This document shows, one piece after another, positions 1 through 64,000 of a DNA stretch of 64,000 bases. The stretch is from assembly GCF_008107695.1 (NCBI RefSeq), contig NZ_VIRG01000070.1, forward strand, positions 1,054,001 through 1,118,000, given 5' to 3'. A program made the translations under genes and the position numbers. How positions within the stretch are numbered: the first letter of the stretch is position 1; each line of letters starts with the position of its first letter. Source of the DNA: Stappia sp. BW2. Lineage in GTDB: Bacteria; Pseudomonadota; Alphaproteobacteria; Rhizobiales; Stappiaceae. Below the pieces are notes generated by a model that worked only from the letters and a program-made list of their open reading frames with translations, was not told the DNA's origin and did not search any database.

Positions 1-12
1 GAGAGTGAGTGA
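1..12 (+). CDS. rplC: 50S ribosomal protein L3, last codons (partial)
   Basis: The first bases read Glu-Ser-Glu-stop in the frame that ends with TGA at 10-12, overlapping the rplD ATG by one base (TGATG). In S10 clusters the gene before rplD is rplC, so this is probably its C-terminal end. Three residues cannot identify the protein; the call rests on gene order. Confidence 0.45.
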
Positions 13-632
13 TGGAACTCCAGGTCAAGACCCTCGAAGGTGGGGCGGCCGGTTCGATCACGGTGTCTGACGAGATCTTCGGTCTCGAGCCGCGCACCGA
101 TTTGATCCACCGTGTGGTGCGTTGGCAGTTGGCCAAGCGCCAGGCAGGCACCCACAAGACTCTGGGCCGTTCGGAAGTTTCCGGCACGACGAAGAAATTC
201 GTCCGCCAGAAAGGCTCCGGCGGCGCACGTCACGGCAACAAGAAGGCCCCGCAGTTTCGCGGTGGCGGCAGAGCATTTGGCCCGGTCGTTCGCGACCACA
301 GCCATGAGCTGCCGAAGAAGGTTCGCGCCCTCGGCCTGAAGCATGCCCTGTCGGCGAAAGCCAAGACAGACAGCATCGTTGTTGTTGAAGACGCGAAGGC
401 TGCCGAAGCAAAGACCAAGGCGCTCAAGGCACAGCTCTCCAAGCTCGGCCTGACCAGCGCTCTGATCATTGATGGTGCTGAAGTCGATGCAAACTTCGCT
501 CTGGCGTCCCGCAACATTCCGCATCTGGATGTGCTGCCGGTTCAGGGCATCAACGTTTACGACATCCTGCGTGCCAACACCCTGGTGTTGACGAAGGCTG
601 CGGTGTCCGCACTTGAGGAGCGCTTTAAATGA
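12..632 (+). CDS. rplD: 50S ribosomal protein L4
   Basis: L4, 206 residues, binds 23S rRNA near the exit tunnel and in many bacteria also regulates the S10 operon. The N-terminus [11 protein letters not shown] and the basic loop around residues 55-90 ([22 protein letters not shown]) are typical. A GTG at 9 is in frame, but ATG at 12 matches the family N-terminus and overlaps the preceding stop. It overlaps rplW by four bases (ATGA), which suggests coupled translation. Confidence 0.98.
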
Positions 633-922
633 GCAAACTTCCTCACTACGACAAAATCGTTGGCCCGGTGATCACCGAAAAGTCGACGATGGCTTCCGAA
701 GAGAACAAGGTTGTCTTCAAAGTTGCCAATGATGCAACGAAGCCGGAAATCAAGGCCGCAGTGGAAGCACTGTTCGGTGTGAAGGTCACGGCAGTGAACA
801 CCCTGGTCCGCAAGGGCAAGGTGAAGCGCTTCCGGGGTCGCATCGGCCGGCAGTCCGACTACAAGAAGGCCGTCGTAACGCTGCAGGAAGGTCACGGTAT
901 CGACGTGACCACCGGGCTCTAA
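629..922 (+). CDS. rplW: 50S ribosomal protein L23
   Basis: L23, 97 residues, lies at the peptide exit and docks trigger factor and SRP. It shows the family pattern [13 protein letters not shown] at the N-terminus and [16 protein letters not shown] in the rRNA-binding half. Second complete gene of the S10 cluster, overlapping rplD and followed by rplB after 18 bases. Confidence 0.98.
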
Positions 923-940
923 GACGGGGACTTAAGAAAA

Positions 941-1771
941 ATGGCACTTAAGACATTCAACCCGACGTCCCCAGGCCGCCGTCAGCTGGTTCAAGTTGAT
1001 CGCTCTGGTCTGTGGAAAGGCAAGCCGGTCAAGACCCTGACCGAAGGCCTGTCCAAGTCCGGTGGCCGCAACAATACCGGCCGCCTGACGTCTCCGAACC
1101 GCGGTGGCGGTCACAAGCGGTCTTACCGTCTTGTCGACTTCAAGCGGCGTAAATGGGACGTTCCGGCTACGGTCGAGCGCCTTGAATACGATCCGAACCG
1201 GACCGCATTCATTGCTCTCATCCGTTACGAAGACGGTGAACTGAGCTACATCCTGGCGCCTCAGCGCCTGGCTGCTGGCGACACCGTTGTTGCCGGTGAA
1301 AACGTCGACGTGAAACCGGGCAATGCTGCGCCTCTGGCTCGCATTCCGGTTGGCACGATCGTGCACAATGTCGAGCTGAAGCCGGGCAAAGGCGCCCAGA
1401 TCGCTCGTTCGGCAGGCGCGTTCGTACAGATCGTCGGCCGCGACCAGGGCTACACCACGCTGCGCCTGATGTCTGGCGAGCAGCGCCGTGTGCTCGGAAC
1501 CTGCATGGCTTCCATTGGCGCTGTGTCCAACCCGGACCACGCCAACGTTAACCTGGGTAAAGCAGGCCGTTCCCGCTGGCTTGGCATTCGTCCGCACACT
1601 CGCGGTGTTGCCATGAACCCGATCGATCACCCTCATGGTGGTGGTGAAGGCAGGACCTCCGGCGGTCGTCATCCGGTTACTCCTTGGGGTAAACCGACCA
1701 AAGGTAAGCGTACGCGGCGCAATAAGCAGACTGATAAGTTTATCGTCCGCAGCCGTCACGCGAAGAAGTAA
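941..1771 (+). CDS. rplB: 50S ribosomal protein L2
   Basis: L2, 276 residues, is needed for subunit joining and the peptidyl transferase centre. The C-terminal signature [20 protein letters not shown], containing the conserved functional histidine, lies at about residues 226-245, followed by a basic tail [19 protein letters not shown]. Family-typical length and clear ATG start in the S10 cluster. Confidence 0.99.
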
Positions 1772-1783
1772 AGGGCAAGGATC

Positions 1784-2062
1784 GTGGCACGTTCGATCTG
1801 GAAAGGTCCGTTTGTCGACGGGTATCTGCTGAAGAAAGCGGACAAGGTCCGTGAGTCCGGCCGGAGCGAGGTCATCAAGACCTGGAGCCGCCGCTCTACC
1901 ATCCTGCCGCAGTTCGTCGGTTTGACCTTCGGCGTCTACAACGGTCAAAAGCACGTTCCGGTGCTGGTGTCTGAAGAAATGATCGGTCACAAGTTTGGCG
2001 AGTTCTCGCCGAGCCGGACCTATTATGGACACGGCGCCGACAAGAAGGCGAAGAGGAAGTAA
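1784..2062 (+). CDS. rpsS: 30S ribosomal protein S19
   Basis: S19, 92 residues, sits in the head of the 30S subunit with S13 near the A site. It begins at GTG ([19 protein letters not shown]) after AAGG and contains [19 protein letters not shown] and [16 protein letters not shown]. The GTG start matches the known N-terminus of the family; no nearby ATG would. Confidence 0.98.
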
Positions 2063-2064
2063 CG

Positions 2065-2445
2065 ATGGGCAAGCCGAAGCGTGAGCGGACGCTCGCTGAC
2101 AATGAGGCCCGGGCAATGACCCGCATGCTGCGCGTTTCTCCGCGCAAGCTGAACCTCGTTGCGGCTTCGATCCGTGGTAAAAAAGTCGGGTCCGCGATTG
2201 CGGATCTGACATTCTCCCGCAAGCGCATTGCGCAGGACGTCAAGAAGACCTTGATGTCCGCGATTGCCAACGCGGAAAACAACCATGACCTGGACATCGA
2301 CAACCTGGTGGTTGCTGAAGCACATGTCGGCAAGGCATTTGTGATCAAGCGGTTCCAGGCCCGTGCACGTGGCCGTGTTGGCCGGATCGAGAAGCCGTTC
2401 TCGAACCTGACCATCGTCGTGCGCGAAGTTGAGGAGACTGCCTGA
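2065..2445 (+). CDS. rplV: 50S ribosomal protein L22
   Basis: L22, 126 residues, lines the exit tunnel, with its beta hairpin in the C-terminal half ([20 protein letters not shown]). The start [18 protein letters not shown] is typical of alphaproteobacteria. It begins two bases after rpsS and ends on TGA overlapping the rpsC ATG by one base. Confidence 0.98.
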
Positions 2446-3173
2446 TGGGACATAAGACAAACCCGATCGGCATGCGCCTCGGGATCAACCGCACCTGGGA
2501 TAGCCGCTGGTTCGCGAACAAGAACGAATATGGTGATCTTCTGCACGAAGATTTCCGCATCCGTGAGTTCCTGCTGAAAGAACTTAAGCAGGCTGCAGTT
2601 TCCAAGGTTGTTATCGAACGCCCGCACAAGAAGTGCCGCGTGTCCATTCACTCGGGTCGTCCGGGTGTGGTCATCGGTAAAAAGGGCGCCGATATCGAGC
2701 GTCTTCGCAAGAAGATCGCCGACATCACCAATTCCGAAGTGCACCTCAACATCGTTGAAGTGCGCAAGCCGGAAATCGACGCGACCCTGGTCGCACAGTC
2801 GATTGCCCAGCAGCTGGAACGCCGTGTTGCTTTCCGTCGCGCCATGAAACGGGCCGTTCAGTCCGCCATGCGTCTCGGTGCCCAGGGCATCCGTATCAAC
2901 TGCGGTGGCCGTCTCGGCGGTGCGGAAATTGCGCGTATCGAATGGTACCGCGAAGGCCGCGTCCCGCTTCACACTCTGCGTGCCGACATCGACTACGGTG
3001 TTGCTAGCGCTCACACGGCTTACGGCGTGTGCGGTGTGAAGGTCTGGATCTTCAAGGGTGAAATTCTGGAACACGATCCGATGGCGTCTGAACGCCGTGC
3101 GACCGCTGCTTCTGAAGGCAACCAGGGTGATCGCGGCGGACGCCGGGATCGGGGCCGCGAGCGCGCAGCTTAA
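2445..3173 (+). CDS. rpsC: 30S ribosomal protein S3
   Basis: S3, 242 residues, forms part of the mRNA entry channel. It starts [20 protein letters not shown] and carries a KH domain with [14 protein letters not shown] near residues 77-91. The C-terminal tail is basic ([15 protein letters not shown]). A hairpin covers the stop codon (see 3165-3183). Confidence 0.98.
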
Positions 3174-3183
3174 TTCAAGCTGC
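3165..3183 (+). other. Hairpin over the rpsC stop codon
   Basis: A perfect 7-bp inverted repeat (GCAGCTT, loop AATTC, AAGCTGC) spans the end of rpsC and its TAA. No run of T follows, so it is unlikely to be an intrinsic terminator. Inference: it may stabilise or mark a processing site between rpsC and rplP. Confidence 0.5.
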
Positions 3184-3220
3184 CTGCCGCTCGTAACTTA
3201 AGAAAGACGAGAGAAGAACG

Positions 3221-3634
3221 ATGCTGCAACCGAAGCGCACAAAGTTCCGCAAGCAGCACAAGGGCCGCATCCACGGCTTGTCGAAGGGAGGCACTGACCT
3301 CAACTTCGGCGCATTCGGTCTGAAGGCTATGGAGCCGGAGCGTGTTACGGCACGTCAGATCGAAGCGGCCCGCCGTGCTATGACCCGCCACATGAAGCGT
3401 GCGGGTCGTGTTTGGATCCGCATCTTCCCGGACCTCCCGGTTTCCTCGAAACCTGCTGAAGTCCGCATGGGTAAAGGTAAGGGTTCTCCGGATTACTGGG
3501 CTTGCCGTGTCAAGCCGGGCCGGATCATGTTCGAAATCGATGGTGTGCCGGAAGACATTGCGCGTGAAGCTATGCGTCTTGCTGCAGCCAAACTGCCGAT
3601 CAAATGCCGTTTCGTTCAGCGTATCGGCGAGTAG
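3221..3634 (+). CDS. rplP: 50S ribosomal protein L16
   Basis: L16, 137 residues, helps organise the A site of the 50S subunit. It begins [19 protein letters not shown] and contains [19 protein letters not shown] at about residues 84-102. It follows rpsC after 47 bases, a larger gap than usual in this cluster, which holds a ribosome binding site (GAGAAG) and the rpsC-end hairpin. Confidence 0.98.
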
Positions 3635-3655
3635 GGCAGGCGAGGAGTTAGAGCC

Positions 3656-3856
3656 ATGAAGGCTACCGATGTACGGGCTAAGACCCTCGACGAGCTCCGT
3701 AGTGAGCTTGAAGGCCTGAAGAAAGAGCAGTTCAACCTGCGCTTCCAGCGGGCTACGGGTCAGCTTGAAAACACCGCGCGTGTCCGGCAGATCCGCCGCG
3801 ACATCGCACGTATCCAGACGATCATGCGCGAAAAGCGCGTGTCGGCGAACGCGTAA
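3656..3856 (+). CDS. rpmC: 50S ribosomal protein L29
   Basis: L29, 66 residues, a two-helix protein at the exit tunnel next to L23. It reads [19 protein letters not shown] and then the family core [20 protein letters not shown]. It sits between rplP and rpsQ with a GAGGAG-type ribosome binding site. Confidence 0.97.
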
Positions 3857-3866
3857 GGAGACGGCC

Positions 3867-4097
3867 ATGCCGAAGCGTATCCTGCAGGGCACCGTTGTCA
3901 GCGACGCCAATGACAAGACGGTGACGGTGAATGTGGAGCGCCGCTTCACGCACCCGCTGCTTAAGAAGACTGTGCGCCGGACCAAGAAGTACCGCGCACA
4001 CGACGAGAGCAACCAATACAAGGTTGGCGACATTGTTCAGATCGAAGAATGCGCGCCGATTTCGAAAAACAAACGTTGGACCGTGGTCGCTCAGTGA
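3867..4097 (+). CDS. rpsQ: 30S ribosomal protein S17
   Basis: S17, 76 residues, binds the 5' domain of 16S rRNA. The OB-fold core reads [20 protein letters not shown]. The frame stays open further upstream, but ATG at 3867 follows AAGGAG with proper spacing and gives the family N-terminus MPKRILQG. Last gene of the S10 set; spc genes begin after 68 bases. Confidence 0.98.
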
Positions 4098-4165
4098 CCG
4101 CTCTCCATTAGTGAGCATCAGGCGCCCGTAACCCGAGCGCCATCAGAAGAACAAGGCAGCCAGTC

Positions 4166-4534
4166 ATGATTCAGATGCAAACAAACCTCGACGTCGCCGA
4201 TAATTCCGGCGCTCGTCGTGTCATGTGCATCAAAGTGCTCGGCGGCTCCAAGCGTAAATATGCCCATGTAGGCGACATCATCGTCGTCTCCGTGAAAGAG
4301 GCAATTCCGCGGGGCCGCGTCAAAAAGGGCGACGTGATGAAGGCTGTCGTCGTGCGCACGGCTAAGGATATCCGCCGTCCCGATGGCAGCGTGATCCGGT
4401 TCGACCGCAATGCGGCCGTGCTGGTCAACAATAACAAGGAGCCGATCGGCACCCGTATCTTCGGACCGGTACCGCGTGAACTCCGTGCAAAGAACCATAT
4501 GAAAATCATTTCGCTCGCGCCGGAGGTGCTCTGA
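4166..4534 (+). CDS. rplN: 50S ribosomal protein L14
   Basis: L14, 122 residues, lies at the subunit interface and is where the silencing factor RsfS binds in other bacteria. It starts [19 protein letters not shown] and contains the L14 signature region ([20 protein letters not shown]). First gene of the spc group; its TGA overlaps the rplX ATG by one base. Confidence 0.98.
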
Positions 4535-4851
4535 TGGCTGCGAAAATTAAAAAAGGCGACACGGTGGTCGTGCTGACCGGCCGTGACAAGGGTAAGTCCG
4601 GCGAAGTCATTCAGATGCTGCCGGCTGACAACAAAGCCCTGGTCCGCGGCATCAACATGGTTCGCCGCCACCAGAAGCAGACCCAGACGCAGGAAGCTGG
4701 CATCGTGGCTAAGGAAGCTCCGATTCATCTTTCCAACGTCGCGCTGGCCGATCCGAAGGACGGCAAGGCAACGCGAGTCGGCTTCAAAGTGCAGGACGAT
4801 GGCACCAAGGTCCGTGTGGCCAAGCGTTCGGGAGACCTGATCGATGGCTGA
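4534..4851 (+). CDS. rplX: 50S ribosomal protein L24
   Basis: L24, 105 residues, an early 50S assembly initiator. It has the KOW motif [20 protein letters not shown] at residues 4-23. It overlaps rplN by one base and rplE by eight bases, so translation is probably coupled. Confidence 0.98.
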
Positions 4852-5401
4852 GACCACTAACGTGCCGCGTCTGAAGACGCACTATGACGAAGTTGTGCGC
4901 AAGCAGCTTATGGAAAAGTTCCAGTACAAGAACGTCATGCAGGTTCCGCAGCTGGAAAAGATCGTGCTCAACGTCGGTGTCGGCGAAGCGGTCAGCGATT
5001 CCAAGAAGGCTCGCATTGCTGCAGACGATCTGGCACTGATTGCCGGTCAGAAGCCGGTTATTACCAAAGCGAAAAAATCCATCGCGACCTTCAAGGTCCG
5101 CGAAGGCATGCCGCTTGGCGCAAAGGTTACCCTGCGCCGCCAGCAGATGTTCGAATTCATGGATCGCCTGATCACCATCGCGCTGCCGCGCGTACGTGAC
5201 TTCCGCGGCCTGAATCCGAAGAGCTTCGACGGTCGCGGCAACTACGCCATGGGCATCAAAGAACACATCGTGTTCCCGGAAATCGAGTACGACAAGGTCG
5301 ACCAGATCTGGGGCATGGACGTGATCATCTGCACCACGGCGCCGAATGACGACGAAGCACGCGAGCTTCTGCGCGCGTTCAACTTCCCGTTCACGAAGTA
5401 A
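4844..5401 (+). CDS. rplE: 50S ribosomal protein L5
   Basis: L5, 185 residues, binds 5S rRNA and contacts the P-site tRNA. It contains the family motif [19 protein letters not shown] at about residues 38-56 and the C-terminal [15 protein letters not shown]. It starts inside the end of rplX, at ATG 4844. Confidence 0.98.
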
Positions 5402-5422
5402 CGGGCAAGGAAGGGATCGACG

Positions 5423-5728
5423 ATGGCGAAGAAAAGCGCAATCGAAAAAAACAAGCGCCGCGAGAAGCTTGTCAAGAAATACGCTGAGAAGCGCGCTGCC
5501 CTGAAGGCACTGGCTAAAGATGAAAGCCTGTCCCTGGAAGAGCGGTACAACGCACGCCTGAAGCTGGCGAAACTGCCGCGGAATTCCGCGCCGAACCGCG
5601 TTCGCAACCGTTGCGAAGTGTCCGGCCGTCCGCGCGGTTTTTATCGCAAGCTGAAGATGTCGCGTATTGCGCTTCGTGAACTGGGTTCCCTGGGCAAGAT
5701 CCCGGGCCTGGTCAAGTCGAGCTGGTAA
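5423..5728 (+). CDS. rpsN: 30S ribosomal protein S14
   Basis: S14, 101 residues, the long zinc-independent form: there is a single cysteine ([18 protein letters not shown]) and no CxxC pairs. It begins [20 protein letters not shown]. It sits between rplE and rpsH as in other proteobacterial spc operons. Confidence 0.98.
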
Positions 5729-5740
5729 GGAGAAACTCCG

Positions 5741-6139
5741 ATGGCAATTTCTGATCCGTTGGGGGATATGCTGACCCGCATTCGCAACGCGCAAATGCGT
5801 CGCAAGAACAAGGTCAGCTCACCAAATTCCAAATTGCGTGCACATGTACTTGATGTGCTTGCAAAAGAGGGGTACATCCGTGGCTACACCACGGTTGAAT
5901 ACGAGGGCGGTAAGTCCGAGTTGGAAATCGAATTGAAGTATTTCGACGGTGAACCGGTTATTCGCACGATTGAACGTGTGTCCAAGCCGGGCCGCCGCGT
6001 GTACTCGTCGGTGAAAAACATCCCGCATGTCTCCAATGGCCTGGGCGTGTCGATCATTTCGACCCCGCGTGGCGTCATGAGCGACCATCAGGCGCGGGAC
6101 GAAAACGTAGGTGGTGAGGTACTGTGCCGCGTCTTCTGA
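5741..6139 (+). CDS. rpsH: 30S ribosomal protein S8
   Basis: S8, 132 residues, binds the central domain of 16S rRNA; in E. coli it represses the spc operon. It starts [18 protein letters not shown] and ends [20 protein letters not shown] with a short family tail. It follows rpsN after 12 bases. Confidence 0.98.
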
Positions 6140-6180
6140 TGCGGCATCCTCACTTTTAAAACAACGACAAGGTTGGTCAT

Positions 6181-6714
6181 ATGTCTCGTATTGGCAAAAA
6201 GCCAGTCCCCGTGCCAAGCGGGGTAACGGCATCGATCGACGGTCAGACGGTTACGATCAAGGGCCCGAAAGGCGAAAAGTCTTTCATGCTCAACGATCTG
6301 GTTCTGGCCGAAATGACGGATGATGGGATCAAAATCGATCCGTGCAACGGCACCAAGCCGGCTCGCTCCATGTGGGGTATGAGCCGCACCATGGTCGCGA
6401 ACCTGATCACCGGTGTAACCGAGGGCTTCAAGAAAGACCTCGCTATTACCGGTGTTGGTTATCGCGCTCAGGTCCAGGGTAAAAACCTTCAGCTGGCGCT
6501 CGGTTTCTCTCATGACGTCGTCTATCCGATTCCGGATGGCATCGATATTGTGTGCCCGAAACCAACGGAAATCAGCATCACCGGTACCGACAAACAACGC
6601 GTCGGTCAGGTAGCTGCTGAGATCCGCGATTTCCGCCCGCCGGAGCCCTACAAGGGCAAAGGCGTTCGTTATGCAGGCGAGTTCATCGTCCGCAAAGAAG
6701 GCAAGAAGAAGTAA
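6181..6714 (+). CDS. rplF: 50S ribosomal protein L6
   Basis: L6, 177 residues, near the sarcin-ricin loop. It starts [20 protein letters not shown] and contains the C-terminal signature [15 protein letters not shown] at about residues 152-166. It follows rpsH after 41 bases. Confidence 0.98.
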
Positions 6715-6726
6715 CGGACCCAGATC

Positions 6727-7089
6727 ATGGCGAACAGCAAACAAGCTTTCGAGCGCCGCCGCGATCGCGTGCGCCGTTCGATTCAGAAAGCCGCGAACGG
6801 TCGTCCGCGCCTTTCTGTCTTCCGCTCGTCGAAGCAGATCTACGCCCAGATCATCGACGATGCGAAGGGACATACGATTGTCTCTGCTTCAACGATCGAA
6901 ACAGATCTCAAGGGCAGCCTGAAAACGGGCGCCGACGTCGCTGCAGCCGCAGCCGTTGGCAAGCTTGTCGCCGAGCGTGCTGCTGCCGCTGGCGTAAAGC
7001 AGGTCGTGTTCGACCGTGGCGGATATCAGTTTCATGGGCGCGTAAAAGCGCTTGCTGATGCAGCCCGCGACGGTGGACTTGAATTCTGA
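6727..7089 (+). CDS. rplR: 50S ribosomal protein L18
   Basis: L18, 120 residues, binds 5S rRNA together with L5. It shows [20 protein letters not shown] and ends [20 protein letters not shown], typical of the family. A short GC hairpin (7092-7107, AGCGCC/GGCGCT) lies between it and rpsE without a T-run. Confidence 0.98.
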
Positions 7090-7130
7090 CCAGCGCCCGT
7101 TGGCGCTCTTAAGAACGGAAGACGTATAAT

Positions 7131-7697
7131 ATGGCGAGACATGAAAATCGCGATCGCGACGAGCGAGACAGCGAATTCGTCGACAAGCTCGTTCACATCA
7201 ACCGCGTTGCGAAAGTGGTCAAGGGTGGCCGTCGTTTCGGCTTCGCAGCACTTGTTGTGGTTGGTGACCAGAAGGGCCGTGTCGGCTTCGGTCATGGCAA
7301 GGCACGTGAAGTGCCGGAAGCCATCCGTAAGGCAACTGAAGCAGCAAAGCGCACGATGATCCGTGTACCGCTTCGCGAAGGCCGGACGCTCCACCACGAT
7401 GTGGAAGGCCGTCATGGCGCTGGCAAGGTTTTGCTGCGTGCAGCTCCGGCCGGTACCGGTATCATCGCAGGCGGCCCGATGCGTGCCGTTTTCGAAACGC
7501 TCGGCGTCCAGGACGTTGTGGCCAAGTCTCTGGGGACTTCCAACCCCTACAACATGGTTCGTGCAACTTTCGCTGCGCTGACCAAGGAAGACAGCCCGCG
7601 TTCCGTCGCTGCCCGCCGTGGCCTCAAGGTCTCCGTGCTGCAGTCCCGCCGTCGTGACAACAACGATGAGGCGGCTTCGGCTGCCGCTGAGGCTTGA
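7131..7697 (+). CDS. rpsE: 30S ribosomal protein S5
   Basis: S5, 188 residues, acts in decoding fidelity; changes in its N-terminal loop give spectinomycin resistance in other species. It has the S5 signature [19 protein letters not shown] near residues 25-43 and [12 protein letters not shown] near the C-terminus. It follows rplR after 41 bases. Confidence 0.98.
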
Positions 7698-7738
7698 CCT
7701 TAGCGGCTCCGGTCCCCAGCTGAGAGAGGGTACGTTCC

Positions 7739-7936
7739 ATGGCGAACACCGAAAACACTGTTACGGTCGAACAGATCGGCAGCCCGCTGCGCCGTCCTAA
7801 GGACCAGCGCGCGACGCTCGTCGGTCTCGGACTGAACAAGATGCACCGCCGTTCCACACTGAAGGACACTCCTGAGGTGCGCGGCATGATCAATAAGGTC
7901 CAGCATCTCGTTCGCGTCGTCGAAGACAACGCGTAA
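7739..7936 (+). CDS. rpmD: 50S ribosomal protein L30
   Basis: L30, 65 residues. It carries the short pattern [20 protein letters not shown] and [20 protein letters not shown]. It starts at ATG 7739 after a GAGAGGG ribosome binding site, between rpsE and rplO as in other spc operons. Confidence 0.97.
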
Positions 7937-7958
7937 GAACGGGGTGAGGAGATAGAAC

Positions 7959-8426
7959 ATGAAGCTCAACGAACTTCGTGACAACGAAGGTGCCACACCG
8001 GATCGCATGCGCGTCGGTCGTGGCATCGGGTCCGGCAAGGGCAAGACCGGTGGCCGTGGTGTCAAAGGTCAGAAATCCCGTTCCGGCGTTGCCATCAAAG
8101 GTTTTGAAGGCGGTCAGATGCCGCTTCACCGCCGTCTGCCGAAGCGCGGCTTCACGAACATTTTTGCCAAGGACTACAATACCGTGTCCATTGGCCGTGT
8201 TCAGAAGGCGATTGATGCAGGCAAGCTGAATGCGTCCGAGACGGTTACCGTCGAAGCGCTGAAGGCAGCTGGTGTTGTCAAGCGGGTCCGTGACGGTGTG
8301 CGCATCGTTGCCAACGGTGAACTCACCGTTGCAGTGACCTTTGAAGTTGCCGGTGCCTCCAAGGGCGCTGTCGCAGCGATTGAAAAAGCAGGCGGCAAGG
8401 TTGCCGTACAGGGAGCTCAGGCTTAA
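7959..8426 (+). CDS. rplO: 50S ribosomal protein L15
   Basis: L15, 155 residues, a late assembly protein of the 50S subunit. It has the glycine/arginine-rich N-terminus ([40 protein letters not shown]) and a globular C-terminal half. It precedes secY by 47 bases. Confidence 0.98.
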
Positions 8427-8473
8427 CAGCCTGGGCTTCACCCATTTCCTGGGCAAGCATTCCGGAGTAGGGC

Positions 8474-9801
<1,328 letters not shown>

Positions 9802-9805
<4 letters not shown>

Positions 9806-10398
9806 GGCTTATTCTGGTTGGACCGCCAGGAGCGGGGAAGGGAACACAGGCAGCGCATCTCGTTGCGAAATACGGCATTCCGCAACTCTCTACCGGAGAC
9901 ATGTTGCGAGCTGCTGTCGCGTCCCGGACCCCGGTAGGCCTCAAAGCCAAGGAAGTAATGGACGCGGGCGGACTTGTTTCGGATGAGATCGTCGTCGGTA
10001 TCATCCGCGACCGGATCGCCGAAGAAGATGCCAAGAACGGTTTCATTCTCGATGGCTTCCCGCGCACGCTTGCACAGGCCGAAGCGCTTGACGAGATGCT
10101 GGAAGCAAACAGCCTGAAACTGAACGCCGTCCTGGAACTGCGCGTAGACCAGTCCAAGCTGGTCGACCGGATCATCAAACGTGCCGCTGATGCACAGGCT
10201 GCGGGGCAGCCGGTGCGCAAGGACGATGACCCGGAAGTCTTCAAGCAGCGTCTTGAAGCCTATAACCGCGATACCGCAGTTGTTGTGCCGTATTACGAGA
10301 AGACAGGTCATCTTTCCGTCATCGACGGCATGCAGTCTATCGATGAAGTTACGGCCTCAATAGATTCCGTTCTTCAAGGACTTGACGAAAAGGTTTAG
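9802..10398 (+). CDS. adk: Adenylate kinase
   Basis: Adenylate kinase, 198 residues, interconverts ATP, AMP and ADP in the cytoplasm. The P-loop [10 protein letters not shown] is at residues 7-16, with the AMP-binding STGDMLRAA and the [13 protein letters not shown] motif. The length corresponds to the short form without the large zinc/LID insertion ([20 protein letters not shown] in the LID position), common in alphaproteobacteria. Confidence 0.98.
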
Positions 10399-10466
10399 AG
10401 CCGGTAAAGGACCCGCTCTACCTTACAGTTAAGCCGGTTCCATGTATGTGGGGCCGGCATTCTCTG

Positions 10467-10489
10467 TGCCGGGGGTACCCCGGCATTTT
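10467..10489 (+). terminator. Terminator-like hairpin between adk and rpsM
   Basis: An 8-bp perfect stem (TGCCGGGG, loop GTA, CCCCGGCA) is followed by TTTTC. It lies in the 178-base gap between adk and rpsM, the only strong hairpin plus T-run inside the ribosomal cluster. It may end or attenuate the spc transcript so that rpsM-rpsK-rpoA-rplQ form a separately controlled alpha operon. Confidence 0.55.
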
Positions 10490-10576
10490 CGTACCCGCAA
10501 GGGCCGGACTCCACCGGACGCGGGCATTATAACCTGCGGCAAGACCATGTCTGGCCGCGTAATCATGGAGACGAAC

Positions 10577-10945
10577 GTGGCACGTATTGCTGGCGTTAAC
10601 ATCCCGACGAACAAACGCGTAATCATTGCGCTTCAGTATATTCACGGCATTGGCGCGAAATTCGCCCAGGAAATCATCGAGAAGAACAACATCGATGCTG
10701 CCCGCCGCGTGAACGAGCTTTCTGACGCAGAAGTCCTGTCCATCCGCGAAACCATCGACCGCGATTACCTCGTTGAAGGTGACCTGCGTCGTGAGACCGC
10801 AATGAACATCAAACGTCTGATGGACCTTGGCTGCTACCGCGGCCTGCGTCACCGCCGCGGCCTGCCGGTTCGCGGTCAGCGGACGCATACGAACGCACGT
10901 ACCCGCAAGGGTCCGGCTAAACCGATCGCAGGTAAGAAGAAATAA
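10577..10945 (+). CDS. rpsM: 30S ribosomal protein S13
   Basis: S13, 122 residues, contacts the P-site tRNA and the 50S subunit. An upstream in-frame extension exists, but GTG at 10577 gives the family start [14 protein letters not shown] and has GGAG six bases upstream. The helix-two-turn-helix region includes [15 protein letters not shown], and the tail [18 protein letters not shown] is conserved. Confidence 0.97.
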
Positions 10946-11016
10946 TTACCCTGCCTGGATTGGTGGTGGAGCTGCCGGCATTACGGCAGTGAAGAGATCA
11001 AAACAAGGATAAGAGA

Positions 11017-11406
11017 ATGGCTAAAGACACGACGCGCGTGCGTCGCCGCGAGCGCAAGAACATTTCTTCTGGCGTTGCGCATGTGAACTCCACGTTCAAC
11101 AACACCATGATCACGATCACCGACGCACAGGGAAATGCGATTTCTTGGTCGTCCGCCGGTGCACTCGGTTTCAAAGGTTCCCGTAAGTCCACTCCGTACG
11201 CTGCCCAGGTTGCTGCGGAAGATGCTGCGAAAAAAGCTGCCGAGCACGGCATGCGCACCCTTGAAGTGGAAGTACGCGGTCCGGGTTCGGGTCGTGAATC
11301 TGCTTTGCGCGCCCTGCAGGCTGCCGGTTTCCTGATCACGTCCATCCGTGACGTGACGCCGATTCCGCACAACGGCTGCCGTCCGCGTAAGCGTCGCCGC
11401 GTCTAA
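11017..11406 (+). CDS. rpsK: 30S ribosomal protein S11
   Basis: S11, 129 residues, lies on the 30S platform. It contains [19 protein letters not shown] and the C-terminal signature [18 protein letters not shown]. It is between rpsM and rpoA as in the standard alpha operon. Confidence 0.98.
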
Positions 11407-11496
11407 GGCTTCCCAGCTTTAGGTACTTGTTTCTCCAAATGGCAAAGAATGGCCTGGCGTTGAACCGCTGGGCGGGATAGCCGAAGGGACGAAAAC

Positions 11497-12519
11497 GTGA
11501 CCATTCAAAAAAACTGGCAAGAACTGATCAAGCCGACCAAACTCGAGATCAAGCCGGGCGAAGATCCGCGCTTCTTGGCAACTGTCGTTGCCGAGCCTCT
11601 TGAGCGTGGCTACGGTCTGACCCTTGGCAACGCGCTGCGCCGTATTCTGCTGTCTTCGCTGCAGGGCGCCGCCGTGACTGCCGTTCAGATCGATGGCGTT
11701 CTGCATGAGTTCTCGTCGATCCCGGGTGTCCGGGAAGATGTCACCGACATCGTACTGAATATCAAGGAAATCGCTATCCGTATGGAAGGCGAAGGCCCCA
11801 AGCGCATGGTCGTGCGCAAACAGGGACCTGGTGTTGTCACCGCCGGCGATATCCAGACTGTTGGCGATGTTGAGGTTCTCAATCCGGAACTGGTGCTCTG
11901 CACGCTGGATGAAGGCGCTGAAATCCGCATGGAATTCACCGTCAACACTGGCAAGGGCTATCATTCTTCGGACCGGAACCGTCCGGAAGATGCGCCGATT
12001 GGCCTGATCCCGGTCGACAGCCTCTACTCTCCGGTCAAGAAGGTCTCCTACAAGGTGGAAAACACCCGTGAAGGCCAGGTTCTTGACTATGATAAGCTGA
12101 CCCTGACTGTCGAAACCGATGGTTCCGTCAAGCCGGAAGACGCCGTGGCATTCGCGGCACGCATTCTGCAGGATCAGCTCTCCATCTTCGTCAACTTCGA
12201 AGAGCCGCAGCGTGAAGTCGCCGAGGACAGCGTCCCGGAACTGGCTTTCAACCCTGCGCTTCTGAAGAAGGTCGACGAGCTGGAACTGTCTGTGCGGTCT
12301 GCAAACTGCCTGAAGAACGACAATATCGTGTATATTGGCGATCTCATTCAGAAGACCGAAGCGGAAATGCTGCGGACCCCGAATTTCGGCCGCAAGTCGC
12401 TGAACGAAATCAAGGAAGTTCTCGCTCAGATGGGTCTCCATCTCGGCATGGAAGTCGCCAACTGGCCGCCTGAGAACATCGATGATCTCGCGAAGCGCTA
12501 CGAAGACCATCAGTACTAA
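11497..12519 (+). CDS. rpoA: DNA-directed RNA polymerase subunit alpha
   Basis: RpoA, 340 residues, nucleates assembly of RNA polymerase. The N-terminal domain (about 1-235) has [20 protein letters not shown]; the C-terminal domain (about 250-330) has the UP-element/activator-binding fold with [23 protein letters not shown] at 11497 follows GAAGGGA and gives the usual N-terminus [15 protein letters not shown]. Confidence 0.98.
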
Positions 12520-12600
12520 GGGCGTACGCGTCCTGTGAGGATCAACCGGGCAAGAGTTCAACCAGAAGAACTGACTGCCTGAAAGAAAAAGGAGAGGGCC

Positions 12601-13026
12601 ATGCGCCACGGTAAATCCGGCCGCAAGCTCAACCGGACCTCTAGCCACCGTAAGGCTATGTTCGCGAACATGGCAGCGTCGCTGATCAAGCACGAACAGA
12701 TCGTAACGACACTGCCGAAGGCTAAAGAAATGAAGCCGATCATCGACAAGCTCATCACACTGGGCAAACGCGGTGACCTGCATGCACGCCGTCAGGCCAT
12801 TTCGCAGATTCGCGATGCGGCTATGGTTGCCAAGCTGTTCGAAACGCTCGGTGAGCGTTACAAGGACCGCAGCGGCGGTTATTCCCGCGTGCTGAAAGCC
12901 GGTTTCCGCTATGGCGACAATGCTCCGATGGCTGTCATCGAGCTGGTCGACCGTGACCCGGAAGCACGCGGTGCTGAAGATCGCGCCCGCGTAGAAGCTG
13001 AAGAAGCAGCTGAAAACGCAGCGTAA
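12601..13026 (+). CDS. rplQ: 50S ribosomal protein L17
   Basis: L17, 141 residues, located near the exit tunnel. It reads [20 protein letters not shown], then [20 protein letters not shown]. The last 20 residues are acidic and alanine-rich, an extension common in alphaproteobacteria. Last gene of the alpha operon, followed by a strong terminator. Confidence 0.98.
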
Positions 13027-13029
13027 CAA

Positions 13030-13079
13030 TTTGCCTTCTTGGCAAATCAAAGAGGCGGGCAGAATTGCCCGCCTTTTTT
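13030..13079 (+). terminator. Intrinsic terminator of the alpha operon
   Basis: Two hairpins follow rplQ. A small one at 13030-13046 (TTTGCC/GGCAAA) has no T-run. The second has an 8-bp stem (GGCGGGCA/TGCCCGCC, 13054-13061 with 13066-13073) followed by six T, a standard Rho-independent terminator that ends the ribosomal transcript. Confidence 0.92.
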
Positions 13080-13212
13080 GTTGTTCAAGCGACTGTCAAA
13101 ATTGACGATTCCGTTTCGAATATTGAGACCCCGATTATCAATGATTTAAGGAAAACTGCTTAGGTTGCGCCCGTGCCTCCTGACCATTGGAGGTGGTTGG
13201 GGGAGAATTACC

Positions 13213-15390
13213 GTGACAGCGAAAACGAATTCCGTTTCTAGGAAAAGGTCGCCTTCTCTTAGGCTTTCTTTTGTTATTCCCGCTTTGATGATCGTGATTA
13301 CGGTTGCAGCTTGTGCGGCTGTGGGCGTCATCGGCTACATGAGCGGTCGTGACGGCTTGCAGCAAGCGGCGGAAGCCGAGCTCGGCATGGTCATCACAGC
13401 GCGCAACGCGCTGCTGCAATCCCGCTTGCATTCCGCTGAATCCCAGATTGTCAATCTGGCGTCCAGCGTGTCCGATCCCTTGAGCAATCTTGGCAATGCG
13501 ACCATGAACCTTGCCAAGGAAAAGGAAGAAATTCTTGCGCTGTTCCAGGCGCCGCTGACACCAGAAGAACGCGCCGAGGTGACAGGCAAGGAACAAAAGA
13601 CAATGTACGCCTGGCGCCACACCGAGGCGCACCCGGCTTTCTACAACGTCTGGAAGAACGGCGGCTTTGCCGATCTCTATCTGATTGATACCGAAGGTCT
13701 CGTGCTCTATTCCGTGACCAAGGGTGATGAGTTCCTGTCCAAGTTCGGCGAAGGCAGTGTTGCCGAAGGCACTGGTCTGGAGACGGTTTTCAATGCCGCC
13801 AAGGAACTGGGCGAGGGCGAGATCGCTGCCAGCATGTTTTCTCCCTACGCGCCAGCAGGCGGCGATGGGTCCCTGTTTATGGCATCGCCCGTGTTTTCCA
13901 ATTCCTTCGGAACAATCAGCCTCAGCGGTGTGGCTGTCATGCGGATCGATTCCGATTTTCTGAGCGACGTCGTGGCGAACCGCGACGATCTGGGTGAAAC
14001 CGGGCAGGTCTATGTGATCAACCAGGATGGCGTCGTGCTGAGCGATATGCCCTTGGCCGGTGCGCCGACAGCGCTGAATGCCACTGTTGCGGCCGAACCG
14101 GCGCTTGAAGCTGCCGCCGGCACCGAATCTGCCGGTATCGTTCAGGGGGCTGATGGCGTTGACGATCTGGTTGTTGCCCGTCCGCTTTCCTTCCAAGGGC
14201 AGAACTGGGCGATTGTTGCCGAAAAGAGCGTTGAAGAAACTCTTTCTGCCGTCACCCGCATGCGTGACCAGATGTTCCTTTGGTCACTGGCAGCCATTGC
14301 CGTGGCTGCCGTCATCGCGCTGTTCTTCTCCCAGTCGATCACCCGTCCCCTGACCACGCTGGTTGGAGCCCTCTCCGAGATTGCTTCGGGTAATCTCGAT
14401 GCGGAGATCAAGGCTGCAAAGCGGAAGGACGAAATTGGCGACATTGGCAGGGCTGTCCTTCAGATCCGTCAGAATGCGGCGGAGGACAACGAGCGCCGGG
14501 CTGCAGAGGAAGCCGACGATGCCAGGCGTCAGGCCGAACAGCGTCAGCAGATGCTGGCAAGTCTCGCGGGTGACTTCGAGGCGACCGTGGGGACTGTTGT
14601 GGACAAGGTTGCGCATACTGCTGCAAGCCTTCGCGAGTCGGCCAACAAGATGCGGAGCATGACTGACATTGCCGGAGAAACCTCCGCCAATGCGGCAACC
14701 ATGTCCGAAGAAACCCTAGCGGAAGTGGAATCGATCGCAGCAGCCTCCGATCAGCTCTCCAGTTCGATCCAGGAAATCTCGACCCTGATCGAACGGTCCT
14801 CCAGCGTTGCTGCGGAAGCCACCAAGCGCGCAGAGACGACCAACGAAACTGTTCGCTCGCTTGCGGAAGCCGCCAACAGGATTGGAGAAGTCATAACGTT
14901 GATTTCCGATATTGCCGATCAGACCAACCTTCTGGCGCTCAATGCCACGATCGAAGCCGCACGTGCGGGTGAGGCGGGCAAGGGCTTTGCGGTGGTTGCC
15001 TCCGAGGTCAAGGACCTTGCGGCCCAGACAGGCAAGGCAACCGGTGAAATCCAGCAGCAGATCGATGCCATCCGTGGCGCCACCGACGATGCAGTCGATG
15101 CGATCGGTGACATTCAGAAGACGATCGATGAAATCACCAATTCGGTGAGCGAAGTCGCCGCTGCTGTCACCGAGCAGAGCTATGCGACACAGGGCATTGC
15201 GGAAAACACCCAGCGGGCGGCCGGTGGCACCTCCAAGGTGACCGAGGACATCCGCAACGTTTCCTCACTGTCCAACGACACCAACATGGCCGCGCAGAAC
15301 TTCTCCGAAGAAGCCGCGGACATGGCGACGAAGGCGGAAGAACTCGATCACGAAGTCCGCAGCTTCCTTGCGCAGGTTCGTTCGGCTTAA
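13213..15390 (+). CDS. Methyl-accepting chemotaxis protein
   Basis: Transmembrane chemoreceptor, 725 residues. TM1 lies at about residues 18-43, a large periplasmic Cache-like sensor at about 44-353, TM2 at about 355-375, HAMP at about 376-430 and the MCP signalling domain from about 480. The CheA/CheW-contacting hairpin tip (QTNLLALNATIEAARAGEAG) starts near residue 570. No C-terminal CheR-binding pentapeptide is seen. GTG at 13213, preceded by GGGGGAG, is preferred over earlier in-frame starts. The ligand is unknown. Monocistronic: strong terminators lie on both sides. Confidence 0.93.
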   Translation: MTAKTNSVSRKRSPSLRLSFVIPALMIVITVAACAAVGVIGYMSGRDGLQQAAEAELGMVITARNALLQSRLHSAESQIVNLASSVSDPLSNLGNATMNLAKEKEEILALFQAPLTPEERAEVTGKEQKTMYAWRHTEAHPAFYNVWKNGGFADLYLIDTEGLVLYSVTKGDEFLSKFGEGSVAEGTGLETVFNAAKELGEGEIAASMFSPYAPAGGDGSLFMASPVFSNSFGTISLSGVAVMRIDSDFLSDVVANRDDLGETGQVYVINQDGVVLSDMPLAGAPTALNATVAAEPALEAAAGTESAGIVQGADGVDDLVVARPLSFQGQNWAIVAEKSVEETLSAVTRMRDQMFLWSLAAIAVAAVIALFFSQSITRPLTTLVGALSEIASGNLDAEIKAAKRKDEIGDIGRAVLQIRQNAAEDNERRAAEEADDARRQAEQRQQMLASLAGDFEATVGTVVDKVAHTAASLRESANKMRSMTDIAGETSANAATMSEETLAEVESIAAASDQLSSSIQEISTLIERSSSVAAEATKRAETTNETVRSLAEAANRIGEVITLISDIADQTNLLALNATIEAARAGEAGKGFAVVASEVKDLAAQTGKATGEIQQQIDAIRGATDDAVDAIGDIQKTIDEITNSVSEVAAAVTEQSYATQGIAENTQRAAGGTSKVTEDIRNVSSLSNDTNMAAQNFSEEAADMATKAEELDHEVRSFLAQVRSA

Positions 15391-15414
15391 AGACGCATTC
15401 ACTGACTGAAAAAA

Positions 15415-15442
15415 GGGCCGCCGGAAAACCGGCGGCCCTTTT
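15415..15442 (+). terminator. Intrinsic terminator after the chemoreceptor gene
   Basis: Perfect 10-bp GC-rich stem (GGGCCGCCGG, loop AAAA, CCGGCGGCCC) followed by TTTT, 24 bases after the stop codon. Confidence 0.92.
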
Positions 15443-15517
15443 GTATTTGCCTCTTTTCCTCCCTATCTGCCATGTATCGCGATGGGTATGAGAAGATTCG
15501 AGAAAGAGGCTCCCGCC

Positions 15518-16969
15518 ATGCGCCTGGTTCTGACCAGCATTATGCGTCCCCTAGTCGTTGCCGCCCTGGCTGGCGTGATTGGGGTGTCTGCCGCGTTTGC
15601 CCAGTCCGTGCAGCCGTCTCCGGCCGATCTGCGCCTGGTGCCGCAGAGCGACGCGCAGATCAAACTGTCTTTTGCGCCCATTGTGAAGAAGGTCGCGCCG
15701 GCAGTGGTCAACGTTTACGCCAGCCGGAAGGTGGTTCAGCGTCGGCAGGTGTCTCCTTTCATGGACGATCCGTTCTTCCGCAGGTTCTTCGGTCAGCCCG
15801 GCGGAAACGACAGGCCGCGCCAGCGGGTGGAATCCTCCCTCGGGTCCGGTGTCATCATTTCCTCTGACGGTACGGTGATCACCAATCACCATGTGATCAA
15901 GGACGCGGACGAAGTGCGTGTCGCCTTGAACGACCGGAGGGAATTCGATGCGGACATCGTCCTCATGGATGAGCGCACAGACCTAGCAGTTCTGAAGATC
16001 CGCGGCGAGGGCCCGTTCGAAAGCATCGATTTTGCGGATTCCGATAGTCTGGAAGTTGGCGACATCGTGCTTGCCATTGGCAACCCGTTCGGTGTCGGCC
16101 AGACGGTGACACAGGGCATCGTCTCCGCTACGGCCCGAACCCAGGTCGGCGTCACGGACTTTCAGTTCTTCATCCAGACAGACGCGGCGATCAACCCGGG
16201 TAACTCCGGTGGCGCGCTCGTCGACATGACCGGCAAGCTGGTCGGCATCAACTCGGCCATCTATTCACGCTCCGGCGGGTCCAACGGCATCGGCTTTGCC
16301 ATTCCGGCGCATATGGCCCGGTTTGTCGCAGAGGCCGCCGATCATGGCGGCAAGGTTCAGCGGCCCTGGCTGGGGGCGACGGTGCAATTGGTGAATGCGG
16401 AAATTGCCGAAGCGCTCTCTCTTGACAGGCCGCAAGGTGTTCTGGTGACAGCGGTTTTCGAAGGTTCGCCGGCCCTTGAAGCAGGGCTTCGCGTCAGCGA
16501 TCTGGTGATTGCCGTCGACGGCAAGGAAGTGACCGATCCCAATTCCTTCGGGTATCGATTTGCGACAAAGATGATCGGTGAAGAAACCGACTTCGTGGTC
16601 CTTCGGAGTGGTAAGGAGCAGCATCTGACGGTCGCCCTGAAACCCGCGCCGGAAACCGTTCCGCGGGACACGCGGGAACTTGTCGAATATTCGCCCTTCG
16701 AAGGGGCGACGGTGATGAACCTTTCGCCGGCTGTTTCGGAAGAACTCGGGCTTGAAGGGCTGTTCGACGGTGTCGCTATCGCCGAGGTGAAGCGTGGCAG
16801 CACGGCGGACCGGGTGGGGCTTCGCCCTGGTGACATCATCCGGGGCATCAATCAGAAGGCGATTGAGACCACCCGGATGCTGGAAAACGTCACGAAGAAG
16901 CCGCCACGTCTGTGGCAGATCGATATCGAGCGGGACGGCAAGGTCTCGCAGATCATCCTGCGCGGTTAG
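15518..16969 (+). CDS. HtrA/DegP-family periplasmic serine protease
   Basis: Serine protease of 483 residues for periplasmic protein quality control. A signal peptide covers residues 1-29 (cleavage after SAAFA). The trypsin-like domain has the triad His125, Asp155 and Ser230 (NPGNSGGAL). Two PDZ domains follow (about 285-375 and 400-475). ATG 15518 is preferred because it follows AGAGG and starts the signal peptide directly; ATG 15482 and 15488 are in-frame alternatives. It is followed after eight bases by rarA, a pairing seen in related genomes. Whether it is DegP or DegQ type cannot be settled from sequence alone. Confidence 0.95.
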   Translation: MRLVLTSIMRPLVVAALAGVIGVSAAFAQSVQPSPADLRLVPQSDAQIKLSFAPIVKKVAPAVVNVYASRKVVQRRQVSPFMDDPFFRRFFGQPGGNDRPRQRVESSLGSGVIISSDGTVITNHHVIKDADEVRVALNDRREFDADIVLMDERTDLAVLKIRGEGPFESIDFADSDSLEVGDIVLAIGNPFGVGQTVTQGIVSATARTQVGVTDFQFFIQTDAAINPGNSGGALVDMTGKLVGINSAIYSRSGGSNGIGFAIPAHMARFVAEAADHGGKVQRPWLGATVQLVNAEIAEALSLDRPQGVLVTAVFEGSPALEAGLRVSDLVIAVDGKEVTDPNSFGYRFATKMIGEETDFVVLRSGKEQHLTVALKPAPETVPRDTRELVEYSPFEGATVMNLSPAVSEELGLEGLFDGVAIAEVKRGSTADRVGLRPGDIIRGINQKAIETTRMLENVTKKPPRLWQIDIERDGKVSQIILRG

Positions 16970-16977
16970 GGGCTGGT

Positions 16978-18282
16978 GTGAGCGATCTGTTTGAAGCTTC
17001 CGGATTGAGCCAGTCTGGTCCGCGGCCACTTGCGGACCGGATGCGCCCGACCAGGCTGACCGATGTTGTCGGGCAGGATCATCTGCTCGGGCCGGAAGGC
17101 ACGCTGTCGCGGATGCTCAAGACCCGGACGCTCGGCTCGTTGATCTTCTGGGGGCCTCCCGGCACCGGTAAAACAACCATTGCCCGGTTGCTGGCCAACG
17201 AAACGGACCTCGCGTTCGAGCAGATCTCCGCGATCTTTTCCGGCGTTTCGGATCTGAAGAAGGTGTTTGAAGCGGCGCGGGCGCGGCGTTTGAGCGGCCG
17301 GGCCACACTGCTGTTCGTCGACGAGATCCACCGATTCAACCGGGCACAGCAGGACAGCTTTCTGCCCGTGATGGAGGACGGCACAATCACGCTGGTCGGT
17401 GCGACCACGGAAAATCCGTCGTTTGAGCTCAATGCGGCATTGTTGTCCCGATCGCACGTGATGACATTTCACTCCCTGTCGGCGATGGCAATCGAGAAGC
17501 TTCTGGCCAGAGCCGAGGAGTTGGAAGAGCGCAAACTGCCGCTTGATGAAGAAGCGCGCAGAGTGCTGATCCGTATGGCCGACGGTGACGGCCGGTCTTC
17601 CTTGACCCTGGCCGAGGATGTCTGGCGTGCCGCCGGTGAGGAAGAAGTGTTCGATGCTGAACGCCTTCAGGAAATTGTCCAGAGACGGGCGCCGATCTAC
17701 GACAAGAGTGCCGATGGGCACTACAATCTGATCTCCGCGTTGCACAAGTCCGTGCGCGGTTCGGATCCTGATGCCGCGCTTTACTGGTTCTGCCGCATGC
17801 TGGACGGCGGAGAAGATCCGCTCTATCTGGCGCGCCGCCTGATCCGCATGGCGGTTGAGGACATCGGGCTTGCCGACCCCAATGCGCTCGTGCAGGCCAA
17901 TGCCGCACGCGATGCCTATCAGATGCTCGGGTCGCCGGAAGGGGAGCTGGCGCTTGCGCAGTCGGTGATCTATCTGGCAACCGCGCCAAAATCGAACGGC
18001 GCCTATGTGGCCTACAAGGCCGCGATGCGGGATGCAAAATCCAGCGGCTCACTGCTGCCGCCCAAGCATATCCTCAATGCACCCACCAAACTGATGAAGC
18101 AGGAAGGTTACGGCGACGGCTACCAGTACGATCACGACGCGCCCGATGGCTTTTCCGGTCAGGATTATTTTCCGGAGCAGATGGGGCGCAAGACCTACTA
18201 CGATCCGCCGCAAAGAGGCTTCGAACGGGAATTGAGAAAGCGCCTGGAATTCTGGGACAAGCGGCGCAAGGAGCGTAGCTGA
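16978..18282 (+). CDS. rarA: Replication-associated recombination protein A (MgsA/RarA AAA+ ATPase)
   Basis: RarA, 434 residues, is a clamp-loader-like AAA+ ATPase that acts at stalled replication forks and interacts with SSB. It has Walker A GPPGTGKTT at about residues 60-68, Walker B LLFVDEIHRFN at about 112-122, and the C-terminal tetramerisation region. GTG at 16978 follows GGGGCT and lies eight bases after the protease stop, so the two genes are probably one transcript. The N-terminus RPLADRMRPTRLTDVVGQDH matches the family. Confidence 0.96.
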   Translation: MSDLFEASGLSQSGPRPLADRMRPTRLTDVVGQDHLLGPEGTLSRMLKTRTLGSLIFWGPPGTGKTTIARLLANETDLAFEQISAIFSGVSDLKKVFEAARARRLSGRATLLFVDEIHRFNRAQQDSFLPVMEDGTITLVGATTENPSFELNAALLSRSHVMTFHSLSAMAIEKLLARAEELEERKLPLDEEARRVLIRMADGDGRSSLTLAEDVWRAAGEEEVFDAERLQEIVQRRAPIYDKSADGHYNLISALHKSVRGSDPDAALYWFCRMLDGGEDPLYLARRLIRMAVEDIGLADPNALVQANAARDAYQMLGSPEGELALAQSVIYLATAPKSNGAYVAYKAAMRDAKSSGSLLPPKHILNAPTKLMKQEGYGDGYQYDHDAPDGFSGQDYFPEQMGRKTYYDPPQRGFERELRKRLEFWDKRRKERS

Positions 18283-18302
18283 ACCTTTCCGCTGCGGGTG
18301 CC

Positions 18303-19304
18303 TCAGGTGGTTTTAGTAGACGTCAGACGGTCGAGCGCACTCTTGAGAGTGGCGATCAGCTTCTCCCGGTCCTCCGGAAGCAGTGACGCGGATATTTTCT
18401 CCAGCTGGTGTGACACCAGGTCCAGTTCATCCTTGACCGGTGCGGGGTCTTTCAGCCCGATCACTTCATAGGTGGTAACCGGATAGGCGATACCCTTGAC
18501 GTTTACCTCACCATTTTCCGCGCATTTGATGTGCTCCTTAACCTGGGAATAGGTTTCGAAGGAGATCAGGACCGAGCCCGGAGTGGCAAGGCTTTCCAGC
18601 CGGGACGCGGTGTTCACACCACGGCCGATGATGGTGTAGTCAAGCCGGTCCTCGCTGCCGAAATTGCCCACGGTGCAATAGTCCGTGTGGATGCCCATCC
18701 GGCATTTCATCGGCTTCGAAATACCCGCTTCCCGCCAGGCGCCTTGCAGCGCTTTCATGCGCTCCTGCATATCGATGGCCATACGCACACAGGCGAGCGC
18801 ATCTTCGGTGACGCCGCGTGTTTCCGGATCTCCAAAGAAGATCAGAATGGCGTCGCCGACGTATTTGTCGATGGTTGCGCCGTAGCGCAGGGCGATGTTC
18901 GACATCTCCGTCAGATACTGGTTCAGGATCGCTGTGAGTTCTTCCGATTCAAGCCGGTCCGCCGTTTCAGTGAAATCGGCAATATCGGAAAAGAACACCG
19001 TCAGCTTTTTGCGGGAAGACTCGATCTTGACTTCTTGACGACCCTCGAAAATGGACTTGTAAACCTGTGGAGACAGGTATTTGGCGAGCTGACGGGACAG
19101 AGCCTCAAGTTTGTTGGACTGGTCCGCAAGCTGGTCCTCGACCGCTTCGCCATGCTCGATGGTGGCCTCATAGAGCAGTTTCAGATCTTCAAGCTCGGAG
19201 CGCAGATAGTCGTTTTCTTCCTGCAAGGATTGCAGGGAGTTTGTCTTGTCAGCTTGCCCGGTTTCATCTGAACTCTGGGCAGCTTCATCTACACTTTTGG
19301 CCAT
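18303..19304 (-). CDS. Class III adenylate/guanylate cyclase with N-terminal coiled coil
   Basis: Soluble nucleotide cyclase of 333 residues, making cAMP (or cGMP). A predicted coiled coil (about 23-75) precedes the cyclase homology domain (about 98-260). Metal-binding Asp107 (FSDIADFT) and Asp151 (KYVGDAILIF), the base-reading pair Lys147 and Asp222, and the transition-state Asn231 and Arg235 are all present, so the domain should be active as an adenylate cyclase. No membrane segment. Convergent with rarA, whose stop lies 20 bases away. The input signal is not apparent. Confidence 0.92.
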   Translation of the reverse strand: MAKSVDEAAQSSDETGQADKTNSLQSLQEENDYLRSELEDLKLLYEATIEHGEAVEDQLADQSNKLEALSRQLAKYLSPQVYKSIFEGRQEVKIESSRKKLTVFFSDIADFTETADRLESEELTAILNQYLTEMSNIALRYGATIDKYVGDAILIFFGDPETRGVTEDALACVRMAIDMQERMKALQGAWREAGISKPMKCRMGIHTDYCTVGNFGSEDRLDYTIIGRGVNTASRLESLATPGSVLISFETYSQVKEHIKCAENGEVNVKGIAYPVTTYEVIGLKDPAPVKDELDLVSHQLEKISASLLPEDREKLIATLKSALDRLTSTKTT

Positions 19305-19606
19305 TTTATTCCGCGTCGAAAGGTCGGGTCACAGTCAGAGGGTTATAGCGCTGAACTTTTGAGAATCACACTTGGAACTGTGGACCATCTTAGCGAAATA
19401 CACAGGGCAGGCGGGGGAAAAGTGCTCCCGGTTGCCCGGCTCAGGTTTCCCGGAAGGCTCTGTTGTCAAATTATGTTTGCACGGAAGTGAACGGGCGAGA
19501 GCATAGTTCCGCCATGTCTTGATTGGCGTATGGAAAGCACGGCCAGATAAAGAATGTAGCCACTCTTTTGTGCTAGGACTTTCAACATGATCTCCGCGGT
19601 GACCTC
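19305..19606. other. Divergent intergenic region between cyclase and patatin genes
   Basis: About 300 bases between two divergently transcribed genes. It should hold both promoters. I see no convincing coding frame, strong palindrome or known operator in it. Confidence 0.5.
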
Positions 19607-22000
19607 ATGAAGGAAATCGAACTCAGATTGGCGCTGGTGTTTTATGGCGGGGTTTCGCTTGCCATCTATATGCATGGCGTCAGCCGGGAGATCCTCAATC
19701 TCGTACGGGCGTCGAGCTGCCGTCTTGACCGCAAATCGAACGGGGCTGCGCAGAAAGCGCCGGATCAGGATCTGCCACCCGTTCAAAGCGCCTACAAGGA
19801 TCTTCTCGATCTGTTGTCGTCTGTTGCCGATATTCGTGTGGTGGTCGACGCAATTGCCGGGGCGTCCGCGGGCGGTGTCAACGGCATCATGCTGGCACGG
19901 GCCATCACTCATGACCTGCCACTCGACAGCCACAGCGAGCTGTGGCTGAAAAATGCCGACGTCACGCGTCTGGCGCGGCCGCAGCCCGGTCTGTCCCGAT
20001 ATTTGAAGATCTCCATTTCGCCCGTTCTGGATCAGCTCATTTCAACCCGTTTGACGAAACAGATCGAAAGTGCGGAAACGCGCGAAAAGCTGCGGCTGTT
20101 CATGCAGGCGAGGTGGTTCACGCCGCCCTTTTCCGGCGAACGGTTCATCAGCTGGATGCTGGACGCCTGCAAGAAGATGGAGGCTGACGCGGTGCCGGGT
20201 CGCAGCCTTATCCCACGCGGGCAGACATTGGATCTGTTTGTCACCATCACCGATTACAACGGCATCAAGCGGCGCATTCATCTTGATGATCCGGACTATG
20301 TCGAGGAGTGGGATCATCGGCGCATCCTGAAGTTCCACGCCGCCCACAGGATGCCGGGGTATGTCGAAAGCCAGTTCGACACGGACAGCATTCCCGAAAT
20401 TGTGTTCGCTGCCCGCGCGACGTCGTCTTTTCCGGGGGCGTTTCCACCTGCGACGGTTGCGGAAATGGAACGGGTGCTGGCCGATCATGATCTGACGTGG
20501 CGCAACCGTGATTTGTTTCTCGCAAGACGGCTGAATCTGACAGCCGAGACGGCCGGACACCACTGTTTTGTCGACGGCAGTGTGGTGATGAACAAGCCGT
20601 TTGCTCCCGTGATCGACGTTATTCAGGATCGTCCGGCTGCGCGGGAAGTGGCCCGGCGGCTCATCTACGTGGATCCGTCGCCCGTTGTTCCGGTGGAAAC
20701 GGACAGCACCATTTCCGAATTGCCGGGCTTCTTTCGGGTGATCCTGGCTTCGCTCGCCCATATTCCACGCAACGAGCCCATCGGCGATGATCTGAAAGAG
20801 CTGGAACAGAATAACCGGCGCAGCCGCTGGCTGTCGCAGTTGATCGATGACGCCGGCCCGATGGTCGAAAAAGCCGTCTCCGGCATTTTGCCCAAGCGGC
20901 GGCGCGTAACGCCGGACATTCTGTCAAACTGCCGCAAGCGGGCGACAGTGGCGGCGTTCGAGCAGGCAGGATTCGCCTTTCTCAATTATCAGTCCCTGAA
21001 GCTGTATTCCCTGGCAGAGCGACTGGCCGGTCTAACGGCGCGGCTCAGCGGATTGCCAAAGGTGCGGGACCAGGAAGAGGCAATCTTGGGGCTCTATTCT
21101 CGTCACATCAGCCGTTTGACCACCGAGAGCAAGGATGTGCTGGGCCGTACCGATCCGCATGTGGTTGCCTTCCTGCGTGGACTTGATGTCGATTACCGGA
21201 TACGCCGGCTGCGCTTTGCAGTCCGCAAGCTCAACGGATTCTACAGCTATCGCTCTGGCTCCGACCTGCCGCCTCCCGATTTTGAGGCGCTCGATCAGAT
21301 GAAGGGGCTGCTCTACGAGCAGATCGACCACCTTGGGTGGCGCTGGACCGACGGGTTCTTCGGCGGCCGCAGTCGTGAGTTGGCAGAGGCCTTCGTGCGT
21401 GCGGTTGAGGCGGGCAGCTCGAACGTTGCCGAGCATGTGGGGCCCATGCTTGCATCGCTGACGCAGATGATGGGGCTTGCCGACCTGGACCGCTTGCAGG
21501 ACGAGCTTTTCGCCGATACGGCCCGCAATCTGCTCGACAAAAAGCGGCACACCTCCCTGATGGGCACCTATATCGGGTTCGGGTTTTTCGATCTGATCAC
21601 CTTTCCGGTGTTGCAGCGGAACGACTTTTCAGAGGTCACCGAAATTCTGGTTGACCGGATCAGCCCTACGGACGCCGCCAGCCTTTACACGGAGGGCTTC
21701 GACCTCAAGGGCAAAGCCCTGAACACCTTCGGCGCCTTCTTCAATCGGGGGTGGCGGGAACATGACTATCTGTGGGGACGCCTCAACGCGGCGGACAGGC
21801 TGGTCAGTATCGTGTTGTCTGCAGCGGGTGAGGGCACTTTGCCGCAGATTCAGATCAATCAGGCGCGTGCGCGGATCTTTCTGGCGGTTCTGGAAGAAGA
21901 GCGCGGCAAACTTTCTGAAATACCTGAGGAAATTGAGCGCATCGACAAGCTGATCCGGTCGATCTATCCCGACTTCGCCCATGTGGTGGCGAGCGTTTGA
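19607..22000 (+). CDS. Patatin-like phospholipase domain protein with DUF3376
   Basis: Protein of 797 residues. The N-terminal patatin domain has the nucleophile elbow GASAGG with Ser88 and the dyad Asp323 in the motif VDGSVVMN, so a lipid acyl hydrolase activity is likely. The long C-terminal part resembles the DUF3376 region of patatin-related proteins found in Hyphomicrobiales and actinobacteria; its function is not established. No signal peptide. Three putative fatty acid hydroxylase genes follow on the same strand, 102 bases downstream, which fits a role in membrane lipid turnover (inference). Confidence 0.88.
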   Translation: MKEIELRLALVFYGGVSLAIYMHGVSREILNLVRASSCRLDRKSNGAAQKAPDQDLPPVQSAYKDLLDLLSSVADIRVVVDAIAGASAGGVNGIMLARAITHDLPLDSHSELWLKNADVTRLARPQPGLSRYLKISISPVLDQLISTRLTKQIESAETREKLRLFMQARWFTPPFSGERFISWMLDACKKMEADAVPGRSLIPRGQTLDLFVTITDYNGIKRRIHLDDPDYVEEWDHRRILKFHAAHRMPGYVESQFDTDSIPEIVFAARATSSFPGAFPPATVAEMERVLADHDLTWRNRDLFLARRLNLTAETAGHHCFVDGSVVMNKPFAPVIDVIQDRPAAREVARRLIYVDPSPVVPVETDSTISELPGFFRVILASLAHIPRNEPIGDDLKELEQNNRRSRWLSQLIDDAGPMVEKAVSGILPKRRRVTPDILSNCRKRATVAAFEQAGFAFLNYQSLKLYSLAERLAGLTARLSGLPKVRDQEEAILGLYSRHISRLTTESKDVLGRTDPHVVAFLRGLDVDYRIRRLRFAVRKLNGFYSYRSGSDLPPPDFEALDQMKGLLYEQIDHLGWRWTDGFFGGRSRELAEAFVRAVEAGSSNVAEHVGPMLASLTQMMGLADLDRLQDELFADTARNLLDKKRHTSLMGTYIGFGFFDLITFPVLQRNDFSEVTEILVDRISPTDAASLYTEGFDLKGKALNTFGAFFNRGWREHDYLWGRLNAADRLVSIVLSAAGEGTLPQIQINQARARIFLAVLEEERGKLSEIPEEIERIDKLIRSIYPDFAHVVASV

Positions 22001-22102
22001 GCGGCTGAAGGTCATTATTTGGCAAGTGATTCCTTGACGTGAGGACTGCTCTTTCGCTACGCACAAAAGTGGCCGAGGAAATGCGCGTGGAATTTTGAGT
22101 TG

Positions 22103-22888
22103 ATGACTTTCGTTGCCGAACGATTTGGAACCGGACCAGAGGTTTTTCTGGGGTTCATTCTGGTGCTTTATGCTGCCAGCTTGATCGTGCTGTTCACGAC
22201 CGGTCTGATCATGACGGCGATGAACAGTCGCCATCCCGACCGCAAGATCCAGAAACGCCAGCCGACGCATGACGCCCTGCGCGATATCAAATCTTCCATG
22301 CGCCAGCTTGCGATAACGAGCTGCTGTCTTTCCATCGGCCTTTACTGCCAGTTGCGTGGCTGGACGCTGTTCGAACCTGTGGCCTTGTCCTGGTGGTCCG
22401 TACCGCTGTTCTTCGTGATCTCGCTCGCGTTGCACGACACCTGGTTTTATTGGGGACACCGGATCCTGCACACCAAAATGTTTTACCGGTTCCACAAACC
22501 GCATCACATGACGGTGACGCCGACAGTCTGGTCCAACGATGCAGGCTCCAGCGTCGATACGCTGTTCGCCCATTCCTATTATGCACTGGTGCTGTTTTTC
22601 GTGCCCATTCCACCGTTGGTATTCCTGGGTCACCGGCTGTTCGATCAGGTGTCGGCGGCGATTGGTCATTGCGGCTATGAGCATTTCGCGAGCCCGAGTG
22701 CACGCAAGCCCTGGCCTTTGCTGTGTACGCTCTACCACGACCAGCATCACCAGTACTTCGTCTACAATTATGCCAACTACTTTTCGTTCTGGGACCGGTT
22801 CTGCGGCACCATTCACCCGACTTATGACGAACGGGTGGAAGGCTTTGAGGCGATTTATGCGGGCACCGGCAAGCAGGAAAAGTCATGA
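22103..22888 (+). CDS. Fatty acid hydroxylase/sterol desaturase family protein, copy 1
   Basis: Integral membrane di-iron oxygenase family protein, about 261 residues. Histidine boxes: HRILH, HKPHH and HDQHH, in the order expected for the superfamily (HxxxH, HxxHH, HxxHH). Four hydrophobic segments are visible. TTG at 22100 is directly before ATG 22103; the ribosome binding site is weak (TTGAG). It overlaps copy 2 by four bases (ATGA). Substrate unknown; candidates are fatty acyl chains, hopanoids or carotenoids. Confidence 0.88.
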   Translation: MTFVAERFGTGPEVFLGFILVLYAASLIVLFTTGLIMTAMNSRHPDRKIQKRQPTHDALRDIKSSMRQLAITSCCLSIGLYCQLRGWTLFEPVALSWWSVPLFFVISLALHDTWFYWGHRILHTKMFYRFHKPHHMTVTPTVWSNDAGSSVDTLFAHSYYALVLFFVPIPPLVFLGHRLFDQVSAAIGHCGYEHFASPSARKPWPLLCTLYHDQHHQYFVYNYANYFSFWDRFCGTIHPTYDERVEGFEAIYAGTGKQEKS

Positions 22889-23667
22889 TGGGGCTTCTCG
22901 TCGATTACCTCATCGTTCTGGCACTGACATATGCGGCCATGGTGGCGGTCTATTTCGCGACCGGCTTCACAGTCATCGCGATCAATGCTCGCCATCCTGA
23001 TCGGCGGATCCAGAAACACCGCGATGGCATGAAGCGCCAGGCGGAGGAAATCCGCGCCTCCATGAAGGCGCTGGCGACATCCTCCCTGCTGCTGTCTTCC
23101 GGCTATTTCGCACAGACCCAGGGCTGGACCCTGGTCGCGCCATTGGAGTTGAGCTGGTGGTCGTTTCCGCTGATGTTCGCCGTCTGCTTCGTTCTGTTCG
23201 ATGCCTGGTTCTACTGGGGACACCGGATCCTGCACTGGCCTTCGCTCTACAAGTTCCATGTGCCGCATCACCGCTCGATTGCACCGACCGTCTGGAGCAA
23301 CGACAGCTCGACCACCGTTGACACCTTGATCGAGCATTTCTTCTATTTTCTGGTCTGGTTCGTACTGCCGGTGCCTGCGTTGAGCGTTTTTGCGCTGCGG
23401 CTGTTCGACCAGATTTCAGGCATGGTCGGTCACTCGGGCTTTGAATATTTCGCCTCGAAGTCGTCGCGATTCCCGTCGCCGCTGATTTGTACGACGTTCC
23501 ATGATCTGCATCATTCGCAGTTTCACTATAATTACGGTAACTTCTTCTCGTTCTGGGACCGGATCTGCGGAACCGTGCATCCGAAGTACGATGTTCTGGT
23601 GCGTTCCATGGAAGAGACCGGGGAAATTCCGGATTCAGAAGAAACCAAAGTCAAGGCAACCGGGTAA
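22885..23667 (+). CDS. Fatty acid hydroxylase/sterol desaturase family protein, copy 2
   Basis: Paralogue of the gene before it, 260 residues. Histidine boxes HRILH, HVPHH and HDLHH are intact. Shared blocks with copies 1 and 3 include WFYWGHR, APTVWS (TPTVWS in copy 1), FFSFWDR or YFSFWDR, and a C-terminal CGT-hydrophobic-HP or DP-Y-D element. It starts inside the end of copy 1, so both are translated as one unit. The intact metal ligands argue against a decayed duplicate. Confidence 0.88.
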   Translation: MMGLLVDYLIVLALTYAAMVAVYFATGFTVIAINARHPDRRIQKHRDGMKRQAEEIRASMKALATSSLLLSSGYFAQTQGWTLVAPLELSWWSFPLMFAVCFVLFDAWFYWGHRILHWPSLYKFHVPHHRSIAPTVWSNDSSTTVDTLIEHFFYFLVWFVLPVPALSVFALRLFDQISGMVGHSGFEYFASKSSRFPSPLICTTFHDLHHSQFHYNYGNFFSFWDRICGTVHPKYDVLVRSMEETGEIPDSEETKVKATG

Positions 23668-23723
23668 GCCCGCACCGTTCTTACGTGTGTCAGCCAACCG
23701 ACCAATTGGATGTGTGAAGAGAT

Positions 23724-24512
23724 ATGCTCGATCAGGCGCTGACGACATTGCTTGAATTTCTGCCAATTTATGCAGCGTGCTACGCTGTGAACGTGTTTCT
23801 GTATTTTGCCACCGGCTGGGTGCTCGTGAAAATACAGGACCGTCATCCCGAACGGCGTATCCAGCAGAACCGTCGCGGCGAAAAGCGCATGTGGAAGGAA
23901 ATCCGCGCCAGCGTCTATTCGCTGACCGTCACCGCAGGCTGTCTTGCCGGTGGCATCTTCCTGTCAATGAAGGGCTGGACGCTGGTCGCTCCGCTGGAAC
24001 TGACCTGGTGGTCGGCGATCCTGATGTTCGTCGTATCCATCCTGGCCTTTGATACCTGGTTCTACTGGGGCCACCGGTTCATGCATACGAAGGCGATGTA
24101 CCGCTTTCACGCGGAGCATCATCGCTCCGTCGCGCCGACCGTCTGGAGCACCTATTCCGATGATCTGGTCGATGCCTTTGTCATGCAGAGCTATTACCTT
24201 TGGGCGGTCATCATTCTGCCGATCCCGATCCCTGTGCTCATCGTTCACAGGCTGTGGGACCATTTCAACGGCACCATCGGCCACTCTGGGTTCGAGTTCT
24301 GGGCGTCGCCCATGTCTCGCATGCCCTCGCCAATGGTCTGCGTGACCTTCCACGATCAGCACCACTCGCGCTTCCGCTACAACTTTGCCAATTTCTTTTC
24401 GTTTTGGGATCGGGTGTGTGGCACCATCGATCCGAAATATGACGACCAGGTCAAGGTGTTCGAACAGATGGATGACAAAGCGGCTGCAAAGCCGGCAGCT
24501 CCTGGCGAGTAA
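23724..24512 (+). CDS. Fatty acid hydroxylase/sterol desaturase family protein, copy 3
   Basis: Third paralogue, 262 residues, 56 bases after copy 2, with ATG preceded by GAAGAG. Histidine boxes HRFMH, HAEHH and HDQHH are intact. It shares the opening layout of copy 2 (short N-terminal helix, then a RHPERRIQ block). Copies 2 and 3 look closer to each other than to copy 1 (for example VAPLEL-WWS, HRSVAPTVWS/HRSIAPTVWS). Likely the end of this operon. Confidence 0.88.
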   Translation: MLDQALTTLLEFLPIYAACYAVNVFLYFATGWVLVKIQDRHPERRIQQNRRGEKRMWKEIRASVYSLTVTAGCLAGGIFLSMKGWTLVAPLELTWWSAILMFVVSILAFDTWFYWGHRFMHTKAMYRFHAEHHRSVAPTVWSTYSDDLVDAFVMQSYYLWAVIILPIPIPVLIVHRLWDHFNGTIGHSGFEFWASPMSRMPSPMVCVTFHDQHHSRFRYNFANFFSFWDRVCGTIDPKYDDQVKVFEQMDDKAAAKPAAPGE

Positions 24513-24669
24513 GGCGAAGAAGGTGGTTTTCAGGTCCTGCCGGATGCACTGCAATCTGACCGCGGGACCAATTGCTTGCGGTGTTTCAGCAAAAACAAGG
24601 ATTGTCCGTTTAAACCGGTGTCCCGTGTCTGCTGAAATGCCAAGGTGGAATGAGTAACGGGGCTTTGGA

Positions 24670-25053
24670 TTGAAACATCTATTTCTGGTGATGCTCGGCG
24701 GCGGGTTGGGCGCGGGGGGGCGGCATCTCGTGTCTCTCTTGTCACTCCGCCTGTTTGGTTTCGGTTTTCCGATCGGCACCCTGACGGTCAACGTCGTTGG
24801 ATCGCTGATCATGGGGCTTTTCGTCGGCTGGCTGGTGCATCATGAAACCAGCAACTTGCAGACGTTGCGCTATTTCGTGGCTACCGGGTTTCTTGGCGGC
24901 TTTACAACGTTCTCCGCGTTTTCACTGGACACCTCGGTTCTGTGGGAGCGTGGCGATACGCATCTGGCGCTGATATACGTGCTCGTTTCTGTCACCTTGT
25001 CCATTCTTGCGGTTTTTGCCGGACTGATGCTGATGCGTCAGGTTGCAACCTAA
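24670..25053 (+). CDS. crcB: Fluoride ion channel FluC/CrcB
   Basis: Small membrane channel, 127 residues, exporting fluoride as a dual-topology dimer. Four hydrophobic segments; family motifs GGGLGAGGRH at residues 9-18, GTLTVNVVGS near 38-47 and GFLGGFTTFSAFS near 76-88 (the phenylalanine-box and Na+ site region). The start is probably TTG at 24670 after a GGGG stretch, since it gives the family MKHL opening. No fluoride riboswitch is recognisable in the 157 bases upstream. It lies before an rluA-type gene, a frequent arrangement in related genomes. Confidence 0.93.
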   Translation: MKHLFLVMLGGGLGAGGRHLVSLLSLRLFGFGFPIGTLTVNVVGSLIMGLFVGWLVHHETSNLQTLRYFVATGFLGGFTTFSAFSLDTSVLWERGDTHLALIYVLVSVTLSILAVFAGLMLMRQVAT

Positions 25054-25176
25054 GAATTCCTTCCCTTTGCTGCCGATTCCGCCTATACGCAGCGGAACGA
25101 ATTTTCCCGACGCCTCGATGTAGGGGCGGTGGATGCGCGTCACGGCGGCTGGCCCGACGCCCAATTTGAGAAAAAC

Positions 25177-26196
25177 ATGTCCGCGATTGAACAGAAACAA
25201 GTGACCGCCGATGAGGCGGGCATGCGCCTCGACCGTTGGTTCAAGTCCCATTTCCCAGGGCTTGGCTTTGGTCATCTGCAGAAACTCCTGCGCACCGGGC
25301 AGGTCCGTGTCGATGGCAAACGCGCCGAGACCAACACCCGCATCGCCAAGGGGCAGATGATCCGTATCCCGCCACTCGGGGTGGAGCTGCCGGCGGACGA
25401 CAAGAAAAATGCAAAGCCGAAGTCCAGCAAGCTGATTGCCGACGACCGCAAGGCCATCGAAGACATGCTGCTGTTTGAAGACAGCCAGGTGATGGTGCTG
25501 AACAAGCCGGCCGGTCTTGCCGTGCAGGGTGGTTCGGGGCTGAAGCGTCATCTGGACGGCATGCTGGACGCTTACACCGACAGGAAAGGCAACAAGCCGC
25601 GTCTGGTGCATCGTCTCGACCGCGAGACCTCCGGTATCATTCTGGTGGCACGCACGCGCCAGGCCGCGCAGGAGCTGACCAAGGCATTCCGCCATCGCAA
25701 TACCCGCAAGATCTACTGGGCAATCCTGGCGGGGGTTCCGAAGCCGTTCCAGGGCCGTATTTCCACCTTCCTTGCCCGGAACGAAGGCGAAGAGCGGATG
25801 CAGGTCGTCCGTCAGGGTGAAGACGAAGCCCAGCACGCGGTCTCGCTCTATTCGGTTTTTGAAAAATCCGGCCAGAAGCTTTCCTGGGTCACGATGAAGC
25901 CGGTTACGGGCCGGACGCATCAGCTGCGTGCCCATGCGGCCCATATCGGCCATCCGATTATCGGTGATGACAAGTATTTCAACATCGAGAACTGGGAATT
26001 GCCGGGCGGCATCCAGAACCGCCTGCATCTGCTGGCACGCCGGATCGTGATCCCGCATCCCTCGGGCCATGGCACGATTGATGTGTCGGCCCCGCTGCCG
26101 CCGCATATGCAGCAGACCTGGAACCTGCTTGGATTTGACGCAACGGACTATGATCCGGAAGTGGATGATCCGGACGACGCGCTCAACAAGCGCTAA
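25177..26196 (+). CDS. rluC: RluA-family 23S rRNA pseudouridine synthase (RluC-like)
   Basis: Pseudouridine synthase, 339 residues. An N-terminal S4 RNA-binding domain (RLDRWFKSHFPGLGFGHLQK) precedes the RluA catalytic domain, with catalytic Asp148 in LVHRLDRETSG and the GRTHQLRAH motif. It probably modifies 23S rRNA positions handled by RluC, but RluC and RluD cannot be separated with certainty here. ATG 25177 gives MSAIEQKQVTADEAGMRLDR; an in-frame GTG at 25129 after TAGGGG would add 16 residues. Confidence 0.92.
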   Translation: MSAIEQKQVTADEAGMRLDRWFKSHFPGLGFGHLQKLLRTGQVRVDGKRAETNTRIAKGQMIRIPPLGVELPADDKKNAKPKSSKLIADDRKAIEDMLLFEDSQVMVLNKPAGLAVQGGSGLKRHLDGMLDAYTDRKGNKPRLVHRLDRETSGIILVARTRQAAQELTKAFRHRNTRKIYWAILAGVPKPFQGRISTFLARNEGEERMQVVRQGEDEAQHAVSLYSVFEKSGQKLSWVTMKPVTGRTHQLRAHAAHIGHPIIGDDKYFNIENWELPGGIQNRLHLLARRIVIPHPSGHGTIDVSAPLPPHMQQTWNLLGFDATDYDPEVDDPDDALNKR

Positions 26197-26220
26197 AAGC
26201 GGTCTTTTTTTAGCTAAAGC

Positions 26221-26724
26221 CTAATGGCCTGCGGAATGGATCTTCAGATTGAGGAGTTCATCTTCCGCGGGCGGCTGAAAATGGCTTGCGATGCGATCGA
26301 ACTCGGCCTCCGATACCGAGAATTCGTGCTTGCCGGACAGATTGCGCTGTCGCAGCCTTGCCTTGCAGACCTCATCCGACACGTCAAAAAAATGCAGTTG
26401 GTGCGCACATTGCGCCGTCTCGGCAATGGTCAGCATCCATTGTCGGCTTTCTTTTGTGTTGGCGTGAAAGTCCAGCACGACTGACAGGCCGCTTTGAAGC
26501 AGGGTGACGGCATGCGGCGCTATCGTTTTTCTCAAGAGTGAAGAGCAGCGCACAAAATCGGCGAGGGTGGACATCTGATCGCCGAAGAGGCCGGACAGCC
26601 AGGCGTCTTCGCGAAGGAGAATGCTGCCCGGACGTTCAGCAAAGCCGTCTGCCAACGTAGACTTGCCCGAGGCAGGTTTGCCGCAAAACAGGTGCAGAGT
26701 AGGGGCGGCGTCAGGCGGTAACAT
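26221..26724 (-). CDS. P-loop kinase-like ATP-binding protein
   Basis: Small P-loop protein, 167 residues, with Walker A GKPASGKST at residues 15-23, an Asp/Arg-containing LREDAWLSGLF segment and an arginine-rich lid CKARLRQRN. This is the AAA_33/zeta-toxin-like kinase fold, which phosphorylates small molecules or antibiotics in characterised members. No antitoxin-like gene is adjacent. Substrate unknown. Convergent with rluC (24 bases between stops). Confidence 0.8.
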   Translation of the reverse strand: MLPPDAAPTLHLFCGKPASGKSTLADGFAERPGSILLREDAWLSGLFGDQMSTLADFVRCSSLLRKTIAPHAVTLLQSGLSVVLDFHANTKESRQWMLTIAETAQCAHQLHFFDVSDEVCKARLRQRNLSGKHEFSVSEAEFDRIASHFQPPAEDELLNLKIHSAGH

Positions 26725-26771
26725 TCGAAGATCAGCTCGCTGTCAGATGTTTGCTGTCTTGAGGACGTCCT

Positions 26772-26942
26772 TCAAACGCCCTGAAACAGGGCGCTCAGGA
26801 TCACCGAGGCAAATGTGACGCATATGACACCCGCCACCAGCTTCCAGGCGTCCTTGCGCTTCTTGAGGCCGGGCCAGCCAAGCGGTTTGATCACCTGGAT
26901 CGCGGCAACCAGTAACAGCAGCAACAGGATGATCTTGGTCAA
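26772..26942 (-). CDS. Small membrane protein, 56 residues
   Basis: A short frame beginning at TTG 26942, six bases after GGAG. It encodes Leu/Met-TKIILLLLLLVAAIQVIK, then a conserved-looking polar turn KPLGWPGLKKRKDAWK, then a second hydrophobic segment (LVAGVICVTFASVILSALF). Two membrane helices flanking a basic loop fit a class of small uncharacterised membrane proteins seen in Hyphomicrobiales. It lies upstream of, and on the same strand as, the P-loop kinase gene (47-base gap), so the two may be cotranscribed. Function unknown. Confidence 0.65.
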   Translation of the reverse strand: MTKIILLLLLLVAAIQVIKPLGWPGLKKRKDAWKLVAGVICVTFASVILSALFQGV

Positions 26943-27106
26943 GAAAAGCTCCGGGCGGGCAGGGCGCGCTATGCAGGGTCGGCAGGTGCCTGAGTGGCTC
27001 CGTCAGACACGATTGTGACAGCGGCTCCAAAACGTTGAAACATCCCGCTTTCGACTGAAAACGGAATGTCTCAAGGGCATAGCCAATCCGGCGGAAGCCT
27101 GCAAGG

Positions 27107-28387
27107 TCAGGCGCCGGTGCTTCGCTGAAGTTTTGCCATGTAGGTCGGCAGCTTTTCCATCGACGGAACGACGATCAGCGTCTTGACGTGACCGCGTTTG
27201 AACGCAGTCAGGAACTTGTCGTAGTTCTTGAAAGCCACACAGCCATGGGATCCGATTGACCGGCGCAGCAGGCGCGTGTGTGTCAGCATGCCATCACGGC
27301 CTTTCATGGCTGCACGGTCTTGCGGCAGCATGCGAATGGCCTCCACACCATGGAAACGACGCTCGCGCATTCTCAAGGTATAGACGTTGGGCGGTGTCGG
27401 GCCGAGCATCTTCACGTGAGAAAACTTCGGATTGTCCATCCGGTGACCGATGCCGGAGTGGGCCTCCAGCTTGGTGCCGTCCGGCATATGAACGGTTGCC
27501 GAGCTGATGTCATATACGGCGACCTTGCTGCCTTTGCCGGGAAGGCCGGGCTTGGTGCTGCCGAAAAGCTTGCCCAGGCCGCCGAAGACGCCGTTTTCAT
27601 CGTCTTCGGGATTTCCAGGTGTTGCGTAGGCCAGAACAGGCGAGGCTTGTTCAGGCTTTTCCCTGCCTTCAGGACGGTTTTGCGCGACCACCGGTGCGCT
27701 GTGGCGCGGCGGTTCGGGTTTCATGCCCGGAGTCGGTGGCGGAACAGCGCCGGGGTTCGCTGTCTCGTCCGCTGCAAGGGCAACGGTCACGGCTGTCTGG
27801 TCGGGTGTCGCGGCGACACTCGTCTCTGCCTCGGCGCCAGTGCCAGCGCCCTGTAAACCAGCCATTGCAACATCGGGAGCAGCGCTCTCTGTTGCTGCGT
27901 CACCAAGCGCCGCGACGCTTGTCGTTTTGGCGGCTGCCTGGCGGGCCATAAGCGTTTGGGTGAGTTTCAGCCGAGCGAGCTTGGCGGCAAGCGCGACTTT
28001 CGCTGCCTTTTTGGCTTCGGCTTCAAGGCCTGCGGCTTCCGCCTCCAGAGCGGCCTCTGCTTTAGCGGCAATTTCCTCGGCCTCAGTGGCGGCCTTTTCC
28101 ATTGCCAGCGCTTCGGAAGCTTGTTGCTTTTTCGGCATCAGCGCAGTCGGTGCCAGCCCCAGAGAAGCTGCAGCAGGGGGGACCTGCGTAAGCGTCAGCT
28201 TATTCTCTGGCTCGGTGCCGTTCGCGACGAGATGAGACGGGGCGATTGAGGTTCCCAGATAGGTGGCGGTTCCGACCAGGCCGGATATCACCAAAGTTGC
28301 CCCTGCGAGGATCGTGTAAAAAGTCCGGTTGGTCTTCCGGGGCGCTGTGTGACCCTTCAGGCCGGACTTTTGTTTCTTCTGAAGCAT
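27107..28387 (-). CDS. DUF2778 (L,D-transpeptidase-like) envelope protein
   Basis: Protein of 426 residues. A basic N-terminus is followed by one membrane segment (about residues 25-46), a long Ala/Glu-rich probably helical linker (about 90-150), a Pro-rich region and a C-terminal DUF2778 domain (about 295-415) with the catalytic-type motif SIGSHGCVAF and His in GIGHRMDNP. DUF2778 is related to L,D-transpeptidases and includes the Tlde1 effector family; a housekeeping cell-wall role is more likely here because no type VI genes are near. Start ATG 28387. Confidence 0.85.
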   Translation of the reverse strand: MLQKKQKSGLKGHTAPRKTNRTFYTILAGATLVISGLVGTATYLGTSIAPSHLVANGTEPENKLTLTQVPPAAASLGLAPTALMPKKQQASEALAMEKAATEAEEIAAKAEAALEAEAAGLEAEAKKAAKVALAAKLARLKLTQTLMARQAAAKTTSVAALGDAATESAAPDVAMAGLQGAGTGAEAETSVAATPDQTAVTVALAADETANPGAVPPPTPGMKPEPPRHSAPVVAQNRPEGREKPEQASPVLAYATPGNPEDDENGVFGGLGKLFGSTKPGLPGKGSKVAVYDISSATVHMPDGTKLEAHSGIGHRMDNPKFSHVKMLGPTPPNVYTLRMRERRFHGVEAIRMLPQDRAAMKGRDGMLTHTRLLRRSIGSHGCVAFKNYDKFLTAFKRGHVKTLIVVPSMEKLPTYMAKLQRSTGA

Positions 28388-28788
28388 TCAGACAAAACCA
28401 CTCTTTTGCGCCGGTCGTGTTCAACCGCGCTCCAAATCTGTATCCTTTGGTGACAAATTTGCCCCAAACGTTCATGCCCACCCGCCTGCAGCAGTATCAT
28501 CGAACATGGTAACCAAGACCTTTACGACGAATATGCAAACGACAATGAGATCGCTAACCACTTTAAAGAGGCAATTTTCGGGCAGTTTTCCAAAATGAGC
28601 GATATCCAAAGATTGAACGTCAATTTGCCGCAGAGTGTGGAAGTCTTTGCCTATTGTTGAAATTACCAATCAATAACGTAAATGTCGCCAGATCTTGCAA
28701 GATGGGGCGGTGTCAAATGTGCTCTTGACCAACGGGTGAAAACCCGGCACATGCGGGCTGACTTCCGTTCCCTTGGCACAGGATGCCC
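28388..28788. other. 400-base intergenic region, relatively AT-rich
   Basis: This stretch is visibly richer in A and T than its surroundings (about 28500-28690). It should contain the promoter of the divergent DUF2778 gene and the HAD/ATP12 genes. One frame at 28454-28660 is open for 68 codons without any standard start codon; I do not call it a gene. No repeat or RNA was recognised. Confidence 0.4.
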
Positions 28789-29469
28789 ATGTATCTGATC
28801 ATCTTCGACGTCGACGGCACGCTGGTCGACAGTCAGCAAACCATTTTGCAGGGGCTGCAAGTCGGCTTCGAAGCCGCGGGTCTGCCCATGCCGGACCGCG
28901 AAACGGCTTTGTCGATTGTCGGACGATCGCTGGACGAAGCCTTTCTGGATCTCGTCGGACCTGAACACAGCGACAAGATCCCGGTCATGTCAGAGGCATA
29001 CAGGCAGGCGAAGTGGTCTCGCAGGCGGGAAGGGCTGGACCTTGATCCGCTTTATCCGGGCGCACGCGAAGCTATCGACAGACTGTCTCTGCGCGATGAC
29101 GTCCTGCTTGGAATTGCCACCGGCAAGGCGATGCGCGGCGTCAAGCATATGATGGATACCCAGGATCTGCATGGTCGCTTCGTGACAATTCAGACTGCGG
29201 ACACATCACCTTCCAAACCGCATCCGGATATGGTGCTGCGGGCGATGGCGGAGACGGGGGCGGACAAATCCCGCACACTCATGATTGGTGATACGGGGTT
29301 TGACATGGCGATGGCCAAGGCTGCCGGGACGCATGCTCTGGGTGTCTCCTGGGGCTATCATGACCACGATCGGCTGACGGCCGATGGTGCGGACAGGATC
29401 GTTCAGTCCTATGCCGAGCTGGATAATGCGCTTGGCGAACTTCTGGATTTCGACAAGGAAACAATGTGA
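28789..29469 (+). CDS. HAD-family phosphatase (Gph/PGP-like)
   Basis: HAD hydrolase, 226 residues, resembling phosphoglycolate phosphatase. Motif I DVDGTLVD, motif II region GIATGK, motif III Lys in SPSKPHPDM, and motif IV MIGDTGFDMAMA are all present; a helical C1 cap sits between motifs I and II. ATG 28789 has AGG six bases upstream and is preferred over ATG 28783. Its stop overlaps the ATP12 start, so the two are coupled, an arrangement known in related genomes. Substrate not certain. Confidence 0.88.
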   Translation: MYLIIFDVDGTLVDSQQTILQGLQVGFEAAGLPMPDRETALSIVGRSLDEAFLDLVGPEHSDKIPVMSEAYRQAKWSRRREGLDLDPLYPGAREAIDRLSLRDDVLLGIATGKAMRGVKHMMDTQDLHGRFVTIQTADTSPSKPHPDMVLRAMAETGADKSRTLMIGDTGFDMAMAKAAGTHALGVSWGYHDHDRLTADGADRIVQSYAELDNALGELLDFDKETM

Positions 29470-30242
29470 TGCGCGATTTTCTTGAAACTTCGCAGGAAGA
29501 TGAATCCAAGGATCCGGAACTGCGGGCACGCGAGCTTTCGCGCCGTGAATTGCCGAAGCGTTTCTACACGGAAGCAACACATGTTGCCACAGACGGCGGA
29601 TTTGCAATTCACCTGGACGGCAGACCCGTCAAGACCCCGGGCAAGGCGGCCTTGCTGCTGCCGAGCGAAGTTCTGGCGAAAGCTGTCGCAGCCGAGTGGC
29701 AGGCGCAGGAGAAGGAAATCAACCCGGCCAGCATGCCGCTGACGCGGATTTCCAATTCGGCGCTCGATGCAGTGAGTGTCCGGTTCGATGAAGTGGCTGA
29801 CGACATTACCCGGTTTGCCGGTAACGATGCGCTGTGTTACCGGGCCGACCATCCTCAGAGCCTGGTCGAAAGCCAAAGGCGCTTGTGGGACCCTGTGGTG
29901 GATTGGGCAGGAGGGCTGCTTGGCGGTCGTTTCGTTCTGATCGAAGGCGTCATTCACGCCGCCCAGCCTGACCCGTTGCTGGCCGCTTACCGGGCCAGGC
30001 TTTCAAACCTGACCCCGATGCGCCTCGCCGCGCTCCACACGATCACCAGTTTGACCGGATCAGCCCTTCTGGCGCTCAGCCTCCTGGAAGACTACCTCGA
30101 CGCTGATGCGGCCTGGACAGCCGCGCATGTGGAAGAAGACTTCAACATCGAACGCTGGGGCGAAGACTTGGAAGCTGCCCTCGTCAGAGCGTACAAACGC
30201 AAGGAATTCGACGCGGCGGTGCTGATCGTTAGGGAAGGGTGA
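29469..30242 (+). CDS. ATP12-family chaperone for F1-ATPase assembly
   Basis: ATP12 homologue, 257 residues, required in mitochondria and in alphaproteobacteria such as Paracoccus for assembly of the F1 alpha subunit. Typical N-terminal block LPKRFYTEATHVATDGGF, then LDGRPVKTPGKAALLLP and AAEWQAQEKEINPASMPLTR, and a C-terminal helical half. ATG 29469 overlaps the HAD stop by one base (TGATG). The family is characteristic of alphaproteobacteria and supports the taxonomic placement. Confidence 0.93.
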   Translation: MRDFLETSQEDESKDPELRARELSRRELPKRFYTEATHVATDGGFAIHLDGRPVKTPGKAALLLPSEVLAKAVAAEWQAQEKEINPASMPLTRISNSALDAVSVRFDEVADDITRFAGNDALCYRADHPQSLVESQRRLWDPVVDWAGGLLGGRFVLIEGVIHAAQPDPLLAAYRARLSNLTPMRLAALHTITSLTGSALLALSLLEDYLDADAAWTAAHVEEDFNIERWGEDLEAALVRAYKRKEFDAAVLIVREG

Positions 30243-30305
30243 GTTCTGACTTTTCGCAAAAGGAAGCAACGTATACTTTGTGCGGAAAGTACGACTGAAC
30301 GCGGT

Positions 30306-30340
30306 GGCTACTAGGCCCCTGCCCTCGCAGGGGCGGCTCG
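30306..30340. repeat. Left terminal inverted repeat of the GIY-YIG unit
   Basis: This palindromic sequence (core GGCCCCTGCC, then GCAGGGGCGGC) forms a hairpin by itself (CCCCTGC/GCAGGGG). Its reverse complement recurs at 30688-30722 with about 28 of 32 core positions identical. The GIY-YIG stop codon begins two bases inside this repeat. Together the repeats define a 417-base unit. Confidence 0.75.
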
Positions 30341-30342
30341 GG

Positions 30343-30645
30343 TCAGGTTGCAGCTAGGCCGGGGAAGAGATCGATCCAGTCAGGATTTGCTTCTTCGATC
30401 ATCCTGATTTTCCAGGCCCGCTTCCAGCGTTTGATATTGCGCTCCCGCTGATATGCTTCTTCTGGACGTTCGAAGAGTTCGAAATAAACCAAGCGGTTGA
30501 CGGTGTATGCCTTGGTGAAACTGCTGCCGAGGCCGTTTCGGTGTTCCCAAGTCCTCCTGAGCAGGTCGTTGGTCATGCCGACGTACAGAGTTCCACCGGT
30601 CTTGCTGGCGAGAATGTATACGGCAAACGGGTTCCTCTGCCTCAT
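30343..30645 (-). CDS. GIY-YIG nuclease family protein (UvrC/URI-like single domain)
   Basis: Single-domain GIY-YIG protein, 100 residues. The family core is VYILASKTGGTLYVGMTNDL at residues 9-28 (the GIY and YIG elements), then Arg residues in LLRRTWEHRNG and the Glu in the ERNIKRWKRAWK region. ATG 30645 follows AGGAAG; the frame continues upstream through the right repeat but that extension is not family-like. Such solo genes occur in many copies in alphaproteobacterial genomes. Here it is enclosed by inverted palindromes, which suggests mobility. Confidence 0.9.
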   Translation of the reverse strand: MRQRNPFAVYILASKTGGTLYVGMTNDLLRRTWEHRNGLGSSFTKAYTVNRLVYFELFERPEEAYQRERNIKRWKRAWKIRMIEEANPDWIDLFPGLAAT

Positions 30646-30686
30646 CGGGCTTCCTAAGCTTGTTTTCAGAACCACATTTTCCCGAA

Positions 30687-30722
30687 GTGGCCGCCCCTGC
30701 GGAGGCAGGGGCCCAGTAACCA
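30687..30722. repeat. Right terminal inverted repeat of the GIY-YIG unit
   Basis: Mirror copy of the left repeat (core GCCGCCCCTGC, GGAG, GCAGGGGCCC), also a hairpin by itself. It lies 41 bases upstream of the GIY-YIG start and 67 bases beyond the end of mgtE, so it could additionally act as a transcription stop between the two. No clear target-site duplication is visible outside the repeats. Confidence 0.75.
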
Positions 30723-30789
30723 TCATGGTCAGAGACTTGGGAGGCCGCTTGAGCTATGCAATTCGGTGTGCTTTTCCAAGGAAGAGACT

Positions 30790-32214
30790 TCACCCCAGAT
30801 AGAACGTTGTTGCCATCAGGAAGAAGATGAGAACGCCGAGGACGTCGTTGGATGAGGTGATAAAGACGCCTATGGCCATGGCGGGGTCGATGCCGATCTT
30901 GTCGAGAACGATGGGCACGGTAGCGCCGACCATGGCGGCGAGGGTGGTGACGCAGAGCAGTGACAGCGAAGTGGCAAGCGCGAGATGAAGGGGGGCTTCC
31001 AGCGGTACGACCAGAGACGCCGCCAGTACAAGACAGCCGAGGATGGTGCCGGCGATTGCGCCGTTGAAGAGAGCCGCCATGAGTTCCTTCAGCAGGCGAT
31101 AGAAGATGTCGCCCGACCAGAGGGCGCCGGTCGCTATGCCTTGAACAGCCACAGCAGATGCCTGCAGGCCGGCATTTCCCGCCATGGACATGGTGACGGG
31201 AATGAATGCGGCCAGAATGGCGGCTTCGGCGAGCTGATCCTCGTAAGAACCGACCACTGTTGCTGCGACGCTGGCGCCTCCAAGACCGGCCAGCAGCCAC
31301 GGCAGGCGGCGGCGGACGATGCGCAATACCGTGTCATCCGACCGGGATTCTGCCGAAACGCCGCTCATCAGCAGCATGTCCTCATTCGCCTCGTCCGAGG
31401 CAATGCGGGTCAGTTGCTTCGGCGTGATCCGGCCGATCAGGTGGCCTTCGCCACTGACCACCGGCACCGTGCGCATATCGCGTTTTCGGGCGATCCGCAG
31501 CACTTCTTCCTGATCGGTGTCGGTGGAAACCGCCAGCACGTCCCGGTTCATGAAGCTCGACAAGGGGGCATCTGCCGGGGCAAGCAGAAGTTTGCCCACT
31601 TCCACGGTGCCGGTCAGCTTGCCTTCGGCATCGGTCACATAAACGGTAAAGACCTTGCGGATACGGCTGGCTTCCGCACGCATCTGCGTGACAGCCTCGC
31701 CCGCGGTGCAGGTTTCGGGCAGGGCAACGAACTTGCGCGCCATGACGCGGCCGGCCGTGTCGTCTGCGTAGGAACCGCGCGTGGCAATGTCTTCCACGTC
31801 GGGCAGGCGTGCGATCAGTTCGTCCGCGACATCGTCTGGAAATTCGTTGAGAATTTCGGTCGCGTCTTCCGGGTCGAGGCCGGCGAGAATGTCGCGGAAC
31901 TGCTCCAGCGTGGATTCTTCCATCAGGATGGACCGGAATTCCGGGCGCAGCTCGGCAATCACCTTGATGGATGGGTTGGCCGGCAGCCATTGAAACAGTT
32001 TGCGGGCATGTTTCAACCGCATCCGCGTCAGCAGTTGCATGACGTCGACCGGGTCCCAGCGTTTGAGCAGCTCAACCAGTTGCGTGCGCTGCCCCGCCTT
32101 GATCATCTCGCGGACGGCCTTCTGCGCATCGTCGTTGACTTCCAGCGGTTCGTTGGCCGGCTCCCTGGTCCATGCGGTTGGGGCAAGCTCTGCGACATCG
32201 CTGGAATTGCTCAT
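30790..32214 (-). CDS. mgtE: Magnesium transporter MgtE, copy 1
   Basis: MgtE, 474 residues, a Mg2+-gated channel of the inner membrane. The MgtE N domain covers about residues 45-150, a CBS pair about 155-280, and five membrane helices about 305-474. The pore region has IPVTMSMAGNAGLQASAVAV, and the last helices include DPAMAIGVFITSSNDVLGV. It lies 77 bases after the Anbu gene on the same strand and could be read through from that operon. A second, diverged mgtE is at 53400. Confidence 0.95.
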   Translation of the reverse strand: MSNSSDVAELAPTAWTREPANEPLEVNDDAQKAVREMIKAGQRTQLVELLKRWDPVDVMQLLTRMRLKHARKLFQWLPANPSIKVIAELRPEFRSILMEESTLEQFRDILAGLDPEDATEILNEFPDDVADELIARLPDVEDIATRGSYADDTAGRVMARKFVALPETCTAGEAVTQMRAEASRIRKVFTVYVTDAEGKLTGTVEVGKLLLAPADAPLSSFMNRDVLAVSTDTDQEEVLRIARKRDMRTVPVVSGEGHLIGRITPKQLTRIASDEANEDMLLMSGVSAESRSDDTVLRIVRRRLPWLLAGLGGASVAATVVGSYEDQLAEAAILAAFIPVTMSMAGNAGLQASAVAVQGIATGALWSGDIFYRLLKELMAALFNGAIAGTILGCLVLAASLVVPLEAPLHLALATSLSLLCVTTLAAMVGATVPIVLDKIGIDPAMAIGVFITSSNDVLGVLIFFLMATTFYLG

Positions 32215-32291
32215 GGATACTCACTTTCCGGAAAGGGCCGGACCGCTTTTACGGATGTTTTGTGACGTCAGCCTGACAGTTGACTGCCGGT

Positions 32292-33023
32292 TCAGACCTC
32301 AAATTCCTCAATATCGGCAAAGGCCTGCCGTAACTTGTCGGACCACCCCCGCGACAGCTTCTGGAAATACTCGTCGTCCTGCTCAATGCGCACCTGGCGA
32401 TCGGTCGAAAAGGTGTCGGTGTTGTAGAGCAGCATATCGATCGGCATGCCGACGGACAGGTTCGATCTGACGGTGCTGTCGAAAGACAGAAGCACCAGCT
32501 TGGCTGCTTCGCCGAGGCGCATGTCTGCCCGTGTCACCCGGTCGAGGATCGGTTTGCCGTATTTGTGCTCACCGATTTGCAGATAGGGCGTGTCTTCGCC
32601 GACCTCGATGAAGTTGCCGGCTGCATAGACCTGGAACATGCGCGGTGCTTCGCCCTTGATCTGGCCGCCCAGAATGAAGGTGACGAAGAAATTTTCCGCG
32701 CTGGTTGCGAGTGCCTCGCCATCGATCGCCTTGACTTCGCGAACCGCGCTGCCGACCAGCCGGGCGACCTGGAACATGGTCTTTGCTGTCATCAGCGTTG
32801 CCCGGTCGTTTTCCGCCGATGTGATGTGTTCGCTCAGCAGGGAGACCACAGCCTGGGTGACGGCAAGGTTGCCGGCAGAAAGCAAGGTAATCACCCGCTC
32901 GCCAGGTTCTTCCCACACGTGGAGTTTTTTAAAGGTGGAAATGTTGTCGACACCAGCATTGGTGCGTGTGTCCGCGGCAAAGACCAGTCCGCGATCCAGT
33001 TTCAACCCAACGCAATAAGTCAT
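32292..33023 (-). CDS. Anbu (bacterial proteasome homologue) peptidase
   Basis: Ntn-hydrolase of 243 residues, a proteasome beta-like protein (Anbu/BPH). It begins MTYCVGLKLDRGLVFAADTR, so Thr2 would become the N-terminal nucleophile after Met removal, followed by the Asp in AADTRTNAG and Lys in FKKLHVW. ATG 33023 follows GAGG by eight bases and is required to expose the Thr; an in-frame start at 33044 would bury it. It is the last gene of a four-gene set with transglutaminase, alpha-E and ATP-grasp proteins, the known Anbu neighbourhood. Its physiological substrate is not known. Confidence 0.94.
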   Translation of the reverse strand: MTYCVGLKLDRGLVFAADTRTNAGVDNISTFKKLHVWEEPGERVITLLSAGNLAVTQAVVSLLSEHITSAENDRATLMTAKTMFQVARLVGSAVREVKAIDGEALATSAENFFVTFILGGQIKGEAPRMFQVYAAGNFIEVGEDTPYLQIGEHKYGKPILDRVTRADMRLGEAAKLVLLSFDSTVRSNLSVGMPIDMLLYNTDTFSTDRQVRIEQDDEYFQKLSRGWSDKLRQAFADIEEFEV

Positions 33024-33154
33024 TCCCAAGTCCTCAGACTGCACTTTGACCTGTCACAGACGCCTTCGTGGTGAAGACACCCATCGGCGGGCCGCAGTGT
33101 GCCCTTAAACGTCGTCGTCCTGGGTGAGCCGGTCCGGGCGTCTGGAGAGGACGG

Positions 33155-33979
33155 TTACTGCTGCTGTTGTTGCTGAAGCGCGGCCTGCGCCACGTCGACC
33201 TCGACATGCAGATTTTCCTCAAGGCCGCCAAACCGGATCCCCCTGATAGGGGCAGCAGAACGGGAATCCAGGCCCACCGTCAAGCGGATATAGCGATCAG
33301 TCGGACACATTGCGTTGGATATGTCGAATCCGGTCCAGCCGAGACCGTTAATCATCACTTCCGCCCAGGCATGATGGGCTTCGGATTCCTGCTCGTCTTC
33401 CAGCCGCAGATAGCCGGAAACGTATCGCGCAGGCACGCCAATCGCGCGCGCGGCAGCGATGAAAATATGCGCGTGATCCTGACAGACGCCTTCCCCCGCA
33501 GCCAGAACCGAGGTGGCCGTCGCGTGGGTTTCGGTGACGCCGACCTTGTAGTCGACCTTGTCCCGGATGGCATGCATGAGGGCGTGAAAGCCAGCGATCT
33601 TGTCATCCGCTTCGGCATGGGCTGCCAGTCTGCGGATTGCCTGGTTCGATTGGGTGAGCGGAGTAATCCGGGTGTAAATGCGCGGAGGGATGCCTGCATC
33701 GGGTTCGTGACCGAGGATCCCGTTGGTGTCGGTCGTCTCGACAATGCCGCTGGCCGTGATTTCGACATCCTCGATCGGCTCGCTGCGCGAGACCATGTGA
33801 ACCTGATTGCCGAAAGCGTCTTTGTAGGTCGTCGCTCGTTCGATGCCGGGCGCGTCAATGGACCATTCGACAACTCTTTGGCTCGGGCCATTCTCGGGCG
33901 TCAGCCGCAGCTGCTGCATGGCATTGGCAAGCGGCGCCTCGTAGCGGTATCGGGTCGTGTGTCTGACTGTCAGTCGCAT
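33155..33979 (-). CDS. Transglutaminase-like cysteine peptidase of the Anbu operon
   Basis: Transglutaminase-core protein, 274 residues. An N-terminal beta domain (MRLTVRHTTRYRYEAPLANA) precedes the papain-like core with the triad Cys166 (GEGVCQDHAH), His203 (HHAWAEV) and Asp219 (GFDISN). Probably a peptidase or amide-forming enzyme acting on peptides made by the adjacent ATP-grasp protein (inference from Anbu operon studies). An unusual tail of six glutamines ends the protein. ATG 33979 matches the family start; the frame opens earlier only at TTG 34033. Confidence 0.92.
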   Translation of the reverse strand: MRLTVRHTTRYRYEAPLANAMQQLRLTPENGPSQRVVEWSIDAPGIERATTYKDAFGNQVHMVSRSEPIEDVEITASGIVETTDTNGILGHEPDAGIPPRIYTRITPLTQSNQAIRRLAAHAEADDKIAGFHALMHAIRDKVDYKVGVTETHATATSVLAAGEGVCQDHAHIFIAAARAIGVPARYVSGYLRLEDEQESEAHHAWAEVMINGLGWTGFDISNAMCPTDRYIRLTVGLDSRSAAPIRGIRFGGLEENLHVEVDVAQAALQQQQQQ

Positions 33980-34007
33980 GCTGCACCGATTCTGCGGGGT
34001 TCCAGGG

Positions 34008-34958
34008 TCAGGCGAAATTATAGTCTTCACCAAGCTGATGAGCGAAAAGATTGTTTTTGCTGATAAAGTCAGAGAGGAAGTCGTGTAGCCCCTGCTGATA
34101 GATCTCGTGCATCTGTTTTTCCGCCAGATCTCTTGCCATCTCAGCCGCCATGTCCAGGCTCGGTTCGCGTGAGCCGTAGAACTGGGCCAGGTCTTCCGCG
34201 GTGTCGGCTATCCAGTCATAACAATGGGCAAGGGACCGGGGCATTTCCGTTCTCAAGATCAGGAATTCAGCGATGTTGAAAGCCTTCAGCCGCGCATTTG
34301 GATAGGCAAACCGATAGCTTCGCCGTCCTGACAGTGCCCGAAGCATCGCGGACCACTGATAGTGTTCCAGAGATCCATCATCGATGATGTCGCTATCCGG
34401 CAGCAAGGTCCAGTAATAGGTATCGAGGATGCGGGCCGTGTTGTCCGACCTCTCCACGAAGTTGCCCATCTGGCTGAAGAAATAGCCATCGTCGCGGAGA
34501 ATTGTGTTGAGCAATGCGCCACGGAACAGATGCGCGCGCTGATTCACCCAGGAAAGAAAATCAGGCAGTTTTTCCAAGGTCACGGATTGCGGGCTCACAT
34601 CCGTGAATTCGATCCACGTCGTATTGATGGCTTCCCAGAGTTCCGCCGTGATGCCGGTGCGAACGGCACGCGCATTGTTCCTGGCAAGCTCAAGACTGCT
34701 GCGGATACTGGAGGTGTTTTCCTTCGAGAAGATCATATGCGCCGCGACATTGCGGGCGTTCAATTCCTCGTATTTCTGCTTGAACCCGGTTTCACAGTCC
34801 GAACAGGCGAGGGCAAAGGTCCAGTGAGTGCCGTCCTCCTGACCGGAATGGGAAATAATGGCGCCGCGACAAGCGACCTCCAGGAGACGGGAAACATTCT
34901 GGGCACGCTCGTGGTAGCGCGACATCCAAAACAGCGAAGAGGCAGTTCTTCCGAGCAT
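34008..34958 (-). CDS. Alpha-E domain protein
   Basis: All-helical alpha-E family protein, 316 residues, beginning MLGRTASSLFWMSRYHERAQ, the family hallmark. Members always accompany circularly permuted ATP-grasp and transglutaminase proteins and probably act as a scaffold or acceptor in peptide ligation; activity is not established. Nine bases separate it from the ATP-grasp gene and 28 from the transglutaminase gene, so one transcript is likely. Confidence 0.93.
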   Translation of the reverse strand: MLGRTASSLFWMSRYHERAQNVSRLLEVACRGAIISHSGQEDGTHWTFALACSDCETGFKQKYEELNARNVAAHMIFSKENTSSIRSSLELARNNARAVRTGITAELWEAINTTWIEFTDVSPQSVTLEKLPDFLSWVNQRAHLFRGALLNTILRDDGYFFSQMGNFVERSDNTARILDTYYWTLLPDSDIIDDGSLEHYQWSAMLRALSGRRSYRFAYPNARLKAFNIAEFLILRTEMPRSLAHCYDWIADTAEDLAQFYGSREPSLDMAAEMARDLAEKQMHEIYQQGLHDFLSDFISKNNLFAHQLGEDYNFA

Positions 34959-34967
34959 CTGGTTCTC

Positions 34968-36392
34968 TCAGTCCTCAAGTACCCAGGTGTCTTTTGTGCC
35001 GCCACCCTGACTGGAATTGACGACGAGCGAGCCTTTCTTGAGGGCAACCCGTGTAAGACCACCGGGAGTGATGCGGACCTGGTCACCGATCAGCACATAG
35101 GGGCGAAGATCGACATGACGCGGGGCAACACCCGAAGCGACATGCGTCGGACAGGCAGACAGCGCGAGGGTCGGCTGGGCAATATAGTTGGAAGGATTGG
35201 TTTCCAGCACTTTCCGGAATTCGGCTATCTCGCGTTTGGACGCGGTTGGTCCGATCAACATGCCGTAGCCGCCCGATCCGTGGACTTCCTTGACGACGAT
35301 TTCCTCAAGATTGTCCAGCACATAGGCAAGGTCATCCGGCCGTGAGCAGTTCCAGGTGGGAACGTTGTTCAATATCGGCTTCTGGCCTGTATAGAACTCG
35401 ATGATGTCCGGAACATAGGCGTAGATCGCCTTGTCATCGGCAATACCCGTTCCCGGCGCGTTGCAGATGGTGACATTGCCGGCGCGATAGGCGTCGAACA
35501 GGCCCGGTACCCCGAGCATGCTGCCAGGATTGAAGGTGAGCGGATCCAGGAAGGCATCATCGATCCGCCGGTAAATGACGTCGACCTGCTTCGGCTCCCG
35601 CGTGGTACGCATGAACACATGGCCGGCATCGACGAACAGATCCCGGCCTTCCACCAGTTCAACGCCCATGGAATCGGCCAGGAAGGCATGTTCGAAATAG
35701 GCGGAATTGTAGATGCCGGGTGTCAGGACCACGATTGTCTGGGAAGACTTGGAGGGATCCGGAGCGACGCTTTCCAGCGTTTGCAACAGATTCTCTGGGT
35801 ACTGTTCGACGGCGGCGACCCGGTGACTCTGGAAGAGGTCGGGGAAGAGCCGCATCATCGTCTCCCGGTTCTCCATCATGTAGGAGACGCCTGAAGGGGT
35901 ACGAGTGTTGTCTTCCAGCACGTAGAATTCGTTTTCCGACACCCTTACCAGATCGGTCCCGATGATATGGGCATAGACCTTGCGGGCAGGTGTGAACCCG
36001 GCCATCTCCGGCAGGAACGCCTCGTTCTGCAACACGAGGTCAGCCGGTATCCTGCCGGCGCGCAGGATTTCCTGACGATGGTAGATGTCGTGCAGGAAGG
36101 CATTCAGGGCGCGAACGCGCTGGTCGATGCCGGCGGACAGGCGCCGCCATTCCGGTGCAGAGATGATGCGTGGGATAGGGTCGAACGGTATCAGCCGTTC
36201 GGTTGCCTCTTCCGTCCCATAGACGGCGAATGTGATGCCAAGTCTGCGGAAAATGGTTTCGGCGTCGCGGCCCTTCTTTGTCAGAAAGTTGGCTGGTTTG
36301 TCTTCCAGCCATTTGGCGAGCCGGGCATATGGCTGTCGCGGCGTGTTAGCCTCGTCGAGCATTTCATTGAAGAAAGTGCGTTCGTCCGACAT
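34968..36392 (-). CDS. Circularly permuted type 2 ATP-grasp protein
   Basis: ATP-grasp ligase of 474 residues, first gene of the Anbu operon. Motifs include DIYHRQEILRAGRIP, FYVLEDNTRTPSGVSYMMEN with the conserved acidic and Asn residues, and a glycine-rich loop VVKEVHGSGGYGMLIGP. The family is predicted to form peptide or amide bonds. ATG 36392 is preceded by AAGGGGAGG; an upstream TTG at 36428 is in frame. The C-terminus includes VNSSQGGGTKDTWVLED. Confidence 0.93.
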   Translation of the reverse strand: MSDERTFFNEMLDEANTPRQPYARLAKWLEDKPANFLTKKGRDAETIFRRLGITFAVYGTEEATERLIPFDPIPRIISAPEWRRLSAGIDQRVRALNAFLHDIYHRQEILRAGRIPADLVLQNEAFLPEMAGFTPARKVYAHIIGTDLVRVSENEFYVLEDNTRTPSGVSYMMENRETMMRLFPDLFQSHRVAAVEQYPENLLQTLESVAPDPSKSSQTIVVLTPGIYNSAYFEHAFLADSMGVELVEGRDLFVDAGHVFMRTTREPKQVDVIYRRIDDAFLDPLTFNPGSMLGVPGLFDAYRAGNVTICNAPGTGIADDKAIYAYVPDIIEFYTGQKPILNNVPTWNCSRPDDLAYVLDNLEEIVVKEVHGSGGYGMLIGPTASKREIAEFRKVLETNPSNYIAQPTLALSACPTHVASGVAPRHVDLRPYVLIGDQVRITPGGLTRVALKKGSLVVNSSQGGGTKDTWVLED

Positions 36393-36860
36393 TGCCTCCC
36401 CTTTTACCGGTGCTTCGTTCTTGGGCAATCATGGCAAAATTCTGAAAGGTGTCAAAGTTCAATGTCGCGGCGTCACTGCCTACAAATTAGGCAAGAGGCT
36501 GAAATCCGTCGAAATATCCTTGGGTTCCCTCAAGTAGAATATATTTTTTCTGTCTAATTGTAAGCACAGTAACGTAGGTGTTTCGGGGCGTTCACGACAG
36601 CACACTTCTACGAAATTACAGGCTGAAATGCACGGTTTGAGGTCGTGAAGGCCTGCGAATTCAGGTGGCTTTTGACACTGGTTCGCAGCCGTTCTGCCTC
36701 CGGCAATCAAGCAGGCCGGAGCAGCTATTTCGCTCAGTCCGGCCCGCTTTGTTGTGTTTCCCGGCCCGCCCCGCACAGACAGTGTGCAGTTTGGCCCATC
36801 GCGGCGGCTGCCCGGTTTGCTATGCGGCAACGGAGCGATAGGGAGGCAGGGAAGCGAGCG
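36393..36860. other. Intergenic region upstream of the Anbu operon
   Basis: About 470 bases between the ATP-grasp start and the end of the OmpA-fold gene, both on the minus strand. The part at about 36540-36620 is AT-rich and probably carries the Anbu operon promoter. Open frames here have no family-like features and I call no gene. Confidence 0.4.
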
Positions 36861-37811
36861 TTACCGCATCAAGGTTCGGCCAACGGACATCACCGAAACG
36901 TCGCCGTATTTTCGTCCCGTCCAGACATGCAGGCCTGCGCCAACACCAAGCATGGGAATTGTGTAGAGACCTTTCTTGACGAACCCCTTGTTTTTGGTGA
37001 GTTCGATCGCGGCATGACTCAATTCCTCGTATTTCTCCATCGTGTTGATGATCTTGCCGATGCCTTTGATCCCTTTGAGAACGTCTCCGAGCTTGCCTGC
37101 AATCGCGAGGTCGAGATCCCAATCGGACCATTCGCCCTTCTTGTTGAGTTCGCTGGCCGTTTTGACGCCATGGGCCACGATGACGATGCCACCGACGCTG
37201 CCGCCCAGTCCGCCGCCGAGTTTCCAGCCATCGGCCATGAGGTCGACATAGTCCACATAGCCGTTGTCGTCGGCGCTGGCACGGTAGAGGCGCCCATTCC
37301 AGTTGTATCGTCCGACGGCGACCAGATCGCCCGAATGGCTTTCGCCGATGCCAACCCACAAGGTGGACGCCTTCTTTGGTTTGGGCTTCATCTTCTTGGG
37401 CGTTTTGATGACCTTCGGGTTGGGCGGTGTCGGCAGAGAGTGCACGTAAATCATGACAGCGCGGAACTGTCCGTCCTCAACACCATCTTCCTGGCCCATT
37501 TCCTCCGCCAGGGATTCGCCAAGCCCGTCGACCAGGTCGAAAGGGAAGCAGGAGAGGAGGCATTCTTCCAGGAACGATCTTACGGCGTTGGCCCGTTTCA
37601 TCGACAAGGCCTTGTTGAAAGCCGCCTTGCCGCTTCGGCTGGAAAGTCCAACGATACTGATGCTGCCGTTGCCCTTCAGCAGCGGAACAACGTTCCGTCG
37701 CAGCCAGTTCTTGTGCTCTTCCTTGAGGTTTGCCTGGCTGACATCGAAATATTGCAGGCGGGCGAGCGTGATGACGCCATCACGGTGATCAACAACGAAA
37801 TTTCCTGACAT
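36861..37811 (-). CDS. OmpA-fold N-terminal domain protein of unknown function
   Basis: Protein of 316 residues with no signal peptide. The N-terminal part (about 20-125) resembles an OmpA/MotB peptidoglycan-binding fold (FDVSQANLKEEHKNWLRRNV, then GLSSRSGKAAFNKALSMKRA). A Pro/Lys linker (about 130-150, TPKKMKPKPKKAS) leads to an unrecognised C-terminal region with a glycine-rich hydrophobic stretch (GGGLGGSVGGIVIVAHGV). The lack of an export signal is odd for an OmpA fold and recalls cargo-like proteins. ATG 37811 has GGAG seven bases upstream. Function unknown. Confidence 0.7.
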   Translation of the reverse strand: MSGNFVVDHRDGVITLARLQYFDVSQANLKEEHKNWLRRNVVPLLKGNGSISIVGLSSRSGKAAFNKALSMKRANAVRSFLEECLLSCFPFDLVDGLGESLAEEMGQEDGVEDGQFRAVMIYVHSLPTPPNPKVIKTPKKMKPKPKKASTLWVGIGESHSGDLVAVGRYNWNGRLYRASADDNGYVDYVDLMADGWKLGGGLGGSVGGIVIVAHGVKTASELNKKGEWSDWDLDLAIAGKLGDVLKGIKGIGKIINTMEKYEELSHAAIELTKNKGFVKKGLYTIPMLGVGAGLHVWTGRKYGDVSVMSVGRTLMR

Positions 37812-38132
37812 CAATAAACTCCATCATAAAAAGTGTTCTGAAACTGAAACGTTAAATCGGGTCGATGAATTCCGGGGGGCGGCATAAGGCATGCGCCGTA
37901 GCGATACAAGTCTATACTGCCGTAAGGTGAGTTTTGGCGAAAGAGGTCGGCGGGCAAAGCTGATTGTGGAAGGCTTGACCGCCCGTCTTGCCAAACACAG
38001 CCTCTGGTCTGCCAGCCCGATTTGCCGGGAAGGATTACGGCGCGTAGTTTCCCCATAAGCCCATGTGCTGACTAGGCTCTGTCGGGGGATCATGCTACGG
38101 CGTGATCCAAGCTCAAGTTTTTGGAGGACCGG
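37812..38132. other. Divergent intergenic region upstream of pccB
   Basis: About 320 bases between the minus-strand OmpA-fold gene and pccB. It should contain both promoters. A short inverted repeat GGATCA/TGATCC lies at about 38086-38107, close to the pccB ribosome binding site; its role is unknown. No gene is called. Confidence 0.4.
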
Positions 38133-39665
38133 ATGAAAGAAGTTCTGGCCGAATTGGAACAACGCCGCGAAACGGCAAGGCTGGGCGGCGGACAACGCCG
38201 GATCGATGCACAGCATGCCAAGGGCAAACTCACTGCACGCGAACGGATCGAAATTTTGCTGGACGAAGGGTCCTTCGAAGAGTTCGACATGTTCAAGCAG
38301 CATCGTTGCACCGACTTCGGCATGGAAGAACAGCATATCCCCGGCGATGGTGTGATCACCGGCTGGGGAACGGTCAATGGACGGACCGTTTACGTGTTCT
38401 CCAAGGACTTCACGGTCTTCGGCGGGTCTCTTTCGGAAACGCATGCGGAAAAGATCACCAAGCTTCAGGACATGGCCCTGCAGAACCGCGCACCGATCAT
38501 CGGTCTGTTCGATGCGGGCGGTGCCCGAATTCAGGAAGGGGTCGCGGCGCTTGGTGGATATGGCGAAGTGTTTCAGCGCAATGTTCTTGCGTCGGGCGTC
38601 ATTCCGCAGATATCGCTGATCATGGGGCCTTGCGCGGGCGGTGACGTTTATTCGCCTGCCATGACGGACTTCATTTTCATGGTGCGTGACACCTCGTACA
38701 TGTTCGTGACCGGACCGGACGTTGTGAAGACGGTGACCAATGAAACGGTTACGGCCGAGGAACTGGGCGGGGCGTCGATCCACACCACCAAGTCCTCCAT
38801 TGCGGACGGAGCGTTCGACAATGATGTCGAAGCCCTGCAGGAAATGCGAAGGCTGATCGATTACCTGCCGATGAACAATCGCGCAGACTTGCCGGAGCTG
38901 ACGAACTACGACGATCCGGACCGGATCGACACCAGTCTCGATACGCTTATTCCAGACAATCCGAACAAGCCCTACGACATGAAGGAGCTTGTCCTGAAGA
39001 CGCTGGACGAGGGTGACTTCTTCGAGATACAGGGCAGCTTCGCCGGCAATATCCTTACCGGTTTTGGCCGGATCGAGGGCCGGACTGTCGGCATCGTTGC
39101 CAACCAGCCGATGGTGCTGGCGGGCGTGCTCGATTCCGATGCGAGCCGCAAGGCGGCACGGTTTGTCCGCTTCTGTGATTGTTTCGGCATCCCGATCGTG
39201 ACCTTTGTCGATGTTCCAGGGTTTCTGCCTGGCACGTCGCAGGAATACGGCGGTCTGATCAAGCATGGGGCCAAGCTTCTGTTTGCCTATGCGGAAGCAA
39301 CCGTGCCGAAGATCACCGTGATCACCCGCAAGGCCTATGGCGGTGCGTATGACGTGATGAGCTCGAAACATATTCGCGGCGACATCAACTACGCCTGGCC
39401 GTCCGCGGAAATTGCGGTCATGGGCGCCAAGGGGGCCGTCGAAATCCTTTACAGGTCCGAGCTGGCCGACAAGGACAAGATCGCGAAGCGAACCAAAGAC
39501 TACGAAGACCGCTTCGCCAATCCGTTCGTTGCCGCTGAGCGCGGGTATATCGACGATGTCATTCGTCCGCATTCCACACGCAGGCGTGTGTCCAAGGCGT
39601 TGGCGCTGCTCAGATCCAAGCAGGCGGATATGCCATGGAAAAAGCATGACAATATTCCGCTCTGA
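38133..39665 (+). CDS. pccB: Propionyl-CoA carboxylase beta subunit
   Basis: Carboxyltransferase subunit, 510 residues, which moves CO2 from biotin to propionyl-CoA, giving methylmalonyl-CoA. It has the N-terminal acyl-CoA half ([18 protein letters not shown], the oxyanion [13 protein letters not shown]) and the C-terminal biotin half ([36 protein letters not shown]). ATG 38133 follows GGAGG by five bases. The partner pccA lies 1.9 kb downstream on the same strand with three antisense genes between. Confidence 0.96.
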
Positions 39666-39746
39666 CAAATAGAGCCGGTTGGCATTCATTCGCTTTGGTT
39701 CCGGATGGGTGAATGCTGGGTCGAGGCTATGATATGCGAGAATGCG

Positions 39747-39769
39747 ACAGGCCGGATTTTCCGGCCTGT
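39747..39769. terminator. Perfect hairpin between convergent pccB and a secreted-protein gene
   Basis: A 10-bp perfect stem (ACAGGCCGGA, loop TTT, TCCGGCCTGT) lies between the pccB stop and the end of the convergent gene. There is no long T-run on either side, so it may act as a weak two-way terminator or a transcript-end stabiliser. Confidence 0.55.
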
Positions 39770-39784
39770 GTCATGTCTCCGGGG

Positions 39785-40096
39785 TCAATCCCAGCGGGAC
39801 AGACCGCGAGGAAACAATGGTTCCTTGCATTCGAACGCCACCGGGCAGCGTGGCGTGTCCCGGGTTGGGCCGTACTGCGTGAACAACACCTGATTGCGAT
39901 CGCAGTAACTGAGGTTCGAAACAAACATCGAATAGGTGTACTGGCCCGTGGTGAAGACCACGGCACCGTGCTGACGCACCATGTTCTGCGCCTGGGCACA
40001 GGTCATCTTGCGAAGATCCGGACGAGCCTCGGCCGCGGTCGAAATAACCAGGCCGGGAAGGGCAAGCGCTGCAGCGCAAAGAAACAGTTTCCGCAT
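39785..40096 (-). CDS. Small secreted cysteine-containing protein
   Basis: Protein of 103 residues with a signal peptide (MRKLFLCAAALALPGLVIST, cleavage likely after AAEA). The mature part has four cysteines in the pattern MTCAQAQ, SYCDRN, PRCPVA, FEC, probably two disulfides. Similar short secreted proteins with this MTCAQA opening are common in Hyphomicrobiales, without a known role. ATG 40096 follows AGGAG. Confidence 0.75.
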   Translation of the reverse strand: MRKLFLCAAALALPGLVISTAAEARPDLRKMTCAQAQNMVRQHGAVVFTTGQYTYSMFVSNLSYCDRNQVLFTQYGPTRDTPRCPVAFECKEPLFPRGLSRWD

Positions 40097-40259
40097 GAGG
40101 GTCTCCTGACGTGCCATCGCCTCCGGGAGGGGACGCTTTGCGTTCTCAGCTTAGCAGAACCGTCCGGAAGTTGGGTGATGGCAGCAGTGTGCATCATGCT
40201 GCGGGAAGCAATTGTGATTGCGAGCACAAAAAACACATCTGAGACACATTCGCCCGGGC

Positions 40260-40730
40260 TTACCGGCGGTTTTGGGCTATCTGTCTGGAGCAGACTGACC
40301 CCGCCAAGGCTTCCCGGGCTCCGTTCAGCGAGAAGCCTGAGTAGCGTCTGTCTTCCAGTTGGACGGCAAATTTGACCGCGGAACGAAGCCGGTGCCAGAA
40401 ATAGGTCATGTTGTCCGAACAGGCGGGACAGTCGTTGTAGATGAAGCCGTCGTCTGCGGCTCTGAACTTTACAAGTTTGTGATCCAGCTCGACCAGAACC
40501 GTGGTGCCGGGGGCCGGTCGGCGGCCTTTGATGCGGATGTCGATGAGGGTGTTCTTAATGGCATGGCTGGGAGGACACCAGATCGTGAACCGTGCTCCTG
40601 TCGAACTTTCGATCCAGTAGCGCTCGTAACCGTGGGCGGTGTCTGTGTGCCATTTGCCGTGATCGGCGGCGACTGCGTGCAAAGGCGCGGCCAGGGTCAG
40701 GAATACGAAAAACGGGAAGGCGATCCGCAT
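40260..40730 (-). CDS. Secreted Cys-rich protein, paralogue A
   Basis: Protein of 156 residues: signal peptide (MRIAFPFFVFLTLAAPLHAV), then a domain with cysteines in FTIWCPPS, YNDCPACSD and the final SVCSRQ. The region CPACSDNMTYFWHRLRS and the tail DRRYSGFSLNGA match the neighbouring paralogue B closely. Predicted periplasmic or secreted; function unknown. ATG 40730 begins the signal peptide; an in-frame GTG at 40754 is the alternative. It sits antisense to and between pccB and pccA. Confidence 0.75.
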   Translation of the reverse strand: MRIAFPFFVFLTLAAPLHAVAADHGKWHTDTAHGYERYWIESSTGARFTIWCPPSHAIKNTLIDIRIKGRRPAPGTTVLVELDHKLVKFRAADDGFIYNDCPACSDNMTYFWHRLRSAVKFAVQLEDRRYSGFSLNGAREALAGSVCSRQIAQNRR

Positions 40731-40851
40731 CGAGCTGTTTCCGTAATTTGTCACCGACGAAAATTACAGGTGTCAGTCAAAAAACCGTTTGGTCGGGAAT
40801 ACGTTCAATGTCTCGCTGGCCGGGGTGGGGTCACCCCGGAAGCTTGTGTTT

Positions 40852-41325
40852 TCACCTTGGGTGCAGTTTCTGCCAGTCCGTGGGGCAGACATCGCCGGGG
40901 ATGATCTTCTGGGCACCGCGAAGGGAAAAACCCGCGTAGCGGTCGTCCTGGAATTTGACCACCAGGGAATGGGAAGATCGCAATCTGTGCCAGACATAGC
41001 CAAAACTGTCGGAACAGGCGGCGCAGCTGGTCTCGACATATCCCTGCTCGTTGATCGGCAGTTCCATGACTTCCCGATCCAGGATCACTTTGACCTTGGT
41101 GTGGGCAGGGGGCATTTTCCCGTCGATGTCTATATGAAGCAGTGTGCCGTTGATGCTGCGTTTCGGGTGACACCAGACGACGAAATTCGCACCATCGCTA
41201 TTTGTGGTCCAGTAACGCATAAAACCGTTGATCTCGCCGCTCTTCCATTTTCCTGCAGTGTCCGCCAACACGGAGGTTGGCAGTAAAACACTTGCAATCA
41301 CTGCTGCCGAAAGGATGCGTTGCAT
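40852..41325 (-). CDS. Secreted Cys-rich protein, paralogue B
   Basis: Protein of 157 residues with signal peptide (MQRILSAAVIASVLLPTSVL). The mature domain parallels paralogue A throughout: RYW near the start, FVVWCHPK, a LHIDIDGKMPPAHTKVKVIL strand block, CAACSDSFGYVWHRLRSS, DDRYAGFSLRGA and a terminal VCPTDW. The two genes form a tandem duplication, but the proteins have diverged well beyond half of positions. ATG 41325 has GGGGA nine bases upstream. Confidence 0.77.
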   Translation of the reverse strand: MQRILSAAVIASVLLPTSVLADTAGKWKSGEINGFMRYWTTNSDGANFVVWCHPKRSINGTLLHIDIDGKMPPAHTKVKVILDREVMELPINEQGYVETSCAACSDSFGYVWHRLRSSHSLVVKFQDDRYAGFSLRGAQKIIPGDVCPTDWQKLHPR

Positions 41326-41550
41326 ATATTTATTTCCCCATTGCCTAGGTATTTTCTGCAATAATTTTCTTAAAATTCGGATAAGCTTTTGTTCTTCAAT
41401 GGGCGCATTTCCTGCCTAGAAGTAATAAAAGTGCCGGTGATGACTGCTGGTGTGACCTATCCGCAAAATCACGCCTCGTCCTTTGGATAAGTTGCGTGCC
41501 ACTGTGGTGCAGCCTACAAAATGGAAAATCGTCCAGCTGGGTGGAAATTC

Positions 41551-43563
41551 ATGTTCTCCAAAATACTAGTCGCTAACCGTGGTGAGATCGCCTGTCGTGT
41601 TATCAAGACGGCCCGCCGCATGGGCATAAAGACGGTGGCGGTTTACTCCGACGCCGATCGTGATGCGTTGCATGTGGAAATGGCAGACGAGGCGGTTCAC
41701 ATCGGACCGGCAGCCGCATCGGAATCCTATCTGATTGCTGACAAGATCATCGCGGCCTGCAAGCAGACCGGTGCCGAAGCCGTGCATCCGGGTTATGGCT
41801 TCCTGTCCGAACGGGCCAGTTTTCCCGAGGCACTGGCAAAAGAGGGCATTGTCTGGATCGGTCCGAACCCGCGCGCCATCATGGCGATGGGCGACAAGAT
41901 CGAGTCCAAGAAATTTGCCAACGACGCCAGGGTCAGCACGGTTCCGGGCTATCTCGGCGTCATCGAAAGCCCGGAGCAGGCTGTTCAGATTGCCGAGGAT
42001 ATTGGCTATCCGGTCATGATCAAGGCGTCAGCCGGCGGTGGCGGCAAGGGCATGCGCATCGCTTGGAATGCGGACGAGGTGCGGGACGGTTACACCCGCT
42101 CGAAATCCGAAGCCGCATCTTCCTTTGGGGATGACCGGGTTTTCATCGAGAAGTTCATTGAAAATCCGCGCCATATCGAAATCCAGGTGCTGGGCGACAA
42201 ACACGGTAATGCGATTTATCTGGGCGAGCGTGAATGTTCGATCCAGCGGCGAAACCAGAAGGTCATCGAGGAAGCGCCATCGCCTTTGCTTGACGAGGAA
42301 ACGCGCCGCAAGATGGGTGAGCAGGCCGTCGCGCTTGCCAAGGCCGTCGACTACGACAGTGCCGGGACGGTTGAGTTCGTTGCCGGGCAGGACAAGAGCT
42401 TCTTCTTCCTTGAGATGAACACCCGTCTGCAGGTGGAGCATCCGGTGACAGAACTCATCACCGGTGTCGATCTGGTGGAGCAGATGATCCGCGTTGCTGC
42501 CGGCGAGAAGCTGGAACTCGCCCAGGAAGACGTAAAGCTGAACGGCTGGGCAGTCGAAAGCCGTATTTATGCGGAAGATCCCTACCGCAATTTCCTGCCG
42601 TCCATAGGGCGGCTTGTGCGTTACCGGCCGCCTCAGGAGGAGGTCAGCAACGGGATTACCATTCGCAACGACACCGGTGTCGTCGAGGGCTCGGAAATCT
42701 CCATGTTCTACGATCCGATGATCGCGAAGCTGATCACCCATGCGCCGACCCGTGCGGAAGCGATCGATGCGATGAGCTCGGCGCTGGACGCTTTTTACGT
42801 CGACGGGATCCAGCACAACGTACCGTTCCTGACCGCGCTCATGAACCATCCGCGCTGGCGCTCCGGCGAGTTGTCGACCAGTTTTATCGCTGATGAGTAT
42901 CCCGATGGGTTCGCACCGGCGGTTCCCGATGACGGGGCCTATTCGATTCTCGCCGCCGTTGCTCTGTCGATGGGCGCACTGCAGCGTGAGCGTCTGGATC
43001 ATCTGCCCGACCGACTTCGGGCCCATTCCGGCGCTATCCGCGAAGACTGGGTGATCAAGCTCGACAAGACCTACGTTCCGATCCGCCTTGTGGCCGGATA
43101 TCCCGGCACGCCCGTCGAAATTGACGTCGCAATAGGCGATGGTCCGGTGGTCAACGTGGAATCCGATTGGGCTCCGGGCGATCCGCTTTGGTCAGGCAAG
43201 GTTGGCGACCAGGAGGTGACCGTGCAGGTGCGGACTCTGCGCGGGGGGTACCGTCTGGACTGGCAGGGCTATTCGGTGATCGCCAAGGTGATGACGCCGC
43301 GGATTGCCGAACTGGATGCCTTGATGCCGGAAAAGCTGCCGCCGGATACGTCCAAGATGTTGCTGTGTCCGATGCCGGGTCTCGTGGTGTCCATCGCGGT
43401 GGCAGAAGGCCAGGAAGTCAAGGCGGGCGAGCAGCTTGCCGTCGTCGAAGCCATGAAGATGGAAAACGTCCTGCGGGCGGAGCGCGACTGTATGGTGACT
43501 GCAATCAAGGCAACCCCCGGCGATAGTCTTGCCGTAGATGCCGTGATCATGGAGTTTTCCTGA
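41551..43563 (+). CDS. pccA: Propionyl-CoA carboxylase alpha (biotin carboxylase) subunit
   Basis: Biotin carboxylase plus biotin carrier, 670 residues. N-terminal FSKILVANRGEIACRVIKTA, the ATP-grasp glycine loop KASAGGGGKGMRIAW, the LEMNTRLQVEHPVTEL active-site block, and a C-terminal biotinyl domain with Lys636 in EAMKMEN. ATG 41551 gives the family MFSKILVANRGE start; ATG 41521 would add ten residues. The length and the long insertion before the biotin domain fit PccA rather than acetyl-CoA carboxylase AccC. Confidence 0.96.
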   Translation: MFSKILVANRGEIACRVIKTARRMGIKTVAVYSDADRDALHVEMADEAVHIGPAAASESYLIADKIIAACKQTGAEAVHPGYGFLSERASFPEALAKEGIVWIGPNPRAIMAMGDKIESKKFANDARVSTVPGYLGVIESPEQAVQIAEDIGYPVMIKASAGGGGKGMRIAWNADEVRDGYTRSKSEAASSFGDDRVFIEKFIENPRHIEIQVLGDKHGNAIYLGERECSIQRRNQKVIEEAPSPLLDEETRRKMGEQAVALAKAVDYDSAGTVEFVAGQDKSFFFLEMNTRLQVEHPVTELITGVDLVEQMIRVAAGEKLELAQEDVKLNGWAVESRIYAEDPYRNFLPSIGRLVRYRPPQEEVSNGITIRNDTGVVEGSEISMFYDPMIAKLITHAPTRAEAIDAMSSALDAFYVDGIQHNVPFLTALMNHPRWRSGELSTSFIADEYPDGFAPAVPDDGAYSILAAVALSMGALQRERLDHLPDRLRAHSGAIREDWVIKLDKTYVPIRLVAGYPGTPVEIDVAIGDGPVVNVESDWAPGDPLWSGKVGDQEVTVQVRTLRGGYRLDWQGYSVIAKVMTPRIAELDALMPEKLPPDTSKMLLCPMPGLVVSIAVAEGQEVKAGEQLAVVEAMKMENVLRAERDCMVTAIKATPGDSLAVDAVIMEFS

Positions 43564-43609
43564 TCTCTGTCAAAGTCTGATTGACAGTTATCTGACGCTG
43601 CCGATACTT

Positions 43610-43648
43610 AGCGGCCTGCGACCTCCCGGTCCGGGCCGCTTTCTTTTT
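43610..43648 (+). terminator. Probable terminator after pccA
   Basis: A 7-bp stem AGCGGCC/GGCCGCT with a 17-base loop containing further pairing (CCCGGTCCGGG) is followed by TTCTTTTT. It lies 46 bases after the pccA stop and directly before the next gene. Confidence 0.6.
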
Positions 43649-43667
43649 CAATGGGTTACGAGGCATT

Positions 43668-44318
43668 TTGACAATTTCCACCATTCTTTTCGACCTCGAC
43701 GGAACCCTGACGGATCCCTTCGAAGGTATTACGCGTTCGATCCAGTATGCGGTTGAAAAGATGGGTGGGCAGGCACAGGACACGACAGACCTGCGCTGGT
43801 GTATCGGGCCGCCACTCTGGGACAGCTTCAAGGTTCTGCTTGAGACAGAGGACAAGGCAGAGCTGGACCGGGCGGTGGCGTATTACCGGGAACGCTATAC
43901 GGTTTCAGGCCTCTTCGAAAATTCGTTGATCGAGGGTATCCCCGAACTGCTGACAACACTGCGCAAGAACGGGATGGCCTTGCATGTTTGCACGTCCAAA
44001 CCTCACAGCTACGCGCGCCGCATTGTTGAGCACTTTGGCCTCATCGAATTTTTCGGCAAGGTCTATGGCTCTGAATTGGACGGCACCCGGTCCGCGAAGG
44101 CTGAGCTGATTGCCCACATTCTACGCGAGGAAAACATTGCATCTTCGGAAGCGGTCATGGTGGGTGACCGCAAGCATGACCTTGTCGGGGCTAATGCCAA
44201 TGACGTGGCAGGAATTGGTGTCCTGTGGGGCTATGGCAGCCGGGAAGAACTGGCCGCCGAGCATCCGGTACTGATTGCCGAGGTTCCGGGGGACATAGCC
44301 GCGCATTTTGGCGCCTGA
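43668..44318 (+). CDS. HAD-family phosphatase
   Basis: HAD hydrolase, 216 residues, phosphoglycolate phosphatase-like. Motif I FDLDGTLTD (residues 8-16), motif II in HVCTSKP, motif III Lys in SAKAELI, motif IV VMVGDRKHDLVGA; helical cap between motifs I and II. TTG 43668 is the start: it has GAGG five bases upstream and no later ATG precedes motif I. Substrate not identified; the second such enzyme in this window (the other is at 28789). Confidence 0.88.
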   Translation: MTISTILFDLDGTLTDPFEGITRSIQYAVEKMGGQAQDTTDLRWCIGPPLWDSFKVLLETEDKAELDRAVAYYRERYTVSGLFENSLIEGIPELLTTLRKNGMALHVCTSKPHSYARRIVEHFGLIEFFGKVYGSELDGTRSAKAELIAHILREENIASSEAVMVGDRKHDLVGANANDVAGIGVLWGYGSREELAAEHPVLIAEVPGDIAAHFGA

Positions 44319-44431
44319 TAAAGCCTTTGCGTTCAAGACGTTGCAGCGCGAGTGGCGTGTTGCTGAGAAAAATACTTTATTAATACGGATTTTAACGATT
44401 TTCCGTAAGTTAGGTTCAAGAGGAGCGGGCC

Positions 44432-45724
44432 TTGGCAAAACGGATTCATGCAACGGATACCAAAGATACGGCGGTGCCGCCTGAAACGGTGGTTGATGTC
44501 GGGTATTACTCACCTGCAAACAGGCCCCCGCCACCAGTCCCGGCCGGCTATGCCCTGCATCAGGTGACGGTCCGGCCTCTGACTGCTTGTCCGTTCCAGA
44601 TTTGCCTTCTGGATGTCGGTGCTACGGGCGAATTACCAGACTGCGACCTGCGCCGAATTCGCGAGTCGACGTTCATCATTGCCTGTGCAGACCGGAAACT
44701 CCCCGTAGCCGATCAACTGCACTTGCTGGATAGCGGCGTTGATGAGGTGGTTGACACCAGTGATGCAGACCTTTTGCTGCTTTCGCTCAGGCGTGCCGAA
44801 CTCGTGATTGCACGGCAAACGGCCTTGTTCCGCAAGTGCCGGGACCTTGCAATTGAAAGGGATAACCTTCAATCCGCGATCGACAACCTGCCGTCGCCTA
44901 TCTTTTTCAAAGACCGGGCTGGCATCTACAGGGGCTGCAACAAGGCCTTCGAGGCATTTATCGGATTACCGGCCAGCAAGGTGCGCGGTTCCAGTGTTCA
45001 CGACGTGGCACCGTCTGAATTGGCAAAAATCTACGAAGTCGCCGACGAAGAGTTGATGCAGCAGGGCGGCGTTCAGATCTACGAAGCTGAGGTGTGTTAC
45101 GCGGACGGCGAATACCGTACGGTGACTTTCCACAAGGCTGTGACGCTGGATTCGGTTTCCGGCGAGGTGAATGGACTTGCCGGTTCCATGCTCGATATTA
45201 CCGAGCGCAAGCGTCTGGAAGATCAGCTTAAGCGGGCAGCTGAACGCGATGCTCTGACCGATGCCTATAATCGCCGGCGTTTTTTTGAACTGGCGGCATT
45301 GGCTGAGGAGAGGGCGAAGAAAACGTCGACAAGTCTCTCCATCCTCGTCCTGGACGTCGACCATTTCAAACAGATCAATGACCAGTATGGGCACGCCTGC
45401 GGTGATGATGCGCTCAATCATATTGTCGGGCTGCTGAAAAGCGTTCTTCAAGCACCTCACATTTTTGCAAGAGCGGGTGGCGAAGAATTTTACTGCCTGC
45501 TGGAAGGGTGCGGCCTCGATGAGGCCTTTAACATTGCCGAGCGCATTCGCGAGGCCGTGAACACGACGCCCCACAAGCACGGACAACAGCTCATCCCGAT
45601 GCGTGTCAGCATAGGGGGGGCAAGCGTTGCTGATGGTGAGAAAATCAACCAGGCCATTGCAAGGGCCGATGGGGCGCTCTACTGCGCCAAACAGGCTGGC
45701 AGGAACCGGGTCTGCATGGCCTGA
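44432..45724 (+). CDS. PAS-GGDEF diguanylate cyclase
   Basis: Signalling protein of 430 residues, no membrane segment. A divergent N-terminal region (about 40-140) recalls a response-regulator fold; a PAS domain (about 145-260, AIDNLPSPIFFKDRAGIYRG) ends in MLDITERKRLED; the GGDEF domain has DVDHFKQINDQYGH and the active-site variant GGEEF near residue 348. The RxxD inhibitory site upstream of GGEEF is missing (QAPH there), so product inhibition is unlikely. TTG 44432 follows AGGAG by six bases. Confidence 0.9.
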   Translation: MAKRIHATDTKDTAVPPETVVDVGYYSPANRPPPPVPAGYALHQVTVRPLTACPFQICLLDVGATGELPDCDLRRIRESTFIIACADRKLPVADQLHLLDSGVDEVVDTSDADLLLLSLRRAELVIARQTALFRKCRDLAIERDNLQSAIDNLPSPIFFKDRAGIYRGCNKAFEAFIGLPASKVRGSSVHDVAPSELAKIYEVADEELMQQGGVQIYEAEVCYADGEYRTVTFHKAVTLDSVSGEVNGLAGSMLDITERKRLEDQLKRAAERDALTDAYNRRRFFELAALAEERAKKTSTSLSILVLDVDHFKQINDQYGHACGDDALNHIVGLLKSVLQAPHIFARAGGEEFYCLLEGCGLDEAFNIAERIREAVNTTPHKHGQQLIPMRVSIGGASVADGEKINQAIARADGALYCAKQAGRNRVCMA

Positions 45725-45803
45725 TGAGCCTTCGCTGTAGCGGGCGGCTTTCTTCCTTTGTTGCATCCGGATCATTTCAGGGATACTGAAACTGTTAGAG
45801 AGC

Positions 45804-45971
<168 letters not shown>

Positions 45972-46060
45972 TGACCGCTGCCTTCAGATGAAGGCCGGTG
46001 GGCGTGTGTCTTTTGAGACTGTTCTGAAAGTTGACAGAACGGATCGCGGATAGGACGCCC

Positions 46061-46951
46061 ATGCCAACCACCTTCAAGAAACCCATTTTCGCCGCGCTTG
46101 CCATGGTCGGTGCAGGGGCCTGCTTTGCGCTTGTGAACGGTGCTCTTCAGGCCTCCACCATGCGGCTGGGAGTGCCTTCGACATCCGCTGCCTTCTGGCA
46201 ATATGCGCTGGGCCTGCTGGTGGCGCTGCCATTTGTCCTGCGGCGCGGTCTGTCGGCATTGAAGACGAGGCAGATTGGCTGGCATCTGATCCGTGGCGGT
46301 TTGGCTGTCATCGGCATTCAGATGTGGGTTGCTGGCCTTGCAAGGGTTGAGATCTGGCAGGCAATTGCTCTGGTGATGACCTCACCGTTTTTCGTGACCG
46401 TCGGTGCCAAGGTCTTCTTCAGGGAACGGGTCGGGATGGTTCGGTGGCTTGCGACACTCGCGGGTTTTTCCGGAGGCATGGTGATCCTGGAACCCTGGAC
46501 GGAGGCTTTCAGCCTGGCTGCGCTTCTGCCGGTTGGGGCTGCAGCTTTCTGGGCCGGAACTTCTCTGGTCACCAAGAAACTGACCGCAACTGAAAACGCC
46601 GATTCCATCACCGTTTATCTGCTACTTCTTCTGACGCCCGTAAATGCTTTGCTGGCACTGGGCGAGGGCGGCATCGTGCCGACCGGGCCAGCGCTTTGGC
46701 TGCTTGTTGGTGCGGGAGTGTTGACGGTGCTGGCGAATTATCTGTTGACGCTTGCCTATCAAAAAGCCGATGCCGCCTTTGTCCAGCCATTTGATCATCT
46801 GAAGCTGCCGCTGAATATTGCCGTCGGTTTCTTCGCTTTCGGGTTTGCCCCGAATGGAGCCTTCTGGCCGGGTGCACTGGTGATTGTCGGCGCGTCGCTG
46901 CTGGTGATGCTGGACGAGCAGAAGCGTGGTACGCAGGTGTCCACAGCCTGA
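46061..46951 (+). CDS. ribN: EamA-family transporter, probable riboflavin transporter RibN
   Basis: Ten-helix DMT/EamA membrane protein, 296 residues, with two repeated halves. The FMN riboswitch directly upstream points to flavin transport; RibN of Rhizobium leguminosarum, a riboflavin importer of this family, has the same arrangement. ATG 46061 follows TAGGA by five bases; an in-frame codon at 46031 would add ten residues. Substrate assignment rests on the riboswitch and family, not on a motif. Confidence 0.85.
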   Translation: MPTTFKKPIFAALAMVGAGACFALVNGALQASTMRLGVPSTSAAFWQYALGLLVALPFVLRRGLSALKTRQIGWHLIRGGLAVIGIQMWVAGLARVEIWQAIALVMTSPFFVTVGAKVFFRERVGMVRWLATLAGFSGGMVILEPWTEAFSLAALLPVGAAAFWAGTSLVTKKLTATENADSITVYLLLLLTPVNALLALGEGGIVPTGPALWLLVGAGVLTVLANYLLTLAYQKADAAFVQPFDHLKLPLNIAVGFFAFGFAPNGAFWPGALVIVGASLLVMLDEQKRGTQVSTA

Positions 46952-47021
46952 AGCGCCTAAGCATTTGCGAACAGGCGTATTTGCTCTAGGCTTTCTAGCC
47001 ACGCGACCCTCGGAGACCTGA

Positions 47022-47309
47022 ATGACCGCAGATCCATTGACCGTTCATGTGCTGATTGAGGGCCGAGTCCAGGGTGTTGGCTATCGGGCATGGTGTGCGG
47101 GCGAAGCTGAAGACAGGGCGCTGGCCGGTTGGGTGCGCAATCTCGGGTCTGGCGGAGTTGAGGCCGTGTTTTCCGGCCCTTCCGATATTGTGGTCGACAT
47201 GCTTGATGCGCTTTGGCAGGGGCCGTCGCTTGCAAGAGTGAACCTGGTGAAAGACCTGGAACCGGTAGAGCCCTGCTCAGGCACCTTTGAAGTGCGCGAC
47301 ACGGCTTAA
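47022..47309 (+). CDS. acyP: Acylphosphatase
   Basis: Small acylphosphatase, 95 residues, hydrolysing carboxyl-phosphate bonds. The active-site block VQGVGYRAWC contains the phosphate-binding loop and catalytic Arg; the Asn is in GWVRNLGSGGVEAVFSG. ATG 47022 follows GGAG. It is a single gene between the flavin transporter and the sulfolipid operon. Confidence 0.93.
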   Translation: MTADPLTVHVLIEGRVQGVGYRAWCAGEAEDRALAGWVRNLGSGGVEAVFSGPSDIVVDMLDALWQGPSLARVNLVKDLEPVEPCSGTFEVRDTA

Positions 47310-47453
47310 ACACCTGTGGCCAATCGTCTTTTATATATCAATCGTCACATTGGCAGTTGAGTTGTCACGGAAATATCGCAATGTTCTGATTTTTCAGATG
47401 CAGCAATCGGTGCCGTGCAGATGGTCCGAAAAGTGTAAACGGGGAGATTTTCA

Positions 47454-48674
47454 GTGAAGATTGCGATACTTGGTGGTGATGGTTTTGTCGGCTGGCCCAC
47501 ATCCTTGCATCTTTCGGATCAGGGCCATGAAGTTCATATCATCGACAATCTGAGCCGCCGCTGGATCGATGCCGAGCTTGGCGTGCAATCGCTGACGCCC
47601 ATGGATTCGATCCAGGAGCGCACGCGGATCTGGAAGCAGGAAACCGGTAACACCATTCGCTTCCACCTGATCGACATTGCCCGTGACTACGAGGTGTTCA
47701 AAGCCTGGCTGGCCGAAAACCGCCCGGACGCGATCATCCATTTCGCCGAACAGCGGGCCGCGCCGTATTCGATGAAATCGGATCAGCACAAGAATTACAC
47801 GGTCAATAACAACGTCAATGCGACGCACCATTTGCTCAACGCGATGGTGGAACTCGATCTTGACGCGCATCTGGTCCACCTCGGCACCATGGGCGTCTAT
47901 GGCTATTCGAGCGTCGGCGCAGCCATTCCGGAAGGCTATCTTTCGGTTGATGTGGAAACCCTCAGCGGCTCCAAGGCGTCCCAGGAAATCCTGTATCCGG
48001 CCAATCCCGGTTCGATCTACCATATGACCAAGTGCCTGGATCAACTGCTGTTCCAGTTCTATGCCAAGAACGACGGGCTTCGGGTCACAGATCTGCACCA
48101 GGGGATCGTGTGGGGGACGCACACGGAACAGACCCTGCGCCACAAACAGCTCATCAACCGATTCGATTACGACGGCGACTATGGCACCGTCCTGAACCGC
48201 TTCCTGATCCAGGCAGCCATCGGCTATCCGCTGACGGTGCATGGCACTGGCGGGCAGACACGGGCCTTCATTCACATTCAGGATTCGGTCCGCTGCATTG
48301 AACTGGCGCTGAAGAACCCGCCCCAAAAAGGTGATCGGGTCAAAGTGTTCAACCAGATGACCGAGACCCACAGGGTGCGGGATCTGGCGGAGCTTATTTC
48401 CCGACTGACCGGCGCAAAGGTTGCCTATCTGCCGAACCCGCGCAAGGAAGCAGCCGAAAACGATCTGGTAGTCGAGAACACGCAATTCCTGGAACTGGGC
48501 CTCAACCCGATCACGCTGGAAGAGGGGCTGTTGAGCGAAGTCGTGGATGTCGCCAAGAATTATGCCTACCGGGTCGACCGAAGCCGTGTACCGGCAGTAT
48601 CTGCTTGGACCAGGGAAATTGCTGACGGGATTGAACGGGACCCCGAACATCCTCGGTTGAAGTCCGTCTCCTGA
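47454..48674 (+). CDS. sqdB: UDP-sulfoquinovose synthase
   Basis: NAD-dependent extended SDR, 406 residues, converting UDP-glucose and sulfite to UDP-sulfoquinovose for sulfolipid. Rossmann loop GGDGFVGWP at residues 7-15; the active-site Thr in LGTMGVYG; Tyr and Lys in SIYHMTKCLD. The length and GTHTEQT motif match SqdB/SQD1. GTG 47454 follows GGGGAG. First gene of the sqdBDC operon. Confidence 0.96.
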   Translation: MKIAILGGDGFVGWPTSLHLSDQGHEVHIIDNLSRRWIDAELGVQSLTPMDSIQERTRIWKQETGNTIRFHLIDIARDYEVFKAWLAENRPDAIIHFAEQRAAPYSMKSDQHKNYTVNNNVNATHHLLNAMVELDLDAHLVHLGTMGVYGYSSVGAAIPEGYLSVDVETLSGSKASQEILYPANPGSIYHMTKCLDQLLFQFYAKNDGLRVTDLHQGIVWGTHTEQTLRHKQLINRFDYDGDYGTVLNRFLIQAAIGYPLTVHGTGGQTRAFIHIQDSVRCIELALKNPPQKGDRVKVFNQMTETHRVRDLAELISRLTGAKVAYLPNPRKEAAENDLVVENTQFLELGLNPITLEEGLLSEVVDVAKNYAYRVDRSRVPAVSAWTREIADGIERDPEHPRLKSVS

Positions 48675-48682
48675 GGCCAGTG

Positions 48683-49549
48683 ATGCAAGATGCTCCTCAG
48701 TTCGACCGTGCGCCCGGCAGTACGTGCGCCTATGTAACGCTAGTGACCAACCCGGACTATGTGCTTGGGGCGACAGCGCTGCTGCGCTCGCTCCGGCATT
48801 CGGGAACCGACGCCGATCTCGTGGTTCTCTATACGCCCGGGGTTCGTGAGGAGGATCTAGCCGCGCTTGCGGTTTTCGGTCCCCGGCTCGGCCGGTGTGA
48901 ACGACTGCCGACAAGCGATGCTTTCAACGAGCGCCATGAGCGCGGCCGCCTGCACAAGGCGGCTCCGTTCACGAAAGGCGGCAAGCCGGTCTTTCACACA
49001 CCGCTGGACAATTTCGTCAAGCTACGGCTGTGGCAACTCGCGGACTATGAACGGGTCGTCTTCATCGATGCCGATGCCCTTGTGCTTCAGAACTGCGACA
49101 AGCTGTTCGGGTATCCGGAATTCTGTGCAGCGCCCAATGTTTACGAGAGCCTGCAGGACTTTCACCGGTTGAACAGCGGTGTCTTTACCGCGCGCCCTGA
49201 TACCCGGACCTTCGAGGCCATGCTGACGCGTCTTGACGAGCCTGACGCATTCTGGCGGCGCACGGACCAGACATTTCTGGAACATTATTTTCCCGATTGG
49301 CATGGCTTGCCGGTGGTTTTCAACACGCTCCAGTATGTCTGGTTCAACCTGCCGGACCTATGGAACTGGAAGCAGATCCATGTGCTGCACTACCAGTATG
49401 AAAAGCCCTGGCAGACGGGCCATGAAAAGGCCGCAAGGCTGCGCCCGCTGATCGATCTCTGGCAGGCTTTTGCGACCGGTGACGGCATACCGGCCGATAT
49501 TGCAGGCCTTCCCGGTCCGCAGGAGTGGGCTGCGAAGCAGGCCTCCTGA
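48683..49549 (+). CDS. sqdD: Glycogenin-like glycosyltransferase of sulfolipid synthesis
   Basis: GT8-type glycosyltransferase, 288 residues, thought to transfer sulfoquinovose to diacylglycerol. The catalytic metal site is in RVVFIDADALVL (DxD); other family blocks are LVTNPDYVLGATALLRSLR and RLNSGVFTARPD. ATG 48683 has GAGG six bases upstream; GTG 48680 is the alternative. It follows sqdB after 8 bases and its stop overlaps sqdC by one base. SqdD is the sulfolipid glycosyltransferase described in Rhodobacter. Confidence 0.9.
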   Translation: MQDAPQFDRAPGSTCAYVTLVTNPDYVLGATALLRSLRHSGTDADLVVLYTPGVREEDLAALAVFGPRLGRCERLPTSDAFNERHERGRLHKAAPFTKGGKPVFHTPLDNFVKLRLWQLADYERVVFIDADALVLQNCDKLFGYPEFCAAPNVYESLQDFHRLNSGVFTARPDTRTFEAMLTRLDEPDAFWRRTDQTFLEHYFPDWHGLPVVFNTLQYVWFNLPDLWNWKQIHVLHYQYEKPWQTGHEKAARLRPLIDLWQAFATGDGIPADIAGLPGPQEWAAKQAS

Positions 49550-50433
49550 TGCATGTTCTTCTGACAGGCGCCAGCGGAGTGGTCGGCAGGTTCGTGCTCA
49601 AGCGGTTGCTTGACGGTGGATGCAGGGTCACGGTTCTGGGAAGGCGCGCGGTTGAGGGCTTTCGGACAGGCTTTTGCGCTTTTGATCTGGCTGATGAGGA
49701 TCCTCGGTTTCCGCCCGCCGACGCGCTTGTTCATTGTGCGCTTGTCCATGCGCCGGGAAAGTTCCGGGGCGGTGAGGGTGATGACCCGGAGCTGTTCACC
49801 AAATTGAATGTAGATGGAACCCGGCGTCTTTTTGAGGCCGCCGGGAAAGCCGGATGCCGCGCCATCGTGTTCCTGTCCACCCGGGCCGTTTATGGCGATC
49901 ATCGTCGTGGTGAGACGTTGGCAGAAGCCGATGTACCGGCACCCGATACGCTATACGGCGAAGTGAAGCTGGCGGGGGAAAAGGCGCTTGAGGCGCTGTG
50001 TGGCCCGGACATGACAGGCACCGTCTTGCGGGCAACCGGTGTTTACGGCCTTAGCCCGGGTCTCGCAGACCACAAATGGTCTGGCCTCTTCCAGGACTTT
50101 GCGGCGGGTGTTCCGATTGGACCGCGCAAGGCGACGGAAGTTCACGGCGAAGACCTGGCTTCCGCCGTCGCTCTTGTTCTGGAGAAAACGGGAGTTTTGG
50201 GGACGCCGTTCCAGGTCTATAATGTCTCCGATCTCCTACTCGACCGGCAGGAGTTGCTTGCGCTTTATGCAGCGGAAGCAGGCTTGAGCTTTGACGGTCC
50301 GGCGGCGTCAGCGGCAACGCCCGGCGAAATGACGACAGACAGGCTGCGCGCGCTCGGCTGGGCACCTGGTGGTCGGGACAGGTTGAAGGCCTTTGTACAT
50401 TCGCTCGCAAGACGGGGCGAAGCGGTCACCTGA
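49549..50433 (+). CDS. sqdC: NAD-dependent epimerase/reductase of the sulfolipid operon
   Basis: Short extended-SDR protein, 294 residues. Rossmann loop GASGVVG and the YGEVK active-site pair (YxxxK) are present. It corresponds by position and family to SqdC of sqdBDC operons, whose exact step is unclear. ATG 49549 overlaps the sqdD stop (TGATG). The operon order B-D-C matches that of Rhodobacter sphaeroides and some rhizobia. Confidence 0.85.
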   Translation: MHVLLTGASGVVGRFVLKRLLDGGCRVTVLGRRAVEGFRTGFCAFDLADEDPRFPPADALVHCALVHAPGKFRGGEGDDPELFTKLNVDGTRRLFEAAGKAGCRAIVFLSTRAVYGDHRRGETLAEADVPAPDTLYGEVKLAGEKALEALCGPDMTGTVLRATGVYGLSPGLADHKWSGLFQDFAAGVPIGPRKATEVHGEDLASAVALVLEKTGVLGTPFQVYNVSDLLLDRQELLALYAAEAGLSFDGPAASAATPGEMTTDRLRALGWAPGGRDRLKAFVHSLARRGEAVT

Positions 50434-50488
50434 CCCTCTGCGACTGCTGGTCAGGCGCCGTCTGCGGCTGTGGCTATGGCAGGGCGAC

Positions 50489-51196
50489 TCAGACCGACAC
50501 TGTTGGGCCGAATATCTTCTCGAATTCTGCGCGGAGAACGCTGTCGTTTTCGGCCATGGTAACAGGCAGGCCAAGATCGACGAGGCTGGTCACGCCATGT
50601 TCGGTAATGCCGCAAGGAACGATCCCGTCAAAATGATCCAGTTCCGGCTCCACGTTGAAGCTGATGCCGTGGAAGGTGACCCATTTGCGCAGCCGAATGC
50701 CGATGGCGGCGATCTTGTCCTCAACCGTTGCCCCGCGGTCCGGCCGGCGCACCCAGACGCCGACACGGTCTTCCCGGCGTTCTCCGCGGATGTGATAGTG
50801 CCAGAGCGTGCTGATGAGCCAGGCTTCAAGAGCAGACACAAAAGCACGCACATCCTGCTGACGACGCTTCAGGTCAAGCATGACATAGGCAACCCGCTGG
50901 CCGGGGCCGTGATACGTGTGTTGTCCGCCGCGCCCGGTCCGATGGACCGGAAACCGGTCGGGAGCGACCAAATCGCTGTCCTTCGCGCTGGTACCTGCAG
51001 TGTAAAGCGGGGGGTGTTCCAGCAGCCAGACCTGTTCGTCCGCTTCGCCGGCAATGATTCTCTGCACCCTTTCATCCATTTCCCGCAGGGCGGTTTCGTA
51101 ATCGACCAGTTCGTCGGAAATCCGCCATTCGACCGGCCGGGAGCCGGAAACTGGCAGAAAACTTAGGGAAAGGGCGTCTCTATCAGCGGGTGACAT
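50489..51196 (-). CDS. lipB: Lipoyl(octanoyl) transferase
   Basis: LipB, 235 residues, transfers octanoyl from ACP to lipoyl domains. Substrate motif [12 protein letters not shown] at residues 89-100, catalytic Lys161 in KIAAIGIR and Cys195 in IVPCGI. Convergent with sqdC; divergent from the FliN-like gene, 98 bases away. Confidence 0.95.
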
Positions 51197-51294
51197 GTGG
51201 ATGACACTTCATTGTTTTTTGAGCTGGCTTGCCATGACGTGATATGGTTAAGCGCTGGCGGGTCAGTAGCCCTATTTAAGGATCAAGGCGTCCG

Positions 51295-51561
51295 ATGACT
51301 ACCTTCGATGAAATCAAAGTCGATATTTCCGTCGTTCTCGGCGAAAACGAGATGCCTGTCCACCAGTTGCTGCGCATGGGCCGTGGCGCCGTGATCGACC
51401 TGGATGTGTCTGAAGACGACGACGTAAAGATCTATGCCAACAACACCCTTGTCGCCAAAGGGCAGGTGGTTCTTCTGGGGGAACGGATCGGCATTTCGAT
51501 CACGGAAGTTCTGATGCGTCCGCCGGACATCCGTCCCATGCGCACCGATGGCCCTCTTTGA
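51295..51561 (+). CDS. FliN/SpoA-domain protein, orphan flagellar motor switch-like
   Basis: Protein of 88 residues that is nearly all a SpoA (FliN C-terminal) domain: ISVVLGENEMPVHQLLRMGR, GAVIDLDVSEDDDVKIYANN, VAKGQVVLLGERIGISITEV. Flagellar and type III switch proteins share this fold. No other flagellar gene is in the window, so the gene is outside its usual operon. It may be the true FliN of this genome or a separate adaptor. Confidence 0.8.
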   Translation: MTTFDEIKVDISVVLGENEMPVHQLLRMGRGAVIDLDVSEDDDVKIYANNTLVAKGQVVLLGERIGISITEVLMRPPDIRPMRTDGPL

Positions 51562-51623
51562 GCGGCTAAAGCATTTCTGCATAAGAAAAATCGCGTGCCT
51601 GTGAATTATTGCAAAAAGGCCTC

Positions 51624-51652
51624 TTGCGCCCCTAAATTCCTTTTGCTACATG
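51624..51652 (+). promoter_or_regulatory. Possible promoter of the tRNA-Leu gene
   Basis: A TTGCGC element, 17 bases of spacer and TACATG lie 42 bases upstream of the tRNA. This fits a housekeeping sigma factor promoter but is only a pattern match. Confidence 0.35.
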
Positions 51653-51693
51653 GAGCGCCTCGACGCTGACAGGCGCCGGGAACAATCGAATAT

Positions 51694-51780
51694 GCGGTCG
51701 TGGCGGAATTGGTAGACGCGCAGCGTTGAGGTCGCTGTGGGGTAAAACCCGTGGAAGTTCGAGTCTTCTCGACCGCACCA
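51694..51780 (+). tRNA. tRNA-Leu (anticodon GAG)
   Basis: An 87-base class II tRNA with encoded CCA. Acceptor stem GCGGTCG/CGACCGC (51694-51700 with 51770-51776); D arm GCGGAATTGGTAGACGC; anticodon stem CAGCG/CGCTG with loop TTGAGGT, giving anticodon GAG at 51728-51730; a long variable arm (GGGGTAAAACCC); T loop TTCGAGT. It decodes CUC/CUU leucine codons. Confidence 0.97.
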
Positions 51781-51813
51781 TATTCGAAGCATTCCTACCG
51801 ATGCTTCCTCAAA

Positions 51814-51839
51814 AGGCTGCCCCTCAGGGCGGCCTTTTT
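51814..51839 (+). terminator. Terminator after the tRNA-Leu gene
   Basis: A 9-bp stem (AGGCTGCCC with GGGCGGCCT, one G-T pair, loop CTCA) followed by TTTT, about 35 bases after the tRNA. Confidence 0.85.
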
Positions 51840-52000
51840 GCTTTTGAGCCCTTGCCTGCAAAATACCTGATTGCTCTGGGAAAATTCAGATATCGACTTT
51901 TGGGGCTTGGTGCGATGTGCTTTTCTGCACGAAACAGGCCTCAGGGGTCCGCCGGCAAAAAAATGGCTGGCACATCCACGCGAAATCGAAGGAAGCCGCC

Positions 52001-52594
52001 GTGTCCAAGTTCCGTTCCATTTTCAGCCTTGCCAGTGCCGCCTTGCTGTCTTCGATTGCCCTGTCCGTTTCGGTCCAGGCACAGGATCAGCAGGGGGAGG
52101 CAATGGTCCCGGCTGGCGCGATTGCCGGAGTGGTGACGTCTCCCGTCGACGGTGACATCAATCGCTTCCGTGCAGTCCTCGTCGAGACGGAGGAGGGCGG
52201 GGATCTCTACGTCTTCGCCGACGCCGGAGAGGGCTGGAAACAAGTTGCCCATGCAAAGGACATGGTTTGGCGCGGTGCCATGTATGGTCAGGAAGCATGG
52301 ATGGAGGCGACAGAACACGGGTCACTGAAAATCTATTCGGAGAATTCGGTTGTCGGACGCAACCGGTGGGAACAGGTCCTGACCATCGCGTATCGCAAAG
52401 GTGTCTTTCAGGTCGCTGGTTACACTTATTCCTACTACGATACGATAGACCCCGATGCCAACGGGCAATGCGACGTCAACCTTCTGACGGGAAAGGGGGT
52501 TCTGAATGACAAGACCTTCAAGACGTCTCTGAAGGCCATGCCGGTCCAGGACTGGACGATGGAAACAAAACCGCCGGAGTGCGAGGTGGAATGA
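52001..52594 (+). CDS. Secreted protein of unknown function
   Basis: Protein of 197 residues with a signal peptide (about 1-27, cleavage after SVSVQA). The mature part has no recognised domain: an acidic beta-rich body (VLVETEEGGDLYVFADAGEG), aromatic patches (YTYSYYDTIDP) and two cysteines, in GQCDVN and PPECEVE. GTG 52001 follows GGAAG by five bases and begins the signal peptide; the open frame runs to 51917 but the added part does not look coding. Confidence 0.7.
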   Translation: MSKFRSIFSLASAALLSSIALSVSVQAQDQQGEAMVPAGAIAGVVTSPVDGDINRFRAVLVETEEGGDLYVFADAGEGWKQVAHAKDMVWRGAMYGQEAWMEATEHGSLKIYSENSVVGRNRWEQVLTIAYRKGVFQVAGYTYSYYDTIDPDANGQCDVNLLTGKGVLNDKTFKTSLKAMPVQDWTMETKPPECEVE

Positions 52595-52857
52595 TCCGGA
52601 CGTCGTGGTGGGAGCCAGCAGCCACCGTGATCGTGATGCCGGTTTCGCCTTTGTCTAGAGGGGGGCTTGTGGCTGCCGGTTTCCGGGTGTGGGAGAAAAT
52701 GGAGGTTACGGTATGACCGTTACCCCTGTGCCGAAGGGCTCAGTGCCCATGGTTGGGACCTGCTGTCACCATTCGTCGGTACGCTTTTGGGGCGCGTTGA
52801 CGTTGCCCTCTGTGTTCGCGTTGTTTGACGCGCCTTTGTCGAGGGAATGTTCCGCCG

Positions 52858-53226
52858 ATGCATAAGACCCTGAGGCAAAGCACCGGCTGCTGGTCACGGG
52901 CACGCTTGTGCCGGGCTGGTCTCATTGCACTGACCCTTGCCTGCCTGCCGGCTGCCGCGCTGGCGCAGTCGCTTTTGGTCAATCCGGCGGTTAATCCGGG
53001 ACGGTTCGGCGCGATGACATGCCAGCAGCTTTGGTATGTCGAACAGGAAGTGCTGGCAGCAGGTCGGGTGTGCCTTGCCAGCGAGCGGGCCCGCCGGGCC
53101 TTCCGCCGTGCGGAGCGGTGTATTTCCGACGACGAGGCGATACTTCCGCAAGATACGCGTGATTATCTTGACCACTTGCGAAGCGTCGCCAAAGACAAGG
53201 GCTGTGATGGCCCCAATCTGCGCTGA
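52858..53226 (+). CDS. Secreted YARHG-like domain protein
   Basis: Protein of 122 residues with an N-terminal signal peptide (cleavage near AAALAQS). The mature domain MTCQQLWYVEQEVLAAGRVC, CLASERARRAFRRAERCISD has the layout of YARHG domains (Cys, Trp-Tyr, helix, Cys, Arg-rich helix, Cys) with the name-giving residues changed. Likely an envelope-associated protein; function unknown. ATG 52858 begins the hydrophobic signal; the ribosome binding site (GAGG) is rather distant. Confidence 0.65.
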   Translation: MHKTLRQSTGCWSRARLCRAGLIALTLACLPAAALAQSLLVNPAVNPGRFGAMTCQQLWYVEQEVLAAGRVCLASERARRAFRRAERCISDDEAILPQDTRDYLDHLRSVAKDKGCDGPNLR

Positions 53227-53399
53227 GGGACTTTGTGGCCCGTGAGCTGACACACTGAGCAATTTCGCCTTGCCAGGTTAAGTCTGTGGACCGGTTTCGT
53301 TTTTCCGGTGGCGCTTTGCTACGGCAAACGCTAGATCTTGTGATGAGTGTCCGGTGCGTTTTACCGGCAGTTTCTGCGCGTTGTGAGGGGAGGCGCTTG

Positions 53400-54815
53400 A
53401 TGAGTGAAGCATCTGAGCTTGATGTTGCCACCTCTCCCGTTACGGAGATTCCGGTACGCGACGAGGACGAGCATCTCAATCGCGATTTCATTGCGGCCGT
53501 TGAAGCGGCGATCGAGGCTGGCGATCAGGAAGCCCTGAGGCACCTTGCCGCCGATCTTCACGAAGCGGACACGGGCGACCTCCTCGAGACACTGCAAGCC
53601 GAGGACCGGGCGTCTTTCATTCGGCTTCTGGGCGAAGATTTCGACTATACCGCCCTGACCGAGATCGATGAGGCGGTGCGTCTGCAGGTTCTGGAAGACC
53701 TGCCGATGGAGGTTATCGCCGAAGGCCTGGGCGACCTCGATTCGGATGATGCGGTCTACATTCTGGAAGACCTCAATGAGGACGACCAGGCCGCCATTCT
53801 GGGTGAACTGCCGTACGCGGACAGGGCGCAGCTGCAGAAGGCCCTGGACTATCCGGAAGAAAGCGCCGGCCGGCGCATGCAGACCGAGTTTATCGCGGTG
53901 GCCCCCTTCTGGACCATAGGCCAGACCATCGACTACATGCGTGAGGCGCGTGACCTTCCCGACAGTTTTTACGAAATCTATGTGGTCGATCCGACCTTCA
54001 AGCTGCTGGGATCGGTGCATCTGGACAAGATCCTGCGGACCAAGCGGGACGAGAAGGTCACTTCCATCATGGAAGAGACCCGACAGGCGGTGCTTGCAAC
54101 GGAAGATCAGGAAGAGGTTGCCCGCCGGTTCGAGCGCTACAACCTTGTTTCGTCCGCTGTGGTCGATGAGAACGACCGTCTGGTCGGTGTTCTGACCGTC
54201 GATGACATCGTTGACGTCATCCAGGAAGAAGCGGAAGAAGACTTGCGCGCCCTTGCCGGTGTCGGTGACGAAGAGATCTCCGATAACGTCATGACCATCG
54301 CCCGCTCGCGCCTGACATGGCTGGTGGTCAACCTTTTCACCGCCGTGCTTGCTTCTGTAGTGATTGCATTTTTCGAGGACACGATCGAGGCCATGGTGGC
54401 GCTTGCGGTGTTGATGCCGATCGTCGCTTCCATGGGTGGCAATGCCGGCACGCAGACCATGACAGTGGCCGTGCGTGGTATCGCGACGCAGGAACTGGGG
54501 GCACGCAACCTTTTGCGCATTCTCAACCGCGAAATCATGGTGAGTGTCTTCAACGGCGTAGCCCTGGCAATCCTCATCGGCGTGACCGCCTGGCTGTGGT
54601 TTGGCAATCCCGGGCTCGGCGTGGTGATTGGCGGTGCAATCGTGATCAATCTTCTGTTCGCGGGGCTTTCCGGCCTGCTTATCCCAATCGCGCTCGACAA
54701 GTTGAACGTTGATCCGGCAATCGCCTCCAGCGTCTTCGTGACGACCGTGACTGATGTGGTCGGGTTCTTCGCTTTTCTCGGCATCGCGGCGCTTTGGTTC
54801 GGCCTGCCGTTTTAA
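53400..54815 (+). CDS. mgtE: Magnesium transporter MgtE, copy 2
   Basis: MgtE, 471 residues: N domain about 30-140, CBS pair about 145-275, five membrane helices from about 300. The pore block reads LMPIVASMGGNAGTQTMTVA, whereas copy 1 has IPVTMSMAGNAGLQASAVAV, so the two are not recent duplicates. Copy 2 has the canonical Gly-Asn-Ala-Gly-Thr-Gln pore motif. ATG 53400 follows GGGGAGG and matches the family; an in-frame start at 53286 would add 38 unlikely residues. Confidence 0.95.
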   Translation: MSEASELDVATSPVTEIPVRDEDEHLNRDFIAAVEAAIEAGDQEALRHLAADLHEADTGDLLETLQAEDRASFIRLLGEDFDYTALTEIDEAVRLQVLEDLPMEVIAEGLGDLDSDDAVYILEDLNEDDQAAILGELPYADRAQLQKALDYPEESAGRRMQTEFIAVAPFWTIGQTIDYMREARDLPDSFYEIYVVDPTFKLLGSVHLDKILRTKRDEKVTSIMEETRQAVLATEDQEEVARRFERYNLVSSAVVDENDRLVGVLTVDDIVDVIQEEAEEDLRALAGVGDEEISDNVMTIARSRLTWLVVNLFTAVLASVVIAFFEDTIEAMVALAVLMPIVASMGGNAGTQTMTVAVRGIATQELGARNLLRILNREIMVSVFNGVALAILIGVTAWLWFGNPGLGVVIGGAIVINLLFAGLSGLLIPIALDKLNVDPAIASSVFVTTVTDVVGFFAFLGIAALWFGLPF

Positions 54816-55312
54816 ACGCTCTTGTGAAATCGCGACCTTATCGCCCTAGCGCTTCTTGCCTGGCGAGCTTGGGATGAGGACATTCCTGAACCAAGGCTGC
54901 CTCCGATCGAACATTTTTATCGTCGAGTTCGACAAACACGGCGCCGTGGAAGGGGCAGTGTTCTTTTGGGAAACGGTGCCGTCGACACAGACCCGGAGGC
55001 AACCGGATTTTTCAAAGAAGGAAGCGTGTCTTGCTCCCATCCGGTTTGCCGTAGACCATACGTTTTGAGCGAATGTTCACAAGCTGCGAGCCACTTTTTG
55101 AAACCTGTCCGGATGCAAACACCGGACAGAAATAGAGCAACTGCCCGTGTTGCAAACGCCGACCGAAAAACACGCGTGGGTGCAATTCAGAAAATCAGGC
55201 AAATCTCCTGGTCATAGCCAAAGGAGACGGGTTCGAGATATTTGCTGGAGACAGCGACATCCTGGATCCAGTCTTGTAGCAACTCATCTCACCCGGCACA
55301 TACTTCCAGACG
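54816..55312. other. Intergenic region between mgtE copy 2 and ohrR
   Basis: About 500 bases between convergent genes. Short frames exist on both strands (for example 54874-55068 plus, 54846-55040 minus), but none has a good ribosome binding site plus a family-like product. No terminator with a clear T-run was found. Confidence 0.45.
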
Positions 55313-56116
55313 CTACTCTAGGCCTGCTCCACGCAAATTGTCGCGCAGGCGCATGACCTTTTGCTGAAGATCCATAACCTCTTCCAGCTGCAGGCCCGTG
55401 GACGACAGAATGCAGGAGCCGAAATGCTCCGTCTTCTTCTGAAGAGCGCGGCCCTTGCGGGTCAGTTTCAGGATTACCTGGCGTTCGTCCTTGATATTGC
55501 GCGTACGCGTGACCAGCCCCATCGCCTCAAGCCGCTTCAGGAGCGGTGTCAGCGTGTTGGTGTCGAGCTGCAGTTTGGACGTGATTGCACCGACCGGAAT
55601 GTTGTTTGTTTCCCAGAGCACGCTCATGGCCAGGAACTGCGGGTAGGTGAGGCCGACGTCCTTGAGCAAGGCCTTGTAGACGCCGTGCATCGCATGGTTG
55701 GCGGAATAAAGCGCAAAGCACAGGAAGCGGTCGAGCGTCGGTTCGTCTTCCGGGGCGTGCGGGCTGTCGTCATCCAGGCTTTTTTCCCCTGAGATGGAGG
55801 CAGGCTGCTCGGTGCCGGTGTCTTCCGCAGCTACGCCTTCCAGCACATCGTCCGGATTATCGTTGGTATCTGACACCCCTTGGGCAATCGGCATCTCAAC
55901 GACAGCAGCAACAATTTCTGCTTCGCGCGCAGCATCATCCTCAGCGCCGGAGGCTGTCTCTGCCGCAGTCTTGGGCTTGGCAGAGGCCTTTTTGCGCTGT
56001 TTTTTCTCATACTTTCCGGCTTTTGCCGGCTTGTCCTTTTTTGGTTTTTCCTTCGCTTCCTGCGAGGAAAATCCAATCGCGTCCAGCAGGGACATCTGGT
56101 CAGTGGTCTCGTTCAT
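55313..56116 (-). CDS. ohrR: OhrR-type MarR repressor with long N-terminal extension
   Basis: Organic hydroperoxide sensor and repressor, 267 residues. The MarR domain starts near residue 126 and contains the peroxide-sensing Cys133 in LDRFLCFALYSANHAM, the recognition-helix region LQLDTNTLTPLLKRLEAMGL and DERQVILKLT. OhrR is normally about 150 residues: here about 125 residues precede it, with a Lys-rich (KPKKDKPAKAGKYEKKQRKK) then acidic part. ATG 56116 follows AAGGAG; ATG 56095 is possible. Divergent from ohr, with an operator between. Confidence 0.9.
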   Translation of the reverse strand: MNETTDQMSLLDAIGFSSQEAKEKPKKDKPAKAGKYEKKQRKKASAKPKTAAETASGAEDDAAREAEIVAAVVEMPIAQGVSDTNDNPDDVLEGVAAEDTGTEQPASISGEKSLDDDSPHAPEDEPTLDRFLCFALYSANHAMHGVYKALLKDVGLTYPQFLAMSVLWETNNIPVGAITSKLQLDTNTLTPLLKRLEAMGLVTRTRNIKDERQVILKLTRKGRALQKKTEHFGSCILSSTGLQLEEVMDLQQKVMRLRDNLRGAGLE

Positions 56117-56193
56117 TTGCTCCTTATAAATCGCGCGCGATATGGTCGCAACATGTTGACGATCTGCCGGTGTGCGTATATGTGGGTAATTTA

Positions 56194-56222
56194 TATCGTG
56201 TACGATAAAAGCTTGTACGATA
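56194..56222. promoter_or_regulatory. Probable OhrR operator between ohrR and ohr
   Basis: A perfect palindrome TATCGT-GT-ACGATA lies at 56194-56207. The nine bases TGTACGATA recur 15 bases later (56199-56207 and 56214-56222). It lies in the 149-base gap between divergent ohrR and ohr, where MarR-family repressors usually bind. The sequence differs from the published AT-rich OhrR sites, so the assignment rests on position and symmetry. Confidence 0.65.
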
Positions 56223-56265
56223 TGAGAATGTAAACTGACCCTACAGGTAGAGAAGGAGCCTTTAA

Positions 56266-56691
56266 ATGGCTGTCGACGTGAAATATGAAACCAGTGCAAA
56301 GGCAACCGGTGGCCGCGATGGAACGGCGGAAACCCTGAATGGATCCCTCAAGCTCAATCTGACGACACCCAAGGAGCTCGGTGGCGCAGGCGGTGAGGGT
56401 AACAATCCGGAAGAGCTGTTCGCAATTGGCTATGCCGCCTGCTTTATCGGTGCGTTGAAATTGGTGGGCGGTCAGCACAAAGTCTCGATCCCGGCAGATA
56501 CGTCAATCACCTCGACGGTTGGTATCGGTCCGCGTTCCGAGGGCGGTTTTGGTCTGGCAGTTGCACTGGAAGTGTCTATTCCGGGCGTGGACAAGACCGT
56601 GGCTGAAGACCTTGTTGCGAAGGCCCACGAGGTTTGCCCCTATTCCAACGCAACCCGAAACAATATCGACGTCAAACTGTCGGTTGCCTGA
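56266..56691 (+). CDS. ohr: Organic hydroperoxide resistance protein Ohr
   Basis: OsmC/Ohr thiol peroxidase, 141 residues, reducing organic and lipid hydroperoxides with lipoylated partners. The reactive Cys59 ([10 protein letters not shown]) and resolving Cys124 ([10 protein letters not shown]) and Arg17 (TGGRDG) are in place. ATG 56266 follows AAGGAG. Divergent from its regulator ohrR. Confidence 0.96.
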
Positions 56692-56697
56692 TGCTGA

Positions 56698-56738
56698 AAG
56701 TCCGGTTCGGTCGCCCACGGCAGAACCGGACTTCTTTT
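56698..56738 (+). terminator. Intrinsic terminator of ohr
   Basis: A perfect 11-bp stem (AAGTCCGGTTC with GAACCGGACTT, 14-base loop) followed by CTTTT, starting seven bases after the ohr stop. The rest of the gap to 56982 shows no clear gene. Confidence 0.88.
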
Positions 56739-56982
56739 CACCAGGCTCAAACTCCGGAGGGTTTCCCTTTTTTTGACCTTTCCGAAGCTGCCGAGATCGC
56801 CAGGCTCGGTGAGCTCCGCGCCAGAGGCTTAAGTCTTCCGAGATTTCTTTTCCGCCATTGACCGGTCTTGAAAACCTCCCTCATGAAGGGATGCTCAACA
56901 GGAAACCTTGCCGCGTGCCCTGCAATCCCTGTCGGTTGAGTGATAAGAAGGGCGCCTGGTTCCATACGGAGAAAAAAATATT

Positions 56983-57405
56983 ATGCGGCCGAAGCTTGAT
57001 GGCATTCTGGAAACCGCTGTTTATGTCGATGACATGCAGGCGGCGCACTCGTTTTATGCCGACATTTTGGGGTTGAAGCGCATGGTCGCAGGAGAAAGGC
57101 TCTCTGCGTATGATGCCGGACCAGCCCAGACTCTCCTTGTGTTTCATCGCGGCCATACCGGCGAAGACGTCAAAACGGCAGGCGGTGTGGTGCCGGGGCA
57201 CGATACGACGGGGCACAGCCATTTCGCGTTTCGCATCAGCCCGGATCAGCTTGCGCCCTGGAGGGACTATCTGAACGAGATGCAGATAGAGATTATCAGC
57301 GAGGTCACGTGGCCAGCAGGTGGTCAAAGCCTGTATCTTAATGATCCGGACGGCAATGTGCTCGAACTGGTAACTGCGCCGCTTTGGCCAAATTATCAGT
57401 CTTAA
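56983..57405 (+). CDS. VOC (glyoxalase/bleomycin resistance/dioxygenase) family protein
   Basis: Protein of 140 residues with the two beta-alpha-beta modules of the VOC fold: ILETAVYVDDMQAAHSFYAD and, in the second half, QSLYLNDPDGNVLELV. Metal ligands could be His in GHSHFAF and Glu in LEL. Members are lyases, dioxygenases or binding proteins, so the function is open. ATG 56983 with GGAG 11 bases upstream. Confidence 0.85.
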   Translation: MRPKLDGILETAVYVDDMQAAHSFYADILGLKRMVAGERLSAYDAGPAQTLLVFHRGHTGEDVKTAGGVVPGHDTTGHSHFAFRISPDQLAPWRDYLNEMQIEIISEVTWPAGGQSLYLNDPDGNVLELVTAPLWPNYQS

Positions 57406-57461
57406 ACTTTGAGCGTTTTGCTGCAGGATGACAGTGTTTGAAGGTCATATCGGGTAGTGCA

Positions 57462-58172
57462 ATGAATTTCTTGCAAGCAGTCCTGCGGACATTGTTCTAC
57501 GTTGTCGTCGGCGGGGTGATTTCGATTGTCGGAGCTGCGTTTTTCTTCATGAACTGGGAGCCTGACCGAAACCAGTACAGCATACGCGGCATCGACATCT
57601 CGCACCATCAGGGGGATGTCGACTGGGCTCAAGTGGCAGCGGACGACGTTGACTTTGTCTATATGAAAGCCACTGAAGGCGGCGACTTCAAGGATCGCGC
57701 CTTTGCCCGCAATTGGGCCGGAGCCGGTGGTGCCGGTCTGGCACGGGGTGCGTATCATTTCTTCAGTCTGTGCAAGTCGGGCCGGGAGCAGGCTGAAAAC
57801 TTCCTGTCCGTCCTGCCGCAGGACAGCGATATGCTCGCCCCGGTGGTGGATCTGGAATTCACCGGAAACTGCGCGCGCCGCCCACCGGCCGAGGAAGTGC
57901 TGCAGGAGATCAGTGATTTTGCGGCACTGGTTGAGCAGGGGCGTGGCAAACAGGTCATTCTCTACGTGCCGGAGGACTTCTATCTGGACTATCTGAAGGG
58001 CAAAGGCCTGAACCGCCGGCTCTGGACTCGGTCCATCTGGCATTCGCCCAATTATGTGTCAGACTGGACGCTCTGGCAGTACCACGACAGGGGAACGATC
58101 AAAGGCATTTCGGGGGATGTGGATCTGAATGTTCTGCATCCGGAGAAGAGCCTGGATAAACTCAAGTCCTGA
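57462..58172 (+). CDS. GH25 lysozyme (muramidase) domain protein, membrane-anchored
   Basis: Protein of 236 residues: an N-terminal hydrophobic anchor (about 5-30, LRTLFYVVVGGVISIVGAAF), then a GH25 domain with the GIDISHHQGDVDW opening, FVYMKATEGG, the ARGAYHFF turn and catalytic acids in APVVDLEFTG (Asp and Glu). It should cut peptidoglycan glycan strands from the periplasmic side. ATG 57462 gives the anchor; TTG 57438 is an in-frame alternative. Confidence 0.88.
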   Translation: MNFLQAVLRTLFYVVVGGVISIVGAAFFFMNWEPDRNQYSIRGIDISHHQGDVDWAQVAADDVDFVYMKATEGGDFKDRAFARNWAGAGGAGLARGAYHFFSLCKSGREQAENFLSVLPQDSDMLAPVVDLEFTGNCARRPPAEEVLQEISDFAALVEQGRGKQVILYVPEDFYLDYLKGKGLNRRLWTRSIWHSPNYVSDWTLWQYHDRGTIKGISGDVDLNVLHPEKSLDKLKS

Positions 58173-58212
58173 TCGCGCAAGCTTATGAAATATAAGCTTT
58201 AAAATTGGTGTG

Positions 58213-58228
58213 TTGACTTTAACGTAAA
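58213..58228. promoter_or_regulatory. Possible LiuR-type operator/promoter
   Basis: TTGACTTTAACGTAAA, 16 bases, nearly palindromic (right half reverse-complements to TTTACGTTA), lies 35 bases upstream of the MerR gene. LiuR sites described in proteobacteria are similar ACGT-centred inverted repeats, and TTGACT also fits a -35 box. Pattern match only. Confidence 0.5.
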
Positions 58229-58262
58229 AAGGCGGAACTGTGCGCTCCAACAAGGAGCGGGC

Positions 58263-58688
58263 ATGCAGCGTTATTTCACCATTACCCAGCTGACGCAGGA
58301 GTTCGACATAACGACCAGAACCCTGCGGTTCTATGAAGCGCAGGGTCTGGTGTCCCCCACACGCCGTGGCCGCCAACGCCTCTACACACCTGGCGACCGG
58401 ACCCGCATCAAGCTGATCCTGCGCGGCAAACGCCTCGGGTTTTCCCTGAACGAAATCAAGGAAATGATCGAGATGTACGGCAGTGCGCCAGGGGAGACTG
58501 GCCAGTTGCGGCTGCTCCTCGACAGGATCGCTGCCCGCCGGGCAGAACTTCTGGAAAAACAGCGCGATATCGAATTGACGCTTGGAGAACTCGATGATGT
58601 CGAGGCGGGCGCTAAAGCGCGTATGGCCGTGCTCGACACAGGTTCGGAAAACATGTCCGACGCCGATGTGGCATCAAGGAAAGGCTGA
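58263..58688 (+). CDS. MerR-family regulator, LiuR-like
   Basis: MerR regulator, 141 residues: winged helix in residues 5-75 (FTITQLTQEFDITTRTLRFY, YEAQGLVSPTRRGRQRLYTP) and a C-terminal coiled coil. No metal-binding cysteines, as in LiuR, which controls leucine/isovalerate and branched-chain degradation. It directly precedes a thioesterase, an acetyltransferase and an isovaleryl-CoA dehydrogenase gene, supporting that role. ATG 58263 follows AAGGAG; its TGA overlaps the next ATG. Confidence 0.85.
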   Translation: MQRYFTITQLTQEFDITTRTLRFYEAQGLVSPTRRGRQRLYTPGDRTRIKLILRGKRLGFSLNEIKEMIEMYGSAPGETGQLRLLLDRIAARRAELLEKQRDIELTLGELDDVEAGAKARMAVLDTGSENMSDADVASRKG

Positions 58689-59131
58689 TGGATCTTTTTC
58701 CTCGTGATGACAATTGGGAACCTCGCGTGCGAGCGAGTTTTGCTGCGCAGAAATTCATGACCCATCTGGGCGCGCAGATGGTTCACGCTTCGCCTGGTGC
58801 CGTCGATCTGGAATTGACGATGCGGCCGGAGCTGACACAGCAACACGGTTTCTTTCATGCCGGCGCGACCTCATCCATTGCGGACAGCGCGGCGGGATAC
58901 GCGGCATTGACCTTGTTTGCCGCCGGCTTCGGCGTGCTGACGAGCGAGTACAAGATCAACCTCCTGAACCCGGCGAGGCAACCTGTGCTTCTGGCAAGGG
59001 GACGTGTGGTCAAACCCGGCCGCACACTGACAATCGCAAAGGCGGATGTTTACGGACTGGACGATGGCATGCAGGTGCATGTCGCAACGGGCCTGTTCAC
59101 GCTCATGAGCGTCTCAGGCGTTAAGGACTGA
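58688..59131 (+). CDS. PaaI-family hotdog thioesterase
   Basis: Hotdog-fold thioesterase, 147 residues, with the PaaI pattern QHGFFHAGATSSIADSAAGY at about residues 51-70 (His-Gly and acidic catalytic region) and a C-terminal VHVATGLFTLMSV strand. Likely hydrolyses acyl-CoA esters from branched-chain or aromatic breakdown. It overlaps the MerR gene by one base (TGATG) and is followed by a GNAT gene after three bases, so coupling is likely. Confidence 0.88.
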   Translation: MDLFPRDDNWEPRVRASFAAQKFMTHLGAQMVHASPGAVDLELTMRPELTQQHGFFHAGATSSIADSAAGYAALTLFAAGFGVLTSEYKINLLNPARQPVLLARGRVVKPGRTLTIAKADVYGLDDGMQVHVATGLFTLMSVSGVKD

Positions 59132-59134
59132 CGA

Positions 59135-59581
59135 ATGACTGATATCACCACCCGGCCACTCAAGCGGTCAGACAAGCAAGGCTGGCTCGAGCTTTGGGCC
59201 GCCTATCTTGCGTTTTACAAGCAGGACCTGGCACCGGAGGTTACCGAGAAGCTGTTTGAGCGTCTGCTTTCCGATACGGGCCACCGGGCTTTCGTAGCGC
59301 TGCAGGGCGATGAGCTGGTCGGTCTGGTTCATTACCTGTTTCACGAAAGTACCTGGGCCCTGTCGTCGACCTGCTACCTGGAAGATCTGTTTGTAAGCGA
59401 AAAACTGCGCGGCGGAGGAGCTGGCCGCAAGTTGATCGAAGCAGTCTATCAGGCCGCAACTGATGAGCCGACCGCCAGCGGCGCGGTCTACTGGCACACC
59501 CATGATCACAATACGCGCGCCCGGCAGCTTTACGACCGGATCGGCGTCTTGAGCGATTTTGTCCGATACGACAGGCCTTAA
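59135..59581 (+). CDS. GNAT-family N-acetyltransferase
   Basis: Acetyltransferase of 148 residues. The GNAT core includes LEDLFVSEKLRGGGAGRKLI, the acetyl-CoA-binding R/Q-x-x-G-x-G/A type loop, and a final strand YWHTHDHNTRARQLYDRIGV. Substrate unknown. It lies between the thioesterase and the isovaleryl-CoA dehydrogenase in the same probable operon. Confidence 0.88.
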   Translation: MTDITTRPLKRSDKQGWLELWAAYLAFYKQDLAPEVTEKLFERLLSDTGHRAFVALQGDELVGLVHYLFHESTWALSSTCYLEDLFVSEKLRGGGAGRKLIEAVYQAATDEPTASGAVYWHTHDHNTRARQLYDRIGVLSDFVRYDRP

Positions 59582-59602
59582 GAATTCTGGGAGGTATTCA
59601 AA

Positions 59603-60775
59603 ATGATCCGTAACGATTTTCCGGGTTTCAATTTCGATCTCGGCGAAACTGCAGACATGCTGCGCGATACCGTTCGCTCCTACAGCCAGGACCGTATCGC
59701 GCCATTGGCGGAAAAGATCGACCGCGAAGACTGGTTCCCGCGCGAGCTCTGGCCCGAAATGGGGGAACTTGGACTTCACGGGATCACTGTTGAAGAAGAG
59801 TGGGGCGGTTCGGGGCTTGGCTATCTGGAGCACTGCATCGCCATGGAAGAGGTCAGCCGGGCCTCTGCCTCCATCGGCCTCAGTTACGGCGCTCATTCGA
59901 ATCTCTGCGTCAACCAGTTGCGTCGCTGGGGGAGTGACGACCAGAAAAAACGCTATCTGAACAAGCTCGTGACCGGCGAACACCTTGGCGCATTGGCCAT
60001 GTCGGAACCGGGCGCCGGGTCTGACGTCGTATCCATGAAGCTGAGGGCGGAGAAAAAGGGCGACCGCTACGTCCTCAACGGATCCAAGATGTGGATCACC
60101 AACGGCCCGTCCGCCGATACGATGATCATCTACGCCAAGACCGATCCCGAAGCCGGTCCGAAGGGCATCACGGCCTTTCTGGTCGAGAAGGGCTTTGCCG
60201 GATTTTCCGTGGCGCAGAAGCTGGACAAGCTCGGCATGCGCGGGTCCGAAACCGGTGAGCTGGTGTTCCAGGATTGTGAGGTTCCGGAAGAAAACGTCCT
60301 TGGTCAGGTTGGCAAGGGTGTCAATGTTCTGATGTCGGGTCTCGACTACGAGCGCGCCGTGCTGGCGGCAGGGGCTGTCGGCATCATGCAGGCGGCCATG
60401 GATGTGGTTATCCCATATGTTCATGAGCGCGAGCAATTCGGTCAGCCCATCGGCACGTTCCAGCTTGTGCAGGGCAAGGTCGCCGACATGTATGTCGCCA
60501 TGAACGCCACCAAGTCTTACGTCTATGCGGTTGCCAAGGCCTGCGACAGGGGCGAGACAACCCGTGAAGACGCCGCGGGTGCGATCCTCTATGCAGCTGA
60601 GAACGCGACCAAGCTGGCGCTTGATGCGATCCAGCTCCTTGGCGGCAACGGCTATATCAACGAATATCCGACCGGTCGCCTGCTGCGTGACGCAAAGCTT
60701 TATGAAATCGGCGCGGGCACATCGGAGATCCGGCGGATGCTGATTGGCCGGGAGATCTTCAACAAGACGGCGTGA
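59603..60775 (+). CDS. Isovaleryl-CoA dehydrogenase
   Basis: Acyl-CoA dehydrogenase, 390 residues, FAD-dependent step in leucine breakdown (isovaleryl-CoA to methylcrotonyl-CoA). Family blocks: [36 protein letters not shown], and the position-specific Glu in [12 protein letters not shown], typical of isovaleryl-CoA dehydrogenases rather than short-chain enzymes. C-terminal [20 protein letters not shown] is standard. No methylcrotonyl-CoA carboxylase or lyase genes follow in this window, which is unusual for a full liu operon. Confidence 0.9.
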
Positions 60776-60796
60776 GCCTCGAACCCAGAGAACGGA

Positions 60797-61189
60797 ATGA
60801 AACAGACACGGCTTCCCGACAAACCTGATGCGAAGTCTCCAGCGGGAGCCGATATCCGTTTCATCATGGATGGCCCGACAGGAAACATGATCCATTCGAC
60901 CGTTCCTGTCGGCCAGACCAACCGCGCAACACGGCACAAGACGGTGCATGAATTCTGGCATGTGCTAGCCGGCAGCGGACAGATCTGGAGGTCCGACGAT
61001 GCCAGCCAGGCCATTGTCGATCTGGAGGCCGGGGTCTCGATTGATATCCCGTCCGGAACGGCCTTCCAGTACCGAAACACCGGTGAGAGTGTGCTCCAGT
61101 TCATTTGTATTTCCATGCCTCCCTGGCCGGGAGATGATGAAGCCGAATTTGTCGATGGCCCCTGGAAGGCGACGGTGGGCGAAAGCTAA
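60797..61189 (+). CDS. Cupin-domain protein
   Basis: Small cupin, 130 residues. Motif 1 region HEFWHVLAGSGQIWR (His, Glu, His) and motif 2 region DIPSGTAFQYRNTG match a single cupin barrel with possible metal ligands. Ligand unknown. It is 21 bases after the isovaleryl-CoA dehydrogenase and could be the next operon member. Confidence 0.82.
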   Translation: MKQTRLPDKPDAKSPAGADIRFIMDGPTGNMIHSTVPVGQTNRATRHKTVHEFWHVLAGSGQIWRSDDASQAIVDLEAGVSIDIPSGTAFQYRNTGESVLQFICISMPPWPGDDEAEFVDGPWKATVGES

Positions 61190-61259
61190 GACCGATCCTA
61201 TTGCCGAACCGATCCGGTTTTTCCTGCGTATCGCTTTCACTACGAAAGAGGGGCAGTGA

Positions 61260-61949
61260 ATGACGACAGTTGCAGTGATCTTCGGTGCCAGTGGCGGAAT
61301 TGGTTCGGCCATGAGGACGCACCTCGAAAGCCACGGCGGATATGACAGGGTCCTCGCGCTTCATCGCAAGTCGACACCACCTCTCGATTTGCTCGATGAG
61401 GGCAAGATCCAGGCGTGTGCCGAAGAGGTTCGGAAGGCTGGTGGTGAGCTGCGTTTGCTCTTTGATGCGACCGGTGCTCTCACGCTCGGGACAGCACGTC
61501 CTGAAAAAAGCCTGCGGGAACTTGATCCAGAGGTTCTTGCCAGGTCTTTTGCAATCAATGCCATTGGTCCGGCACTGCTCATGAAACACTTTTTGCCGCT
61601 GCTGCCAAAAGAAGGGCGAAGTGTCTTTGCAACCCTTTCGGCCCGGGTCGGTTCGATCGGGGATAACGGACTGGGCGGATGGTATGCTTACCGGGCCGCG
61701 AAAGCCGCGCTTAATCAATTGGTCCGTACGGCGTCGATTGAGGTGGCACGAAAAAATCCTGAAGCGATCTGTGTTGCGCTTCATCCCGGTACGGTGAGAA
61801 CGCCCTTGACCGAGAGTTTTACCAAGACCGGGCTCGACGTTCAGGAGCCGGTAGTTGCAGCCGAGCGTCTTGTCGACGTTTTGACCAGTCTCAAGCCCGC
61901 CGATACCGGTGGATTTTTCGATCAGCGCGGCAAGCCCATTCCCTGGTAG
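61260..61949 (+). CDS. Short-chain dehydrogenase/reductase (CsgA-like)
   Basis: Classical SDR, 229 residues: nucleotide loop GASGGIG at residues 9-15 and the active-site pair Tyr and Lys in YAYRAAKAAL. A C-factor-like arrangement with a short N-terminus. Substrate unknown. ATG 61260 follows AAAGAGGGG. Confidence 0.88.
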   Translation: MTTVAVIFGASGGIGSAMRTHLESHGGYDRVLALHRKSTPPLDLLDEGKIQACAEEVRKAGGELRLLFDATGALTLGTARPEKSLRELDPEVLARSFAINAIGPALLMKHFLPLLPKEGRSVFATLSARVGSIGDNGLGGWYAYRAAKAALNQLVRTASIEVARKNPEAICVALHPGTVRTPLTESFTKTGLDVQEPVVAAERLVDVLTSLKPADTGGFFDQRGKPIPW

Positions 61950-62037
61950 GCATAAGTCAGGGGGCGATGTTGGGCGCTTTGCGAGTGCCAGCCGATGTTC
62001 GTTAGCCAACACAGAGCTTGAGCGAAGATTGAAAAGA

Positions 62038-62070
62038 CAAAACGCCATACATTGAGCGGCGTTTTGCTTT
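62038..62070 (+). terminator. Possible terminator between SDR and acetyltransferase genes
   Basis: A 9-bp stem CAAAACGCC/GGCGTTTTG with an 11-base loop, followed by CTTTC. It lies about 90 bases after the SDR stop. Confidence 0.6.
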
Positions 62071-62144
62071 CGTGTAACGGACCCTTTCACCGGGATTGCT
62101 GTCCCTGTTCTTTCCGTGCAACCTTGAAATCGGAAGGAGTGGAT

Positions 62145-62735
62145 ATGACAAATAACGATCCCGTCCACATTCAACTTGCAACACCTGCGCGCTGGGCCGA
62201 TCTGGTGGATCTTTTCGGCCCGGAACGGGGGGCGTCTGGTGGTTGCTGGTGTATGTGGCCTTTCCTGAGGGGGAAGGACTGGAATGCGATGACCCGTGAG
62301 GAACGGCGCGATGCGTTTCAGCAGAAGGTGGATGCTGGTCCGGCTCCCGGGCTTCTGGCGTATCGCGGCGGTCTTGCTGTCGGTTGGATGGCTCTCGGTC
62401 CGCGCGGACAGTATCAACGCTTCCAGCTTGGTAAAAACAGCCAGCCACTAGCGGAAGATGGCGAGGAGGCGATGGAGACAACATATGCGGTCACCTGTTT
62501 CTATATCCGCAAAGGGCACCGCGGAACCGGTTTGATGTCCCTCTTGCTAGAGGCAGGGATTACCCATGCGCGATCCCAAGGGGCTCGTCAGCTGGATGCC
62601 TGTCCCATGGAAACGGACAAACCTCTTCAATGGGGCGAGGGCTTCGTAGGCATTGTAGACGTCTTCCAGCGCGCCGGTTTCATCGAAGTCGCCCGCCGGA
62701 GCCCCAAGCGGCCACTCATGCGCAAGACACTATGA
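62145..62735 (+). CDS. GNAT-family N-acetyltransferase, second copy
   Basis: Acetyltransferase of 196 residues. An N-terminal CWCMWPFLRGKDW motif and the C-terminal YAVTCFYIRKGHRGTGLMSL with the acetyl-CoA loop place it in a GNAT subfamily found in many bacteria. ATG 62145 follows GGAAGGAG; the frame opens earlier at 62052 but the site and family start favour 62145. Substrate unknown. Confidence 0.85.
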   Translation: MTNNDPVHIQLATPARWADLVDLFGPERGASGGCWCMWPFLRGKDWNAMTREERRDAFQQKVDAGPAPGLLAYRGGLAVGWMALGPRGQYQRFQLGKNSQPLAEDGEEAMETTYAVTCFYIRKGHRGTGLMSLLLEAGITHARSQGARQLDACPMETDKPLQWGEGFVGIVDVFQRAGFIEVARRSPKRPLMRKTL

Positions 62736-62748
62736 ACGGAACTTCCAG

Positions 62749-63153
62749 ATGACCGGCGAAACTGACCTTGCCACCTTGATATCGCAGATGCGTCCGATGC
62801 TGGATCCGCAGCCTTATGTGTTCTGCACATTCGCATCGAAATCGATGACGGATCTCGCGGAGTACGAACCTATTGGCCTTTTCGCGGAAAGCGAAGGCCT
62901 GACGGCCATTCTGCCGGTTGAGCGAGCGCGTGAACTGGGGTTGGCAGAGGCGGAGTGGTTCCGGCGTATAACGCTGACAGTGCATTCCTCCCTGGCGGCC
63001 GTCGGACTGACAGCATCGATTTCCGCTGCTCTGACCGCCGAAGGAATTTCGGCAAATGTGGTTGCAGCCTTTTTTCACGATCATGTTTTTGTACCCGCAG
63101 AACGCGCCGAGGACGCTCTGGCAGCACTGCGCAAACTTGCCGGAGACAGCTGA
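62749..63153 (+). CDS. ACT-domain protein
   Basis: Protein of 134 residues with an ACT-type ligand-binding fold (LTVHSSLAAVGLTASISAAL, then VVAAFFHDHVFVPAERAEDA). ACT domains bind amino acids and usually regulate enzymes. It is 13 bases after the acetyltransferase gene, which suggests one transcript. Partner enzyme unknown. Confidence 0.8.
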   Translation: MTGETDLATLISQMRPMLDPQPYVFCTFASKSMTDLAEYEPIGLFAESEGLTAILPVERARELGLAEAEWFRRITLTVHSSLAAVGLTASISAALTAEGISANVVAAFFHDHVFVPAERAEDALAALRKLAGDS

Positions 63154-63268
63154 TCCCCGGTTGTCCAGCTGGACCGGACTTTCGCGAAGATAGTGAATTC
63201 GGTGGATTCTCCCTTGCAATTTACGGTTTGCCTTCCCATTCCTAAACGGGAGCAAGCGGGGTAAGAGC

Positions 63269-64000
63269 ATGCAACGGGTGAAGCGGCGTCTGGCGGCAGT
63301 TATGTGCGCGGACGTTGCGCAATATTCCAAGCTCATGGAGCGGGATGAAGACGGAACTCTGGATCGGCTCAAAGCCTACCGGTTGGTGATGTCCGCGCTG
63401 ACAGAACGTCATAACGGGCGCATCGTGAACACCTGGGGTGATGCAGTCATCATCGAGTTCGCATCGGTGACAGAAGCCGTGCAATGTGCTGTTGATATCC
63501 AGAACGAGCTTTCGGTTCGCAACGCGGACCTGCCGGACATGACCCGCATGGAGTTTCGCATCGGCATAAATCTCGGCGACATCATGGTCGAAGGCGATGA
63601 CATCTATGGCGACGGCGTGAATGTTGCCGCCCGATTGCAGGAAATCGCGCCGCGGGGCGGCATCATGTTGTCTCAGTCGGTCTATGATCAGGTGAAATCA
63701 AAAATGGCGCTGGGCTTCGATCCGCTTGGCCCACAGCACGTCAAGAATGTTACCGACCCTGTTGAAACCTACTCGGTGCGCATCGGGGGGCGTAATTCGC
63801 CCGATGAAACCAGTGCCAGACAGGAGACGCCCCACACCGGTGCGCACCAGGACGGTGTTTCAGGGCCCGAATGGGAACGGGATACCCAGGCAGTCGCCTC
63901 GGGTTTCGAACAGGCGCGCCGCTGGTTGAGGGCTCAGCCGAAACGCGTACGCGGCTGCTTGTTCATGATCAGCTTCTTTTTCCTGCTCAATGTTCTGACG
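63269..64000 (+). CDS. Class III adenylate/guanylate cyclase, membrane-anchored (truncated by window end)
   Basis: The frame runs from ATG 63269 to the end of the window, 244 codons without a stop. The N-terminal cyclase domain starts MQRVKRRLAAVMCADVAQYS and has metal Asp residues in CADVAQYS and NTWGDAVI, and the transition-state Asn/Arg block DIYGDGVNVAARLQ. The residue before the second metal site is Asn where many family members have Lys, so substrate choice is uncertain. A hydrophobic segment (CLFMISFFFLLNVL) begins at the window edge, so a membrane anchor follows. ATG 63269 has GTAAGAG upstream. Confidence 0.85.
   Translation, partial: MQRVKRRLAAVMCADVAQYSKLMERDEDGTLDRLKAYRLVMSALTERHNGRIVNTWGDAVIIEFASVTEAVQCAVDIQNELSVRNADLPDMTRMEFRIGINLGDIMVEGDDIYGDGVNVAARLQEIAPRGGIMLSQSVYDQVKSKMALGFDPLGPQHVKNVTDPVETYSVRIGGRNSPDETSARQETPHTGAHQDGVSGPEWERDTQAVASGFEQARRWLRAQPKRVRGCLFMISFFFLLNVLT

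Follow-up and report, generated by a model that had tools for sequence, protein, structure and literature searches.

Among the described systems closest to the locus reported here are the REP/RAYT (TnpA-REP) elements, whose REPtrons and REPINs combine a REP-flanked gene, a repeat subtype matched to that gene, and dispersed dimers that carry no gene. These traits recur in the units described below, but both the enzyme and the repeat differ; the RAYT gene encodes an HUH Y1 transposase and its REPs bear a GTAG tag, whereas our units encode a GIY-YIG protein of ~100 aa and have a CGTC-class tag. Pairs of MITEs and their parent transposons are alike in that short, non-autonomous copies keep both ends of a gene-bearing unit, and they differ in that we found no transposase domain here and target-site duplications are not readable.

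REPs of the CGTC class were described by Di Nocera, De Gregorio and Rocco 2013 (PMC3733652). That article gives them a CGTC tag (or TGTC or CCTC), stems of 8-9 bp that begin with AT, loops of 4-5 nt, and a tail that fits CCA, and presents them as common in alphaproteobacteria and found also in Neisseria, where the CGTCATTCCCGC-type repeats are of the kind named dRS3, in Rickettsia, and in other phyla. Its authors conclude that the class lacks a dedicated transposase and call its associations with transposase genes only fortuitous; the term GIY-YIG has 0 occurrences in the text. Measured against this description, the repeats flanking most of the GIY-YIG genes examined fit the class (GTC tag, 8-9 bp stem, 4-5 nt loop, and CC(A) tail), and they come, as the CGTC REPs do, mostly from alphaproteobacteria and from the Neisseria dRS3 kind. 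The main text of RepRanger 2025 (PMC12306157) likewise contains no occurrence of GIY. Among the papers listed in literature searches that covered few subscription journals, none linked GIY-YIG with REPs or CGTC repeats.

A further point of comparison is Ssn. As reportedly described by Chenal et al. in Nature Communications in 2025, Ssn proteins are GIY-YIG nucleases that cut ssDNA at cognate sequences; they are said to have been found first in Neisseria meningitidis, with a repeat in hundreds of copies, and they reportedly affect natural transformation and have thousands of homologs. They reportedly share with our units a solo GIY-YIG protein matched to a many-copy repeat of the same genome, including a Neisseria repeat, and differ in that a REP-bounded mobile unit, the derivation of REPINs, and the question of the CGTC REPs are not known to be part of that work. 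If Ssn is as reported, the protein studied here is probably an Ssn-type enzyme, and the matching of nuclease to repeat is unlikely to be new; what may be new is the anatomy of the mobile unit and its link to CGTC REPs and REPINs. The preliminary description of the locus had put it forward as a candidate for an undescribed system, which is only partly right given that CGTC REPs are known and Ssn was reportedly published in 2025, but its central comparison, a GIY-YIG counterpart of REP/RAYT, is supported.

Here, we analyze this locus within a 64-kb window (the whole stretch of DNA under study). Our reading, which draws on sequence comparison and to which we give a probability of roughly 60%, is that the locus would be a small mobile unit bounded by REPs, with a solo GIY-YIG nuclease in the role that RAYT has for GTAG REPs. 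We hold at even odds the broader proposal that solo GIY-YIG genes and their cognate CGTC-class REPs form widespread, self-spreading units of ~350-430 bp, with the multi-copy CGTC REPINs as non-autonomous derivatives. We regard GIY-YIG proteins as the best candidate for the missing enzyme partner of the CGTC REPs.

A GIY-YIG gene between two inverted hairpins

The locus had been described as two facing arms, matching at about 28 of 32 bases, that enclose a 100-residue GIY-YIG gene with no other content, and this is exactly what we find. The left REP-like arm (30306..30340) has a CTAGTA tail pointing outward, the hairpin GCCCCTGC-CCTC-GCAGGGGC at 30315-30334, and GGC facing the gene; in the right arm (30687..30722), which is inverted, GCC faces the gene, GCCCCTGC-GGAG-GCAGGGGC lies at 30693-30712, and a CCAGTAA tail points outward. 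Each arm is a perfect 8-bp stem with a 4-nt loop (GCCCCTGC-N4-GCAGGGGC). A gapless comparison of the two arms gives 28/32 identical bases, and a repeat search lengthens the inverted match to 43 nt, with 81% identity (30295-30337 and 30690-30732). As ssDNA, the right arm folds better than its shuffles (z -3.1), while the left arm is weakly better (z -1.4), with 22 of 200 shuffles equally good. Comparison with other alleles suggests that the whole unit spans about 424 bp (30303..30726), with outer edges that read inward GGTGGCTACTAG and ATGGTTACTGG and resemble those of the G023 allele.

The sole content between the arms is a solo GIY-YIG nuclease gene on the minus strand (30343..30645; 100 aa). 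Its left neighbor is an ATP12-like gene on the plus strand (29466..30242), which served as the marker for finding the site in relatives, and its right neighbor is an mgtE-like gene on the minus strand (30790..32214); both names are provisional, and both genes point toward the unit and are thus convergent. The only Pfam match of the window protein is PF01541 GIY-YIG (E 1.3e-16), and no transposase domain was found. RAYT membership was ruled out, since PF01541 is the sole match and there is no HUH Y1; no GTAG tag adjoins the window stems, the left arm reading CTAG-TAGCC only on its tail side. No NCBIfam model scored above its cutoff for this protein. Neither PHROGs nor PADLOC yielded a match, and we rejected a phage or defense gene identity on this account. 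In an alignment of 20 relatives, Y10, Y21, G23, R31, H35, and E68 are invariant, and these positions are catalytic in GIY-YIG nucleases; a solo GIY-YIG protein with intact catalytic residues is also what Ssn is reported to be. The sequence-closest solved chains, PDB 1zg2 (E 2e-6) and 1ywl (E 3e-4), are UPF0213 GIY-YIG proteins, ~29-36% identical to the window protein by count on the alignments, and we know of no repeat association for UPF0213 proteins. A relative from Neisseria gonorrhoeae is 49% identical. The GIY-YIG frame remains open upstream across the right REP to an ATG at 30726, which would give 127 aa, and an N-terminal extension encoded by the right REP is possible.

As G+C-rich hairpins between convergent genes, the arms could in principle be ordinary terminators, or hairpins that arose by chance around a small gene of the usual kind, but the probability of this is practically negligible. 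Neither hairpin is followed by a T-run, and Rfam at gathering scores found no match in 29400-31800. The arms form the only inverted twin-hairpin pair within 1 kb of each other in the 64-kb window, and 30 first-order Markov random windows contained 0 such pairs; on the random windows and the Rfam result, we rejected intrinsic terminators and chance for the window arms. The sequence with its tail also recurs in six other genomes, and the tagged hairpins at 64/72 loci, together with the ParE and ATP12 controls described below, contradict this explanation.

In the source genome (6.44 Mb), CCCCTGC-N2-6-GCAGGGG occurs in 3 places, the two arms and one orphan, and this repeat variety has hardly spread in its own genome. 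That genome contains five solo GIY-YIG genes and one 662-residue frame with the same domain, which is taken to be uvrC. By sequence reading, the other four solo genes adjoin palindromic repeats of at least three kinds, three of the genes being flanked on both sides and one (L005) on one side. For the gene at C17:780769, the adjacent repeat has 85 genome copies (reversed control, 0), which include 19 neighboring plus/minus pairs, 18 of them with a 25-27 bp spacer, and eleven minus/plus pairs spaced 41-124 bp apart. Three copies lie within 200 bp of the domain, and two of these are arranged plus-gene-minus. A gene-bearing unit and gene-less dimers of equal polarity thus coexist in one genome. 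The remaining three solo genes share a second pattern, which lies no more than 420 bp from the domain in each case and has 26 copies (control, 0). With respect to the many-copy repeat reported for Ssn, the source genome offers 85 and 26 copies for the repeats of its other GIY-YIG genes and 3 places for the window type; the window pair is a diverged member of the family, nearly solitary in its source genome.

Tagged hairpins beside GIY-YIG genes and their class

The pattern of repeat-flanked solo GIY-YIG genes is not local to the window; it occurs across the genus and in relatives in other phyla, as the preliminary description had suggested checking. At the first 29 genus GIY-YIG loci, most hairpins read GTC-AT-stem-loop-stem-AT-CCA, which is the CGTC REP class. 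A set of 80 named loci holds 167 tagged hairpins within 300 bp. In 152 of them a CC tail adjoins the stem; the stem measures 8-9 bp in 145 and the loop 4-5 nt in 161. The window arms fit CGTC REPs in stem length (8 bp) and loop length (4 nt), and the right tail (CCAGTAA) fits CCA, the left (CTAGTA) being a variant. They differ from the class in having GGC/GCC where a CGTC, TGTC, or CCTC tag would stand, as does the G023 allele, and in stems that start with GC, not AT. Among the nearest GIY-YIG relatives elsewhere (61-65% identical), the hairpins of L115, L119, and L120 combine a 4-nt loop with a ATCCCTGC or ATCCCAGC stem, and for this reason the window pair looks like a diverged CGTC-class branch. 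The window copy would belong, as a diverged member, to the branch with an 8-bp stem, a 4-nt loop, and outward tails, and its own genome retains few dispersed partners of it, if any.

We measured the association in 40 stretches (38 of them 20 kb long), which were hand-picked from the listed matches, mostly at places where we had no locus yet. Around their 45 GIY-YIG genes, the 26 kb of sequence within 300 bp held 59 tagged hairpins and the 612 kb at distances of 2-10 kb held 8, a 174-fold difference in density, or ~50-fold per non-coding kb by a rough ORF mask. Three of the stretches (L119, L127, and L131) were known to be REP-flanked before they were chosen, and dropping them leaves 54 versus 8, or 158-fold. 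Comparison of left and right flanks revealed common direct repeats at 32/45 genes and inverted ones at 28/45, with some common flank repeat at 36/45. At shifted positions, the corresponding control values were 3/177 direct and 2/177 inverted; between flanks of different loci they were 19/200 and 18/200, higher because loci share repeats.

Within the genus, where 31/34 GIY-YIG loci and 29/30 ParE-toxin loci could be counted, a tagged hairpin lay within 300 bp at 20/31 GIY-YIG loci (both sides, 16) versus 4/29 ParE loci (both sides, 0). ATP12 loci that have no GIY-YIG gene gave 3/26 within 300 bp of the ATP12 match (both sides, 0), and the one uvrC locus tested had no tagged hairpin within 300 bp. 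The 80 named loci are the best matches listed to one branch and not a random sample; many are metagenome bins, and they are mostly proteobacterial, with some Planctomycetota, Chloroflexota, and others. In this set, 64 of 72 testable loci had a tagged hairpin within 300 bp, 38 of them on both sides, and hairpin density fell about 60-fold, from 5.94/kb at 0-150 bp to 0.10/kb at 600-1500 bp. A plasmid collection contributed 14 GIY-YIG genes (in records that include Neisseria gonorrhoeae, Aeromonas, Photobacterium, Azospirillum, rhizobia, Sphingobium, Planktothrix, and Spirosoma), 10 of which have a strict tagged hairpin beside them; the remainder have looser or CCTC-tagged repeats, with Spirosoma marginal. 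Among these, the N. gonorrhoeae relative sits among CGTCATTCCCGC-type repeats. From 30 diverse alphaproteobacterial loci, again best-scoring matches and not a random sample, 27 were used (three were cut by contig ends); 8/27 have a strict tagged hairpin, 14/27 have any flank repeat, and 13/27 have none at the cutoff.

Not every gene of the genus carries the canonical repeat; for 25/77 genus GIY-YIG genes, the 400 bp on either side hold no perfect hairpin with a GTC tag. The GIY-YIG genes at L004, L139, L155, and L159 are flanked by repeats of other kinds (CTCATCCTGAGG..., CGACAAGCTCAG...), and some of them belong to a more distant branch (L139 and L004, the latter with FYILRCSNGSYYTG); these flanks suggest that gene–repeat pairing reaches past the GTC-tagged REPs. 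Planktothrix agardhii plasmid p1 (L182) carries a GIY-YIG gene that has GTCATTCTGAG-type repeats and is flanked by a gene for an MmeI-type restriction enzyme on one side and by DISARM drmA on the other.

At the level of genomes, we surveyed 241 alphaproteobacteria, in which a single GIY-YIG hit is normally uvrC. Two or more GIY-YIG hits were present in 43 of the 52 genomes with a strict CGTC REP versus 79 of the 189 without one (Fisher P about 1e-7, uncorrected for relatedness). No second hit was found in 9/52 genomes with a strict REP, including 5 of the 28 with five or more; these REP-rich genomes indicate that REPs can exist without a resident gene. Two of them, G269 (75 REPs) and G133 (28), have one GIY-YIG hit each, presumably uvrC, and hold orphan REP populations whose enzyme may have been lost or may be of a different type. 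Such genomes, and the intergenic position of REPs, would suit a reading in which GIY-YIG genes are passengers beside REPs that spread independently of them. We consider this very improbable; ParE-toxin genes have no such enrichment, passengers would not match the repeat subtype, and the published description of CGTC REPs calls their associations with transposase genes only fortuitous (PMC3733652).

Subtype pairing, unit ends, and dimers

We compared 77 GIY-YIG genes from 40 genus genomes in 2687 cross-genome pairs at different sites, leaving out 182 same-site pairs, excluding the gene ends, and counting a flank repeat as shared at a score of 40 or more. At low protein identity, flank repeats were seldom shared (5% of pairs below 40%, 4% at 40-50%, 8% at 50-60%, and 27% at 60-70%), and at high identity they nearly always were (90% at 70-80%, n = 199; 95% above 80%, n = 44). 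The rank correlation was 0.41. Because the pairs are not independent, we permuted genes within genomes, and 0 of 1000 permutations reached 0.41 (mean 0.14, maximum 0.30). Such matching of subfamily and repeat is hard to explain by genes merely living near repeats. A GIY-YIG gene is matched to its own REP subtype as a REPtron gene is, and the likeness is one of how the two work, not of membership.

The ends of the unit were read from all 67 pairs of genes that share 78% protein identity or more and occupy different sites; the two genes of a pair always came from different genomes. In 23 of these pairs (15 genes), the shared block both starts and stops at repeat tags and measures 342-396 bp; examples are L030/L101 and L015/L106, whose blocks open with GTCATCCCC and close with GGGGATGAC. 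The block ends at a tag on one end only in 26/67 pairs and on neither side in 17/67, 14 of which stop at the gene itself on both sides; one pair has no shared block. Tags facing outward on both sides are the commonest two-sided order (18/77 genus genes and 20/72 testable loci), other orders occur, and in the window branch (L120, the window, and G023) it is the tails that point outward. REP dimers among the matches listed (e.g., G085, G056, and G171) are tag-outward as well. Because dimers and units have like outer ends, a REPIN looks like a unit with a short spacer in place of the gene. At four places (L101, with genes at G042:C1:4564425 and 4565000; L106 in G037; L111 in G013; and L114/L038 in G044), two GIY-YIG genes lie within ~750 bp of each other with REPs between them, apparently duplicated via direct repeat copies.

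We propose that the nuclease would recognize its own REP as a hairpin in ssDNA, either on the lagging strand during replication or in incoming DNA, and would nick at or near the REP tag. Host repair and ligation, not a strand transfer of the transposase type, might then place copies of the unit or of a REPIN in further intergenic sites, and REPINs would be non-autonomous, MITE-like derivatives of the unit. GIY-YIG enzymes hydrolyze DNA and leave ligatable ends. We know of no GIY-YIG enzyme that performs strand transfer, and to our knowledge, the covalent intermediate of Y1 transposases does not occur in them; hence, the route must differ from that of the RAYTs. If the proposal is true, it would represent a second, independent enzyme route to REP spread, using a hydrolytic nuclease and not a transposase, it would answer what moves the CGTC REPs, and REP-type elements would have arisen at least twice with unrelated enzymes. 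With a partner gene matched to the repeat, the spread of CGTC REPs becomes testable using one gene and one repeat, and work on single-stranded DNA would gain useful tools from nucleases that each match one of many hairpins.

Cognate pairing is also what a purely Ssn-like enzyme would need. Such a GIY-YIG nuclease would cut ssDNA at its cognate repeats and thereby shape recombination or transformation with no transposition, and the repeats and the gene would spread solely through ordinary recombination and horizontal transfer. The N. meningitidis Ssn is reported to be an enzyme of this sort, and the N. gonorrhoeae relative, 49% identical to the window protein, sits among repeats of the dRS3 kind. 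We regard this as a serious alternative, if an unlikely one; taken alone, it gives no account of why homology stops at the outer tags in 23/67 different-site pairs, or of the nearly constant 25-27 bp spacing of dimers in the polarity of the unit.

Filled and empty sites

The preliminary description had asked for orphan palindromes and for empty sites in relatives, and both turned up. Allowing one mismatch, the window-type repeat occurs at 19 places in 7/45 genomes, 15 of which do not flank a GIY-YIG gene; the six genomes other than the source include two, G007 and G032, that have a solo copy at the window site with the gene absent. At that site, where 30 of 44 ATP12 matches were read, the gene is present in 4/30 and absent in 26/30, and 23 of the 26 have 229 bp or less between the two neighbor genes. 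Of the four filled sites, those of G000 and G023 carry the window-type repeat; those of G002 and G018 have a GIY-YIG protein of 56-58% identity and a repeat of the GGTCCCCGC type. G024 and G035 carry a GGTCCCCGC-type hairpin at the site without the gene. The closest filled relative, G002 (ATP12 92% identical), thus holds a different GIY/REP pair, and G008 (90%) is empty. The filled allele common to G000 and G023 may reflect vertical inheritance instead of insertion. G023 has a third direct repeat copy after the unit, and the right flank of the solo copy in G032 resembles the flank of that third copy; the G032 repeat is as expected if the gene and one repeat had been lost by recombination, or if they had never inserted.

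Two further sites lie outside the genus. In Azospirillum lipoferum 4B, a REP dimer, the gene, and another REP dimer lie between sufB and sufC (plasmid AZO_p3, L174), and three relatives that are 95.7-96.5% identical do not have the unit. Of these, A. ramasamyi and A. oryzae have neither the gene nor REPs between sufB and sufC, with no REP seen in the gap, and Azospirillum B510, also without the gene and those REPs, has an unrelated self-complementary stretch at the site. In Sphingobium, the arrangement fnrL-unit-regulator is represented by seven records with the whole stretch and four without its middle, from which we read the sequences of two of the seven filled and all four empty stretches. 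Among the empty ones, TYG64 has a single palindrome composed of the outer half of each flanking REP, TYG74 has a near copy of it, TYG65 has another hairpin, and TYG72 has no REP seen in the gap. The palindrome of TYG64 and TYG74 (L191 and L190, compared with L183, pTomTYG43a) is likely a deletion scar. In all of these comparisons, the flanks of the empty sites are too diverged for a target-site duplication to be read.

These sites bear on a further possibility, namely that REPs spread by other means and the GIY-YIG gene homes into them as its cutting site. GIY-YIG is a homing-endonuclease fold, the genes do adjoin REPs, and some gene-less sites retain a hairpin (a palindrome of the flanking-REP type in TYG64 and TYG74, another hairpin in TYG65, and the unrelated self-complementary stretch in Azospirillum B510). 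However, filled sites hold two complete, opposed REPs and not one REP split in two, the gaps of A. ramasamyi, A. oryzae, and Sphingobium TYG72 contain no REP, and a tagged hairpin is found at only 3/26 gene-less window-site loci (within 300 bp of the ATP12 match). We therefore consider a homing hitchhiker improbable. The preliminary description's idea of a minimal mobile unit, in contrast, draws support from the repeats elsewhere, the orphans, and the empty sites, although the window copy itself is diverged and almost single-copy; we infer the mobility of the GIY-YIG/REP unit from these sequence comparisons.

One pair of genomes, G005 and G021, which are 96.8% identical at the ATP12 locus, was considered as a clean empty site; G021 lacks the gene, but the pair was rejected since the neighborhood differs past the breakpoint. 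At L119 and L170, the loci compared for this pair, the two sequences diverge completely from the end of the shared REP, and different small genes adjoin it.
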